From assembly GCA_021736445.1 (NCBI GenBank), contig JAIPGA010000008.1:1-52104 (forward strand): a stretch of DNA of 52,104 nucleotides, written 5' to 3'. This document shows, one piece after another, positions 1 through 52,104 of the stretch. Origin of the DNA: Synergistales bacterium (lineage in GTDB: Bacteria; Synergistota; Synergistia; Synergistales; Aminiphilaceae). The notes beneath the pieces are model-generated. The model worked only from the letters and a program-made list of their open reading frames with translations, did no database searches and was not told the DNA's origin. Every line of letters begins with the position of its first letter. The first letter of the stretch is position 1. The position numbers and the translations under genes are program-made.

Positions 1-1822
1 CCCCAAGGGCTTTGTAGATCCGCTTCGCTTCCGGCGAGAGGGTGCCGGGGAAGCGGTACTTCTTGCCGGTCGCCGTATCCTCGATGACCGCCGACTGGAC
101 GTCCAGCAATGTCTTGCGTATCTGTTCCACCGAGAGGTTTTCGTTCTGCTGGATCCGGACCTGGTGCTGGAGGAACCGGTACATGGCGAAGGCGATGTAG
201 CAGATGCTGACGTGGGACCGGATGCGTTTTTCGGTCCAGTGGTAGATGGGACGGATCTGCAGGCTGTGTTTCTGTACGCGGAAGGATTCCTCGATGTGCC
301 AGAGTTCGTGGTACCGTCCGAGGACCCTGTGTGCGGTGTCGGCATTGATGCCGGGGAGGTTGGTGACCAGGCCGTGGATGCCGTCCCAGCGGCGCTCCTG
401 TTCGATCTTGTCCGTATCCAGGACGTACTCCCCTCTGCTCTTTCTGTCCCTGGCTTTCATGTACCGGCGGGTGGCGCTGTTTTTGACGAGCCTGTCGGAG
501 GGGATGCTCTCCTTGCCGCCAAGCTGAGCTTCCGCCCGCTCGACCTGCTTTTCCCGCTCCCGACAGTCCTTGCGGGCGCGGGCGGCGCTCCAGGAGAGAA
601 CCAGGGTGTCGCCTTCCTGCTGCCGTTCCATGGTCTTGATCATGAAGGTGGGCGCCGGGGCGTCTTCCGTTTCCGATCCCTTCGACGCTCCCCCGTCGCT
701 CTCGCCTGCTGCGCTGCTGTCTCTTTCCGACAGGTCTTCCACTTCGGCGGACGTGGTGTTCCCCTCGTTGCCGCCGCGGCGATCGCGGTGCTCTCCATTG
801 TTCCGTGTTCCCTCCGGATCGGCGGGATCGATGCCGGGGATGTAGTCGGAGCGGTCCAGGATCTCCTCGCGGACGGACCGCTTCATCCCTTTCAGCTTGG
901 CGCCGAAGATGTAGTAGAACCCGCGGGAGGCGATCTCCGCGATATTGATCCTGTTGGACAGCCCTCTGTCGGCGACGAGGATGGTCTGGTCGGGCTTGAA
1001 GAGCGCGGCGAAGGAGTCCAGGGCGGCGAGCAGGGTCTTGCTCTCGGCGGTCTTGCCCGGGAAGAGTTCGTACCAGAGGGGCAGCCCCTCGCCGTCTGTG
1101 GCCAGCGCCAGCACGACCTGGGTCTCTTTGACCTTGTTGTCCTTGCTGAAGCCTGTCTGGCGGAGGTCGTCTTCCCTGAAACTCTCGAAATAGAGGGTGG
1201 TGACGTCGTAGAGCATGAGGGCGATCCTCCCTCCGCTCATCCGACGGGTCTTGTCGGCGATGATCTCTTTCACCAGTTTCTCCTTGTCGGCAAGATTGTC
1301 CATCATCCGGTAGATCCGGTCCTCCGATGCGGAGATATGCATCTTCTCCTTGAGGAAACGGGCGGTGGCGGATTTGCTGGCCGGGGCGACCACACGGCCG
1401 ATGGCGCAGCCTTCCAGCATGTTCGTCTTGCCCCGCCCTTTGTCGCTGTTGCCGAAGATGAAATCCAGTCCCAGAAAGCGGTACATGGCACCGAGAATCT
1501 CCTTCGGTCCCTCGACGATGTGTTCCCGGTCCCGAAGTTTGCTCACATCGACCTGCGTTCCTTCAGGAACAGGGGCCTCCACATCACTGAGGTGGGGATG
1601 CTCGGTGTAGCTCTTTCCCTCCAGATTCAGCTGTCCGGGGTTTTCCATCTCGCGGATGATGGCCTCCCCGAGGCGGGTGAGTTCGGCGATCTGCTCGTCG
1701 GTGGCGGCGGTCCCCAGATGACGCACGATCTTCTGGCGGGGCTTGCCGTCCACGCGCCTGCTTTCGATGATCTGAACCGCCTTTTTGGGACTGTTGGGTG
1801 TGGATTTCGTTCTGACGTACAT
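1..1822 (-). CDS. IS1634-type (IS4 superfamily) DDE transposase, 3' end cut by window edge
   Basis: An open frame of about 607 codons runs from an ATG at 1822 to the left edge without a stop, so the C-terminus is missing. It reads MYVRTKS then a KIVRHLG segment typical of IS1634-type N-termini. Catalytic candidates are Asp in LMLYDVTTLYFES (about residue 202), Asp in LVADRGLSN (about 281) and Glu in LWHIEESFRVQKH (about 508), the last inside a Y-(2)-R-(3)-E-(6)-K-like signature. Between the second Asp and the Glu lies a very hydrophilic stretch (about residues 330-388, rich in E, D, S, G, N, R) that looks disordered. The start is supported by a strong promoter immediately upstream, but there is no Shine-Dalgarno site. 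The large plus-strand frame over the same bases is a mirror of this GC-rich gene. Family assignment is by motif; the inverted repeats could not be delimited. Confidence 0.9.
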   Translation of the reverse strand, partial: MYVRTKSTPNSPKKAVQIIESRRVDGKPRQKIVRHLGTAATDEQIAELTRLGEAIIREMENPGQLNLEGKSYTEHPHLSDVEAPVPEGTQVDVSKLRDREHIVEGPKEILGAMYRFLGLDFIFGNSDKGRGKTNMLEGCAIGRVVAPASKSATARFLKEKMHISASEDRIYRMMDNLADKEKLVKEIIADKTRRMSGGRIALMLYDVTTLYFESFREDDLRQTGFSKDNKVKETQVVLALATDGEGLPLWYELFPGKTAESKTLLAALDSFAALFKPDQTILVADRGLSNRINIAEIASRGFYYIFGAKLKGMKRSVREEILDRSDYIPGIDPADPEGTRNNGEHRDRRGGNEGNTTSAEVEDLSERDSSAAGESDGGASKGSETEDAPAPTFMIKTMERQQEGDTLVLSWSAARARKDCREREKQVERAEAQLGGKESIPSDRLVKNSATRRYMKARDRKSRGEYVLDTDKIEQERRWDGIHGLVTNLPGINADTAHRVLGRYHELWHIEESFRVQKHSLQIRPIYHWTEKRIRSHVSICYIAFAMYRFLQHQVRIQQNENLSVEQIRKTLLDVQSAVIEDTATGKKYRFPGTLSPEAKRIYKALG

Positions 1823-1828
1823 GAAGAG

Positions 1829-1857
1829 AGTGTAGCACGGGAGTCGGAAAAAGTCAA
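1829..1857 (-). promoter_or_regulatory. Promoter of the IS1634-type transposase
   Basis: Read on the minus strand: TTGACT, a 17-base spacer, TACACT. The -10 box ends six bases before the ATG at 1822, so the expected start site falls on or next to the start codon. The message would then be leaderless. Confidence 0.7.
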
Positions 1858-1876
1858 TAGGGAATATTTTTAGGCA

Positions 1877-2296
1877 CTACAAGTTGTCGCCAAAAAATAA
1901 ACCCCTGGAAACACTGGATCCCCAGGGATTCGCGAGGGAAGTAGCGCGGAAGTCGGGAACAATCGCCGTGGCACAAAGCTGCCCCCTTTTGCCAAATTGC
2001 CCGTCCCTTTTGTTCTGCTCTTCGATTATCAGGAGTTTTCTACGCTCCAAGTCAATATTCGCCTCTTGCTCATTTTCAGCCATTTGCATAATACGCTCTG
2101 CACCATTCGATATTATGTCATTGTAATCTCTTAGCTTGCTTGGATGCGGAAGCGGCCCTTGGTGTAAACTTGAAAGTAGAAGAGCATTCTGCCCATTTTC
2201 TTCATCTTCGTTATTCCCACAACTATCGGCAAGAAACTCCTTACCACTGTGCTTCTTGCAGGACTTATCATCACCCTCAGTTTTATCATGAATCAT
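1877..2296 (-). CDS. Truncated DUF2335-family protein
   Basis: A 139-codon frame. Its middle matches the pattern I know from DUF2335 predicted membrane proteins: GPLPHPS, then a Y..I..NGAERIM.MAE block, then a charged segment and RGQ. In the family this is followed by a pair of C-terminal membrane helices. Here the frame instead ends in a short non-helical tail (NPWGSSVSRGLFFGDNL) within about 60 bases of the transposase gene, so the membrane part is missing. The ATG overlaps the stop of the preceding small gene as ATGA, which suggests translational coupling. The surroundings are AT-richer than the rest of the window. I infer a remnant damaged by the adjacent insertion sequence. The family call is from memory of the motif. 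Confidence 0.6.
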   Translation of the reverse strand: MIHDKTEGDDKSCKKHSGKEFLADSCGNNEDEENGQNALLLSSLHQGPLPHPSKLRDYNDIISNGAERIMQMAENEQEANIDLERRKLLIIEEQNKRDGQFGKRGQLCATAIVPDFRATSLANPWGSSVSRGLFFGDNL

Positions 2297-2544
2297 TTAA
2301 TTCTTGCCTTTTGCCCACTCTTTATTGGGTGTTCGCTTTGGTTGATGACTGTGTCGTCCATAATGCGCTTCAATATTCTTCCTGTTTCTCGAAAACTTTT
2401 TGAAGAGGAGAAGTCCTTGGTTGAAGGCATCTTCCTCATGCGCCTGATCCGGCTCTCTATACTTCTCATTGTTGGTTGCCCTGTTATTGAGAAGATGCTG
2501 ACAAGACTGCTCTCAAGAATCTCTTTCTGGCGTTTCCTTGTCAT
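2293..2544 (-). CDS. Small hypothetical protein coupled to the DUF2335 gene
   Basis: 83 codons, basic and hydrophilic, no membrane segment, family not recognised. Coding is supported by a strong AAGGAGG Shine-Dalgarno site seven bases before the ATG at 2544, a TATACT -10-like box at 2570-2575, and the four-base ATGA overlap with the following DUF2335 frame. The two may have been the N- and C-terminal parts of one protein separated by a frameshift, or a genuine two-gene unit. Base composition matches the DUF2335 frame and differs from the GC-rich neighbours, which suggests both came in together. Confidence 0.5.
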   Translation of the reverse strand: MTRKRQKEILESSLVSIFSITGQPTMRSIESRIRRMRKMPSTKDFSSSKSFRETGRILKRIMDDTVINQSEHPIKSGQKARIK

Positions 2545-2741
2545 TCCGGGCCCTCCTTCCTCTGCATTCAGTATAGCAGGTCAAAGAAATCTCTGAAGGT
2601 TATTTGATGGCACCTCAACAGCGGGATGGGTTCAGAGCTTTCCGCTATCGTTCTTGAGTTCCATCCAGATAATCCGTCCACCACTGAAAAGGTCAACCCG
2701 GATAAACAGGACTTTACATCAACTGTGCCAAGGGAGTGAAC

Positions 2742-2797
2742 AAAAAATCCCGATGTTTCAAGGCTTCGTGGCTTCTGCCCTGAAACATCGGGGATTC
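2742..2797 (-). terminator. Intrinsic terminator of ssrA
   Basis: On the minus strand, AATCCCCGATGTTTC pairs with GAAACATCGGGATT and is followed by a T tract. The apex contains a second small stem (GAAGCC with GGCTTC-like bases). It begins two bases past the tmRNA 3' end. Confidence 0.85.
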
Positions 2798-2798
2798 C

Positions 2799-3149
2799 TG
2801 GTGGAGGCGCGGGGAATCGAACCCCGGTCCGACAGAGGCCGATCGTGGAAGCTCTACAGGCTTAGTTCCCGCTTTGGTGTCGGTCCGGCACTCCCGGGAA
2901 CGGGATTGCCCAACCCAAGCTCCCTGATCTTAACCGGAAAGCCAGGAGCAGGGCTTCCCGGAGCAACCACCTTTTGTGACACTCACACTCCCACCGAGTG
3001 GTGCGGCGGGAGGGAGCGGGCTACATCAAACTATGCAGCCAGTGCGTAGTTGTCGTTGGCAACTATTTGTGATGCCGCTTGTTACGGGGTTGCGGCACCC
3101 CGACCTGCTCTTCCAGATCCTCCTTCTGCCGTCGAAACCAGTCGCCCCC
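2799..3149 (-). ncRNA. ssrA: Transfer-messenger RNA (tmRNA)
   Basis: One-piece tmRNA of 351 bases that rescues ribosomes stalled on broken messages. The 5' end GGGGGCG pairs with CGCCTCC before the encoded ACCA tail at the 3' end, forming the alanine-type acceptor stem. The 5' part has the tRNA-like GGTTTCGACGG and the 3' part the T arm GGGGTTCGATTCCCC. The tag frame reads GCC AAC GAC AAC TAC GCA CTG GCT GCA TAG, giving ANDNYALAA after the alanine brought by the tmRNA itself. It starts 12 bases after smpB and ends at a strong terminator, so smpB and ssrA are probably transcribed together. Confidence 0.97.
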
Positions 3150-3161
3150 ATGGCCAACTGT

Positions 3162-3629
3162 CTATTCCTCGCCTTTCATACGGCGCTTTACCGCCCGATC
3201 CATCTGGCGTTTCGCGTCCCGCGAGGCGATGTCTTCCCGCTTGTCGTGGCGGGTTTTTCCCTTGGCGAGCCCCAGTTCCACCTTGGCCCACTTGTTCTGC
3301 TTGACGTACAGGGACAGAGGAATCAACGTCAATCCCCGCTCCTGAAGCTTTCCGATGAGGCGTCGTATCTGTTCCCGATGGACCAGGAGCTTTCTGTCTC
3401 GCAATGGTTCGTGGTTGTAGTAGGTGCCTTCCTTGTAGGGAGATATATGGATGTTTCTGAGCCAGAGCTCGTTGTCCACGACCCGTGCGTATCCATCCTT
3501 CAGGTTGACCCGCCCGTCGCGGATGGACTTGATCTCGGTACCTGTCAGTACCAGTCCAGCCTCGAAGCTCTCCAGTATGCTGTACTCATGCCGGGCTTTT
3601 CTGTTTTTGGCTACCAGTCGCTGTCCCAT
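3162..3629 (-). CDS. smpB: SsrA-binding protein SmpB
   Basis: 155 residues, the usual size. SmpB binds tmRNA and brings it to the stalled ribosome's A site. Family signatures visible are NRKARHEY near the N-terminus, GTEIKSIR, the NHEPLRDRKLL segment and the basic C-terminal tail (DAKRQMDRAVKRRMK) that occupies the empty mRNA channel. The start chosen is ATG at 3629, seven bases after a GGAG site. A longer frame beginning at TTG 3641 would place that ribosome site inside the coding sequence. A consensus promoter lies just upstream, and ssrA follows by 12 bases. Confidence 0.97.
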   Translation of the reverse strand: MGQRLVAKNRKARHEYSILESFEAGLVLTGTEIKSIRDGRVNLKDGYARVVDNELWLRNIHISPYKEGTYYNHEPLRDRKLLVHREQIRRLIGKLQERGLTLIPLSLYVKQNKWAKVELGLAKGKTRHDKREDIASRDAKRQMDRAVKRRMKGEE

Positions 3630-3646
3630 AGTGATCTCCAATGCGT

Positions 3647-3675
3647 ATTGTACGCTTCCCGGTGGGGTACGTCAA
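3647..3675 (-). promoter_or_regulatory. Promoter of smpB-ssrA
   Basis: Minus strand TTGACG, 17-base spacer, TACAAT. It shares ATTGACGTACC and the -10 box with the tRNA-Pro promoter nearby. Confidence 0.75.
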
Positions 3676-3710
3676 TATTTGTCAGTGCACCTGCCCTGTC
3701 CGAACATAGA

Positions 3711-3738
3711 AAAACAAACCCCAATAGAGCGGGGTTTG
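3711..3738 (-). terminator. Terminator after tRNA-Pro
   Basis: Minus strand AAACCCC and GGGGTTT pair around an eight-base loop and are followed by GTTTTTC. It lies about 15 bases after the tRNA and before the smpB promoter. Confidence 0.75.
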
Positions 3739-3748
3739 CTTTCTTTTG

Positions 3749-3830
<82 letters not shown>

Positions 3831-3840
3831 AGCGCGTTGT

Positions 3841-3869
3841 ATTGTAGCAACCTCTCCGCGGTACGTCAA
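3841..3869 (-). promoter_or_regulatory. Promoter of tRNA-Pro
   Basis: Minus strand TTGACG, 17-base spacer, TACAAT, with the -10 box ten bases before the mature tRNA 5' end. Confidence 0.75.
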
Positions 3870-3937
3870 TCACAAGCTCAGGTTGGTGGGGCCGATTGTG
3901 GCTTCCCCGAAAGACTCACTAAACCTGGATTCAGTAG

Positions 3938-3965
3938 TTGACCACAGACCGAATTCTGGTATAAT
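3938..3965 (+). promoter_or_regulatory. Promoter of the carAB leader
   Basis: TTGACC, 16-base spacer, TATAAT. The expected start near 3972 leaves a leader of about 245 bases before carA. Confidence 0.75.
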
Positions 3966-3995
3966 CACCCCGAATGTCAAGGGAGGTTTACTTTT

Positions 3996-4124
3996 ATGGA
4001 CATAGGAAACCAGAGTTTCCGAATGAGACAGAGCCTTCAATCTGCAATCTCTGGGGAGCACAGCAACGGTGCCCCCTTCGGGCGGTTCTGCATATCCACA
4101 AGGCTGTACAGTCCCACCTGGTAA
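3996..4124 (+). CDS. Possible leader peptide of carAB
   Basis: A 42-codon frame beginning MDIGNQSFRM and ending SPTW. It has a strong AAGGGAGG site nine bases before its ATG and lies directly after the carAB promoter. It is rich in serine (seven residues) with four arginines, and does not resemble a known protein. Its last third covers 4082-4091, which could act as the 5' arm of an antiterminator, so its translation may couple to the downstream attenuator. Alternatively it is a chance frame in a structured RNA leader. No homologue is known to me. Confidence 0.35.
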   Translation: MDIGNQSFRMRQSLQSAISGEHSNGAPFGRFCISTRLYSPTW

Positions 4125-4187
4125 CGCCGCAGGATTGTACCGGCGCTACCGACAGATCCTGCAGACCGCAGAGGCGGTCTTTTTTTA
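4053..4187 (+). promoter_or_regulatory. Attenuator region of carAB
   Basis: Three hairpins can be drawn. GGGGaGCAC (4053-4061) pairs with GTGCCCC (4069-4076). GCAGGAT (4129-4135) pairs with ATCCTGC (4156-4162). AGACCGC (4163-4169) pairs with GCGGTCT (4174-4180), followed by seven T, a typical intrinsic terminator. An alternative pairing joins GCGGTTCTGC (4082-4091, one bulged T) with GCAGACCGC (4161-4169). This would break both the second hairpin and the terminator, as an antiterminator should. Pyrimidine or arginine control is likely from the downstream gene but the effector is unknown. Confidence 0.6.
4163..4187 (+). terminator. Intrinsic terminator in the carAB leader
   Basis: Seven-base-pair stem AGACCGC/GCGGTCT with a four-base loop and a run of seven T, ending about 30 bases before the carA start. 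Confidence 0.8.
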
Positions 4188-4218
4188 TGCCTTCATAGAG
4201 ACGAAAGGAGTCATGCCG

Positions 4219-5262
4219 ATGGCTTATCTGCAGACAGCGAACGGAGCGCAGTGGAGCGGAGCGATCACCGGACCGACCGGGGTCACCGGGGAGCTGGTCT
4301 TTTCCACATCGCCTGTGGGGTATCCCCAGAGTGTCACCGACCCATCCTACTGCGGGCAGATCCTGGTCTTCGCCTTCCCCCTGACGGGGACCTATCCGGT
4401 GGACAGCAATCTGGAATCAGGGAGACCCTGGGTACGCGGCGTGGTGACGGGCACCTGTGACGACACAGCTTTCAAGCAGTGGCTCGCCGATTGGGGCATC
4501 CCGGTTCTGGAGAACGTGCCGACCCGGAGGGTTGTGGAACATATCCGTGAAGGCGGCACGGTCCGGGCCAGGATCGCCGGCGGGTCGACAGGGGGCACCG
4601 CAACAGCAAACCATCCATGTCCCGAAGGCAACCCCTACGTGGCAGAGACCAGCTGCGCCGAGGTCCAACGCTATCCGGGATCAGGCTGCCGTTTGGCCGT
4701 CATCGACTACGGGATCAAGGAGGGCATCCTCCGGTATCTCTCAGATCGCAGCGTGGAGGTCGTCCGCTTCCCCCACACTGTCACGCCGGAAGGGGTGCTG
4801 GCCTGTGATCCCGACGGGATCCTGCTTTCCAACGGCCCAGGCGATCCCCGCTTTCTCCGGGAAGAACGGGAAACGGTCAAAGGCCTTCTCGGGGCACGCC
4901 CTCTCCTGGGCATCTGTCTGGGACACCAGCTGCTGGCGCTGGCCTGCGGCGCCGACTCCAGGAAGCTCCCCTTCGGCCACCGCGGCGCCAACCATCCGGT
5001 GGTAGACTGCGCCTCCGGCCGGGGTGTTGTCACCAGTCAGAACCACGGATACGAGGTGGTCGCCGACTCGCTCGCCGGAACGGGCCTGTCCGTCTCCCAC
5101 CGGCATCTTTCCGACAACACCGTGGAAGGTGTGGTCCACCCCGCCTACCGGGCACGGGGTGTGCAGTTCCATCCCGAAGCGTCTCCGGGGCCCACGGAGG
5201 GCCGCTGTATCCTTGACGATTTCCTGGCATCCATCTCGGAAAGGGAGGGTTCCTATGTGTAA
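4219..5262 (+). CDS. carA: Carbamoyl-phosphate synthase small (glutaminase) subunit CarA
   Basis: 347 residues. It hydrolyses glutamine and passes ammonia to CarB for carbamoyl phosphate, used in pyrimidine and arginine synthesis. The N-terminal CarA domain contains GYPQSVTDPSYCGQI. The C-terminal class I amidotransferase domain has the nucleophile Cys in GICLGHQ and the His in VQFHPEA. ATG 4219 is preferred to ATG 4213 because it lies eight bases after AAAGGAG (4204-4210), while 4213 is too close. The 3' end overlaps carB by eight bases, so the two subunits are translationally coupled. Confidence 0.96.
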   Translation: MAYLQTANGAQWSGAITGPTGVTGELVFSTSPVGYPQSVTDPSYCGQILVFAFPLTGTYPVDSNLESGRPWVRGVVTGTCDDTAFKQWLADWGIPVLENVPTRRVVEHIREGGTVRARIAGGSTGGTATANHPCPEGNPYVAETSCAEVQRYPGSGCRLAVIDYGIKEGILRYLSDRSVEVVRFPHTVTPEGVLACDPDGILLSNGPGDPRFLREERETVKGLLGARPLLGICLGHQLLALACGADSRKLPFGHRGANHPVVDCASGRGVVTSQNHGYEVVADSLAGTGLSVSHRHLSDNTVEGVVHPAYRARGVQFHPEASPGPTEGRCILDDFLASISEREGSYV

Positions 5263-8200
5263 GGCAGACCCGGCCACGATTTCGTCGGTGCTGGTCATCG
5301 GCTCGGGACCGATCCAGATCGGTCAGGGTGCGGAGTTCGACTACTCGGGGAGCCAGGCCTGCCGGGTACTCCGGGAGGAGGGGGTGCGGGTCATCGTCCA
5401 CAACTGCAATCCCGCCACCATACAGACCGACCGGAGTTCCGCCGACGCCGTCTACTTCCGTCCCCCTACGGAGGAGGCGGTCGTTGATATCCTGCAGCGG
5501 GAAGAACCCGACGGGGTGATCGCCACGATGGGCGGCCAGCATGCACTGAACCTCCTGGTTTCTCTGGAAGAAAAGGGCCTATGGGAAGAGCATGGCGTGC
5601 GAATCCTCGGAACCGGTGCGGAATCCGTGCGGAACGCCGAAGGACGGCTTGCCTTCCGGACCGCCATGCAGCAGGCAGGGCAGCCTGTGGTGGAAAGCAC
5701 CTACGTCAACAATACAGAGGAGGCCATCGCCTTCGCGGCGGAAACAGGCTATCCCGTGGTGGTACGCCCCGATTTCACGCTGGGCGGCCACGGCGGCGGC
5801 ACCGCCTCCTCTCCGGAAGAGCTGCGGACGCTCGCGGAGCACGGACTGGCCGTATCGCCGACCCGCCAGGTTTTGGTGGAACGCTGTCTCAACGGATGGC
5901 GGGAGGTGGAATACGAGATGATCCGGGACGGCTCGGGAAACGCCCTCTGCGTCTGCACCATGGAAAACATCGACCCCATGGGTGTCCATACCGGAGACAG
6001 TGTGGTGGTGGCGCCGAATCTCACGCTGACGGACCGCCAGAACCACAGGTTACGCCAGGCGGCGCTGGATATCGTCAACCATCTGGACATCCGCGGCGCC
6101 TGTAATGTCCAGTTCGCCCTCCACCCCGACGGCGGCAGCTACCATGTGATCGAGGTGAACCCCCGGGCCAGCCGTTCCAGCGCACTGGCGAGCAAGGCCA
6201 CAGGCTACCCCATCGCCCGGATCGCCACCAAGATCGCTCTGGGCCGTGGCCTGACGGAGCTCACCAACCCGGTCACCGGCGTTTCCAGCGCGCTGGCCGA
6301 ACCGGCGCTGGACTATGTGGTGGTCAAGATCCCCCGCTGGCCCTTCGACAAGTTTCCCCGCGCTTCCACCAGGCTGGGGACGAGCATGAAGGCCACCGGC
6401 GAGGTGATGGCCATGGGGACAACCGTTGTGGAAGCGCTCCAGAAGGCCTTCCGCTCCCTGGAACTCCCCCTGCGCCTCACCGACAGGCTCTCCAGTGTCC
6501 CGGCCAGGGAGATCGAGGAGGGAGCGGCCACGCCTTCACACAAGCGTCTGCTCTACGTGACGGAGCTCCTCCGGCGGGGCTACAGCCCTATGGAGATCCG
6601 CGGGTGGACGGGCATCCAGCCCTACTTCCTCCGGCAGCTGGCCAAACTGACGGAATGGGAACACCGCTGGTCGGACGGACCACCTTCACCAACACGCTTC
6701 AGGGAAGGCAAGGCACTGGGCGTCGGCGATGCGGCCATGGCCGCTCTGAAGGGTGTCACCGAAGACGACATCCGGACAGAGCGAAAGAAACACGGCATCC
6801 CCACATTCCAGCCTGTGGACACCTGCGCGGCGGAGTACCCGTCGGCCACCGGCTATCTCTACGGCACCCACCTCCTCCACGCGCCCGGGGAAACGGGAGA
6901 GAGCGCAGACCGCCATGACGGGGAGAGCGTAGTGGTCCTCGGTTCCGGACCGATCCGTATGGGACAGGGGCTGGAGTTCGACTACTGCTGTGTCAAGGCT
7001 GTGGAAGCGCTCCAGAAGATCGGATACCGGCCGATCATGGTGAACAACAACCCCTCCACGGTCAGTACGGATTTCGACATCACCCCTGTCCTCTACGCAG
7101 AACCTGTCACCTACGAGGATGTGATGGATATCGTGGAACGGGAGCACCCCCTGGGTGTGTTCGGTTCCTTCGGGGGACAGACGGCACTGAAGGTGGCCAG
7201 GGCGCTCGACACAAGCGGTGTGCCGCTTCTCGGCAACAGCGCCGCTGTGGTCGATATCGCCGAGGACAGGAAGCAGTTCGCCCGGCTGCTTGACGATCTT
7301 GGTATCCCACAGCCCGCAAGCGATACAGCCACTGCAGCCGACGAAGCTCTGGACAAGGCGGAACGGCTCGGATTCCCGCTGATGGTACGGCCGAGCTACG
7401 TCATCGGCGGACGGGCGATGCGCGTGGTCCGTTCGCCGGCCGAGCTGGAAGGCTATCTCACCGAAGCCGTAGAGGCCAGTGAAGACCATCCGGTGCTGCT
7501 GGACTCCTTTCTGAAGGGGGTGGAATTCGAGATCGACGCGGTCTGCGACGGAGCGGACATCCACGTCCCGGCCATCATCGAACATCTGGATCCGGCGGGG
7601 GTGCACTCCGGCGACAGCATCGCCATGCTCCCCGCACTCTCCCATAAGGCGCTGCACAGCACCATGATCGCCTACGTCAGGGCCATCTCGGAACGGCTCG
7701 GCCTCAAGGGGCTCCTCAATGTGCAGTTCATTGTCAACGAGGGGACGGTGTATGTCATCGAGGCCAACCCCCGGGCGAGCCGGACGGTGCCGATCATCTC
7801 CAAGGTGACCGGCGTACCGATGGTGGAGCTGGCGGTCCGCGTCGCCATGGACGAACCGCTGCGCCGGCTGACACAGGAGACCGGCCCGGTGGAATGCGGA
7901 AACTGTGCCGTAAAGGTGCCCGTCTTCTCCACGGCACGTCTGGAAGGCGTAGAGGTTGCCGCAGGGCCCGAGATGCGCTCCACCGGCGAATCCCTGGGGG
8001 TAGCCTCCTCCATGGGCGACGCGCTGGCCGATGCTTTGGAGGGCGCCGGCTGGAAACGCTCCGCGATCAACGGCGTGCTTTTCTCCGCCTCGGAAGAAAG
8101 CAAGCAGGATGTCCTGCCGCTGGCTTCGTCGGCTCTGGACTATGGCTGGGAGGTCTACGCTACAGCGGGGACGGCGGCGCTGCTCGAACAGTGGGGTCTG

Positions 8201-8437
8201 GAAGCGACGAAAACCCTGGAAGACGGCACGGCGGTCGCCGGCTGTATACGGAACGGGGAGATCGGCCTGGTGGTCAACATCCCCAGGCAGGGCAACGACA
8301 GCTCTACAGCGGGATTCCGCCTCCGCCGACTCGCCGCCGAGTGGGGGGTTCCCTGCATCACCTCCATGGAGGTGGCGCGGGCCGTGTTCCCGGCCCTTTC
8401 CAAACGGAACGGAAGGTGTGGACCAAAAGCGGCATGA
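5255..8437 (+). CDS. carB: Carbamoyl-phosphate synthase large subunit CarB
   Basis: 1060 residues, full length. The two homologous ATP-grasp halves are both seen: SGPIQIGQGAEFDYSG at the N-terminus and SGPIRMGQGLEFDYCC at about residue 565. Each is followed by its own ATP-grasp segment with VIEVNPRASRSSAL and VIEANPRASRTVP. The last ~130 residues form the allosteric MGS-like domain. The ATG at 5255 lies six bases after AAGGGAGG and inside the end of carA. It makes carbamoyl phosphate from bicarbonate, ATP and the ammonia supplied by CarA. No other pyr or arg gene is adjacent. Confidence 0.97.
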   Translation: MCKADPATISSVLVIGSGPIQIGQGAEFDYSGSQACRVLREEGVRVIVHNCNPATIQTDRSSADAVYFRPPTEEAVVDILQREEPDGVIATMGGQHALNLLVSLEEKGLWEEHGVRILGTGAESVRNAEGRLAFRTAMQQAGQPVVESTYVNNTEEAIAFAAETGYPVVVRPDFTLGGHGGGTASSPEELRTLAEHGLAVSPTRQVLVERCLNGWREVEYEMIRDGSGNALCVCTMENIDPMGVHTGDSVVVAPNLTLTDRQNHRLRQAALDIVNHLDIRGACNVQFALHPDGGSYHVIEVNPRASRSSALASKATGYPIARIATKIALGRGLTELTNPVTGVSSALAEPALDYVVVKIPRWPFDKFPRASTRLGTSMKATGEVMAMGTTVVEALQKAFRSLELPLRLTDRLSSVPAREIEEGAATPSHKRLLYVTELLRRGYSPMEIRGWTGIQPYFLRQLAKLTEWEHRWSDGPPSPTRFREGKALGVGDAAMAALKGVTEDDIRTERKKHGIPTFQPVDTCAAEYPSATGYLYGTHLLHAPGETGESADRHDGESVVVLGSGPIRMGQGLEFDYCCVKAVEALQKIGYRPIMVNNNPSTVSTDFDITPVLYAEPVTYEDVMDIVEREHPLGVFGSFGGQTALKVARALDTSGVPLLGNSAAVVDIAEDRKQFARLLDDLGIPQPASDTATAADEALDKAERLGFPLMVRPSYVIGGRAMRVVRSPAELEGYLTEAVEASEDHPVLLDSFLKGVEFEIDAVCDGADIHVPAIIEHLDPAGVHSGDSIAMLPALSHKALHSTMIAYVRAISERLGLKGLLNVQFIVNEGTVYVIEANPRASRTVPIISKVTGVPMVELAVRVAMDEPLRRLTQETGPVECGNCAVKVPVFSTARLEGVEVAAGPEMRSTGESLGVASSMGDALADALEGAGWKRSAINGVLFSASEESKQDVLPLASSALDYGWEVYATAGTAALLEQWGLEATKTLEDGTAVAGCIRNGEIGLVVNIPRQGNDSSTAGFRLRRLAAEWGVPCITSMEVARAVFPALSKRNGRCGPKAA

Positions 8438-8455
8438 GTAATCCTTGTTCTGTTG

Positions 8456-8484
8456 TTGTCAAGCCCCGGGAAAGCCATTACAAT
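8456..8484 (+). promoter_or_regulatory. Promoter of the AOR leader
   Basis: TTGTCA, 17-base spacer, TACAAT, starting about 20 bases after the carB stop. The expected start near 8491 leaves a leader of about 230 bases. Confidence 0.7.
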
Positions 8485-8487
8485 ACA

Positions 8488-8623
8488 GGTACCGACAAGT
8501 GCATACAGTAGACCTTCGACCTGTAGCGCCTCTCCGAGGGGCTGCGGGCGATAGGTGGCAGGAGCGATCCTGTCGCCCGCCGTGTTTTGCAAAGAAGGGG
8601 ACCCGACAAGTGGGTCCCCTTTT
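8488..8623 (+). promoter_or_regulatory. Structured leader (candidate riboswitch) upstream of AOR
   Basis: Between the promoter and an intrinsic terminator lie at least two clear stems: AGCgCCTC with GAGGGGCT (about 8527-8545), and a long hairpin GCGGGCGA...TCGCCCGC (about 8547-8582) with an internal GCAGGA/TCCTG helix and an unpaired TAGGTG. It does not carry the AAAGGTG core I know from the E. coli molybdenum-cofactor RNA, although GATAGGTG is close. The downstream tungsten/molybdopterin enzyme makes a cofactor or tungstate sensor plausible, but this is inference. Confidence 0.5.
8595..8623 (+). terminator. Intrinsic terminator in the AOR leader
   Basis: AAGGGGACCC pairs with GGGTCCCCTT around a seven-base loop, and TTTT follows. 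It lies about 100 bases before the AOR start, so it must be read through or act as an attenuator. Confidence 0.8.
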
Positions 8624-8722
8624 GTTGTACCCAGGCACAGAAAGGACAGTATGGGTGCGCATTTTTGCGCAGGGCAAACGGTTGTACAAACATCCGTTCG
8701 ATACTTCTTAGGGGGGACAAGT

Positions 8723-10897
8723 GTGATCGACAAGATGAAACTGCTCAAGGAATGGGACTACGAAGCGGTCGATGCAGACAGAGGCTATACGGGCAAAACG
8801 CTCTACCTCAATGTCGGCGACCAGCGTATGGAGGAAAAGCCCGTCACCGATGAAATGAAAGAGAAATTCGTCGGCGGCCGGGGTTTCGATCTCAGGCTGC
8901 TCTGGGACGCCGTCAACGAGAACACCAAGTGGGACAGCCCGGAAAACGAGATCGTCATCTCCGGCGGTCCGCTCTGCGGGATCACCCAGTATCCGGGAAC
9001 GGGCAAGTACTACGCCGCGTTCATCTCTCCGCTTTCCAACCAGGTCTACGACAGCAACTCCGGCGGCCACTTCGCCCCGCTCCTCAAGTTCGCCGGCTAC
9101 GACGCGCTGGAGCTGCAGGGGAAATCCGACCGGGACATCGTCGTCTTCATCGACGGCGACAACGGTAAGGTTCAGATCTACGAATCGCCCTTCGGTGACG
9201 ATGTCAATGCCTATACCGTCACCAAACCGCTCCACGAATACTTCGCCGGCAACGAAAACGAACTGCGCTTCGTCTCGGTCATCTCCGCCGGACAGGCCGC
9301 CAACCACAGCTACTGGGGCTGCCTGAACACCAGCTTCTACGACGTGAAACGCAAGGACTTCCGCCTCAAGCAGGCCGGCCGCGGTGGCGGCGGAACGGTC
9401 TTCCGGGACAAGAAGATCGCCGCCCTGGTGGTCCGGAAGCGCAACTGGACCGGTCAGAGCACCGGCCCCGAGGATCCCCAGGAACTCCAGAAACCCGGCG
9501 CCAAGATCAACAAGGAGATCTTCACGCTGGACAACAAGATGAACCAGATGCGCAAAGTGGGGACCACGCACCTCAACCAGATCATGAACACCTACCACCT
9601 GCTCCCCACCAATAACTACAAGTACGGCCAGCATCCCGACGCCTGGAGGATGAGCACCGACCACTACAAGCGGCTCTTCACCCAGAACATCCCCGACGGA
9701 TGCTGGATCGGCTGCACGCTGGCCTGCGCCCACGGCGTGGACCACTTCAAGCTCCAGACCGGCCCCTGGAAGGGCAAGGAGGTTCTGGTGGACGGTCCCG
9801 AGTACGAGACCGCCGCAGGCCTGGGCTCCAACATCGGCATCTTCGACCCCTTCTGGACCATCGAGGCCAACTTCTACGCCGACCATTACGGCATGGACAC
9901 CATCTCCCTCGGTACGGGACTGGCCTTCGTCTGCGAGTGCTACGAGAAGGGCTTCCTCAACAAGGAGATCACAAACGGCCTCAATCTCAACTTCGGCCAG
10001 ATGGACGACCTCATGGAGCTCATCCACCGCATGGGCGAAGGAAAAGACGAGTTCGCCAAGGAAGCCGCCAAGGGAATCAAGCACTTCAGCGAGACTGTCA
10101 TCGAGAAGTACGGCGCGCCCCGCGAGATCGTGGAGAAGTTCGCCATGCAGGGCCAGGGCGTGGAGGTCTCCGAGTACGTCTGCAAGGAATCGGTGGCCCA
10201 GTGGGGCGGCTTCTTCCTGACGCTGAAGGGCCCCCAGCACGACGAGGCCTGGCTGATCTTCATGGACCGGGTCAACAAACAGCTCCCCACCTTCGATGAC
10301 AAAGCCGAGGCGCTGCATTACTTCCCCAACTTCCGGACCTGGTTCTCCCTGGTGGGCCTCTGCAAGCTGCCCTGGAACGACATCGAACCGGCGGACAACA
10401 AGACGAAATACCCGCCCCAGGATGCCGCCAAGGTACCCGAGCACGTTGACAACTACGTCCGCATCTTCAAAGCCGTGACCGGACGGGACTTCGACAAGGA
10501 CGAGATGATCAGGCAGGCCGAGCGGGTGTACAACTACCAGCGCGTCTTCCAGCTCCGTATGGGCAGGGGGACACGGGCGGACCACAATATCCCCGACCGC
10601 GCCCTGGGACCCGTCTTCTACGAGGAATGGATGGCCCGTGCCAAGTACTACGACGAGGAGCTCGAAAAGGCCGGCATCGATCCCGAAGGCCTGAGTGTGG
10701 AGAAGAAGATCGAGAAGCTTCAGGAGCACCGCCACAAGGAGTGGGAGAAGCTCAAGGACGCCGTCTACAAACGCCGCGGCTGGGACAGAAACGGCATCCC
10801 CACCCTCGAGAAGCTGCAGGAGCTCGGCATGGACCTCCCCGAGGTCGTTGAGGTTGTCAAAGCCAAAGCGAATCCGGAGGACAAGTTCGAGGACTGA
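8723..10897 (+). CDS. Tungsten-type aldehyde:ferredoxin oxidoreductase
   Basis: 724 residues from a GTG start six bases after GGGGGG; ATG 8735 is an alternative. AOR-family enzymes oxidise aldehydes to acids, or reduce acids, using a tungsten bis-pterin centre and one Fe4S4 cluster, with ferredoxin as partner. Seen are the N-terminal GRGFDLRLLWD and SGGPLCGITQYPGTGKYY pterin-binding segment, the cluster cysteines Cys327, Cys331, Cys335 (CWIGCTLAC) and Cys547 in GLCKLPWN. The C-terminus is highly charged. The stop overlaps the start of the sulfur-carrier gene (TGATG), as expected for a coupled pair. The substrate cannot be told from sequence. The long antisense frame over this gene is a codon-bias shadow. 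Confidence 0.93.
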   Translation: MIDKMKLLKEWDYEAVDADRGYTGKTLYLNVGDQRMEEKPVTDEMKEKFVGGRGFDLRLLWDAVNENTKWDSPENEIVISGGPLCGITQYPGTGKYYAAFISPLSNQVYDSNSGGHFAPLLKFAGYDALELQGKSDRDIVVFIDGDNGKVQIYESPFGDDVNAYTVTKPLHEYFAGNENELRFVSVISAGQAANHSYWGCLNTSFYDVKRKDFRLKQAGRGGGGTVFRDKKIAALVVRKRNWTGQSTGPEDPQELQKPGAKINKEIFTLDNKMNQMRKVGTTHLNQIMNTYHLLPTNNYKYGQHPDAWRMSTDHYKRLFTQNIPDGCWIGCTLACAHGVDHFKLQTGPWKGKEVLVDGPEYETAAGLGSNIGIFDPFWTIEANFYADHYGMDTISLGTGLAFVCECYEKGFLNKEITNGLNLNFGQMDDLMELIHRMGEGKDEFAKEAAKGIKHFSETVIEKYGAPREIVEKFAMQGQGVEVSEYVCKESVAQWGGFFLTLKGPQHDEAWLIFMDRVNKQLPTFDDKAEALHYFPNFRTWFSLVGLCKLPWNDIEPADNKTKYPPQDAAKVPEHVDNYVRIFKAVTGRDFDKDEMIRQAERVYNYQRVFQLRMGRGTRADHNIPDRALGPVFYEEWMARAKYYDEELEKAGIDPEGLSVEKKIEKLQEHRHKEWEKLKDAVYKRRGWDRNGIPTLEKLQELGMDLPEVVEVVKAKANPEDKFED

Positions 10898-11094
10898 TGA
10901 TCACCGTGAACACGGAGCCCATGGAGTGGCGTCCCGGCATGACCGTCAAGGACGTCCTGAAAGAAAAGGAGTATACCTTCCCCCTGGTGGGGGTGTGGAT
11001 CGACGACGAACCCGTCCACCGGGACGACTTCCCTCATACGGAGGTCCCGGACGGAGCGAAGGTACAGGTGATCCACTCCATCAGCGGAGGGTAA
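10897..11094 (+). CDS. MoaD/ThiS-like sulfur carrier next to AOR
   Basis: 65 residues ending in Gly-Gly (HSISGG), the diglycine that is adenylated and thiocarboxylated in this ubiquitin-fold family. Family-like features are GMTVKDVLKE near residue 14 and VPDGAKVQVIHSISGG at the end. It starts in the last base of the AOR stop codon. This close coupling suggests a role in supplying sulfur for the pterin dithiolene of the tungsten cofactor rather than thiamine synthesis, which is inferred from position. A strong terminator follows 26 bases after the stop. Confidence 0.85.
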   Translation: MITVNTEPMEWRPGMTVKDVLKEKEYTFPLVGVWIDDEPVHRDDFPHTEVPDGAKVQVIHSISGG

Positions 11095-11120
11095 GAACCG
11101 CACCAGACAGCGCAGCAATC

Positions 11121-11155
11121 AACGAGGCCGGGGGATGATCCCCCGGCCTCGTTTT
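11121..11155 (+). terminator. Terminator of the AOR operon
   Basis: A 15-base-pair perfect stem (AACGAGGCCGGGGGA with its complement), loop of three, ending in GTTTT. It is placed between converging genes. Confidence 0.85.
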
Positions 11156-11226
11156 CGCTGTTTCTCAAACATCCGGCAACGGTCACCCTTCGGAGCGGCG
11201 CCCGCGACGTGAGGCAGAAAAAGACC

Positions 11227-11829
11227 TCAGGCGTGGCCGTCCTTCCACTCCTGCTGCCAGGGAAGATAGCCCTTTGCTCCCGGAGCGGCGCTGCAGGGGA
11301 TCTCCGTCCATCCCCATGGCGTGACGAGCAGCGCCCGGATCTCAACCCCGCGCCGGGCCAGTTCCAGCAGATGCCGCTGGTAGCGCATGACGTCGCCGGC
11401 GATCCAGTTGTCGCAGAGCAGCCAGACCTTCTTGCATCTCCCCTGCGAAAAGAGCGCCGCATGGTCGACAGCCATCCGCAGCCCTTCGTCGACGTCCATC
11501 GGCCCAAGAGCCAGGACCACCGCCTCCCTCTGGCCAATCCCCTCCGAAGGAGGCAACAGATCCGCGTAGGATGTGACCCAATCTATCTTGCCCAACAGCG
11601 ACTCGGGATCGCCCTGGAAACGGCGCTCACCCATGCCGGGAAGCTCGTCCTCCGAGAGGAACCCATCCTGTACCGTATTGGTGATCATCCATTCCTGAAC
11701 CTGCGCAACGAGAGATCGTATATAGGGAGGACATTCGGGACCTTCCATCGCCCGGAGCACCTGCCCCACCGTCAGCTGCTCCTCATCGCGGCCGTCGTTG
11801 CGGTTCTTTCCGTTCATCCTGTGGCTCAT
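11227..11829 (-). CDS. Hypothetical protein, 200 residues
   Basis: Family not recognised. The ATG at 11829 follows a strong GAGGGAGGG site. The N-terminal 90 residues are charged and probably helical (EEQLTVGQVLRAMEG). The C-terminal half alternates hydrophobic strands and helices: REAVVLALGPMDVDEGL, KKVWLLCDNWIAGDV, VEIRALLVTPWGW. This pattern suggests an alpha/beta Rossmann-like fold. No signal peptide or membrane segment is visible. It converges on the AOR operon and diverges from the isochorismatase-like gene. A much longer frame starting at 12576 covers it in the same phase, but most of that extension mirrors the plus-strand hydrolase gene. Confidence 0.7.
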   Translation of the reverse strand: MSHRMNGKNRNDGRDEEQLTVGQVLRAMEGPECPPYIRSLVAQVQEWMITNTVQDGFLSEDELPGMGERRFQGDPESLLGKIDWVTSYADLLPPSEGIGQREAVVLALGPMDVDEGLRMAVDHAALFSQGRCKKVWLLCDNWIAGDVMRYQRHLLELARRGVEIRALLVTPWGWTEIPCSAAPGAKGYLPWQQEWKDGHA

Positions 11830-11915
11830 GCTGTATCCCTCCCTCACCCGTAGGTGTTCCACATGCAGGATACCACACCTGCCTCGTCTCCAGCTACCGT
11901 TGAGACTACGGACAT

Positions 11916-11945
11916 TGGACAAAAAGCACATCCTCCCTGTACTAT
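11916..11945 (+). promoter_or_regulatory. Possible promoter of the isochorismatase-like gene
   Basis: TGGACA, 18-base spacer, TACTAT, about 65 bases before the ATG. Only a moderate match. Confidence 0.35.
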
Positions 11946-12009
11946 TCTGAATGTCATGTTCAGGAAGAGCCGCCAAGCCTGAACACCATACAGACAAGGA
12001 GTGGTCCCG

Positions 12010-12573
12010 ATGCAACCGTCCGTACTCCGCGCCAACAGCAGTATTCTCCTGATGATCGACATGCAGGCCAAGCTCCTCAACGCTCTGCCGGCCAGAGAGG
12101 AGCTCATCGAGGAAACGGAGGTTCTGCTCAAATGCTGTTCCACCCTGGGTGTCCCCGTGCTCGCCACGGAACACTATCCCAAGGGATTGGGAGCGATCGA
12201 TGCAGACCTTGCCAAAATCCAGGGAGTGACGGAGCACACCTTCGAGAAGATCCACTTCTCCTGCTGCGACGAGCCCGGCTTCCTGGAGGAACTGGCGGAC
12301 TTCGAGCGCAACCAGGTCATTGTCTGCGGGATTGAAACCCATATCTGCGTGTACAATACGGTTATGCAGCTGCTGCAGGAAGGGTACACGGTAGCCGTGG
12401 TGGCCGAAGCGATCCGAAGCAGGAACTGGGAGTACGCCGAATACGCCGCCGACGGCATGCTGAGCGCGGGGGCCGCCGTTCTCCCCCTCGAATCGGTGGT
12501 CTACCAGCTTCTCGGAAAGGCGGGGACACCGGAATTCAAAGAGGTGCTCGCCATGATCAAGGAAAGGGCATAA
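12010..12573 (+). CDS. Isochorismatase-family cysteine hydrolase
   Basis: 187 residues. The catalytic triad is visible: Asp in LLMIDMQ near the N-terminus, Lys in TEHYPKGLG, and nucleophile Cys in ETHICVYNT. Family members hydrolyse amides or ethers such as nicotinamide, N-carbamoyl compounds or isochorismate, and the substrate here is not predictable. The ATG at 12010 is eight bases after AAGGAG; a GTG at 12001 is upstream but overlaps that site. The next gene begins eight bases after the stop, so the two are likely one unit with the following metabolic genes. Confidence 0.88.
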   Translation: MQPSVLRANSSILLMIDMQAKLLNALPAREELIEETEVLLKCCSTLGVPVLATEHYPKGLGAIDADLAKIQGVTEHTFEKIHFSCCDEPGFLEELADFERNQVIVCGIETHICVYNTVMQLLQEGYTVAVVAEAIRSRNWEYAEYAADGMLSAGAAVLPLESVVYQLLGKAGTPEFKEVLAMIKERA

Positions 12574-12580
12574 CAAAAAC

Positions 12581-13381
12581 GTGACAGACTATCCGCTCCA
12601 ATTTCTCCGGTTCCTGGGCACCTCCGGCGGACGCTTCACGATGCTCCACCAGGAACGTGCCTCCGGGGGGCTCTGGCTGCAGTCCCGGGGGTCCGCAGCG
12701 GTGATCGACCCGGGACCCGGAGCGCTTGTGCAGATCCACAGAGCCAGACCACAGCTCGCCCTCGAAGCAATCAACGCCCTCCTGCTGACGCATCGACATC
12801 TGGACCACAGTACGGATGTCAACGTCATCGCCGAAGCCATGACCGGCGGCGGTTTCAAGAATCAGGGGGCAGCCGTGCTGCCCGGGGACGCCCTCGACGA
12901 AAGCGAACCGATTCTTTTCGCCTATCTGCAGAGGCGCATCCGTCGCCTGCTGACCTGGGAGAACACCCAGCCCGTCACGCTCCGGCGGGACACAACGGTA
13001 ACGCCCCATCTGCTCATCCATCACGGCGTGGAATGCTACGGACTGATCTTCGATCTCGCCCACGGAACGCGACTGGGGCTGATCAGCGACACCCGCTTCT
13101 TCCCGGGACTGCCTGCGCTCTTTGCGGGCTGCACCACGCTTATCGTGAATGTCACCTTCTCCAAACAGAAACCGGGCTACGACCATCTCTCCTTCGACGA
13201 TCTCGGCCCGATCCTCGAGGAGGCCGCTCCACGACTCGCCATCGCGACCCACTTCGGCCGCGGCGCCCTGCGGGACAACCCCGACGAGCTGGTGCGGCGT
13301 TTCCGGAAAGAAGGACGGGAGGTGCTCGCCGCCGCCGATGGAATGGTGGTGGATCTCGAAAGCCACCGCCGGGTACAATAG
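12581..13381 (+). CDS. Metallo-beta-lactamase-fold hydrolase
   Basis: 266 residues from a GTG start with a poor ribosome site, so it may rely on coupling to the gene before it. The metal-binding motif is THRHLDHSTD (His-x-His-x-Asp-His), followed by ISDTRFF and a late ATHFGRG histidine. The N-terminal RFLGTSGGRFTM and VIDPGPGAL are typical of the RNase Z/lactonase-like branch of the superfamily. Specific substrate unknown. It lies between an isochorismatase-like hydrolase and an aminotransferase. Confidence 0.85.
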   Translation: MTDYPLQFLRFLGTSGGRFTMLHQERASGGLWLQSRGSAAVIDPGPGALVQIHRARPQLALEAINALLLTHRHLDHSTDVNVIAEAMTGGGFKNQGAAVLPGDALDESEPILFAYLQRRIRRLLTWENTQPVTLRRDTTVTPHLLIHHGVECYGLIFDLAHGTRLGLISDTRFFPGLPALFAGCTTLIVNVTFSKQKPGYDHLSFDDLGPILEEAAPRLAIATHFGRGALRDNPDELVRRFRKEGREVLAAADGMVVDLESHRRVQ

Positions 13382-13437
13382 AGGGACCCGGCCACAGAGG
13401 AAACAGCGACAAAGCAACCCATCAAAGGAGGATGGAA

Positions 13438-14631
13438 ATGCCCTATATCGCCAAGAGAGCTCGTGAAGGAAAGACCGGCATCTTCGCCCAGGTGGACAGC
13501 TGGGTCCGCGAGGCGGCGGAAACCCGGGACGACCTCGTTCATCTCGGTATCGGCAGCCCCAACAGGATGCCGGCGTCGCATATCCTCGACGAGCTGGTCA
13601 CCGCCTGCCGCCGCGAGGGCAACTACAAGTATCCCTTTATCCACCAGGCGCTCCCCCGGGCCATCGCCGACTGGTACAGCGACCGTTTCGGCGTACGGCT
13701 GGATCCGGACAGCGAGGTGCTGCCCCTGTGGGGAACCCAGGAGGGGCTCTCCCATCTCCCGCTGGCCCTGATGGAACACGGCGACAGCTGCCTGCTCCCC
13801 GATCCTGGGTACCCTATCTACCACTACATGCCCACCGTGGTGGATGGAGAGGGCATCCCCTTCTCTCTGCTGGAGTCAACGGGCTTCATGCCCGATTTCG
13901 ACGCCATCGACGCGGAGTCGGCCCGGAAGGCCCGCTTTCTGCTGCTCAACTACCCCAACAATCCTCTGGGCAAGGTGGCCCCTCCGGAGGTGCTGGAACG
14001 TGCGGTGGCCTTCTGCCGGGAACACGACCTTCTGCTGGTCTACGACAACGCCTACTGCGAGCTCACCTACGACGGTCGGCGTGCCCCAAGCGTGCTCCAG
14101 GTGGAGGGCGCCAGGGAGTGGGCTGTGGAGTTCAACTCCTTCTCCAAGACCTTCAACCTCGCCGGGATGCGGGTGGGCTTTATGGTCGGCAACCCGGCAG
14201 TGGTGGGCGCCCTGAAGCAGCTCAAGGGAAACATGGACTACGGACTCTTCCGACCGGCTCAGGAGGCCGCTGTAGCGGCCCTGACCAATCCGAAACGCGA
14301 TGAGGTCATCGCAGGGGTCAGGCAGCTCTATCAGGACAGGCGGGACGCCTTCATCGCGGCGGCCTCGGAAGAGGGATGGGAGATCGAACCGCCGGAAGGA
14401 AGCATGTTCATCTGGGCCAGGGTGCCGGGAAGCGGCGACGACGTGGCCTTCACCTCCTTCTGCATCCGGGAGGCCGGGGTCGCCGTCACCCCGGGGAGCG
14501 GGTTCGGTCCCAGCGGCAGGGGCTATGTGCGGATCGCCCTCGTCGAGGAGATCCCCACACTCCGTCAAGCAGCAAGACGTATCGGAAGGGCGCTCTCGAG
14601 CTGGGAGAGGGAACGCTCGCAAGCACGGTAA
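13438..14631 (+). CDS. Class I/II pyridoxal-phosphate aminotransferase (LL-DAP/alanine type)
   Basis: 397 residues. The Schiff-base Lys is in NSFSKTFNLAGMR. YPNNPLGKVAP carries the Asn that contacts the cofactor, YDNAYCEL its Asp/Tyr pair, and the C-terminal substrate Arg lies in GRGYVRIAL. The sequence style (GIGSPNRMPASHILDEL, LPDPGYPIY) resembles the LL-diaminopimelate and alanine aminotransferase group; I cannot choose between them. The ATG at 13438 is six bases after AAAGGAGG; an in-frame ATG at 13432 abuts that site, and the longer upstream frame is not coding. Malic enzyme follows 18 bases later, which suits carbon flow around pyruvate. Confidence 0.88.
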   Translation: MPYIAKRAREGKTGIFAQVDSWVREAAETRDDLVHLGIGSPNRMPASHILDELVTACRREGNYKYPFIHQALPRAIADWYSDRFGVRLDPDSEVLPLWGTQEGLSHLPLALMEHGDSCLLPDPGYPIYHYMPTVVDGEGIPFSLLESTGFMPDFDAIDAESARKARFLLLNYPNNPLGKVAPPEVLERAVAFCREHDLLLVYDNAYCELTYDGRRAPSVLQVEGAREWAVEFNSFSKTFNLAGMRVGFMVGNPAVVGALKQLKGNMDYGLFRPAQEAAVAALTNPKRDEVIAGVRQLYQDRRDAFIAAASEEGWEIEPPEGSMFIWARVPGSGDDVAFTSFCIREAGVAVTPGSGFGPSGRGYVRIALVEEIPTLRQAARRIGRALSSWERERSQAR

Positions 14632-14649
14632 GCCTATGGAGGTGACCCT

Positions 14650-15897
14650 ATGATCATGAACAGGATGCGTGCCCTGGAACTCCACAGGAAGGCACGCGGA
14701 AAGATCCAGGCCTATCCGACGATCAACGCCAACACCGAGGAGGACATCGCCCTCGCCTACGTACCTGGAAGCATCGTCGCCGCCGAGGAGATCCAGAAAG
14801 ACCCGGAGCAGAGCTTCGAGTATACCGGGCGGAGCAACCGAATCGCCGTGATCTCCGACGGAAGCGCCATCTTTGGGCTCGGCGACGTGGGCCCCCTGGC
14901 CGCACTTCCCGTCATTGAAGGCAAGTGTCTGCTCTTCAAGCTCTTTGGGGACATCAACGCGCTCCCGCTCTGCCTGGACTGCAACGACCCCGATAACATG
15001 GCGCTGGTAGGGCGTACCATCGCACCGAACTTCGGAGCCATCAACGTGGAGGACGTCTCCAGCCCCAATACCTTCACCCTGGTTCGGGAGCTGCAGAGCC
15101 GGATCGATATCCCCGTTTTCTGCGACGACCAGCACGGCACGGCGGTGGTCACCCTCGCCGCACTGAAGAACGCTCTGGAAATCGTGGGAAAGAATCTCGA
15201 GGAGACAACCATCGCCCTGAGCGGTGCCGGCGCGGCGGGGATCGCCACAGCGGAGCTGCTGATCGCCGCCGGGGCCAGGAACATCATCATGGTGAACGCC
15301 AACGGGATCCTCGACGAGGAAAACATGCGGATGAACCACATCCAGGAGGACCTCTCCAAGCGGCTCAATCCGGAACAGCGGAAGGGACATCTGAAGGAGG
15401 CCATGAAAGGCGCCGACATCTTTATCGGGCTCTCAAGAGGGGGAATCGTCACCCAGGAGATGGTATCCTCCATGGCGGAGCGGCCGATCGTGTTCGCACT
15501 GGCGCTCCCCGATCCCGAAATCATCCCCGAGGAGGCCATCGCCGGCGGCGCCGAGATCGTCGGGACCGGCGGTTTCGAGGAATCGGCCAATCCGATCCCC
15601 AATCTCCACTCCTCGCCGCCGATCCTGCGGGGAGCACTGGACATACGCGCCACGACGCTCACGGAGCACATGTTCCTCGCCGCCGCCACCTCGCTGGCAA
15701 GCCTGGTGGACCGGAGACGACTCTCTCCGCAGCATATCATGCCCGATCTCTTCTGCGACGAGGTGGCGCCCCGCGTGGCGGAGGCCGTCGCCCAGGCAGC
15801 CGTGGCCGACGGCGTCGCGACCAGGCCGCTCAAGGAAGGCGTCGTGTACGACCAGACCTGGCAGCGGATCTACGGCGCCACCATGTCGCGGATCTGA
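14650..15897 (+). CDS. NAD(P)-dependent malic enzyme
   Basis: 415 residues, the short bacterial form. It decarboxylates malate to pyruvate. Visible are AYVPGSIVA with the catalytic Tyr, SDGSAIFGLGDVGPLAALPV, EGKCLLFKLFGDI with the catalytic Lys, metal ligands in FCDDQHGTA, and the nucleotide fold LSGAGAAGIATAELL. The GGAGGTG site is well spaced from ATG 14650. It ends six bases before the converging ogt gene, with no terminator seen between. With the aminotransferase just upstream it would link amino acids, malate and pyruvate in a fermenting cell. Confidence 0.93.
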   Translation: MIMNRMRALELHRKARGKIQAYPTINANTEEDIALAYVPGSIVAAEEIQKDPEQSFEYTGRSNRIAVISDGSAIFGLGDVGPLAALPVIEGKCLLFKLFGDINALPLCLDCNDPDNMALVGRTIAPNFGAINVEDVSSPNTFTLVRELQSRIDIPVFCDDQHGTAVVTLAALKNALEIVGKNLEETTIALSGAGAAGIATAELLIAAGARNIIMVNANGILDEENMRMNHIQEDLSKRLNPEQRKGHLKEAMKGADIFIGLSRGGIVTQEMVSSMAERPIVFALALPDPEIIPEEAIAGGAEIVGTGGFEESANPIPNLHSSPPILRGALDIRATTLTEHMFLAAATSLASLVDRRRLSPQHIMPDLFCDEVAPRVAEAVAQAAVADGVATRPLKEGVVYDQTWQRIYGATMSRI

Positions 15898-15903
15898 GGC
15901 CCT

Positions 15904-16473
15904 TCATTGCTGCACTGGAGAACGTGACCGCTCGTAGTCAAGCAGACGCTGTTTGAGGGGCGTACCTCTGGGCCCGCCGTAGCCCCGGAGGTCGCCCTTC
16001 GTTCCGATCACCCGGTGACAGGGGACAAAGAGCGGCCAGGGGTTGGCGCGCATGACAGCCCCGACGGCCCGGGCGGCGCGGGGCGACCCGGCAGCTTCGG
16101 CAAGCCCTTTGTAGCTTTCTGTTCTCCCAAAGGGGATCTGCAGGGCCTCGCGGTAGACCGCTGCGGTAAAGGGTTTCACCGGCTTCGTCGCCAGCAGCAC
16201 CGCCCCGGGGAGTTCGCCGGCCCAGACCCGCCGCCAGGCCCTTTCCAGCCACCCCGGAAGCGGCAGGTCATCGCTTTCGCCCCTATCCTCCGCCCGGGAC
16301 AGGGCCTCCACGGCATGAAGCCCCTTCTCGGACCACCAGAGCCGCCACCGGCCCACCTCACCCTCCACTGTCGCGGCTGAGCAGGGCTTCCCTTCCGGTA
16401 GATACAGGATGGAGCATCCGGAACCATTCAGGACAGGCACCGCCTCCCGGTGGTTCACGACCATACCCCCCAT
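15904..16473 (-). CDS. ogt: Methylated-DNA-[protein]-cysteine S-methyltransferase
   Basis: 189 residues. It removes alkyl groups from O6-alkylguanine by transfer to its own Cys in the motif VPCHRVIG near the C-terminus; the helix-turn-helix and Arg finger lie in GSPRAARAVGAVMRANPWP. The N-terminal part is the less conserved accessory domain. The start is uncertain. ATG 16473 is inside the end of the ICMT-like gene (overlap 19 bases) without a clear ribosome site, and ATG 16464 is a second option. Translational coupling to the upstream gene would explain the weak site. Confidence 0.93.
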   Translation of the reverse strand: MGGMVVNHREAVPVLNGSGCSILYLPEGKPCSAATVEGEVGRWRLWWSEKGLHAVEALSRAEDRGESDDLPLPGWLERAWRRVWAGELPGAVLLATKPVKPFTAAVYREALQIPFGRTESYKGLAEAAGSPRAARAVGAVMRANPWPLFVPCHRVIGTKGDLRGYGGPRGTPLKQRLLDYERSRSPVQQ

Positions 16474-17039
16474 CTTGCAACGAACAGAAGCGTTCCCAGC
16501 ACGGTAACATAGAGAGAGTGGCGCTCGCTGGTCCAGAGCACACCCTGGACAACAGCCCCCTGCAACGCCGTTCCAAACCGCCGGAAGGAAGGAATGAGGG
16601 CCGGCGTCTCCGCGGCGTAGGCGTGGTAGACCTCTCCGAAGCGGCGGCCGAGAAAGCGTTCCTCTTCGGGGATGATCAAAAGACCGTAGAGCACCAGAAA
16701 GACCAGAGCGAAGCAGACCATCCCGATCATGGTGGCCGACATCACCGCCCAGCCGAGGCCGATCAGACCGTTGCCGAGATAGAGCGGGTTCCGCACCAGT
16801 GCGTAGGGACCCCAGGTGACCAGCTGCGGCGCTTTCAGCTCCTCGCCCCGGTAGACACCGATGACAGCGGCGGCCCAGAAACGCAGTCCCTGTCCCGCGC
16901 AGACTAACGGCAGCCCCGCAAGGAGCGAGATCACCGTCGGACGCGCCAGCACCAGCAAAAGGAGGAAACAGAGGGTCCACACCCCTCCCCGAAGCTTGAA
17001 GGCCTTTCGGCCCAGGGATTCCCTACCGCCCCCATGCAT
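16455..17039 (-). CDS. Isoprenylcysteine carboxylmethyltransferase-like membrane protein
   Basis: 194 residues with four or more hydrophobic helices: a first near FLLLLVLARPTVISLLAG, then MSATMIGMVCFALVFLVLYGLL. The family signature is WGPYALVRNPLYLGN with PEEERFLGRRFGEVYHAYAAE, which binds S-adenosylmethionine and the lipid substrate. Bacterial members methylate varied small or lipid substrates, so ICMT is only a fold name here. The start at 17039 follows GGGGGGG by six bases and overlaps the end of gmhB by 17 bases; an earlier ATG at 17087 is less likely. It ends inside ogt. Confidence 0.8.
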   Translation of the reverse strand: MHGGGRESLGRKAFKLRGGVWTLCFLLLLVLARPTVISLLAGLPLVCAGQGLRFWAAAVIGVYRGEELKAPQLVTWGPYALVRNPLYLGNGLIGLGWAVMSATMIGMVCFALVFLVLYGLLIIPEEERFLGRRFGEVYHAYAAETPALIPSFRRFGTALQGAVVQGVLWTSERHSLYVTVLGTLLFVARWGVWS

Positions 17040-17673
17040 CGTCCGCCCCCCCAGCCCTTCTGGCCTTGGCATTGCACCGGCTGTCATACCGCCGGCGCCT
17101 GAGAATCAGTCGGGCGGCCTCCCCGAGATGGCGGGCGACAAGCATCGGATAGGGCACGGGCCGCATCCTGGAACGCAAACGCCGATGGGTGACGGCACCC
17201 TTACCGGTCGCCACAAGTACGGAGGGGAGGCCGAGACGACGGGCCAGCAGCATGTCCGGGACGCCGTCGCCGACAACCCAGCTGCCCCGGAGGGTGACGG
17301 GATGTCGGGCGGCGGCCTCCAGGGGCATGCCTGGTTCGGGCTTCCGCCTGCGGGGAGGGGAAAGGAAGGGTTTCCGTGACGGCGGGTGGGGACAGTGGAG
17401 CATGGCCTCCCACTCCACGCCTCCCTCGCGGAAGCGGCGCCGCAGCTCCCGGTGGGTTTCACCGACAAAGCCTTCGGAGAAGAACCCCCGGCCGATTCCG
17501 CTCTGGTTGGTGACCAGCACCAGCGCATACCCCGCCTGCCTGAGGGAGGCCAGAGCCCGGGCGGCGCCGGGGAACACCGTGAGGTTGTCGAGGGTATCCA
17601 GGTACAGCACATCCTCGATGATCGTGCCGTCCCGATCGAGAAATACGGCGGGTCGTCTACTGGACCTTTCCAC
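17023..17673 (-). CDS. gmhB: D-glycero-D-manno-heptose 1,7-bisphosphate 7-phosphatase, HAD family
   Basis: 216 residues. HAD motif I is FLDRDGTI, motif II VTNQSGIGRG, a CPHPPS segment and KPEPGM form the capless GmhB-type active site, and motif III is VVGDGVPDML. The product supplies ADP-heptose for the lipopolysaccharide core. The zinc-loop cysteines common in this family are largely absent: only the first Cys is evident. GTG 17673 lies seven bases after GGAG and overlaps the previous gene by 17 bases. The C-terminal 30 residues are unusually basic and may be an extension. gmhA is two genes upstream. Confidence 0.85.
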   Translation of the reverse strand: MERSSRRPAVFLDRDGTIIEDVLYLDTLDNLTVFPGAARALASLRQAGYALVLVTNQSGIGRGFFSEGFVGETHRELRRRFREGGVEWEAMLHCPHPPSRKPFLSPPRRRKPEPGMPLEAAARHPVTLRGSWVVGDGVPDMLLARRLGLPSVLVATGKGAVTHRRLRSRMRPVPYPMLVARHLGEAARLILRRRRYDSRCNAKARRAGGADDAWGR

Positions 17674-18262
17674 TGCTCATCTCCATGAGCGCATCGATAT
17701 AGGGACCGAGGTGTCCTATCGAGGGCTTGACCTCCTCTCTGAGGCGGAAGGAGAGCTCGAAGAACTTCCCTTCCTCCAGAGCGGGCACCGCCTCCTGAAG
17801 GACTGCAGCGAGCTTCTTCCTGGTGGGTGCGAACTCGCCGTCGAGCACCTCGCTGTCGTCGATACCGAGGAGCTTCTGGGTATTCTCCAGCACCTGGAGC
17901 ACCCAGCTCACCCCTTCGGTGGCCTGCTGGAGCTTTTTGAGTCCCTCTTCCTGCTCCTCGGCTTCGAAATGATCGGCGATCTCGTCAAAGCCCTTCTGAA
18001 GCGGTTCCAGATAGGCCTTGCTGCTTGCCAGGGAATCCTGGATCAGCTCCCGGACGTTCCGGGTCTTCACCGACAGCTCCTGGCCTCCTGTGGCCGAAAG
18101 AAAGACGTCGGGTTCCATGGCCTCCCCATCGAGCGTTACCTCCACGGGGACACACTGCTTCCTCTTCAGGTCGCTGTTGAGCGCCCTCCAGAGCTGTTCC
18201 TTGTCGGCCGGGTCCACACCCTCCGGCACAACCCATTCCTCATGATCTACCAGTATTCGCAA
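17657..18262 (-). CDS. Hypothetical coiled-coil protein inside the heptose operon
   Basis: 201 residues from a TTG start eight bases after AAGGAGG; an upstream ATG at 18334 would place that site within the gene. Family not recognised. The first 75 residues look like small beta strands (RILVDHEEWVVPEGVD, VEVTLDGEAMEPDVFL). The rest is acidic and helical, with segments such as LQKGFDEIADHFEAEEQEEGL and LVLQVLEN-like repeats that could form coiled coils. No signal peptide or membrane helix. It overlaps gmhB by 17 bases and follows gmhA by 49, so it is co-expressed with heptose synthesis; a role there is not established. Confidence 0.75.
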   Translation of the reverse strand: MRILVDHEEWVVPEGVDPADKEQLWRALNSDLKRKQCVPVEVTLDGEAMEPDVFLSATGGQELSVKTRNVRELIQDSLASSKAYLEPLQKGFDEIADHFEAEEQEEGLKKLQQATEGVSWVLQVLENTQKLLGIDDSEVLDGEFAPTRKKLAAVLQEAVPALEEGKFFELSFRLREEVKPSIGHLGPYIDALMEMSSGKVQ

Positions 18263-18311
18263 GGGTTTCCCTCCTTCATTCCATACGCAACGGCAGCGCA
18301 ATCCCCGGGGG

Positions 18312-18881
18312 CTACCCGCACAGCGCGTCTTCAATCAACGCACAGAGGGTGTGTCCCCAGAGAATGTGCACCTCTTGAATCCGGGGGGTCTTCTCTGAGG
18401 GAGCCTGGAGCAGGATATCGCACAGGGGCGCCATAGCGCCGCCGGTTCTCCCGGTAAGGCCGATGGTGGCCACCCCCTGCCGCCGGGCCGTTTCAAGCGC
18501 CGCCAGGACGTTTGGGCTGTCCCCGCTCGTAGAGAGGGCCACCAGGGCATCGCCATCCCCGGCCAGTGCTTCGAGCTCCCTGGCAAAGAGCCGGTGGAAT
18601 CCCATGTCGTTGGCCACAGCTGTTACGGTGCTCGCGTTGGTCCCCAGAGCCAGCCCGGCCAGTGCCCGTCTGGCTCTGGCGAAACGCCCCTCCAGTTCGG
18701 CGGCCAGATGCTGCGCGTCCGCCGCGGAGCCGCCGTTTCCGCAGAAGAATACCGTTCCCCCCGCTTCAAGCACGGCAATCAGCCGCTTTGCCGCAACAGC
18801 AAGCCTTGGCGCCGCCGAACCGGCCGACTCCCTGTAGACAGCCGCCGCCTCGTTCAGGATCTTCCGTACCGTCGCTTCCAT
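18312..18881 (-). CDS. gmhA: Sedoheptulose 7-phosphate isomerase GmhA
   Basis: 189 residues, SIS-domain isomerase that makes D-glycero-D-manno-heptose 7-phosphate, the first step of ADP-heptose synthesis. Signatures are FFCGNGGSAADAQHLAAEL, then ALSTSGDSPNVLAALE and a late EVHILWGHTLC with the active-site His. The ATG at 18881 follows GTGGAGGGG; a longer frame from 18947 lacks a site. It is the promoter-proximal gene of the set gmhA, unknown, gmhB, ICMT-like, ogt, and diverges from fliD. Its presence implies an outer membrane with heptose-containing lipopolysaccharide. Confidence 0.94.
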   Translation of the reverse strand: MEATVRKILNEAAAVYRESAGSAAPRLAVAAKRLIAVLEAGGTVFFCGNGGSAADAQHLAAELEGRFARARRALAGLALGTNASTVTAVANDMGFHRLFARELEALAGDGDALVALSTSGDSPNVLAALETARRQGVATIGLTGRTGGAMAPLCDILLQAPSEKTPRIQEVHILWGHTLCALIEDALCG

Positions 18882-18992
18882 AGCCGCCCCTCCACCTGCG
18901 TGACCTCGGTCATTGTACCATGCCGCAGGTCGTCGTCCCGCGTTCAAGCAGAAGGCGCCCCACTCCGATACAGGGAGCGGAGGTTTTCTCGA

Positions 18993-19020
18993 TTGAGACC
19001 TCCTGGTATGTTGCTACGTT
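18993..19020 (+). promoter_or_regulatory. Possible promoter of fliD
   Basis: TTGAGA, 16-base spacer, TACGTT, 22 bases before the fliD start. It looks like a housekeeping promoter; no flagellar sigma-28 pattern was seen. Confidence 0.4.
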
Positions 19021-19042
19021 GGGAACACAAGGGGGGACAGCC

Positions 19043-21154
19043 ATGTCCGGGTACGACGAACCGATGTTCCAGATGCCTGGAATCAGCAGCGGTATACAGT
19101 GGGGCGACATGATCGACGAGATCATGAATGCCGCCCGCGCACCGAAGGAGCAGTGGGAAGACGAAAAAGAGGAACTGCAGCTGGAAAAGAGTCTCTTCCA
19201 GGAGTTTGACCAGTCGCTGGACAACCTGCGGAGCACGCTGAGCACCCTGAAACGGGAAGGGACCTACAACACGAAGCAGGCCGAGTTCACCACCCTCAGC
19301 CCGGCGGGCACCGACAGCAACGCCATCATGACCGCCGAAGCGGAGCCCGGGGCGGCCATCGGACAGTGGGACATCCAGGTCAACCAGGAAGCCATCGCCA
19401 AAAAGCGCATCGGAACCCAGTTTCCTTCCTCAAGCGACCCCCTGGAAGAAAGCGGCACGCTCCGTATCCACGTGGGCGCCCAGTGGGCGGAGATCGATGT
19501 GGCCACCTCGGACTCGCTCCAGGAGATCCGCAACAGCATCAACCAGGCCCGCGGACCCGGGGGATCGCCGCTGGCGGTGGACGCCGAGATCATCGACGGC
19601 CGGCTGGTGCTGACGAGCTCCCAGACCGGCCTCGGCAGCGTCTCCCGTGACACCGACGCGCTGGTCCGGTCCGGCGAGGGCTACGACTACGTACCGCTCA
19701 AGGCGGGAGGCGACACGATCGATCCGGCCGCCTCCACACCGGATATCAGCGAGATCAGCTACGGCGACACCACCTACACCGAAGCCGACGGCGACTTCAC
19801 CTTTGACGAGAGTACGGGAAAGATCACCTGGAGCGCCGCCGATGCTCCTCCAGAGGGCGCCACCTATGTCGTCGAGTACGCCAGTTCCTACGAAACCTAT
19901 GACAACGTCTTCTATCTGGAGGATTCCTCCGGTACACTGGTCAGCGACCTCGGGCTCGACGCCGGGGGCGACCAGATCATCGAGGCCCAGGACGCCGATC
20001 TGACGGTCAACGACGTCACCAACATCAGCCGCTCCAGCAACGAGATCGACGATCTGATCGACGGCGTCACCCTCAACATCCAGGGCGCGGGCGAGGTCCG
20101 GATGGACATCACTCAGGACCTGGAAGGCGCCGTGAAGGGCATCCAGAGCTTCGTGGAGAAGTACAACGAGACCATGGAGTGGATCAACATCCGGGTCTCC
20201 GAAGAGCGGGTGGACAACCCCGAGGAGGACTACGAGAAACGGCTGGGGCTCCTGCGGGGGGAACCGATCCTCTGGCAGACCAAATCGCAGCTCCGGCAGA
20301 GGCTCTCCAACCCTGTGGAGCTGGCCGGCCCATTCCGGACGCTGTCGTCCATCGGCATCACCACCGTCTCCACGGACTACGGCAAGAGCGGCAAGCTGGA
20401 GTTCGACTCCGACAAATTCATGGAGGCCATGACCCCAGGCGGCACGGCCCTCCACGACCAGTGGATGACCGACCAGTTCTCCGACACCACCGGTGAGATC
20501 CAGCCGCTCAGCGGCGCCGAGTTCTCCGGCGGCACCTTCTACATCGGCGTCGGCACCCAGAGCGGCGCGGTGACGGCCGCTTCCGACGATTCGCTCTCCA
20601 CCCTGGTGGACCGGATCAATCAGGCCACCGACAGCACCACCGGCGAGGATCTGGCGGTCAATGCCTCCATCATCGACAACCGGCTGGTCATCCGGAGCGA
20701 TGAAACCGGCGAGGAGAACGCCATCTCCTTCACAGACACCGACGGCGTGCTCTCCCAGCTGGGGATCGATGTCTCCGACCCCGACGACACGGAGCACCAT
20801 ATCGCCCCCGACCAGTCCTCCGCCTACGTGACGGAGCTGATGACCACAGCCATGGGCAACCTGGACACCTACCTGGGCTTCATGGTGGACAGCGCCCCCA
20901 TCGAGATAGGCAGCGAGACGGCCCCGAAGGGCCGGGTCCCCAGCGAAATCAAGTTCATCGAAAACCGGATCGACGACATCGACGAGCGGATCGCCGATTT
21001 CGAGAACCGGATGGCCGTCAAGGAGCGCGGTCTCTGGGAGCAGTTCTCCCAGATGGAGCAGGCCCTGGCCTCTATCAATGAACAGTACAAATATCTGGCC
21101 AGCACCACCGGCATGATGAGTGGCATGGCCCAATCCGCATCCAGTTCGGGATAG
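19043..21154 (+). CDS. fliD: Flagellar hook-associated protein 2 (filament cap) FliD
   Basis: 703 residues, longer than the usual 450-600. It caps the growing flagellum and is secreted by the flagellar export apparatus, so no signal peptide is expected or seen. The N-terminal part contains coiled-coil (EDEKEELQLEKSLFQEFDQ) and the C-terminus another long one (EIKFIENRIDDIDERIADFENRM...). In between, two flagellin_IN-like repeats occur at about residues 135-200 (GTLRIHVG...EIIDGRLVLTSS) and 495-565 (GGTFYIGVG...SIIDNRLVIRSD). ATG 19043 is six bases after AAGGGGGG. It stands alone here, with a terminator after it and no other flagellar gene nearby. Confidence 0.9.
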   Translation: MSGYDEPMFQMPGISSGIQWGDMIDEIMNAARAPKEQWEDEKEELQLEKSLFQEFDQSLDNLRSTLSTLKREGTYNTKQAEFTTLSPAGTDSNAIMTAEAEPGAAIGQWDIQVNQEAIAKKRIGTQFPSSSDPLEESGTLRIHVGAQWAEIDVATSDSLQEIRNSINQARGPGGSPLAVDAEIIDGRLVLTSSQTGLGSVSRDTDALVRSGEGYDYVPLKAGGDTIDPAASTPDISEISYGDTTYTEADGDFTFDESTGKITWSAADAPPEGATYVVEYASSYETYDNVFYLEDSSGTLVSDLGLDAGGDQIIEAQDADLTVNDVTNISRSSNEIDDLIDGVTLNIQGAGEVRMDITQDLEGAVKGIQSFVEKYNETMEWINIRVSEERVDNPEEDYEKRLGLLRGEPILWQTKSQLRQRLSNPVELAGPFRTLSSIGITTVSTDYGKSGKLEFDSDKFMEAMTPGGTALHDQWMTDQFSDTTGEIQPLSGAEFSGGTFYIGVGTQSGAVTAASDDSLSTLVDRINQATDSTTGEDLAVNASIIDNRLVIRSDETGEENAISFTDTDGVLSQLGIDVSDPDDTEHHIAPDQSSAYVTELMTTAMGNLDTYLGFMVDSAPIEIGSETAPKGRVPSEIKFIENRIDDIDERIADFENRMAVKERGLWEQFSQMEQALASINEQYKYLASTTGMMSGMAQSASSSG

Positions 21155-21179
21155 GCCGCGCATCTCCGCAACACGGCAC

Positions 21180-21226
21180 AAAACGCCCGGGCGACTCCGC
21201 ATCACACGGAGGCACCCGGGCGTTTT
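21180..21226 (+). terminator. Bidirectional terminator between fliD and the response regulator
   Basis: AAAACGCCCGGG (21180-21191) pairs with CCCGGGCGTTTT (21215-21226), with an inner CTCCG/CGGAG stem. Because of the A and T ends it can serve both converging genes. Confidence 0.85.
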
Positions 21227-21262
21227 CTCATGCCCTGTTCTCGGCGGACCGGTGCCTGGCGG

Positions 21263-21925
21263 CTACCTCTGCAGCGCCTCCGGGGAGACCTGGGGCAGTC
21301 CTACCTTCCAGGCCAGTACGGCGGCCTGGGTTCGGTCACGGAGCTCCAGCTTCTTCAGCACATGGCTGACGTGGTTTTTGACGGTCTTTTCGGAGAGCAC
21401 CATCTTGCTGGAGATATCGGCGTTGCTCATCCCCTGGGCGAGCCAGTAGAGGACCTCCTTCTCCTTGGGCGTCAGCTCGACAAAGAGATCGGCCTCTTCC
21501 TTCCGTTTGTGGAAGGAGGTCAACAGCCTGCCGGCTACCTGGCGGTCCACATAGGGCTCGCCCCGGGCTACGGAACGGATGGCCGAAAGCAGCTCGATCA
21601 TTCCGGAAGCCTTGAGGATATAGCCCTGGACACCTACAGCGGAGAGAGAAGAGAGATGCTCCTCGTCGCTGTAGGCTGTTATGGCTATGAACTTGAGATC
21701 CCGGCGAGCCTTCAGCTCCTTCACTACCTGGATACCATTCATGTTGGGCATGCTCACATCGAGAAGCAGGATATCGGGATCCGTCTTCTGCACAACCTTG
21801 ATGGTTTCGAATCCGTCACCGGCCTCCCCGACGACCTCGATATCGGCTTCCAGCTCCAGCAACTTCTTCAGGCCGTCACGGAACAGGCGGTGATCATCCG
21901 CCAGAACCACCCGTATCTTCACCAT
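21263..21925 (-). CDS. NarL/LuxR-family response regulator
   Basis: 220 residues. The receiver domain has the acidic pair in VLADDH, the phosphorylated Asp in LLLDVSMPN (about residue 54-56), Thr/Ser in FIAITAYSD and Lys in GYILKAS. A linker is followed by a LuxR helix-turn-helix: ELTPKEKEVLYWLAQGMSNADISSKM and SEKTVKNHVSHVLKKL. The ATG is three bases after the stop of the kinase gene, with GGAGG well spaced, so kinase and regulator are one operon. The target genes are unknown. The nearby fliD and the TtcA-family gene are candidates only by position. Confidence 0.93.
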   Translation of the reverse strand: MVKIRVVLADDHRLFRDGLKKLLELEADIEVVGEAGDGFETIKVVQKTDPDILLLDVSMPNMNGIQVVKELKARRDLKFIAITAYSDEEHLSSLSAVGVQGYILKASGMIELLSAIRSVARGEPYVDRQVAGRLLTSFHKRKEEADLFVELTPKEKEVLYWLAQGMSNADISSKMVLSEKTVKNHVSHVLKKLELRDRTQAAVLAWKVGLPQVSPEALQR

Positions 21926-21928
21926 TCC

Positions 21929-23071
21929 CTACACCTCCAGCAGCGGCAATTCCACACTCAACTTGGTGCCGAATCCGTATTTGCTCTCCACCTGCAGCGT
22001 TCCCTTGGCAAGGTGCGCCCGCTCCCTCATATTTCTCAATCCATAGGAGCCCCGTTCCCCCGCCTCGTTCATGGCCTTCTCGATTTCAAAGCCCACTCCA
22101 TCGTCGATGATCTTCAGACGGAGCAGCTCCTCTCCAATACTCACCCACACCACGATCTCATCGGCCCTGCCGTGCACCACGGCATTGGCCACCGCCTCCT
22201 GAATGATTCGAAAGACATTCGACACCACCGCCTTGGGCAGGCGCGATTCCTGGCCCTCCAGCCGGAGCGAAAAGGTGGGCCCCGAACCGTCGGTGCGTTT
22301 CATCTGCTCGGCATAGCGCCGTATTGCCTGAAAGAGACCTTCATCCAGTCCGACAGGGTTCATCTGCCAGAGAAAGCGGCGCATATCGGCAAGGCCGTTC
22401 TGCAGGGTGGCCCGCATCCGGGGGAGCTCTCCCCGCACGGACTGCACATCACCCCGCTGGAGTTTCGTTTCGACGAGATCCATATCCAGGGTGAGGCTCG
22501 AAAACTGCTGCACCGGGCCATCATGGAGATCCCGTCCGATACGGTGTCTGTCGCGCTCCATAAACTCCACCGCAAAGAGAAGCAACCGGGAATCCACCCC
22601 GGAACTGCTCTCCTGGATGTCGCCGATTTTGGAGGTCACCACCTCGCGGGCCACGCGCACCTTCTGGATCAGATCCCTGCTGCGAGCGAGGACACTCTCG
22701 ATGCGGCGCAGATCGCGCTGCAGCTCGTCCCTCCGCCGTCGGAGCTGCCGCTCCCGCTCCTCAAACTGGCCACGCACCCGCATGATCCGCTCCGCCTCTG
22801 CGTAGGCAGCCTGTTGCTCCCGCTCCTTGCCTCCTTTGGAGGCATCCAGCAACCGCTTCCGCGCCGTACGGTAGGCACGCACCGTCTCGTCGGTGGCCTC
22901 GATCACATCGGCAAGCTCCTGGTCGATCTCCTTGAGGACTCTCGTCGCTTCTTCGTGTCGTTTCCCCGTTTCCTCGTGGATCTCCGAGACGCTCTCTATG
23001 CTATAGTCGAGGGAGTTCTGCACATCTGCTACAATCTGTTGCAACTGTTCGCCAAGAGAACTGAATTCCAT
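21929..23071 (-). CDS. DegS-like soluble sensor histidine kinase
   Basis: 380 residues, no membrane helix. The N-terminal ~170 residues are a long coiled coil, including EERERQLRRRRDELQRDLR, as in DegS and related cytoplasmic sensors. The HisKA_3 phosphoacceptor His is in GRDLHDGPVQQFSSL. The ATPase part shows the N box in EAVANAVVHGRADEI, DDGVGFEIEKA and GSYGLRNMRERA. ATG 23071 follows a GGGGGG site; a frame from 23125 is open but lacks one. What it senses inside the cell is unknown. It pairs with the NarL-type regulator downstream. Confidence 0.9.
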   Translation of the reverse strand: MEFSSLGEQLQQIVADVQNSLDYSIESVSEIHEETGKRHEEATRVLKEIDQELADVIEATDETVRAYRTARKRLLDASKGGKEREQQAAYAEAERIMRVRGQFEERERQLRRRRDELQRDLRRIESVLARSRDLIQKVRVAREVVTSKIGDIQESSSGVDSRLLLFAVEFMERDRHRIGRDLHDGPVQQFSSLTLDMDLVETKLQRGDVQSVRGELPRMRATLQNGLADMRRFLWQMNPVGLDEGLFQAIRRYAEQMKRTDGSGPTFSLRLEGQESRLPKAVVSNVFRIIQEAVANAVVHGRADEIVVWVSIGEELLRLKIIDDGVGFEIEKAMNEAGERGSYGLRNMRERAHLAKGTLQVESKYGFGTKLSVELPLLEV

Positions 23072-23104
23072 GCCTGGCCCCCCAGATCGTCGACACACAG
23101 GCAC

Positions 23105-23135
23105 ATTATACAGCATAGGTCGCAAGACTTATAAT
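23105..23135. promoter_or_regulatory. Overlapping divergent promoter region
   Basis: The 31-base stretch begins ATTATA and ends TATAAT, so each strand has a perfect TATAAT -10 box. The box of one promoter lies at the -35 position of the other (17-base spacing to a TATACA-like hexamer). It sits between the kinase gene (minus) and the TtcA-family gene (plus). Neither promoter has a good -35 sequence. Confidence 0.5.
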
Positions 23136-23160
23136 TCGGCACAGGGAGAACGGTGATTCC

Positions 23161-23910
23161 ATGGCAGAATCCTCCCAGATCCTTCCTCTGATACGGAGAA
23201 TCCGCTCCAAGGCGGGGAAAGCGGTCACCCAATTCAATATGCTCCATGAGGGAGACCGAGTGCTGGTCGGACTGTCCGGGGGCAAAGACAGCCTGGTCCT
23301 CCTCGCTGTTCTCGCCCATCTCAGACATACCAGCCCCGTTTCCTTCCAGCTGGAGGCCTGTACCGTCAATCCAGGCGATCCGCTATTCCGCACGGAGTCC
23401 CTTGCGGCGCTCTGCCGCTCCCTGGAGATCCCCTATCACGTGATCCACCAGGATGTCTTCTCGATTATAAAGCACCGGGAGGAGCGCTCTCCCTGCAGCC
23501 TCTGCGCCCACATGCGGCGGGGCATTCTCGCCGCCGCGACCCGGGACAAGGGCTGCAACGTACTGGCGCTGGGCCACCATCTGGATGACGCTGTGGAGAC
23601 AGCGCAGCTCAATCTGCTCTCCTCGGGGCGGTTCAAGAGTTTTCAGCCCAAACTCCGGCACTCCAGGGCCGACATCACTGTGATCCGCCCGCTTGTCTTT
23701 CTCGAGGAACGGCGTATCGCCCAGCAGTCGGAAGCATTGGGGTTGACCGCCGTGGCCCCGTCATGTCCCTACGAGGCGAACACCCGGCGGACATTCGCCA
23801 AGGATCTCGTCGCCCATATTACCCGGGAGATCCCCGATTTCAAGAGCAAGGTCCTCCACGCACTCTGCTCCATCGATCCCGCCGACCGGTGGGCGGCCAA
23901 GGGCAAATAG
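23161..23910 (+). CDS. TtcA-family ATP pyrophosphatase (tRNA thiolation type)
   Basis: 249 residues. The PP-loop LVGLSGGKDSLVLL binds ATP. A central CSLCAHMRRG supplies the Cys pair for an Fe-S cluster or sulfur transfer, as in the TtcA group that makes 2-thiocytidine at position 32 of tRNA. GHHLDDAVETAQLN is the second conserved block. A C-terminal Cys lies in APSCPYE. It could also belong to the related TtuA-like branch, so no symbol is given. The ATG at 23161 is eight bases after GGTGA. A 14-base-pair hairpin begins directly after the stop. Confidence 0.87.
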   Translation: MAESSQILPLIRRIRSKAGKAVTQFNMLHEGDRVLVGLSGGKDSLVLLAVLAHLRHTSPVSFQLEACTVNPGDPLFRTESLAALCRSLEIPYHVIHQDVFSIIKHREERSPCSLCAHMRRGILAAATRDKGCNVLALGHHLDDAVETAQLNLLSSGRFKSFQPKLRHSRADITVIRPLVFLEERRIAQQSEALGLTAVAPSCPYEANTRRTFAKDLVAHITREIPDFKSKVLHALCSIDPADRWAAKGK

Positions 23911-23941
23911 TTGCAGGCCGTCCCGGCGGGACGGCCTGCAA
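23911..23941 (+). terminator. Perfect hairpin without U tract after the TtcA-family gene
   Basis: TTGCAGGCCGTCCC pairs perfectly with GGGACGGCCTGCAA around a three-base loop. No run of T follows on either strand. It lies between converging genes, so it may stop transcription or protect 3' ends from both sides. Confidence 0.6.
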
Positions 23942-23970
23942 CCTCCATCTATGCTTTTCCGACGTGCGTT

Positions 23971-24921
23971 TTACCGCAACAACCCGGAGACGATGACGTC
24001 CACGGCCTCCTCCTCGTCCAGGCCCTTCGCCATGAGTCCCTCGATCTTGTCGTCGGCGATCCTCCCGATGGCGGCTTCGTGGGTCACCTCCGCTTCCGGA
24101 TGGGTGACCTTGACCACCGGCGAGGCCTCCGCCTGGGCCTGTCCTTGGACTACCTCGGTACAGTCCACATGGCCACGGGCCCCGGGGGCCGCGCCGTCGA
24201 TCATTCCGAGGAATTTCCCGCTGCTCTCATCGCGGAGAACCGTTCGCGCCTTGATCAGCGCACTGCTTCCAGGGCCTCGCAGCTGGATGACATCACGGAC
24301 AAGACAGCTGTCGTCCTTCTTCCCATAGACCTTGGAGGTCAATTCCACCCGGCTCTTCGCGCCGAAAGCGTCGACATCCATGTCGATCTCCAGATCACCC
24401 ACACGCCCCTCGACAAGGGAGAAATCACCGGAGTAGAGCGCCCCGTCGCCCAGTGTCACCCGCGTTTTGGGGCGCACCTCGATCTCGCCTTCCTTGCCGT
24501 GGACATGCACCTCGTTGTAGGCAAAGCGGGCTCCCTCGGCGAGGGTGATGTCGCCTTCCATCTCGTGCACCAGCTTGACGGCATTGGGAAAGATGCAGTG
24601 GGAGAGGAAGCCGGCACTGGCGTTCCGGCCGATGCGGATATGGCTGGTGATCACCTGCCTCCCGTCTTTGCCCAGATGTCCGAAACAGAGATGGACCTGC
24701 TTTTCGATCTGCGCTCCATCGGCCACATCGATATAGGCCTCGATGCCATCCTCGGTCTCCCGGGCTTCAATGGTCAGTCCGGGCACCTCCCCCTGACCGA
24801 GAACCTGATTGGCGTGCACCACCACATAGGCGGTGTCGGCCGCACCGAAGGCATTCCTCTCGCTCCCCGTCTGGCTCGCGATGTCTACCAGAGCCTTGTA
24901 TTCATCTGTCGTTGCCGCCAT
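23971..24921 (-). CDS. sufB: SufB/SufD-family Fe-S cluster scaffold protein (short form)
   Basis: 316 residues, shorter than the ~460-480 of enterobacterial SufB, and like the single scaffold of minimal two-gene SUF systems. It assembles Fe-S clusters with the ATPase SufC. The conserved C-terminal block is present: GHVDCTEVVQG with the scaffold Cys, VTHEAAIGRI with the His, and GLDEEEAVDVIVSGLL. The beta-helical middle shows the typical repeated short strands (SRVELTSKVYG, SSALIKARTVLRDES). It starts three bases after sufC and no sufD, sufS or sufU is adjacent. The symbol reflects family, not full equivalence. Confidence 0.87.
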   Translation of the reverse strand: MAATTDEYKALVDIASQTGSERNAFGAADTAYVVVHANQVLGQGEVPGLTIEARETEDGIEAYIDVADGAQIEKQVHLCFGHLGKDGRQVITSHIRIGRNASAGFLSHCIFPNAVKLVHEMEGDITLAEGARFAYNEVHVHGKEGEIEVRPKTRVTLGDGALYSGDFSLVEGRVGDLEIDMDVDAFGAKSRVELTSKVYGKKDDSCLVRDVIQLRGPGSSALIKARTVLRDESSGKFLGMIDGAAPGARGHVDCTEVVQGQAQAEASPVVKVTHPEAEVTHEAAIGRIADDKIEGLMAKGLDEEEAVDVIVSGLLR

Positions 24922-24924
24922 GGG

Positions 24925-25662
24925 CTACACCTCCTTCGCTGCATGGTGCGGGTCGAGATCCCGGCAGGGGGTGCACTGGTTCATGAAGTACCGCTTCACC
25001 GCCTCGGGACTCCCTTCCAGTACGATCTCGCCGGCGCACATCAGGTACGAACGGTCACAGCCTTCCGACACATCCTCGCGGTGGGTGATGATCAGCACGC
25101 TGCTGCCGTTCTCCGTGAGATGCCGAAAGAGACGCATGATCTCCCCCAGAGCCAGCAGGTCGACCCCCGAGTCGGGTTCATCCAGAATAGCCAGCACGGG
25201 TTTCATGAGATAGACCGAGGCCAGCTCGATCCGTTTGCGTTCTCCACCGGAGAGCCCCCGGTCCATCATCCGTTCCAGATAGCGGGGTTCCAGCTGCACC
25301 CGTTGCAGGGCGTCCTCCATCATGGCCTCGGAGACACTGGCGGCCGAAAGCTTCAGGTAATCCTTGACGGAGATCCCCTCGTATCGGGCCGGATGCTGCC
25401 AGGCCAGGGAGATCCCCCTTCTGGCGCGCTCAGTGATGTTCATGCCGGTAATCTCCTCGCCGCGGAAGTAGATGCCCCCGGACTGAGGCGCAAAGCGGCC
25501 CAGGCCCATCAGTGCGTAGGCAAGACTCGACTTGCCGGCGCCATTTCTTCCCAAAACACCTGTCACCTCTCCCGGATGGATCTCCAGGCTCACCTTGTCA
25601 AGCACCCTGGTCTCCTCCCGGTATACCGTTACCTCGTCGACAAACAGAAGATCCTCTCGCAT
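24925..25662 (-). CDS. sufC: Fe-S cluster assembly ATPase SufC
   Basis: 245 residues of an ABC ATPase. Walker A is GRNGAGKSS, the Q loop is in AWQHPARYEG, the signature is LSGGERKR, Walker B LAILDEPDSGVD, and the switch His is in IITHRED. DEPDSGVD instead of the transport-type DEPTSALD is typical of SufC. The C-terminus has two cysteines (QCTPCRDL), which is not universal. ATG 25662 follows GGGAGGG; a frame from 25701 starts inside the promoter region. It is first in the two-gene operon sufC-sufB and has a strong promoter with a palindrome over the start site. Confidence 0.92.
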   Translation of the reverse strand: MREDLLFVDEVTVYREETRVLDKVSLEIHPGEVTGVLGRNGAGKSSLAYALMGLGRFAPQSGGIYFRGEEITGMNITERARRGISLAWQHPARYEGISVKDYLKLSAASVSEAMMEDALQRVQLEPRYLERMMDRGLSGGERKRIELASVYLMKPVLAILDEPDSGVDLLALGEIMRLFRHLTENGSSVLIITHREDVSEGCDRSYLMCAGEIVLEGSPEAVKRYFMNQCTPCRDLDPHHAAKEV

Positions 25663-25692
25663 ATCGCATCCCTCCCGGGATTGCTTCGTTTC

Positions 25693-25735
25693 TAAAATCA
25701 TTTTAAATTATAGACCCCTTCCGGCTCCCGGTCAA
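25693..25735 (-). promoter_or_regulatory. Promoter and candidate operator of sufCB
   Basis: Minus strand TTGACC (25730-25735), 17-base spacer, TATAAT (25707-25712), a near-consensus promoter. Just downstream, over the expected start site, lies the 13-base perfect palindrome TAAAATCATTTTA (25693-25705), a likely repressor site. An Rrf2/IscR-type or iron regulator is plausible but not shown. Confidence 0.65.
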
Positions 25736-25740
25736 CAGAG

Positions 25741-25775
25741 CTTCCCCCAGCGTGCAGGGGCAACGCTGGGGGAAG
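25741..25775 (-). terminator. Hairpin without U tract after pgi
   Basis: CTTCCCCCAGCGT pairs perfectly with ACGCTGGGGGAAG around a nine-base loop. No T run on either strand. It lies between the end of pgi and the sufC promoter, both minus strand. Confidence 0.6.
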
Positions 25776-25814
25776 AGACAACCCGTTACGGCGTTTTGCG
25801 TTTCCCAACGGACA

Positions 25815-27182
25815 TCACACCTCAAACCGCCGGCTATCCATCTCCTCCATATGTCCCCGCACACCCCGGGCAGCATCCCGGTATCCGTCTCTGCCCAGGA
25901 GTCCGTAGATATAGTGCTTCCCCTGCTCCACGCCCGGTTGATCAAAGGGATTCACACCCATGAGATAGCCCGTCACCGCCGTGGTGTATTCGTAGAGAAA
26001 GAGGAGGGCGCCGAGCGTCTCGGCATCCAGCCGCTCCAGCTCTATCCAGATCACCGGTCTCCCCGCCTGCCGCAGCGAGGCGGCCGTCGCCTGGGCCTCC
26101 ACATGGAGCATCTCCCCACAGGAGGTCCCGCTCAGGTATGCAAGCCCCTGCAGACTGGCGTAGGGCGACGGGGCTATCGCCTGATCCTCCTCGATCCGCC
26201 GCTGCGCCAGCACCGTGTACAGCTTGTCGTCGGGGCCGGCGGTGTAGAGCTGAACCTGGGAGTGCTGGTCCACCGCCCCCAGCGCCTTGACGGGGGTGCT
26301 CCCCCTGCCTTCCTTGCCAAGGCTCTCGCCCCAGAGCTGGGCGAACCACTCGGCGAAATCCTTCAACCCGTCACCGTAGGGGAAGATGACCGCCATGTTC
26401 CGTCCCGCCAGGGCGTGCCGGTGGTGCAGAGCCGCCAGCATCCAGCCGGGGTTCTCCCCGATGCTGTCGGCGGCCCGGAGCCGTTCATCCATCCGGCGGG
26501 CTCCGGCCAGCAGGGAGGCGACATCGATATCCAACGCCGACGCGGCGAGGAGACCCACATCGGAAAGCACCGAAAAACGGCCCCCCACATCGGGCGGCAG
26601 CGGCAGGTTCGCCGCCCCTATCTCGCGCACAAAGGAACGGAGTGAGCCCTCTTCGGGATCGGTGATCACCACCACACGCTTCAGGGCCTCCTCTTCGCCC
26701 AGGGCATCGCAGAGGCGCCGGAAAAACCAGAGGAAGTTGGCCATGGTCTCCGCCGTGCTCCCCGATTTGCTGACCACGATCAGAGCCGTGGAATGGGGAT
26801 CCAGGGCGTTCCAGATCCGGTGGTTTTCCAGGGGGTCCACATTGTCGGCCATGAAGAAGGCCGGGCGTCCCCCCTCCTTCCGGGGGAAGCCGCCGCCTGG
26901 GGGATGGAGCAGTGCATTGATGAGGGTGAGCGTTCCCAGGGAAGACCCCCCGATGCCGGCTTGCACAATGCTGTCGAATCCGGAGAGCCACTCCCCTGTC
27001 CGCCGGATCTCACCAGCATCGCCATAGGGGAGATGGAGCCATCCAAAACCGCTTTGTCTCTCCTGCGCCCCCCTGCGGAGCCAGCGCTCCGCCTCCCGGC
27101 AGGCCTTCTCGTCGTTGGTGACCGGCTGGGGCAAGGCCTCCAGGGCACCGCCGACGGAGAGGGAGAGTATCGGATCCGTCAT
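25815..27182 (-). CDS. pgi: Glucose-6-phosphate isomerase
   Basis: 455 residues, the shorter bacterial form. It interconverts glucose 6-phosphate and fructose 6-phosphate. Substrate phosphate binding is in GIGGSSLG and VSKSGSTAET. The catalytic Glu is in WGESLGKEG, the His in AVDQHSQVQLYT and the Lys in GVEQGKHYIYG near the C-terminus. The ATG at 27182 follows AGGAG and lies nine bases after the folB stop, so the two are probably co-transcribed. Confidence 0.95.
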   Translation of the reverse strand: MTDPILSLSVGGALEALPQPVTNDEKACREAERWLRRGAQERQSGFGWLHLPYGDAGEIRRTGEWLSGFDSIVQAGIGGSSLGTLTLINALLHPPGGGFPRKEGGRPAFFMADNVDPLENHRIWNALDPHSTALIVVSKSGSTAETMANFLWFFRRLCDALGEEEALKRVVVITDPEEGSLRSFVREIGAANLPLPPDVGGRFSVLSDVGLLAASALDIDVASLLAGARRMDERLRAADSIGENPGWMLAALHHRHALAGRNMAVIFPYGDGLKDFAEWFAQLWGESLGKEGRGSTPVKALGAVDQHSQVQLYTAGPDDKLYTVLAQRRIEEDQAIAPSPYASLQGLAYLSGTSCGEMLHVEAQATAASLRQAGRPVIWIELERLDAETLGALLFLYEYTTAVTGYLMGVNPFDQPGVEQGKHYIYGLLGRDGYRDAARGVRGHMEEMDSRRFEV

Positions 27183-27191
27183 GACTGTCTC

Positions 27192-27566
27192 CTACTCCGC
27201 AACATCGGCACGGCTCACGGTGAGTGCGACCTCCGCATCGGAGAGGACACCCGGCACATAGAGCTGTCCCCGGCTGAGTGTGGCCGTCACCGTCTCCAGC
27301 TGCCGGTGTTTCCGGAAGAGCCGGCGGGCGATCGCAAATCCCAGGGCTTCCATGGTATAGAATTTGGTGTTCATCACGACCTCTTTGGTCAACTCGTAAA
27401 CGGCTGCATAGTTCGGGGCCGCATCGGGGTCATCCAGCTGCTCCACAGGGAGGTCGTAGGAGACCTCCAGAGAGAGATCCAGGACCTGCCCGAGCTCCCG
27501 CTCTACCTCGAGCGAGCCGTGGAAGGCGTGGAACTGCATACCACGCAACCGTAAAACATTTCGCAT
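27192..27566 (-). CDS. folB: Dihydroneopterin aldolase-type protein FolB
   Basis: 124 residues, the usual size. FolB splits dihydroneopterin in folate synthesis. The family pattern is visible: LRGMQFHAFHGSLEVERELGQ near the N-terminus with the conserved Glu, an acidic N-Y-A-A-VYEL segment, YTMEALGFAIARRLF, and a final VTATLSRGQ strand. The usual catalytic Lys in K-P near the C-terminus is not clear here: the sequence reads SRGQLYVPG. This could be a divergent FolB or a relative in pterin metabolism. ATG 27566 is eight bases after GGAG. Other fol genes are not present. Confidence 0.78.
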   Translation of the reverse strand: MRNVLRLRGMQFHAFHGSLEVERELGQVLDLSLEVSYDLPVEQLDDPDAAPNYAAVYELTKEVVMNTKFYTMEALGFAIARRLFRKHRQLETVTATLSRGQLYVPGVLSDAEVALTVSRADVAE

Positions 27567-27618
27567 CGCAATCACTCCCATATATCCTTCGTCTGTTCGG
27601 ATCTCCGCAGGGCTGGGA

Positions 27619-27870
27619 TTATTCCTTTCCGAGCCCTTCCTCGCGCAGTGCCGCATCAATGGCAGGCTTGTCGAAGCCGACAATGTACCGGTCGCCGACG
27701 GCGATCACCGGCACACCCATCTGTCGGGTGTTGCGCACCATCTCCATTGCCGCTTCGCGATCCGCCCCCACGTCGACATCCTCGTACTCGACATTCTGCG
27801 ACGCAAGGTACTCCTTGGCCTTCCGACACCACGGGCAGGCCGACGTGGAATAGACCTTGACTGCCACCAT
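27619..27870 (-). CDS. Glutaredoxin-like protein
   Basis: 83 residues in a thioredoxin fold. The redox motif is CPWC (STSACPWCRKAKEYL), with the cis-proline in MGVPVIAVGD and the GFDKPAIDAAL helix. It resembles the NrdH/YruB-type glutaredoxins that may take electrons from thioredoxin reductase. A GGGAGGG site precedes ATG 27870. It is first in the minus-strand run grx, folB, pgi and diverges from the NuoE-like gene. Its partner is unknown. Confidence 0.9.
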   Translation of the reverse strand: MVAVKVYSTSACPWCRKAKEYLASQNVEYEDVDVGADREAAMEMVRNTRQMGVPVIAVGDRYIVGFDKPAIDAALREEGLGKE

Positions 27871-27950
27871 CGCTCCCTCCCTCAGCTGTAGTGAATAGTG
27901 TGAGAAAAATAAACTTGCACTGTTATCTCAGAATCTTCCATGCGACGGCG

Positions 27951-28021
27951 TTCACATTTCCTGCAGATACGGTATAATGCCCTTGCCGACTTTGCAGATC
28001 CCTCTCCAGTGGTCGCAAAGT
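27951..28021 (+). promoter_or_regulatory. Promoter and inverted repeat before the electron-transfer operon
   Basis: TTCACA, 16-base spacer, TATAAT (27973-27978). About 85 bases of leader follow, with ACTTTGC (27989-27995) and GCAAAGT (28015-28021) forming an inverted repeat that could be a leader hairpin or a binding site. Confidence 0.55.
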
Positions 28022-28068
28022 TTGCTTTTTCCTCGAGTATAGCATAAAGATGAAGGGGAGTGACCTCC

Positions 28069-28557
28069 ATGAAAGCACCTGCCCCGGCCCCGGAACAGCT
28101 TTCTGAGCACCTCGACGCAATAATCGAGCGCTACAGGGACAAGAAAGGGGCCACGATTCCACTTCTTGCAGAGGTTCAGGACTGTTTCGGCTACCTTCCG
28201 GAGAATGCTGTCTCCTATGTCGCCCGGAACCTGGACATTCCTGCAGCCCAGCTCTTCGGCGTAGCGACGTTCTACTCCATGTTCCGATTCCAGCCTGAGG
28301 GGAAGTACGTGGTCCGTCTCTGCCGCGGAACGGCCTGCCACGTACAGGGTTCCCTGCTGATCGGAGAACAGCTCCAACGCTATCTGGGCGTCAAAGAAGG
28401 TGCAACCACCGACGATGGAATGTTCACGTTGCAGTACGTAGCGTGCCTTGGCTGTTGCAGCCTCGCGCCGGTGATGATGGTCGGCGACCAGGTTCACGGC
28501 CGTCTGACACCGGACAAGGCCGTAGAAGTACTGGAAGACTACCGCAAACGCGGGTAA
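28069..28557 (+). CDS. NuoE/HndA-type [2Fe-2S] subunit
   Basis: 162 residues. The helical N-terminal part (LDAIIERYRDKKGATIPLLAE) is followed by a thioredoxin-like domain with the four cluster cysteines: Cys in LCRGTACHVQG and in VACLGCCSLAP (CxxxxC and CxxxC spacing). LFGVATFYSMFRF is the usual family block. It feeds electrons together with the NuoF-like subunit encoded 17 bases downstream. The ATG at 28069 follows AAGGGGAGTGA. It is first of three co-oriented genes in a module like the NADH-binding part of complex I and of bifurcating hydrogenases. Confidence 0.93.
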   Translation: MKAPAPAPEQLSEHLDAIIERYRDKKGATIPLLAEVQDCFGYLPENAVSYVARNLDIPAAQLFGVATFYSMFRFQPEGKYVVRLCRGTACHVQGSLLIGEQLQRYLGVKEGATTDDGMFTLQYVACLGCCSLAPVMMVGDQVHGRLTPDKAVEVLEDYRKRG

Positions 28558-28574
28558 CGGGAGGGACTGAGTCA

Positions 28575-30344
28575 ATGGCACGTACAACCGTCAAGGTCGG
28601 CCTTGCCAGCTGTGGCATCGCCGCCGGAGCCACTCCGGTCTATGACGAGCTCAACGCGTTGCTGGCCGACAACCCCAGGGTCGAGCTGAAAAGAGTCGGC
28701 TGCATCGGCCTCTGCTTCCACGAACCCCTGGTGGAAGTGGAGCAGGACAACGAACGGGTGATCTACGGCGAGGTCGATTCGGAGCTGGCACAGCGGATCG
28801 TATCGGAACACATCGAGAAGGGGGCCCCTATCCACGAGCGGGCCATTTTTTCTACCGTTGAGCAGGCGGTTGAAAACGAGATGCTGGGCGAACAGGTCCG
28901 GATCGTTCTACGGAACTGCGGGCTGATCGACCCGGAGATCATCGACGAATACCTCGCCCGGAACGGCTATAAAGGGCTGGAGAAGGCACTCACCAGGATG
29001 ACCCCCTACGGTGTTGTGCAGGAAGTGCTGGAAAGCGGCCTCCGCGGCCGCGGCGGGGCCGGCTTCCCCACGGGGCTGAAATGGTCTTTCGCCCGCAAGG
29101 CATCGGGCGAACCCAAATACATCGTCTGTAATGCCGACGAAGGCGACCCCGGCGCGTTCATGGACCGCTCCGTCCTGGAGGGGGACCCCCACAATATCAT
29201 CGAAGGGATGGCCATCGCCGCCTACGGGATCGGTGCCTCCAAAGGGTACATCTACTGCCGCGCCGAGTATCCGCTGGCGATCCGTCACCTGAAAACGGCG
29301 CTCCACCAAGCACGGGAACGGGGGTACCTGGGCAACAACATCCTCGGCACAGGGTTTGCCTTCGATATCGAGATCAAGGAGGGCGCCGGCGCCTTCGTCT
29401 GCGGCGAGGAGACGGCGCTGATGGCCTCCATCGAAGGGAAACGCGGCATGCCGCGTCCCCGACCGCCCTTCCCCGCCCAGAGCGGCATCTTCGGGAAACC
29501 CACCAATATCAATAACGTAGAGACCCTGGGCAACGTTGCGTGGATCATCCTCCACGGCGCCGAGAGCTTCAGCCAGTACGGCATCGGCCGAAGCCGGGGC
29601 ACCAAGGTCTTCGCCCTGGCCGGCAAGATCCGCAAGGGCGGCCTCGTAGAGGTCCCCATGGGGATGCCTCTGCGGGATGTCATCTTCAAGGTCGGCGGCG
29701 GGATCCCCGGTGACAAGAAATTCAAGGCCGTTCAGCTGGGCGGTCCCTCAGGCGGCTGCCTCCCCGAATCGCTTCTGGACACGCCGGTGGACTACGAATC
29801 CATCAACGCAACGGGAGCCATCATGGGCTCCGGCGGGATGATCGTCATGGACGAATCCACCTGCATCGTCGATGTGGCCAAGTTCTTCCTCTCCTTCACA
29901 CAGGAGGAATCCTGCGGGAAGTGCCCCTTCTGCCGGATCGGCACCCGAAGAATGCTGGAAACGCTGACGCGGATCACCGCAGGAGAGGGCAAACCGGAGG
30001 ATCTGGACCTGCTCCAGGAACTCTGCCGCGAAATCCAGGACGGCTCGCTCTGCGGCCTCGGTCAGACGGCGCCGAACCCTGTGTTGACCACCACCAAGTA
30101 TTTCCGCGAGGAATACGAAACCCATATCAACGAAAAGAAGTGCCCCGCCAAGGTATGCATGCCGTTGATCCACTATACCATCGACCCCGAGAAGTGCATC
30201 GGCTGCACCAAGTGCGCCCGGATCTGCCCGGTCGGCGCCATCAGCGGCGCGCCAAAGAAGGCCCACGTCATCGACGACGACACCTGCGTCCGGTGCGGAC
30301 AGTGTATCGAAACATGTCCCGTAGACGCTATCTCCGTGGATTAG
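28575..30344 (+). CDS. NuoF/HydB-type NADH- and FMN-binding subunit with extra ferredoxin domains
   Basis: 589 residues. Domains in order: thioredoxin-like [2Fe-2S] domain (SCGIAAGATPVYDEL, GCIGLC; residues 10-90); FMN/NADH domain with RGRGGAGFPTGLKW (about 155) and NADEGDPGAFMDR; SLBB; the cluster-binding helix bundle with CGKCPFCRIGTRR (about 447) and LCGLGQ; then two [4Fe-4S] ferredoxin motifs, CIGCTKCARICPVG (about 540) and CVRCGQCIETCPVD (about 570). This layout is that of HydB, HndC and Bfu-family B subunits, which can bifurcate electrons between NAD(H) and ferredoxin. Start ATG 28575 has only a weak site and may be coupled to the gene before. Confidence 0.93.
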   Translation: MARTTVKVGLASCGIAAGATPVYDELNALLADNPRVELKRVGCIGLCFHEPLVEVEQDNERVIYGEVDSELAQRIVSEHIEKGAPIHERAIFSTVEQAVENEMLGEQVRIVLRNCGLIDPEIIDEYLARNGYKGLEKALTRMTPYGVVQEVLESGLRGRGGAGFPTGLKWSFARKASGEPKYIVCNADEGDPGAFMDRSVLEGDPHNIIEGMAIAAYGIGASKGYIYCRAEYPLAIRHLKTALHQARERGYLGNNILGTGFAFDIEIKEGAGAFVCGEETALMASIEGKRGMPRPRPPFPAQSGIFGKPTNINNVETLGNVAWIILHGAESFSQYGIGRSRGTKVFALAGKIRKGGLVEVPMGMPLRDVIFKVGGGIPGDKKFKAVQLGGPSGGCLPESLLDTPVDYESINATGAIMGSGGMIVMDESTCIVDVAKFFLSFTQEESCGKCPFCRIGTRRMLETLTRITAGEGKPEDLDLLQELCREIQDGSLCGLGQTAPNPVLTTTKYFREEYETHINEKKCPAKVCMPLIHYTIDPEKCIGCTKCARICPVGAISGAPKKAHVIDDDTCVRCGQCIETCPVDAISVD

Positions 30345-30360
30345 GGAGGTTCAAGGAATC

Positions 30361-33300
30361 ATGAAGGACCGAACAGTACGCGTCATCCTCAACGGTCGGG
30401 AGGTCCTGGGCTATCCCGGGCAGCGGCTTCTCGACCTCTGCGAAGAGTGCGGCGTGGAGATCCCCGCGCTTTGCTACGATCCCCACCTTTCGCTCCACGG
30501 GGGCTGCTCCATCTGCCTGGTGGAGGTGGAGGGAGCCAAATCCCTGGTCCGGGCCTGCGCCGCCACCATCCGGCCCGACATGGTGGTCCACACCAATACG
30601 GATCGGGTCCGCAACACCAGAAAGCTCGGCCTGGAACTGCTCTTCTCCGACCACGTGGGCGACTGCCGCCCTCCCTGCACCCTGGCCTGCCCGGCCCGGG
30701 GCGATGTGCAGGGCTATGTGAATCTCGCCGCCCAGGGCAAATACCACGAGGCCCTGGATACGCTCCACAACAACATCACCCTCCCCGCTTCCATCGGACG
30801 GGTCTGCCCCGCTCCCTGCGAGGAGGAATGCCGCCGGAATCTGGTAGACCACGAGGCGGTCTCCATCAGGGAGATCAAGCGCTTCATCGGCGACAGCTGC
30901 ATCGCCTCCGGCGACCTGGGCGCAATCCCGGAGATCTGCGACGACAGCCGCTCGGTGGGTGTGGTCGGCGGCGGCCCTGCAGGGCTTTCAGCGGCCTACT
31001 ACCTCCGCCTCAGGGGCTATGAGGTCCACCTCTACGAGCGGGAGGAGAAGCTCGGCGGGATGATGCGCTACGGCATCCCCGACTACCGGCTTCCCCAGGA
31101 AATACTGGACACCGAGATCGAATGGCTGATGGCCCACGGTGTACGGGTCCACACCGGCACGGGACTGGGAGAGGACATCAGCATGGAGGAACTCCGGGAC
31201 CGCCACGAGGCGGTGCTTCTGGCCATGGGCTGCTGGACCTCCACACCGCTCCGCTGCCCCGGCAAGGATCTGTCCGGCGTGGAGGGCGGCATCGAGTTCC
31301 TCTACCGGGTCAACACCGGCGAACAGGTGGACCCCGGCAGGCGGGTAGCCGTGGTGGGCGGCGGCAACACGGCGATGGACGCCTGCCGCTGCGCCAAACG
31401 ACTGGGCGCGGAGAAGGTAAGCGTGGTCTACCGACGCACCCACGACGAGATGCCCGCCGAGGAGATCGAATACCAGGAGGCTGTGGAAGAAGGCATTGAA
31501 TTCCTCTTCCTTTCCAATCCCTGCGGCATCCAGGAGGGTTCCTCATGCCTGCAGATGGAGTGCGAAACCATGGAGCTCGGCGAGCCCGACGCATCGGGCC
31601 GGCGCCGGCCCGTCCCCACCGGCGAGAAGTTCATGCTCGAGGTGGACAAGGTGATCGCGGCCATCGGACAGCGGGTGGAGTTCGGCGGATTGCCGGATAC
31701 GCTCCACGACGGGAAGAACATGGTGGTTGACGACGACTACGCCACACCGCTCACCGGGGTCTTCGTCTGCGGCGACATGCAGACCGGTCCGGACATCGCC
31801 GTGGGGGCCATCGGCGGCGGCCACTGGGCAGCCGAGTCGATCCACCACTATCTCACCACCGGCAAGCCGGAACGCCCCTTCGAGTACGATGTCACCAGGG
31901 AGCTCACCGAGGAGGACTTCAAGGACGAGGAGCGCATCCCCCGGGAGCATGCAACCCACGACCCTGCCGAGGTGCGGCTGCAGGCAGACCGGGCCTTCGC
32001 GGAGTACAACCGCGGTCTCACCGAGGAACAGGTGCTCAGAGATGCCGGGCGCTGTATGGAGTGCGGCTGTCCGGATCTCTTCGAGTGCAAGCTCCGCCGC
32101 TACGGGATCGAGTACAAGGTGGACCCCGACCGGGTGGCCGGTGACCATATCTCCAAGACCGAAGAGGTCAACCAGTACTACATCCGGAACATGGACAAAT
32201 GCATCCTCTGCGGCCGGTGTGTCCGGGCCTGCGACGAGCTGGCGGGCTTCCACGCCATCGACTTCTCCAAACGGGGCTTCGAGAGCTCGGTGGATCCCGA
32301 GTACTTCAAGGACATCGACAACTCCGACTGTACCCAGTGCGGACTCTGCGTGCAGCTCTGCCCGGTGGGGGCCCTCACCGAGAAGCGCGCCGAGCGCTGG
32401 CCCCACAGCGAAACCCCCGACATCGTCACCACCCACTGCTCCAGCTGCCCGGTAGGGTGTCAACTGGAGCTCAATCTGGACAGCTCCCACGAACGGGTGG
32501 TCCGGATCACCACCGATCTGGACGACCCCACCTCGGTCAGTGCGGGCAACAGCTGCGCCCTGGGGCGGTTCGACTACCAGGAAGACCGGGAATCACGCCT
32601 CACGGCACCACGCATCAACGGAAGAGAAACCAGCTGGAAGGAAACCCTTGACAGCCTGGCGGAAACCCTCAAAGAGAGCCCGGACTCCGACAAAACGGGG
32701 ATACTGGTGCACCCATCGCTGACCAACGAGGTGCTCGCCGGCATCGGAAGGCTGACCGACGAGGTGCTCCCGGGGGCATCCTGTGCCGTCTACGGGACCG
32801 ACGAGGCGGCTCCGCTGCGGAAGGCCATGGAAGAACGCTGGGGCACGCCCCTGGGCAGAACCATGTACGACGACATCACTTCCGCCGAGGTGGTGCTGCT
32901 CTTCGGCACCCGCACCGATGTACGCCAGCCGGTGCTGAGCTCCTGGCTCCGGAAGGCCATGCGCCACAGCCACACCAAGGTGATCTACGTGGGCAGCGAC
33001 CCGGGAATGCTGAACCGCGGGAACACACTCTTCCTCAATCCGCTGGAAGGAAGCTACGAGACCTTCCTCAAGGGGCTCCACGCCGCTGTGCTCTCGGAGG
33101 CCGACCTGCCTCTACCCGGTGCACTGGCGGACTATACGCCGGGAAAGACATCCACCACCACCGGTCTGGATTCAGGCGAACTGATCGGCGCTGCAGAGCT
33201 GCTCGTGGGAGCCGGGAAGGTCGTGACCCTGGTCAGCGAGGAGTGGGCCGCACTCCGGAAGGGTTCGGAGGACATTGTCCACATGCTGGACGCCATCAAG

Positions 33301-33726
33301 CAGAAACATCTGATGCCGCTCTATGTCACCTCCAACGCCCTGGGCGCCGTGGAACGGAATATCGCCAACGACAGTGTGGCCTCCCTCCTGGAAGGAATCA
33401 AGAAGGGCTCTGTCACCAGGCTGCTCGCCTTCGGGATGGACCCGCTCCAGGCCGGCGTCACCGTTGAAGAGCTGCGGGGGCTTGACACCTATGCCCTTGC
33501 CTACCACAGGGAGACGGAATCCGCCGACACCGCCGACTACATCCTGCCCATCGCCCACTGGATGGAACGGGACGGCAGCATCACCACGCTCTCCGGCGAA
33601 CATGTGCCGCAACGGCGTGCGCTGGCCACACCGGGCGAGGCCGTAGGACTCTGCTGGATCATGTCGGCTCTTGCCCGACGACTGGGGCTGGAGCTTCCGG
33701 CGGCAACGCCGATCTGCACCCACTAA
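30361..33726 (+). CDS. NuoG-GltD fusion: iron-sulfur flavoprotein with NuoG/FdhA-like C-terminus
   Basis: 1121 residues. Domains: NuoG-type [2Fe-2S] (Cys38, 49, 52, 66); a GltD-like cluster region (CRPPCTLACPA, VCPAPCEEECRR); a GltD-type FAD/NAD(P)H oxidoreductase with GVVGGGPAGLSAAYYL (about 200) and VAVVGGGNTAMDACR (about 330); two [4Fe-4S] motifs, CILCGRCVRAC (about 613) and CTQCGLCVQLCPVG (about 656); then the start of a molybdopterin-oxidoreductase fold with cluster cysteines in HCSSCPVGC and SCALGRF. No catalytic Cys or selenocysteine was found in that last domain, so it looks like NuoG, structural rather than catalytic. AGGGAGG precedes the ATG. It forms one operon with the NuoE- and NuoF-like genes. 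Confidence 0.88.
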   Translation: MKDRTVRVILNGREVLGYPGQRLLDLCEECGVEIPALCYDPHLSLHGGCSICLVEVEGAKSLVRACAATIRPDMVVHTNTDRVRNTRKLGLELLFSDHVGDCRPPCTLACPARGDVQGYVNLAAQGKYHEALDTLHNNITLPASIGRVCPAPCEEECRRNLVDHEAVSIREIKRFIGDSCIASGDLGAIPEICDDSRSVGVVGGGPAGLSAAYYLRLRGYEVHLYEREEKLGGMMRYGIPDYRLPQEILDTEIEWLMAHGVRVHTGTGLGEDISMEELRDRHEAVLLAMGCWTSTPLRCPGKDLSGVEGGIEFLYRVNTGEQVDPGRRVAVVGGGNTAMDACRCAKRLGAEKVSVVYRRTHDEMPAEEIEYQEAVEEGIEFLFLSNPCGIQEGSSCLQMECETMELGEPDASGRRRPVPTGEKFMLEVDKVIAAIGQRVEFGGLPDTLHDGKNMVVDDDYATPLTGVFVCGDMQTGPDIAVGAIGGGHWAAESIHHYLTTGKPERPFEYDVTRELTEEDFKDEERIPREHATHDPAEVRLQADRAFAEYNRGLTEEQVLRDAGRCMECGCPDLFECKLRRYGIEYKVDPDRVAGDHISKTEEVNQYYIRNMDKCILCGRCVRACDELAGFHAIDFSKRGFESSVDPEYFKDIDNSDCTQCGLCVQLCPVGALTEKRAERWPHSETPDIVTTHCSSCPVGCQLELNLDSSHERVVRITTDLDDPTSVSAGNSCALGRFDYQEDRESRLTAPRINGRETSWKETLDSLAETLKESPDSDKTGILVHPSLTNEVLAGIGRLTDEVLPGASCAVYGTDEAAPLRKAMEERWGTPLGRTMYDDITSAEVVLLFGTRTDVRQPVLSSWLRKAMRHSHTKVIYVGSDPGMLNRGNTLFLNPLEGSYETFLKGLHAAVLSEADLPLPGALADYTPGKTSTTTGLDSGELIGAAELLVGAGKVVTLVSEEWAALRKGSEDIVHMLDAIKQKHLMPLYVTSNALGAVERNIANDSVASLLEGIKKGSVTRLLAFGMDPLQAGVTVEELRGLDTYALAYHRETESADTADYILPIAHWMERDGSITTLSGEHVPQRRALATPGEAVGLCWIMSALARRLGLELPAATPICTH

Positions 33727-33774
33727 TACCCGACACGCGCTACCGGCAGCGCACACCGCAATCCCATAACGCAG

Positions 33775-33807
33775 CAGGAAGGTGGCGGGGACCCCGCCAC
33801 CTTCCTG
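33775..33807 (+). terminator. Hairpin without U tract after the electron-transfer operon
   Basis: A 15-base-pair perfect stem (CAGGAAGGTGGCGGG with its complement) and a three-base loop. It lies between converging genes, and no T run follows on either strand. Confidence 0.65.
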
Positions 33808-33848
33808 TATTCACCGACACAATGTCTCTGCCTGTCAGCCCTTGCGGA

Positions 33849-35933
33849 TTATCCCTCTTCCTTCTCGGCCTGCCGCGCCTCGATCACCTTCCTGGTGATC
33901 TCCTCGGGGACCTCTTCGTAGTGGGAGTACTCCATGGTGAAGTTCCCCCGGCCGGAGGTCATGGAACGGAGAATGATGGCGTAGCGGAAGAGCTCGGCCA
34001 GTGGGGCCTGTGCCTTGACCACCTGCAGGCTCCCCCGGGCGTCGATGCCCATGATACGCCCTCTGCGGCTGTTGAGATCCCCCATGACATCGCCGAGGTA
34101 ATCCTCGGGGACAAGCACCTCGATGTTCATGATCGGCTCCAGCAGCACCGGCGAGGTGCTCTTCATGGCTTCCTTGTAGGCCATGGAGGCAGCGATCTTA
34201 AAGGCCATCTCCGAGGAATCCACGTCGTGGTAGGAACCGTAGAAGAGCGTTGCCTGGATGTCCACCACCGGATAGCCCGCAAGGAGACCTTCCGTAAAGG
34301 CTTCCCTGAGCCCCTTTTCGACAGCAGGAATATAGGTCTTGGGAACCACCCCGCCGACAATCTTGTCGACAAACTCGAACCCTTCGCCCCGCTCTTTGGG
34401 GGCGAATTCGATATGAACGTCGCCGTACTGCCCCCGGCCGCCGCTCTGCTTCTTGTATCGGCCCTGGGCCTTGGCTGTTTTCCGAATGGTCTCCCGGTAG
34501 GGAACCCGCGGCGTGCGGGTGTCGAGATCCACCCCGTAGCGTTCTTTGATATGGGCAAGCATCACGTCCAGGTGCTGGTCGCCCATGCCGGAGAGAACGT
34601 TGTCCCTGGTTTCGGGGTTCTTCTCGTAGGAGAGGGTGGGATCCTCCTCGATGAGTCGGTGGACCGAGTTGGCCAGCTTGTCCTCGTCGCCCCGACTCTT
34701 GGGGAACACGGCCAGACTGAAGACCGGTTTGGGGAAGTCGATGGGCCGGGCCTGGAGCTTGGTCCCCTTCTTCGCCATGGTATCGCCCACGGCTGTGCTG
34801 TGCAGTTTGGGAATGGCCACGATGTCTCCGGGAACGATCTCCTTGACCTCGCTGCTCTCCTTCCCCAGCATCTGACGGAAGGAGCTGACCCGCTCGTCCT
34901 CTTCCTTGTTGACATTGTAGATATTCTCGTCGCTGGTGGTGGTGCCGGAAAGGACCCGGATAAAGGAGAGTTTCCCCACGTAGGGATCCACCATGATCTT
35001 GAAACAGAGGGCCAGGAAGTCGCCGGAGGGATCGGCGGAACACTCCACCTCCTCCCCCGCTTCGTCCAGGACCTTCCGCGGCGGCATATCTACCGGAGAG
35101 GGAAGGATATCCACAATGGTTTGCAGCAGCTGGTAGACACCGACGTTGTGGGTGCTGTCGCCGGGGATGACCGGATGGAGTTCCCGGCCGATAATCGCCT
35201 GCAGGAGCGCGGGCCGGAGCTCCTCCATACCGATCTCTTCACCCTCGAGGTAGCGCATCATCAGCTCGTCATCGGACTCGACAATCCGCTCGACAAGGGT
35301 CTCCCGGGCGCTCTGGGCCTGTTCGGCCTGTTCGGCGGGGATCTCCCCTTCGGTCATCTCCCTGCTTCCGTCGGCCCCGTAAAAATAGGCCTTGCCGGCG
35401 AGTATATCCACAAGCCCCTTGAAGGAGGCCTCGCTGCCTATGGGGAGAAAGAAGGGCACCGCCTTGTCGGTGAAATACTCCTGGATCTGGCCGACAACAC
35501 CGTCGAAATCGGCGTTCTCGCGGTTCATCTTGCTGACAAAGAAGGCCACGGGAACCCGGAAATCCTCGCTGAACTCCCAGGCCTTCTCCGTCTGGACCTC
35601 CACGCCGTCCACCGCGCTGACCAGGGTGACCACGCTGTCCGCGACGCGCATGGAGGAGCGCATGTCGCCGATGAAGTCGGCATAGCCCGGCGTATCGAGG
35701 ATGAAGAGCGTCTTCTCCCGGTAGGGGATCGTGGCCACGGCGGAGTTGATCGAGATCTGCCGCTTGTGCTCTTCGGTGTCGAAGTCCATAACGGTGTTGC
35801 CGCTTTCGATACTGCCCATCCGGGTGGTCTGGTCGGTATCAAAGAGAATGGCCTCGGAGAGGGCGGTCTTTCCCGCCCCTCCGTGTCCTACCAACGCGAC
35901 AGTCCGGATATCTTCAGGTTTTCTCGTCCCCAT
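33849..35933 (-). CDS. EF-G paralogue (EF-G2-like translational GTPase)
   Basis: 694 residues with all five EF-G domains. Walker A is GHGGAGKT (16-23). The G3 motif reads DTPGYADF: Tyr84 stands where true EF-G has the catalytic His. The G4 motif reads SKMN (134-137) in place of NKMD. Domain IV has GGRGQYGDVHIEF with the KQSGGRGQ loop, and domain V SGRGNFTMEYSHYEEVP. ATG 35933 follows AGGAGG; the eight extra residues of the longer frame include that site. Proteins of this class are found beside a normal EF-G and are not the main translocase. It follows gatB by 158 bases and may have its own promoter (TATAAT at 35959-35964). Confidence 0.9.
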   Translation of the reverse strand: MGTRKPEDIRTVALVGHGGAGKTALSEAILFDTDQTTRMGSIESGNTVMDFDTEEHKRQISINSAVATIPYREKTLFILDTPGYADFIGDMRSSMRVADSVVTLVSAVDGVEVQTEKAWEFSEDFRVPVAFFVSKMNRENADFDGVVGQIQEYFTDKAVPFFLPIGSEASFKGLVDILAGKAYFYGADGSREMTEGEIPAEQAEQAQSARETLVERIVESDDELMMRYLEGEEIGMEELRPALLQAIIGRELHPVIPGDSTHNVGVYQLLQTIVDILPSPVDMPPRKVLDEAGEEVECSADPSGDFLALCFKIMVDPYVGKLSFIRVLSGTTTSDENIYNVNKEEDERVSSFRQMLGKESSEVKEIVPGDIVAIPKLHSTAVGDTMAKKGTKLQARPIDFPKPVFSLAVFPKSRGDEDKLANSVHRLIEEDPTLSYEKNPETRDNVLSGMGDQHLDVMLAHIKERYGVDLDTRTPRVPYRETIRKTAKAQGRYKKQSGGRGQYGDVHIEFAPKERGEGFEFVDKIVGGVVPKTYIPAVEKGLREAFTEGLLAGYPVVDIQATLFYGSYHDVDSSEMAFKIAASMAYKEAMKSTSPVLLEPIMNIEVLVPEDYLGDVMGDLNSRRGRIMGIDARGSLQVVKAQAPLAELFRYAIILRSMTSGRGNFTMEYSHYEEVPEEITRKVIEARQAEKEEG

Positions 35934-36091
35934 AAAGATGTACCTCCTCCTGAACAATTATATAGATAGGATTCCTTGTTTCCCTTAGGAGCGCCTCCAT
36001 CCCCTGGTGTGCTCTCGCCTGTTCCAATCCTCGAATATCCTACGCGAGTCGCCAGCGAAGCGTCAACGCAACACAGGTGCCGCCCTGCTGA

Positions 36092-37561
36092 TCATTGGTC
36101 GAGCAGCTCTTTCAACTGCTCCGCTATGGCCCCGGGGTCCGCCTGGCCCCGGGTTTCCCGCATCACCTGGCCCTGCAGAAACCTCTGTTTTTTGCCCTTT
36201 TTGTCCTTGCCGGACCGGATCTCCTCCAGCACATCGGGGTGTTCGCTCAGGATCTTCTCCACAATACCCCGGAGTCTTTCGCCTTCCACGCTCCCCGTCG
36301 CGACGCCAGCCTTCTCGATGGCCTCGTCACAACCTACCTGCTCCTTGCACATGGCTGTGAAGACGTCCCGAGCCGCTGTGGTGGACAGCTCCCTGGCCTC
36401 CACCTTCTTGAGCAACAGGGCCAGCTGGTCTGCGGGAACGGGGAACTGAGCCATGCCGATGTCCTGCTCGTTCAGAACCCGGAGGATCTCCGTTTTGACC
36501 CACTTGCCGGCCCGCTCGGCGGGCACGCCGCCGGCCATGAGCGCGTCGGCGTACTCCGCCACCTCTCTGCTTTCGGACAGGGCCTCCGCTTCCTCCCGAC
36601 TCAGTCCTTCCCTGTCGATATACCGCTGCACCCGCTCCCAGGGGAGTTCGGGGAGCTCTGCCCGCGCGGACTCCTGTTCTGCCGCCGTCACAACGATGGG
36701 CGGCAGATCGGGTTCGGGGAAATAGCGATAGTCATGGGCTTCCTCCTTCCCCCGGGAGGAACGGGTGACACCTGCGCCGTCATCCCAGTGCCGGGTCTCC
36801 TGCACGACATGACCACCGTCGTCGAGGATATGCCCCTGTCGTTCCACCTCGTAGTGCAGGCCCAGTTCCAGGGCACGGAGGGAGTTCATGTTCTTGATTT
36901 CCGTTCTGGTGCCCAGCGGACCGTCGGGCGTCCGTACGGAGACATTGGCATCCACCCTGAGCGAACCGGACTCCAGGTCGCCGTCACAGACGCCGAGGTA
37001 GCGCACCAGACGCCTGAGCTGCAGTACGTACTCCCTGGCCTCCCTTGGGGAAGCGATATCAGGCTCGGAGACGATCTCCGCCAGAGGAACGCCCGAACGA
37101 TTGTAATCCACCAGGGAGGAACCGGACCCGGCAAGCCGTCCGTCGGCGGCACTGTGGACGAGTTTCCCGGCGTCCTCCTCGAGATGCAGTCGCTTGATCC
37201 TGATCCGGCGCTCGCTCCCATCGCTGTCGGTGAGCACAATGGCACCGTGTTCGGCCAGGGGCAGATCGTACTGGCTGATCTGGTAGGCCTTGGGCAGATC
37301 GGGGTAGAAGTAGTTCTTGCGGTGGAAGATGGTCCGCTCGTTGATGGTGCATCCCAGGGCCAGGGCCGTTCTGACGGCGTACATCACGGCTTGCCCGTTG
37401 GGAACGGGCAGCGTGCCCGGGAGGCCCAGGCAGAGGGGGCAGACATTGCTGTTCGGCGTGGCGCCGATATAGTCGGTGGAACAGCTGCAGAAGAGCTTGG
37501 TCTTCGTGGCCAGCTGGATATGGATCTCCAGCCCGATAACGGGTTCGTGCCGCGCTGTCAT
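36092..37561 (-). CDS. gatB: Asp/Glu-tRNA(Asn/Gln) amidotransferase subunit B
   Basis: 489 residues. GatB phosphorylates the misacylated aminoacyl-tRNA and receives ammonia from GatA. The N-terminal VIGLEIHIQLATKTKLFCSC and NVCPLCLGLPGTLPVPN carry the zinc-type cysteines. The middle has RIKRLHLEEDAGK and SLRVDANVSVR; the C-terminal YqeY-like tail (about the last 150 residues) binds tRNA. It begins in the gatA stop as ATGA. It is the last gene of a long minus-strand operon and is followed by 158 bases before the EF-G paralogue. Confidence 0.96.
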   Translation of the reverse strand: MTARHEPVIGLEIHIQLATKTKLFCSCSTDYIGATPNSNVCPLCLGLPGTLPVPNGQAVMYAVRTALALGCTINERTIFHRKNYFYPDLPKAYQISQYDLPLAEHGAIVLTDSDGSERRIRIKRLHLEEDAGKLVHSAADGRLAGSGSSLVDYNRSGVPLAEIVSEPDIASPREAREYVLQLRRLVRYLGVCDGDLESGSLRVDANVSVRTPDGPLGTRTEIKNMNSLRALELGLHYEVERQGHILDDGGHVVQETRHWDDGAGVTRSSRGKEEAHDYRYFPEPDLPPIVVTAAEQESARAELPELPWERVQRYIDREGLSREEAEALSESREVAEYADALMAGGVPAERAGKWVKTEILRVLNEQDIGMAQFPVPADQLALLLKKVEARELSTTAARDVFTAMCKEQVGCDEAIEKAGVATGSVEGERLRGIVEKILSEHPDVLEEIRSGKDKKGKKQRFLQGQVMRETRGQADPGAIAEQLKELLDQ

Positions 37562-39033
37562 GCCCGCTCACCCCCCTTCGGGGTGATGGAGGGCACCCCG
37601 AAGCTGGACTGCAGTACCGACGCGATGCCCAATAGCGTCATCTCGCTCCAGTGGCTTCCCACCAACTGCACCCCCAGAGGGAGTCCGCCTTCGGACATGC
37701 CCGAATAGAGCGAGAGCCCCGGAAGGCCCGCCAGGTTCACCGGAAGGGTGAAGACATCGAGCATGTACATGCTGATGGGATCGTCGAGCAGTTCGCCTTT
37801 TTTCACGGGCAGCGACGGGCAGGTCGGCATGAGGATGGCGTCCACACCCCGGAAGGCCTCCTCGAGTTCGGCGAGGATCACCTGGCGGACCTTCTGGGCC
37901 GTCAGGTAGTAGGCGTCGTAGTAGCCCGAGCTGAGCACATAGGTGCCGGTGAGAATCCGGCGCTTGACCTCCGGACCGAATCCCTCCCGACGGGTGGTGT
38001 AGTACTGTTCGATCAGCGAGTCGGCGTCCCGGCGCATGCCGTAGCGCACCCCGTCGTAGCGTGCGAGGTTGGAGCTCGCTTCGGCAGGGGCGATGATGTA
38101 GTAGCTGGCCAGACCGTAGGTGATCGTCCTGGGCAGGGAGATGGAAACCAGCTCCGCGCCGGCCTTCTCGCAGAGGCCCGCCGTATGCGCCACCGAACGT
38201 TTCAGCTCGGGGTCAACATCGTAGCCCTCGAATTCCTGAACCAGTCCGATCCGCCGTCCGTGGAGAGAATCCTCCTCCAGGGCGTCGAGATAGCGGGGGC
38301 GTTCCATGCCGCGGCAGGTGGCGTCCCTGGCGTCGGGTTTGGCGATCACATCCATGGCCAGCGCCAGATCGCCGACATCCCGGGCCAAAGGACCGATCTG
38401 ATCCAGCGACGAAGCGAAGGCGACCAGACCCCAGCGACTGACCAGGCCGTAGGTGGGCTTCAGCCCCTGGATGCCACAGTAGGCGGCGGGCTGGCGGATC
38501 GATCCCCCCGTATCGCTCCCCAGCGCCAGCGGCACGTACCCGGCGGCCACGCCGGCGGCGCTTCCCCCGGAGCTGCCGCCGGGGACCCGTGTGGTGTCGT
38601 GAGGGTTCGAGGTGGGGCCGAAGGCGGAGTTTTCCGTCGAGCTTCCCATGGCGAACTCGTCCATGTTGGTCTTGCCGATCACCACGGCATCGGCACTCCG
38701 GAGCAGCTCCACCACCGTGGCGTCGTAGGGTGGACGCCACTCTGCGAGCATCTTGCTCCCACAGGAGGTTGGGACCCCTTCGGTACACATGTTGTCCTTG
38801 ACAAGGACAGGGACGCCTGCCAGCGGACCGGGCTCCCGTCCTGCGGCGTATTCACTGTCCAGCCTTGCGGCCTGCGTGCGTGCCGATGCGGCCATCGGGG
38901 TGACGACAGCATTGAGCTCAGGCTCGAGGCGTTCCATCCGCGCAATGGCGGCGTCCACCACCTCGGCGACAGAGCTTTCGCCGCGACACACCTGCTCGAC
39001 AATCCTCCAGGCGGGCAACTCCCAGAACTCCAT
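37558..39033 (-). CDS. gatA: Asp/Glu-tRNA(Asn/Gln) amidotransferase subunit A
   Basis: 491 residues. The amidase-signature triad is complete: Lys in VLVKDN, the cis-Ser in GGSSGGSAAG and the nucleophile Ser in GSDTGGSIRQPA. It releases ammonia from glutamine for GatB. ATG 39033 lies seven bases after AAGGAGG and overlaps the gatC stop by one base (TGATG). The 3' end overlaps gatB by four. The tight C-A-B order lets the three subunits be made in equal amounts. Confidence 0.96.
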   Translation of the reverse strand: MEFWELPAWRIVEQVCRGESSVAEVVDAAIARMERLEPELNAVVTPMAASARTQAARLDSEYAAGREPGPLAGVPVLVKDNMCTEGVPTSCGSKMLAEWRPPYDATVVELLRSADAVVIGKTNMDEFAMGSSTENSAFGPTSNPHDTTRVPGGSSGGSAAGVAAGYVPLALGSDTGGSIRQPAAYCGIQGLKPTYGLVSRWGLVAFASSLDQIGPLARDVGDLALAMDVIAKPDARDATCRGMERPRYLDALEEDSLHGRRIGLVQEFEGYDVDPELKRSVAHTAGLCEKAGAELVSISLPRTITYGLASYYIIAPAEASSNLARYDGVRYGMRRDADSLIEQYYTTRREGFGPEVKRRILTGTYVLSSGYYDAYYLTAQKVRQVILAELEEAFRGVDAILMPTCPSLPVKKGELLDDPISMYMLDVFTLPVNLAGLPGLSLYSGMSEGGLPLGVQLVGSHWSEMTLLGIASVLQSSFGVPSITPKGGERA

Positions 39034-39329
39034 CAGTCTTCCTCCTTCACGATGCGGGGCACCTTGAAGAAATCCCCGTCCCGCATTGGGGCTTCCTGGA
39101 GGGCACGGTCCCTCTCCGGCCACCTCTGCGGCTCATCCTCCCGCATCGGGGAAGCCGCGGACCGGTCCAGCGCGAAGGGGTGGACCGCCTGCAGATCCAC
39201 CTCCTGCAAGGTTTGAAAATGTTCCAGTATGGAGCTGAAGTGCCGCCGGAGCGGCTCGATCTCGTCGTCGCCTACCTCCATACGGATCAACCGCGCTACA
39301 TGCCGCACATCTTCGGCTGATACATCCAT
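39033..39329 (-). CDS. gatC: Asp/Glu-tRNA(Asn/Gln) amidotransferase subunit C
   Basis: 98 residues, the usual size. GatC wraps the GatA-GatB interface. The N-terminal VRHVARLIRMEVGDDEIEPL and SSILEHFQTLQEVDL match the family, and the C-terminal MRDGDFFKVPRIV is the conserved tail. GGGAGGTG precedes ATG 39329. A longer frame from 39344 includes this site and is not used. ligA lies 35 bases upstream. Confidence 0.94.
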   Translation of the reverse strand: MDVSAEDVRHVARLIRMEVGDDEIEPLRRHFSSILEHFQTLQEVDLQAVHPFALDRSAASPMREDEPQRWPERDRALQEAPMRDGDFFKVPRIVKEED

Positions 39330-39364
39330 CACTGCACCTCCCAAAAAGGGCTCTTCGCTCTTGC

Positions 39365-41377
<2,013 letters not shown>

Positions 41378-42898
41378 CTACAGATCCCTCGGCTTCATGG
41401 TGGGAAAGAGGATCACATCCCGAATGGAACGGGAGTCGGTGAGAAACATGGTCAGCCTGTCCATGCCGATTCCCATACCGCCGGTGGGCGGCAGTCCGTA
41501 CTCCAGGGCGGTTACGTAGTCCTCGTCGTAGGGATGGGAGGTGTCGTCGCCTGCTTCCTTCCTGCGCTGCTGTGCCAGGAAGCGTTCCTTCTGGTCCAGG
41601 GGGTCGTTGAGCTCGCTGAAGGCGTTGGCCACCTCCGAACCATAGACAAAGAGTTCGAAGCGGTCGGTGAACTCGGGATCCTCGGGATCGCGTTTGGCCA
41701 GCGGCGAGATCTCCACGGGGTGCTTGAGCACGAAGGTGGGCTGCACCAGATGGTGTTCCACAAACTCCTCGAAGAACTCGGCGAGGAGACCGAACCGGGT
41801 TTCGTCGCCCTCGATCTCGATGCCGTGCTCCCTGGCGATGCTACGGGCCTCCTCGTCGTCGCCGAGGGTACGGAAATCCACGCCGGTGTGCTGCTCCACC
41901 AGCTCAACCATGGTGGCCCGCCTGAAGGGCGGCTCGAAGGAGAGATCCACCCCCTGGTAGGAGACCTTCCGCGTTCCCACGGCGTCTGCGGCGGCCACGA
42001 CGAGCTCCTCGCAGAGTTCCATCATGTCGTTGTAGTCGGCGTAGGCCCAGTAGACCTCCATGGAGGTGAATTCCGGATTGTGCATGGTGTCCACACCTTC
42101 GTTCCGGAAAAGCCGGCCGATCTCGTAGACCCGCCCCAGCATGCCCACGATCAGCCTCTTGAGGTGGAGCTCCGTGGCGATACGCATGTAGAGATCCGTG
42201 CCGAGGGCGTTGTGGTAGGTGATAAAGGGACGGGCGTTGGCGCCGCCGGCAATGGGAGAGAGAATGGGCGTTTCCACCTCCAGGCTGTCGTGGGCGTCCA
42301 GCACCCTGCGGAAGGCCTGGGTGATCCGGCTCCGGGCCCGGAAGACCTCCCGCACCCGGGGATTGGCGATGAGGTCCACGTAGCGCTGTCGGTAGCGGAC
42401 CTCCGTATCCTTGAGGCCGTGCCACTTCTCGGGAAGGGGTCGCAACGCCTTGGAGAGCAAGCTGTATGATGTGACCTGAAGCGACAGTTCGCCGCGCCTG
42501 GTCCGGAAGGGTGTTCCTCTGATACCGAGGAAATCGCCGACATCCACCCATTTCTTGAAAAACCCGTAGGCCTCCTCGCCGACGGCGTCCCGCTGGAAGT
42601 AGAGCTGCAACCTGTGGCGCTCGTCCTCGATATGAACAAATGAAGCCTTGCCGTGCTTCCGGATGGACATGGCGCGCCCGGCGGTGCAGATCTCCTCGTC
42701 TGCGTGGCCGCTTTCTCCCAATGATTCGTAGTGCTCCAGCACGTACCCAAGGGTGTGTTCCCGTTCCCACCCGGGGACGGCGAAGGGGTCGTATCCCTCT
42801 TCCTCCCGGAGGCGTCGGAGCTTCTCCATCCGCTGCTGGAGGATCTCCTCCTCCGGGGCCATGTGTCTTTCACTGCTGTTCCCGTCCTGGGCAACCAT
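41378..42898 (-). CDS. lysS: Lysyl-tRNA synthetase, class II
   Basis: 506 residues. The N-terminal OB anticodon-binding domain contains RAMSIRKHGKASFVHIED. The class II motifs follow: motif 1 around RVLDAHDSLEVETPILSP, motif 2 YEIGRLFRNEGVDTMHNPEFTSME, and motif 3 GLPPTGGMGIGMDRL near the C-terminus. It charges tRNA-Lys. ATG 42898 is eight bases after AAGGGAG, and a longer frame begins inside the dus gene. The gene overlaps dus by 29 bases, so the two are co-expressed. Confidence 0.97.
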   Translation of the reverse strand: MVAQDGNSSERHMAPEEEILQQRMEKLRRLREEEGYDPFAVPGWEREHTLGYVLEHYESLGESGHADEEICTAGRAMSIRKHGKASFVHIEDERHRLQLYFQRDAVGEEAYGFFKKWVDVGDFLGIRGTPFRTRRGELSLQVTSYSLLSKALRPLPEKWHGLKDTEVRYRQRYVDLIANPRVREVFRARSRITQAFRRVLDAHDSLEVETPILSPIAGGANARPFITYHNALGTDLYMRIATELHLKRLIVGMLGRVYEIGRLFRNEGVDTMHNPEFTSMEVYWAYADYNDMMELCEELVVAAADAVGTRKVSYQGVDLSFEPPFRRATMVELVEQHTGVDFRTLGDDEEARSIAREHGIEIEGDETRFGLLAEFFEEFVEHHLVQPTFVLKHPVEISPLAKRDPEDPEFTDRFELFVYGSEVANAFSELNDPLDQKERFLAQQRRKEAGDDTSHPYDEDYVTALEYGLPPTGGMGIGMDRLTMFLTDSRSIRDVILFPTMKPRDL

Positions 42899-43916
42899 CA
42901 AGTCCGCTCCCTTCGTGAACATATTCCGTCCATTGTAGCAAAAGCTCATGCAGGTCATCGCGGCTCCGCATCGGACCGATTCTGCGACGGAGGTGGACCG
43001 CACCGGGCAGCCCTTTGAACATACCCCCAAGAAAGCGTTTCATCAAGATGATCGCCACCCGTTCGCCCTTTTCGCCCTCAAGCCTCCTGTAGAGACGCTG
43101 CAGCAGCGCCGCCCTCTCCTCTACCGCCGGGTGGCGCACCGGGGCTCCGGTCAACCGGAGGGCAAGCCGCCTGGCGAGGAAGAGATCCCGGACAACGCCC
43201 CGGGCAAGAAGCACGGCGACACAGCCCTCCCGGAGGTGGGCGAAGGCATCCGCTTCGGTAAAGATATCGCCGCTTCCGCTCACCATCCCCGGAAGAGCCC
43301 GGGCGATCCGGCAGACGGCACGGCGGTCGCTGATCCCGCTGTAGTGCTGCGACGCCGTCCGGCCGTGGACGGTGAGATGGGAGGCCCCGTTCGCGATCAG
43401 TCCCTCGCAGAACGCCAGTGTGGAACAGGGGGCATTGTCTCCTGTAAGCCGCAGTTTCACCCATACCGGTACCGGAACGGCTTCCCTGAGCGCACGCACC
43501 ATGGCGAAGGCACGTTCCGGGTCCTTCAGCAGCGCAGCGCCTTCGCCGCGGCGGACCACCTTCCGGACCGGGCAAGCCATGTTGATCTGCACCGCATCGG
43601 GCCGCTCGCCCCATCCAAGCGCCAGCCCTGCCCCGGCCGCCATCGTCTCCGGTTCGGCGGAAAAGAGCTGGAGCACCACAGGGTGTTCGCCCGGTACGGG
43701 CAGCATCTCCCGGGTCTTCCGGTTGCCGTGGGCCAGACCGGCACAGCTCACCATCTCCGTATGGACGAGGCCGACGCCGAGCTCCCGGAAGAAGGCCCGC
43801 ACGGCAGGGAGACTGATCCCGGCCAGTGGAGCCAGCCAGAAGGGGTTGGCCACAGCTACCCCGCCTACCGTTCCGCCCCGCCAGGGAGGCGTTGTCGGGC
43901 AGAGGCCCTCAGTCAT
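42870..43916 (-). CDS. tRNA-dihydrouridine synthase family protein
   Basis: 348 residues, FMN-dependent. It reduces uridines in tRNA D loops. The N-terminal LAPLAGISLPAVRAFFRE is the FMN-binding start. The catalytic Cys is in QINMACPVRKVVRRGEGAALLKDP, HGRTASQHYSG follows, and GSGDIFTEADA is the phosphate-binding part of the barrel. The C-terminal helical domain ends in a variable tail. Which U positions are modified cannot be told. ATG 43916 lies in the last codons of coaX (eight-base overlap). It overlaps lysS at its 3' end. Confidence 0.92.
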   Translation of the reverse strand: MTEGLCPTTPPWRGGTVGGVAVANPFWLAPLAGISLPAVRAFFRELGVGLVHTEMVSCAGLAHGNRKTREMLPVPGEHPVVLQLFSAEPETMAAGAGLALGWGERPDAVQINMACPVRKVVRRGEGAALLKDPERAFAMVRALREAVPVPVWVKLRLTGDNAPCSTLAFCEGLIANGASHLTVHGRTASQHYSGISDRRAVCRIARALPGMVSGSGDIFTEADAFAHLREGCVAVLLARGVVRDLFLARRLALRLTGAPVRHPAVEERAALLQRLYRRLEGEKGERVAIILMKRFLGGMFKGLPGAVHLRRRIGPMRSRDDLHELLLQWTEYVHEGSGLDGCPGREQQ

Positions 43917-44676
43917 TCCGTTCCGCATGTGCATAGATCAGCCGGAGTCCTTCCAGGGTCAACCAGGGATCGGTGTGTTCCACCGTCTCCGTATGGGGCA
44001 CCACCACCTCGGCCTGTCCCCCGGTGGCGACAACCCGCGTCTCTGTCCCCAGCTCCTTCCAGATGCGACGCACCAGCCCGTCGATGAGACCGGCGTACCC
44101 AAAGAGGATCCCCGACTGGATCGACCCCATGGTGTTGGTGCCGATGGTCTTTTCGGGGGTTTCCAGGGCCACCCTGGGCAGCCGTGCGGTCTTGCCGAAG
44201 AGCGCCTCCACACCGACGTTGAGCCCCGGAGCGATGGCGCCGCCGAGATAGGCGCCCTCCGGCGAAAGCACATCCAGCGTAACGGCGGTGCCGAAATCGA
44301 CGATCACCAGCGGCGCACCGTAGCATTCCCTGCCGGCGAAGGCGTTGACCAGTCGATCGGCGCCCACCTCGGCCGGCGAGTCGTAGTGTATCTCCAGGGG
44401 CACATAGGAAGCGTTGACCCGGATCGGCGCAATGCCGAGACAGGCGTAGATCCCGTCCCGCCAGGCCACTTCCAGCGGGGGCACCACACTGGAGATCACC
44501 GCAGCCCCGATCTCCCCGCGGGTGACACCGGCGATCTGCAGGAGGTTGAGCAGATAGACAGACAGCTCGTCGCCTGTCCGCTGCTGCGAGCTGAGCCGCC
44601 AGTGCGCCACCACCTCCCGATCGCGGAAGATGCCAAGCACCGTATGGGTGTTCCCCACATCCAACACAAGTAGCAT
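43909..44676 (-). CDS. coaX: Type III pantothenate kinase
   Basis: 255 residues. It phosphorylates pantothenate in the first step of CoA synthesis. The ASKHA-type signatures are LLVLDVGNTHTVLGIF with the catalytic Asp, GADRLVNAFAGREC, the phosphate loop VIVDFGTAVTLDVL, GGAIAPGLNVGVEALFGKTA, and VVATGGQAEVV near the end. ATG 44676 is preceded by GAGGGACC, with a GTG one codon upstream. It overlaps dus by eight bases. ComEC lies 39 bases upstream. Confidence 0.95.
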   Translation of the reverse strand: MLLVLDVGNTHTVLGIFRDREVVAHWRLSSQQRTGDELSVYLLNLLQIAGVTRGEIGAAVISSVVPPLEVAWRDGIYACLGIAPIRVNASYVPLEIHYDSPAEVGADRLVNAFAGRECYGAPLVIVDFGTAVTLDVLSPEGAYLGGAIAPGLNVGVEALFGKTARLPRVALETPEKTIGTNTMGSIQSGILFGYAGLIDGLVRRIWKELGTETRVVATGGQAEVVVPHTETVEHTDPWLTLEGLRLIYAHAERND

Positions 44677-44715
44677 CACGGTCCCTCCAGTCGGGCCCGC
44701 AGATGGGGCCCTCGG

Positions 44716-46125
44716 TCAGAGTGTCGCCGCTACCGTTGCAGCGAGAAAGGAACCCAGCAGCAGAAGCGCACGGATACCGCCGAGCCGCAGTCTGGCGGCG
44801 AGAAGCAGAGCCAGGGTTGCGGCCGTCACCAGGTGCAGCAGCGTTCCGCACTGGAGTTCCCAGGGGAGCAGCACTGGAAGGGCGGAGGCACCTCCCATCC
44901 AGAAGGCAAAGGCCTGCTCGGCAACCCCGGCGACCGCCGTTCCGCCAGGCAGCCCCAGAAGGGCGGGCACACTGCAGATGACGGCAAGGGGGAGCAGAAG
45001 GGTGTACACCGGCACCGCCACCAGGTTGACCAGAAGCCCCGCCAGGGGCACCGCACCGAAGACGGAGGCGATGGTCCCCGCCGTGGCGGACCAGGCTACC
45101 GGCGACACGAGGAGCGTTTTGCCGTACCGGGGAAGCGGCGTTCCCGCCAGAAGACTCAGCGACAGCGCGGCAAGCATGGAAAGCCGCCACCCCACGCTCC
45201 AGAAGAGAAACGGTTCAACCAGAAGCAGCAACACACCTGCCGCCGCCACGGCATTGGCAACCGTCCAGCCTCTGCCCAGCTGAACCCCAACAAGGAAGAG
45301 CTGCAGCATCACGGCGGCCCGCAGCGCACTGGGGGCTGCACCCGTCAACAGAACATACCCCCAGAGGAGCAGCGAGGTGGCGCCAAGGCCGGCGGCGCTC
45401 CACCCAAAAAGGAGATACCCCAGCAGGGCCACGAGCCCCACATGGAACCCCGAAACGGCAAGCAGATGGACCGTACCCAGCCGGGCGTTGAAGTCGGTCA
45501 GTGCAGGATCGCGTACGCCGAGCAACACCGCCAGGAGGTGCCCCCGGACAAGCGGCGGCAGGACCAGATCGATACGTCGACGCAGCAGGGAACGCCAGCT
45601 GTGCAGCGACAGTGCCCGCTTCCCGGCGGGACGGATCTTCTCCGCATCGATCTCGCCGGCAACCCCTCTGGCCCCCCAGTACCGGCGCGGGGAGAAGCCA
45701 CTCCGTGTCTCCTCAAGGGGACGAATCCTCCCCTCGATGCGGATTCGCTCGCCCTCCGGCACACTCTGCACCGGAAAGACTGTGGTGAGGTAGCGGGTTC
45801 CCTCCAGCGCCACCACCAGGGCGCGGCCCGCCCCCCATTCGCGTTCCTCGACAACGGTACCGACACCCCCCACCCGGGCGGGGAGGGGCCCGGGCGCTTC
45901 GGTCCGCGCCACAAGCAGTACGGCGCCCCCTACAATGAACAGGGCGATCAGTCCCAGTGCGGGCCACCAATCGGGATCGAACCGATCCGTACCGAGCAGG
46001 AGCAGACCAAGGGCGGCAAGGAGCGCCGCAAGGAGTGCGGGAAGAAGGGGGACCCCCTCCCCGGCAAAGGCCAGCGCCAGACAACAGCCGGCGAGAAGGG
46101 GCAGAGCCGGCAGCTCGGTAAGCAT
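44716..46125 (-). CDS. comEC: ComEC/Rec2-type competence membrane channel, without nuclease domain
   Basis: 469 residues with about ten or more hydrophobic segments. The competence-domain motif is TVHLLAVSGFHVGLVALLGYLL, and the polar domain before it has IRIEGRIRPLEETRSGFSPRRY. The family forms the inner-membrane channel for DNA uptake. Many ComEC proteins carry a C-terminal metallo-beta-lactamase domain; here the protein stops after the last membrane helices, so that part is absent or encoded elsewhere. The ATG is two bases after the comEA stop. Confidence 0.9.
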   Translation of the reverse strand: MLTELPALPLLAGCCLALAFAGEGVPLLPALLAALLAALGLLLLGTDRFDPDWWPALGLIALFIVGGAVLLVARTEAPGPLPARVGGVGTVVEEREWGAGRALVVALEGTRYLTTVFPVQSVPEGERIRIEGRIRPLEETRSGFSPRRYWGARGVAGEIDAEKIRPAGKRALSLHSWRSLLRRRIDLVLPPLVRGHLLAVLLGVRDPALTDFNARLGTVHLLAVSGFHVGLVALLGYLLFGWSAAGLGATSLLLWGYVLLTGAAPSALRAAVMLQLFLVGVQLGRGWTVANAVAAAGVLLLLVEPFLFWSVGWRLSMLAALSLSLLAGTPLPRYGKTLLVSPVAWSATAGTIASVFGAVPLAGLLVNLVAVPVYTLLLPLAVICSVPALLGLPGGTAVAGVAEQAFAFWMGGASALPVLLPWELQCGTLLHLVTAATLALLLAARLRLGGIRALLLLGSFLAATVAATL

Positions 46126-46127
46126 GT

Positions 46128-46784
46128 CTACCGCCCGAACGAGACAAGGGGAGCGATGCTTTCCATCTTCTTGGGGCCTATGCCGCGCACCCTGAGCAGA
46201 TCCTCCGGAGCCGCAAAGGGGCCGTTCTGTTCCCGTTCCTCGATGAGCGCCGCCGCCGTGACCGGTCCGATACCCGGCAGGGTCTCCAGCGCCTTCTGTC
46301 CCGCGGTGTTCACCGGTACGAGGCCACCCCCGTCCTCCTGTCCCTGGAGGGTTCCGCCGGTCACTGTCTCCGTCCCGGCACCTCCCGGCTCAGGGGGAGC
46401 GGCTTCACCCTCTCTGGGCACATGCACATGGACACCGTCGGCCAGCTCCGCCGCCATGTTGATGGCCTCCGCATCGGCCTCTGCGGCGAAGCCTCCGGCC
46501 CGGGCCACGAGCTGGTAGATCCTGGACCCGGATTCCAGATGGTAGACCCCCGGATTCTCCACACCGCCGGTCACATAGACCACCCACTCCGAGGGTTCCC
46601 GGCTGGGTTCCGGCACGCCTCCCGCTCCGGTTTCCTCCTCCTGATAGTGCAACGCCGGTCCGGCCAGTGACCGTTCGGCCTCGTCCTCCTGCCAGGCGCC
46701 GCTGAAGTAGCCCAGCATTCCCCAGGCGGCAAGGAAGCAGGCGACCCCCGCCACGATAAACAGTATTCCCCGCACCCTGGACAT
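46128..46784 (-). CDS. comEA: ComEA-type competence DNA-binding protein
   Basis: 218 residues. One N-terminal membrane anchor (ILFIVAGVACFLAAWGMLGYF). An SLBB domain (VYVTGGVENPGVYHLES...INMAAELADGVHVHVP) is joined by a Gly/Glu-rich linker to a helix-hairpin-helix domain (VNTAGQKALETLPGIGPVTAAALIEE and LLRVRGIGPKKME) that binds DNA without sequence preference. The start at 46784 follows GGGGGTGGCGGACGGA; ATG 46874 would reach into miaB and is less likely. comEC follows at once, so both make one uptake unit. Confidence 0.9.
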   Translation of the reverse strand: MSRVRGILFIVAGVACFLAAWGMLGYFSGAWQEDEAERSLAGPALHYQEEETGAGGVPEPSREPSEWVVYVTGGVENPGVYHLESGSRIYQLVARAGGFAAEADAEAINMAAELADGVHVHVPREGEAAPPEPGGAGTETVTGGTLQGQEDGGGLVPVNTAGQKALETLPGIGPVTAAALIEEREQNGPFAAPEDLLRVRGIGPKKMESIAPLVSFGR

Positions 46785-46819
46785 TCCGTCCGCCACCCCC
46801 TCTGTCACAGGACTCGCCG

Positions 46820-48163
46820 CTATGTCGCCGGCGGCCCGTCGCTCCGGTCCGCCAGGCGACCATGGAGGCACCACTGTTCTCCGCGTTCAATACGCACCCT
46901 CTCGATCCGCCCCAGCAGCTCCGCTCCTCCCGGGACAAGGACCACCTTGTCCGTAGGCGTCCTGCCCTGGATGAGGCCCTCTCCTTTCGGGGCGTACCCG
47001 TCGAAGAGCACCCTTTCCTCAACCCCCTCGTACCCCTTGCTGATGGAAAGGGCGATCTCCCGTTCCAGATGCTGGGCCTCGATCATCCTGGCCTTCTTGA
47101 CCTCCTCCGGAACGGTCTCCTCCAGTTCCGCCGCTTTGGTTCCCGGACGGGGGGAGAACGCCGCCGTGTGCACCAGATCAAAGCGGGAGCGCTCCAGCAC
47201 CGCCATGGAGGCCCGGAAATCCTCCTCCGTCTCCCCGGGAAAGCCCACAATGAGATCGCTGGTGAGCCCGAGCTCCGGCAGGGCTTCCCGAAGCATCTCC
47301 ACCACCTGTCCATACTGCGCAACGGTATAGCCGCGGCGCATGCGCCGGAGGATCCGGTCGCTCCCCGACTGGACAGGCAGATTGAGTGCCGGGCAGACCA
47401 CCGGTTCCTCAGCCATGACCGCCACCACATCGGCGTTCATGTCCTTGGGATGATTGGTGGCGAAACGGAGCCGACGGAGTCCGGGGGTTCGGGCTGCATC
47501 GCGGAGCAGCCGGGCAAAGCGGTAGCCATCCTCCCGGTCCTCGCCGTAGCTGTTGACATTCTGTCCCACCAGGGTGATCTCCCGCACCCCGTCACCTGTG
47601 AGCTCTTCCATTTCGGCGAGGATCGCCCCGGGTTCGCGGGACTGGAAACGGCCCCGCACATAGGGGACGATACAGTAGCTGCAGAAGTTGTCGCAACCGT
47701 GGGCGATGGTGACATAGGCTTTGTAGGGGTTGCCCCTGGAGAGCGGAGGCGTGTGGAGGTCATCGAGGGCCCGTGGGTCGCCATCCAGATGATTCTCCCG
47801 TCCGCTGCCGTGGACACAGCGCTCCAGAGCCCCCGGCAGGGCAGCGAGATGTCTGGGACCGGCGACAATCCGCACCCAGGGATAGCGCTGCATGAGCTCC
47901 CCGCCCACCCGCTGGGCCATACAGCCCACAACGGCGGTTACCGGCCGACCGTCCCTGCTCCACCGTCCCTTGAGACGGCCAAGCTCGCTCCAGACCTTCT
48001 GTTCCGCCTTCTCGCGGATGCTGCAGGTGACATAGATCAGTGCATCTGCCGTCCCGGGGTCCGCTTCGCGCCACCCCGCACGGAAGAGGGTGGTACGCAA
48101 ACGGTCGGCGTCGTAGACATTCATCTGGCAGCCGAATACCCGCAGCGCAAAGCGTGCTTCCAT
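46820..48163 (-). CDS. miaB: tRNA-2-methylthio-N6-dimethylallyladenosine synthase MiaB
   Basis: 447 residues. Radical-SAM methylthiotransferase acting at A37 of tRNA. The N-terminal auxiliary cluster uses Cys in RVFGCQMN, VTCSIREKA and VVGCMAQR; the radical-SAM cluster is CDNFCSYCIVPYVRG. The C-terminal TRAM domain includes VLFDGYAPKGEGLIQGRT. ATG 48163 is nine bases after GGGAG; a longer frame from 48202 lacks support. It is the first gene of the ten-gene run to gatB. A TACAAT box lies close before the start but no good -35. Confidence 0.95.
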   Translation of the reverse strand: MEARFALRVFGCQMNVYDADRLRTTLFRAGWREADPGTADALIYVTCSIREKAEQKVWSELGRLKGRWSRDGRPVTAVVGCMAQRVGGELMQRYPWVRIVAGPRHLAALPGALERCVHGSGRENHLDGDPRALDDLHTPPLSRGNPYKAYVTIAHGCDNFCSYCIVPYVRGRFQSREPGAILAEMEELTGDGVREITLVGQNVNSYGEDREDGYRFARLLRDAARTPGLRRLRFATNHPKDMNADVVAVMAEEPVVCPALNLPVQSGSDRILRRMRRGYTVAQYGQVVEMLREALPELGLTSDLIVGFPGETEEDFRASMAVLERSRFDLVHTAAFSPRPGTKAAELEETVPEEVKKARMIEAQHLEREIALSISKGYEGVEERVLFDGYAPKGEGLIQGRTPTDKVVLVPGGAELLGRIERVRIERGEQWCLHGRLADRSDGPPAT

Positions 48164-48291
48164 CAAACCAGCTCCCTGTGTTCCGGATTGGAATTGTATC
48201 ATGATTTCACGAAGCCCTCTCTCCGGAGCGGAGGAGGGGTTCCTCTATGCTATAGTAGGCCAAGCTTCCTGCGAATGGAGGGGTCGTCCCC

Positions 48292-48816
48292 GTGAAACAG
48301 CTTCTTCCGGTCTTGCTGTTCCTGTCTCTCTGTGTCCTCCCCGCTACGGCGGAAGGGATCTCCTTCCCGCAACAGGTGGGAACCTTCACGATGGATGAGG
48401 GCGGCACACAGACACTGCAAACCACCAAGGGTTCCGTCGGCAGCTGGCAGTGGGCCTCCTACAGCGAACACCCCGGCCTGCATATCCATGTAGAGCTCCT
48501 CTGCGGCTCCGGCCCGGGATCCTGGGATATGCCGATCTTTCCCGGCGTGAAAAGCGACGGCCCCATCGGTTCAGGATGGACAGCCGAGCGCATCGCTCTG
48601 GCAGATCGTCCCGGCGTCTACCAGCACCATCCGTCCCTCGGCGGCAGTATCACCCTCAGCCTTCCCGAAGCGTGCACACTCCAGGTGGAGAGCCCCGGGG
48701 CGACGAAGGCGCAACTGATCCGATGGACAGAAGCCTGGCTCCGGGAGAGCGCTCCCGGCGGCGAGAACAAAAAAACAGCGGGACCAGAGGCCCCGCCGGA
48801 AGATCGTTCAATGTAG
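48292..48816 (+). CDS. Secreted hypothetical protein
   Basis: 174 residues from a GTG start ten bases after GGAGGGG. A clear signal peptide, MKQLLPVLLFLSLCVLPATA, ends in an AxA-like cleavage site. The mature part (about 150 residues) is rich in Gly, Ser, Trp and beta-strand-like stretches (TFTMDEGGTQTLQTT, GLHIHVELLC, GSITLSLPEACTL), and has two cysteines that may form a disulfide. Family not recognised. It is probably periplasmic. Its last ~16 codons overlap the terminator of the converging rubredoxin gene. Confidence 0.8.
   Translation: MKQLLPVLLFLSLCVLPATAEGISFPQQVGTFTMDEGGTQTLQTTKGSVGSWQWASYSEHPGLHIHVELLCGSGPGSWDMPIFPGVKSDGPIGSGWTAERIALADRPGVYQHHPSLGGSITLSLPEACTLQVESPGATKAQLIRWTEAWLRESAPGGENKKTAGPEAPPEDRSM
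48768..48797 (-). terminator. Terminator of the rubredoxin gene
   Basis: Minus strand GCGGG and CCCGC around a nine-base loop, followed by TGTTTTTTT. It lies within the 3' end of the plus-strand secreted-protein gene. Confidence 0.65.
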
Positions 48817-48827
48817 GCAAACGCCCC

Positions 48828-48989
48828 TTACTCGGCCGGCTCGAACATGTCCTTCGCCACGCCGCAGACAGGGCATACCCAGTCGTCAGGAATGTCCTCA
48901 AAGGCCGTGCCCGGCGCGACACCGGAATCAGGGTCCCCGTTTGCAGGATCATAGACATAACCGCAGACAGTGCAGACGTATTTCTTCAC
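48828..48989 (-). CDS. Rubredoxin
   Basis: 53 residues. Two CxxC pairs bind one iron: VCTVCGYVY near the N-terminus and VCPVCGVAK near the C-terminus. The middle [26 protein letters not shown] is the highly conserved rubredoxin core. It carries single electrons in anaerobes, often to oxygen- or peroxide-reducing enzymes. The start is GTG 48989, eight bases after AGGAGG. It has a consensus promoter 85 bases upstream and a terminator of its own, so it is a single-gene unit. The gene is short enough to be missed by length cut-offs. Confidence 0.96.
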
Positions 48990-49075
48990 GATGAAAACCT
49001 CCTCTCAAGACTTGAACGCCACCTCACAGAGCGCTGCCATATGCCCTGTGTCCCGGCAAACCTGTTATCAGCTTC

Positions 49076-49104
49076 ATTATAGATGCACAGCCCAAAAAAC
49101 TCAA
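49076..49104 (-). promoter_or_regulatory. Promoter of the rubredoxin gene
   Basis: Minus strand TTGAGT (49099-49104), 17-base spacer, TATAAT (49076-49081). Confidence 0.7.
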
Positions 49105-49125
49105 TCAGCGTGAAAGGGGATTGCC

Positions 49126-50100
49126 ATGCTACTTGTCACCGGCGGAGCCGGATACGTAGGAAGTCATATCGTCCTCGCTCTCCAGGAACACGGCCGGGAG
49201 GTACTCATCGCCGACGACTTCTCCACAGGCCATCGGGATCTCGCCCTAGCCGACACGGAGGAGGCGGACATCCGCGACACCGCAGCCATGGCGGCCGTGA
49301 TGGAACGGTACGGCGTGGATACGGTCATCCACTGCGCCGCCCGGAGCCAGGTCGGCGAGTCCATGCGCGATCCGGAGCTTTACTATCACGTTAATGTGGC
49401 CGGAACGCTCTCGCTTCTTCGGGCCATGCGGCAGAGCGGGGTACGACGCTTCGTGCTCTCCTCCACCGCCGCTGTCTACGGGACACCGGAAACGCTCCCC
49501 ATCACAGAGGATATCCCCCGCCATCCCGAGAATGTCTACGGTGAAACCAAGCACTTCATCGAAAGCATGCTGCACCGCTACGCACAGGCCTATGGTCTCC
49601 AGAGCATCGCCCTCCGCTACTTCAACGCCGCCGGCGCGGACCCCGAGGCGCGCACAGGCGAGCACCACGTACCGGAAAGCCATCTCATCCCTCTGGTACT
49701 CGACGCAGCCATGGGACGGAGAGAATCGATCACCGTCTTCGGCGACGACTACCCCACCCGAGACGGTACCTGCATCCGCGACTACATCCACGTCACCGAC
49801 CTCGCCGACGCCCATGTCGCCGCCGTCACCCGACTCCAACAGCTGGACACACCGGGGTTCGGCGCCTTCAACCTGGGGAGCGGCAACGGGTACACCGTAC
49901 AGGAGATCATCACCGCTGCGGAATCCGTCACGCAATGCGCCGTCCCCGTCCACAGGGGCCCCCGCCGGGCGGGAGATCCCCCTTCGCTCATCGCCTCACG
50001 TCACGCGGCAGAACGGGAGCTCCGGTGGGAACCCCGCCGCGACACCCTGGAGGACATCATCGGGAGCGCCTGGCGGTGGCACCGGAAGCGCTTCGGATAG
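49126..50100 (+). CDS. galE: UDP-glucose 4-epimerase
   Basis: 324 residues. Interconverts UDP-glucose and UDP-galactose for surface sugars. NAD-binding GGAGYVGSH is at the start; SSTAAVYG carries the catalytic Ser/Thr and YGETKHFIE the Tyr-x-x-x-Lys pair. Later blocks are ALRYFNAAGADPEARTGEHH and DGTCIRDYIHVTDLADAH. ATG 49126 is nine bases after AAAGGGG. A close relative acting on N-acetyl sugars cannot be excluded. It diverges from rubredoxin and converges on the peptidase gene, ending 11 bases short of it. Confidence 0.93.
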   Translation: MLLVTGGAGYVGSHIVLALQEHGREVLIADDFSTGHRDLALADTEEADIRDTAAMAAVMERYGVDTVIHCAARSQVGESMRDPELYYHVNVAGTLSLLRAMRQSGVRRFVLSSTAAVYGTPETLPITEDIPRHPENVYGETKHFIESMLHRYAQAYGLQSIALRYFNAAGADPEARTGEHHVPESHLIPLVLDAAMGRRESITVFGDDYPTRDGTCIRDYIHVTDLADAHVAAVTRLQQLDTPGFGAFNLGSGNGYTVQEIITAAESVTQCAVPVHRGPRRAGDPPSLIASRHAAERELRWEPRRDTLEDIIGSAWRWHRKRFG

Positions 50101-50111
50101 CGCTCCCACGC

Positions 50112-51221
50112 TCACACCACAAAGAGCTCCCTGGGGATGCTCGACGAGAGCACCGCACAGCCCTGGTCGGTGACCACGCAGTCGTCTTCGAGGCGCAGAC
50201 CGCCTCTTCCCTCCACGTAGATCCCCGGCTCCACGGTAACAACGTCATTGCAGCGGAGCGCACCCAGAGCCGCCCTGGAGAGCCGGGGGCCTTCGTGCAG
50301 TTCCAGCCCCAGGCCGTGGCCGAGACCGTGGGGGAAACACGGGCCGTACCCCGCCTCGTCCAGGAAGGTGCGGGCCGCCTGGTCCACATCGCTGCCCTTT
50401 CTCCCGGCGGCGATGGCATCCATGCCCCGCTGCTGGGCCTCCCTGAGGAGACCGTGGATCTCTTCAGCCCAGGGATCGATGCGACCGAGACAGAAGTTTC
50501 TGGTGATATCGCTGACGTAGCCCTTGTAGCGCGCCCCGAAATCGACAGTGACGCACTCGCCTTCCCGTAACGACCGTTCGGTGGGTGCTCCATGGGGGAG
50601 GGCACCCCTCGGGCCCGAGGCGACGATAAAGGAGGGGCCGCCCCAGCCACCTTCGGCTCCGGCAAGCACGATGTTGTACTCCAGCAACGCCGCGAAGTGG
50701 CGCTCGGTCATCCCCGGCCGGGCGTCCTCAAGCGTGGCGGCCAGGGCCTCGCCGGCGATCCGTCCCGCTTCCCGGAGCAGCTCAAGCTCCATGGGATCCT
50801 TGCGGCGACGCAGCTCCAGCACCACATCCGAGGCATCGACCCATTCGACCCCTTCCCCGGGGAGCTGAGCAAAGTCGGCACAGGTCAGCCGCTCCGCTTC
50901 GTATCCGATACGCTGGAGGCTCTTCCGCCGAAGCAGCTCCCCCTGCACCACCGCCAGAAGCCTCCTGTTGCCCTGATCCACCACGGTACAGGGGGACTGC
51001 TCCTTGGCCTGCGCGAGATAGCGGCCATCCGTAATCAGCAGGGCCTCCTCGCCGGTGACCACCAGAGCCGAGCTGCTCCCGCGGAACCCGCTGAGATAGT
51101 AGACACTCTCCCAGTTCGCCCCTTCCCTGACGAGCAGGAACAAGGCATCCAGCCCGCGTGTCACCAATGCCTTTCGTGCCGCTGCAATCCGTTCCTCGAT
51201 CGGTCCGTCCACCATCGTCAT
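50112..51221 (-). CDS. M24-family Xaa-Pro aminopeptidase or dipeptidase
   Basis: 369 residues. The N-terminal creatinase-like domain includes VYYLSGFRGSSSALVV. The C-terminal pita-bread domain has the five metal ligands: Asp in VTVDFGARYKGY and SDITRNF, His in FPHGLGHGLGLELHEGP, Glu in VVTVEPGIYVEGRGGLRLED (both). Family members cleave N-terminal bonds before proline, consistent with peptide use. ATG 51221 is seven bases after AAAGGA. It overlaps the region just past the AIR-synthase-like gene's stop, so both form one minus-strand unit. The PepP/PepQ choice is open. Confidence 0.92.
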   Translation of the reverse strand: MTMVDGPIEERIAAARKALVTRGLDALFLLVREGANWESVYYLSGFRGSSSALVVTGEEALLITDGRYLAQAKEQSPCTVVDQGNRRLLAVVQGELLRRKSLQRIGYEAERLTCADFAQLPGEGVEWVDASDVVLELRRRKDPMELELLREAGRIAGEALAATLEDARPGMTERHFAALLEYNIVLAGAEGGWGGPSFIVASGPRGALPHGAPTERSLREGECVTVDFGARYKGYVSDITRNFCLGRIDPWAEEIHGLLREAQQRGMDAIAAGRKGSDVDQAARTFLDEAGYGPCFPHGLGHGLGLELHEGPRLSRAALGALRCNDVVTVEPGIYVEGRGGLRLEDDCVVTDQGCAVLSSSIPRELFVV

Positions 51222-51224
51222 CAC

Positions 51225-52104
51225 TCATTCCTTTCCCCTGGGCATGGCCAGAAGCCGCCACAGCTCTTCGTGCATCGCCTTGGGCGGAGACTGGGAGACG
51301 CCGCCTGACTGAGGCGCCACAGCACCGATCCGGGCCCAGGGGATACCGGCCTGTTCCAGGGCTTCTAGGGCGGGGGCTTCTTTGCGTCGGGGCACCACAG
51401 CCAGAAGCACCCCCGAGGAGATCAGCTGAAGCGGATTGAAGGAGAGCCGTTCAGCGGCCCGTGCGGTCAGGCCATCCACGGGGACCCCTGCCTCGTCAAC
51501 GGTGAGACGGAGCTCCCCGAGCAACCAGGCGATCTCGGCCACACCGCCCAGCAGTCCGCCTTCCGTGGGATCGTGCATGAACGAGGCATAGGGTCGGAGA
51601 AGACGGGCCTCAGGCAGGATGGAGAGCTCCCCGCTCCAGCCGCGGAGCCGCCGCAGTTCGTCCTCGCCGAACAGTCCGCGCAGCAGGTCCGGTCTGTCCT
51701 GGGCCAGGATGGACATCCCCTCCAGACCGGCGTGCTTGGTCATGATCAGCACATCGCCCGCCCCGATATCTTCGGCACGCAGACAGCGCTCCGCCCTCCC
51801 GAAGAGGGTCCCCGAAAGGACCGGTGCCTCATAGCGGTCGGTAAACTCCGTATGTCCCCCGACAATGGCGATCCCCAGCTCCCGGCAGGTGCCGTGGATC
51901 TCCTCCATCAACCTCTCCACAGCGGCTTCGCCGCAGGAAGAGGGCAGAATCAGCGTCAGTAGAAAGTAGGCGGGTTCGGCCCCCTTTGCCGCCACATCGT
52001 TGGCGTTGATATGGACCAGAAGGCCTCCCGCCCCCACCTGGGCCCCCACGACAGGATCCGAGGAGGCCACCAGGTACCCCCCCTTCTCCCAGGCGATCAC
52101 GGAT
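51225..52104 (-). CDS. AIR synthase/HypE-like protein, N-terminus cut by window edge
   Basis: At least 292 residues, open to the right edge with no confident start, so the N-terminus lies outside. It belongs to the PurM/HypE fold: SDPVVGAQVGAGGLLVHINANDVAAKGAEP, then GIAIVGGHTEFTDR with the phosphate-binding loop, VLIMTKHAGLEG, and MHDPTEGGLLGGVAEIAW. The C-terminal part has LQLISSGVLLAVVP. The GTG at 52100 is in frame but the conserved family start (before SDP) would be about 40 residues further out. HypE proper helps build NiFe hydrogenase; many stand-alone relatives have unknown roles. It is followed at once by the M24 peptidase. Confidence 0.85.
   Translation of the reverse strand, partial: SVIAWEKGGYLVASSDPVVGAQVGAGGLLVHINANDVAAKGAEPAYFLLTLILPSSCGEAAVERLMEEIHGTCRELGIAIVGGHTEFTDRYEAPVLSGTLFGRAERCLRAEDIGAGDVLIMTKHAGLEGMSILAQDRPDLLRGLFGEDELRRLRGWSGELSILPEARLLRPYASFMHDPTEGGLLGGVAEIAWLLGELRLTVDEAGVPVDGLTARAAERLSFNPLQLISSGVLLAVVPRRKEAPALEALEQAGIPWARIGAVAPQSGGVSQSPPKAMHEELWRLLAMPRGKE

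Follow-up and report, generated by a model that had tools for sequence, protein, structure and literature searches.

The AOR-family gene of this Synergistales window (the whole 52,104-nt stretch of DNA that was analysed) is preceded by a structured leader, which raises the question of what this RNA senses and how it acts on the gene behind it. The leader (8456–8722, plus strand, like all features below unless stated otherwise) fills the gap between the end of carB at 8437 and the GTG start of AOR at 8723. The gene (8723–10897) encodes 724 amino acids, matches PF02730 and PF01314 with 161 and 322 bits, and has a ribosome-binding site, AGGGGGG (8710–8716), recognized by sequence. A sigma-70-type promoter (8456–8484; TTGTCA at 8456–8461, a 17-nt spacer and TACAAT at 8479–8484) matches the consensus at 10 of 12 positions; one such promoter was found, as against 0.2 in shuffled sequences. 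The stretch 8488–8627 folds with −69.2 kcal/mol (z = −5.07), a stability that none of 200 shuffles equals. It includes an intrinsic terminator (8595–8627), in which AAGGGGACCC (8595–8604) pairs with GGGTCCCCTT (8612–8621) in a 10-bp stem, followed by TTTTGTTG. A strong promoter, a stem-rich leader RNA and a ten-base-pair terminator had all been proposed in a sequence-only reading of this DNA, and all three are borne out. The U-tract, TTTTGTT, is modest and short, weak U-tracts also occur in the relatives L082, L080, L092/L093 and L094, and a mechanical terminator scan did not report this terminator. The octamer GACAAGTG occurs three times within 230 bases (8494–8501, 8605–8612 and 8716–8723), one copy lying in the terminator loop and one at the AOR start; it is not kept in the relatives.

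Relationship to the Moco/Tuco RNA family

A default Rfam scan of the whole window returned only a tmRNA and a tRNA (2799–3149 and 3756–3830), both of them minus-strand features upstream of the genes for carbamoyl-phosphate synthase, and gave no match to the Moco RNA model RF01055; a scan of 321 bases gave no Moco match either. Weak matches to asX2, scr5239 and Acido-1 were discarded, all lying far below their cut-offs and scr5239 also on the wrong strand. Applied to a tight 128-base stretch of the window, RF01055 aligns over its full length (1–135) with 27.9 bits (E = 3.5e-5), below the curated cut-off of 36 bits, and the closest relatives exceed the cut-off (L009, 47.8; L010, 39.3; L016, 37.0 bits). 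This covariance search had been proposed in the sequence-only reading, alongside the claim that the leader fails to match the molybdenum-cofactor core, and it overturns that claim: the leader is a P3-less, diverged Moco/Tuco RNA. BLASTN of 188 Synergistota genomes turned up the leader in the family of the source genome and in three further families. A covariance model built from 11 relatives with the window excluded, R1, gives the window 84.3 bits; none of the 25 strong Synergistota members falls below 74.9 bits, and canonical copies mostly lie between 26 and 51.

P3 is deleted when L009 is aligned to RF01055, and the corresponding joiner in the window has 4 nt. The P3-less form is found in organisms that use the tungsten cofactor (Regulski et al., 2008; PMC2408646), and the linkage to Mo/W cofactor genes holds for the subtype, which precedes AOR operons and one formate dehydrogenase. 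The C-C/G-G of P5 that is conserved in RF01055 is not kept, all aligned subtype members having G-C/G-C, and we therefore file the subtype as a variant rather than as an ordinary RF01055 member. With this reservation, the leader very probably belongs to the Moco RNA lineage. In the open-access literature, the scope of our search, no work joins Moco RNA and AOR regulation; Regulski et al. refer to terminators and P3-less RNAs, without the ON platform or the CU:AG form described below (PMC2408646).

Homology also bears on the ligand. The sequence-only reading had guessed at a terminating riboswitch for either a tungsten pterin cofactor or tungstate; RF01055 homology and the conserved stems support the terminating riboswitch and the cofactor, and free tungstate fares worse. 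An unrelated class binding free tungstate, the alternative named there, would suit a downstream gene that needs tungsten. It is nonetheless very improbable, given the homology to RF01055 and the dependence of the E. coli member on MoeA, which means that its signal is not simply molybdate (PMC2408646); this requirement makes free tungstate a less likely ligand than the cofactor.

Aptamer fold and the proposed contact between P4 and P2

The aptamer domain (8513–8598), supported by RF01055, R1 and the minimum-free-energy (MFE) fold, comprises P1, P2, P4 and P5. P1 pairs CCUUC (8513–8517) with GAAGG (8594–8598), is 100% paired in 27 distinct sequences and shows changes on both sides. The P2 hairpin (8520–8548) contains an apical CU/AG tandem (8530–8531 with 8537–8538), and the P4 hairpin (8553–8578) is capped by a GCGA tetraloop (8564–8567). 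P5 (8579–8590) is formed by G8579–C8590 and C8580–G8589, the first pair being flipped relative to the canonical C-G. The linkers are GA between P1 and P2 and AAA between P5 and P1. Folded alone, these 86 nt adopt all four helices in the MFE structure, which lacks only the wobble pair that closes the base of P4. The TAGGTG described in the sequence-only reading as unpaired within a long hairpin does not form an unpaired loop: 8551–8556 run from the joiner between P2 and P4 into the base of P4.

In the 27-sequence alignment, which was fitted to the model and is hence biased toward the structure, 91.8% of cells pair, as against 43–54% when the partner is slid, and in 20 of the 30 pairs both partners have changed (score 0.421, versus 0.197 for shuffled and at most 0.169 for slid partners). 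A smaller MAFFT alignment, A2, agrees, with 10 pairs changed on both sides and a score of 0.259 versus 0.119 shuffled. Kept across Synergistota families and Chloroflexota and changed on both sides of 20 of its 30 pairs, the leader is real and beyond chance. A ligand-free element, either a constitutive attenuator or the terminator of carAB, would account for a position 3′ of carB and for the terminator within, yet the leader has its own promoter, and its aptamer covaries and is kept across unrelated upstream contexts; we regard this explanation as extremely improbable.

In the subtype P4 ends in a GNRA loop, mostly GCGA, P2 carries the CU:AG tandem at the matching place, and the 11-nt receptor is absent. 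In a survey of crystal structures, GCGA loops always occur with AG/CU receptors and GYAA loops with RG/CY (PMC3494683), a rule by which 8530–8531 and 8537–8538 are proposed as the helix receptor; exceptions to the rule that Moco RNAs have a GNRA loop on P4 and a receptor in P2 have been published (PMC2408646). In G176 and the copies from Chloroflexota, P2 carries CC:GG, and the loop is mostly GNAA. The third loop base and the receptor (GNGA with CU:AG, GNAA with CC:GG) agree in 29 of 31 copies (Fisher p = 2e-4, uncorrected for phylogeny, with phylum and type confounded). By analogy with the surveyed structures, the GCGA loop of P4 may dock on the CU:AG helix of P2.

Gene context and the expression platform

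Copies of the subtype number 31: 26 in Synergistota (25 strong ones and the divergent G176) and five in Chloroflexota. An AOR operon follows all 26 Synergistota copies; AOR comes first in some of these operons, and in others it is preceded by a ferredoxin-like subunit or by a radical SAM protein whose match to the tungsten-oxidoreductase maturase TIGR04317 falls slightly short of the cut-off. Two of the AOR-linked copies of the subtype have such a maturase before AOR. Four of the five Chloroflexota copies also stand before AOR (L339 among them, assigned by sequence) and one, L340, before a formate dehydrogenase, likewise assigned. The stems are kept before other AOR genes, as the sequence-only reading had asked to see. 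The controlled AORs are 22–37% identical between groups, and with identity as low as 22% the linkage cannot be put down to hitch-hiking on a single gene lineage. The source genome encodes four other AOR paralogs (G000 C78, C61, C16 and C67), all without the leader; only the window AOR has one. On the Thermovirga lienii plasmid pTLIE01 (L329), the 154 bases before an operon of AOR, MoaD and radical SAM genes contain no subtype leader.

The sample took in Synergistota, Chloroflexota and one further phylum, to which the Acidobacteria MAG G189 belongs; the 347 genomes of this further phylum yielded a canonical-type copy only and no subtype. A degenerate pattern scan of genome contigs found at least 119 stretches and is silent on distribution because R1 confirmed none of the 80 matches listed, most of them from GC-rich genomes. 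The one pattern match in IMG/VR (13.6 bits) was not confirmed either, and a regular-expression 'variant', L111, proved false, since it falls within coding sequence in an operon for tungstate transport.

RF01055 exceeds its cut-off in 91 of the 188 Synergistota genomes, and the source genome has four such copies besides the one in the window. Nearly all canonical copies inspected lack P3 and have a GAAA loop on P4 and the 11-nt receptor in P2. Among 81 of them, 44 precede genes for TupA-like proteins (tungstate binders), nine XDH-like genes, six a response regulator and two AOR. Since P3-less canonical copies also stand before genes for XDH-type molybdoenzymes and ModA, the absence of P3 alone does not prove tungsten. 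The first pair of P2 was dropped as a hallmark of the subtype, as it also varies in the canonical copies L048, L073 and L106.

The six response-regulator loci (L128, L148, L152, L153, L158 and L163) encode a DpiA-like protein, and cofactor control of a two-component regulator is possible there. Canonical copies L055 and L112 precede an FDDTD-motif protein (without a Pfam match in L055), and L053 and L138 (G043:C188, 5708–6089) are two divergent canonical copies back to back, an arrangement also seen in G042:C73. The Moco RNAs L134 and L167 have an extra stem and a flipped P5 before moeA-like genes, the L167 operon running on to AOR.

In each of the 31 subtype copies, the terminator hairpin is built at its base from the 3′ strand of P1 paired with a strand downstream; in the window, the terminator 5′ arm opens with 8595–8598, which also belong to P1. 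G176 is the weakest by the automatic search for this sharing, although its AAAGG pairs with CCTTT before a T run further on. The window terminator alone has −19.6 kcal/mol, and forcing P1 leaves it 7 bp and −10.5 kcal/mol, detached from the U-tract. In the canonical copies with strong terminators, by contrast, 54 of 58 terminators start after P1 and four share its 3′ strand. The 5′ arms of these canonical terminators show a tendency towards complementarity with the 3′ strand of P1 (mean z of 1.6, with 13 of 49 reaching p ≤ 0.05). We called platform type by terminator position, since a GU-permissive helix search could not tell the canonical platforms from the variant ones. The canonical copies look like OFF switches because their terminators lie beyond P1 and tend towards complementarity with its 3′ strand, as expected of antiterminators, and the subtype looks like an ON switch because its terminator shares bases with P1. 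We consider this ON logic of the subtype likely. The split would agree with the genes: in the presence of cofactor, uptake would be off and the enzyme on.

Proposed control of AOR and known systems

The strongly favoured reading is a cis-acting transcriptional riboswitch of a diverged P3-less Moco/Tuco subtype, specialised for AOR operons and ON with cofactor. Without ligand, GAAGG of P1 would be drawn into the terminator and transcription would stop before AOR. A tungsten (or molybdenum) pterin cofactor would bind the P2/P4/P5 junction, braced by the GCGA loop of P4 docked on the CU:AG helix of P2; the bound cofactor would hold P1 together, the terminator would lose its lower base pairs beside the U-tract, and AOR would be transcribed. 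The ligand is probably the tungsten rather than the molybdenum cofactor. Against the riboswitch reading stand the window score below the Rfam cut-off, the short U-tract, L340 before a formate dehydrogenase, and the four leaderless AOR paralogs.

For the Moco family, binding experiments with purified components could not be done, and across the family proof that a ligand binds directly is lacking (PMC2408646). The RNA might accordingly be read by a protein, a cofactor- or tungstate-binding regulator that stabilises P1, instead of by a small molecule. We consider this improbable: the RNA has a large and highly conserved junction instead of one lone hairpin, it has no linked partner gene, and no protein is known to take part when the E. 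coli member responds to cofactor synthesis (PMC2408646).

More credible, if still rather unlikely, is a changed ligand specificity within the same riboswitch family, for a particular form of tungsten such as the nucleotide-free bis-pyranopterin tungsten cofactor of AOR, which would set the subtype apart from canonical P3-less copies. It would explain the flipped P5 pair at a conserved junction and the near-exclusive AOR linkage beside canonical copies of the same genomes. However, one copy precedes a formate dehydrogenase, and the flip may belong to the ON platform. A Chloroflexota Moco RNA, L345 (1501–1600), has the flipped P5, yet also GAAA and the 11-nt receptor, and its ON-type terminator stands ahead of an operon for an iron-sulphur oxidoreductase; this combination suggests that the flip accompanies ON platforms. 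Only tentatively, then, would we propose a separate Moco-derived class, with altered specificity for the AOR tungsten bis-pyranopterin and ON output, beside canonical OFF switches; if true, one cofactor would repress uptake of its metal and activate its enzyme.

As the favoured Moco/Tuco riboswitch, the subtype would extend a poorly understood family, provide a natural pair in one genome (OFF for tungstate uptake, ON for a tungsten enzyme), and represent a natural swap of a GNRA–receptor contact. Whether such RNAs discriminate tungsten from molybdenum cofactor has been a question since 2008, and a subtype linked almost exclusively to AOR is a good test object. Because the subtype escapes the present Rfam model, the regulation of AOR goes without annotation in these bacteria.

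The Moco-II motif (RF01713), a candidate RNA from Proteobacteria named for molybdenum-cofactor genes (PMC2864571), had no match in any Rfam scan of the window or its relatives. The E. coli moaA Moco riboswitch is of the same family (19.3 bits with R1); unlike the subtype, it has P3 and GAAA with the 11-nt receptor, and the cofactor blocks translation (OFF). Closest are the P3-less (Tuco) RNAs of RF01055, with which the subtype shares the order P1-P2-P4-P5, GA between P1 and P2, an 11-bp P4 with a G-U foot, AAA between P5 and P1, and cofactor-related genes. It differs from them in the first P5 pair (G-C instead of C-G), in GCGA with CU:AG instead of GAAA with the 11-nt receptor, in a P1 3′ strand that is also a terminator arm (ON logic), in its link to AOR, and in scores at or below the Rfam cut-off.
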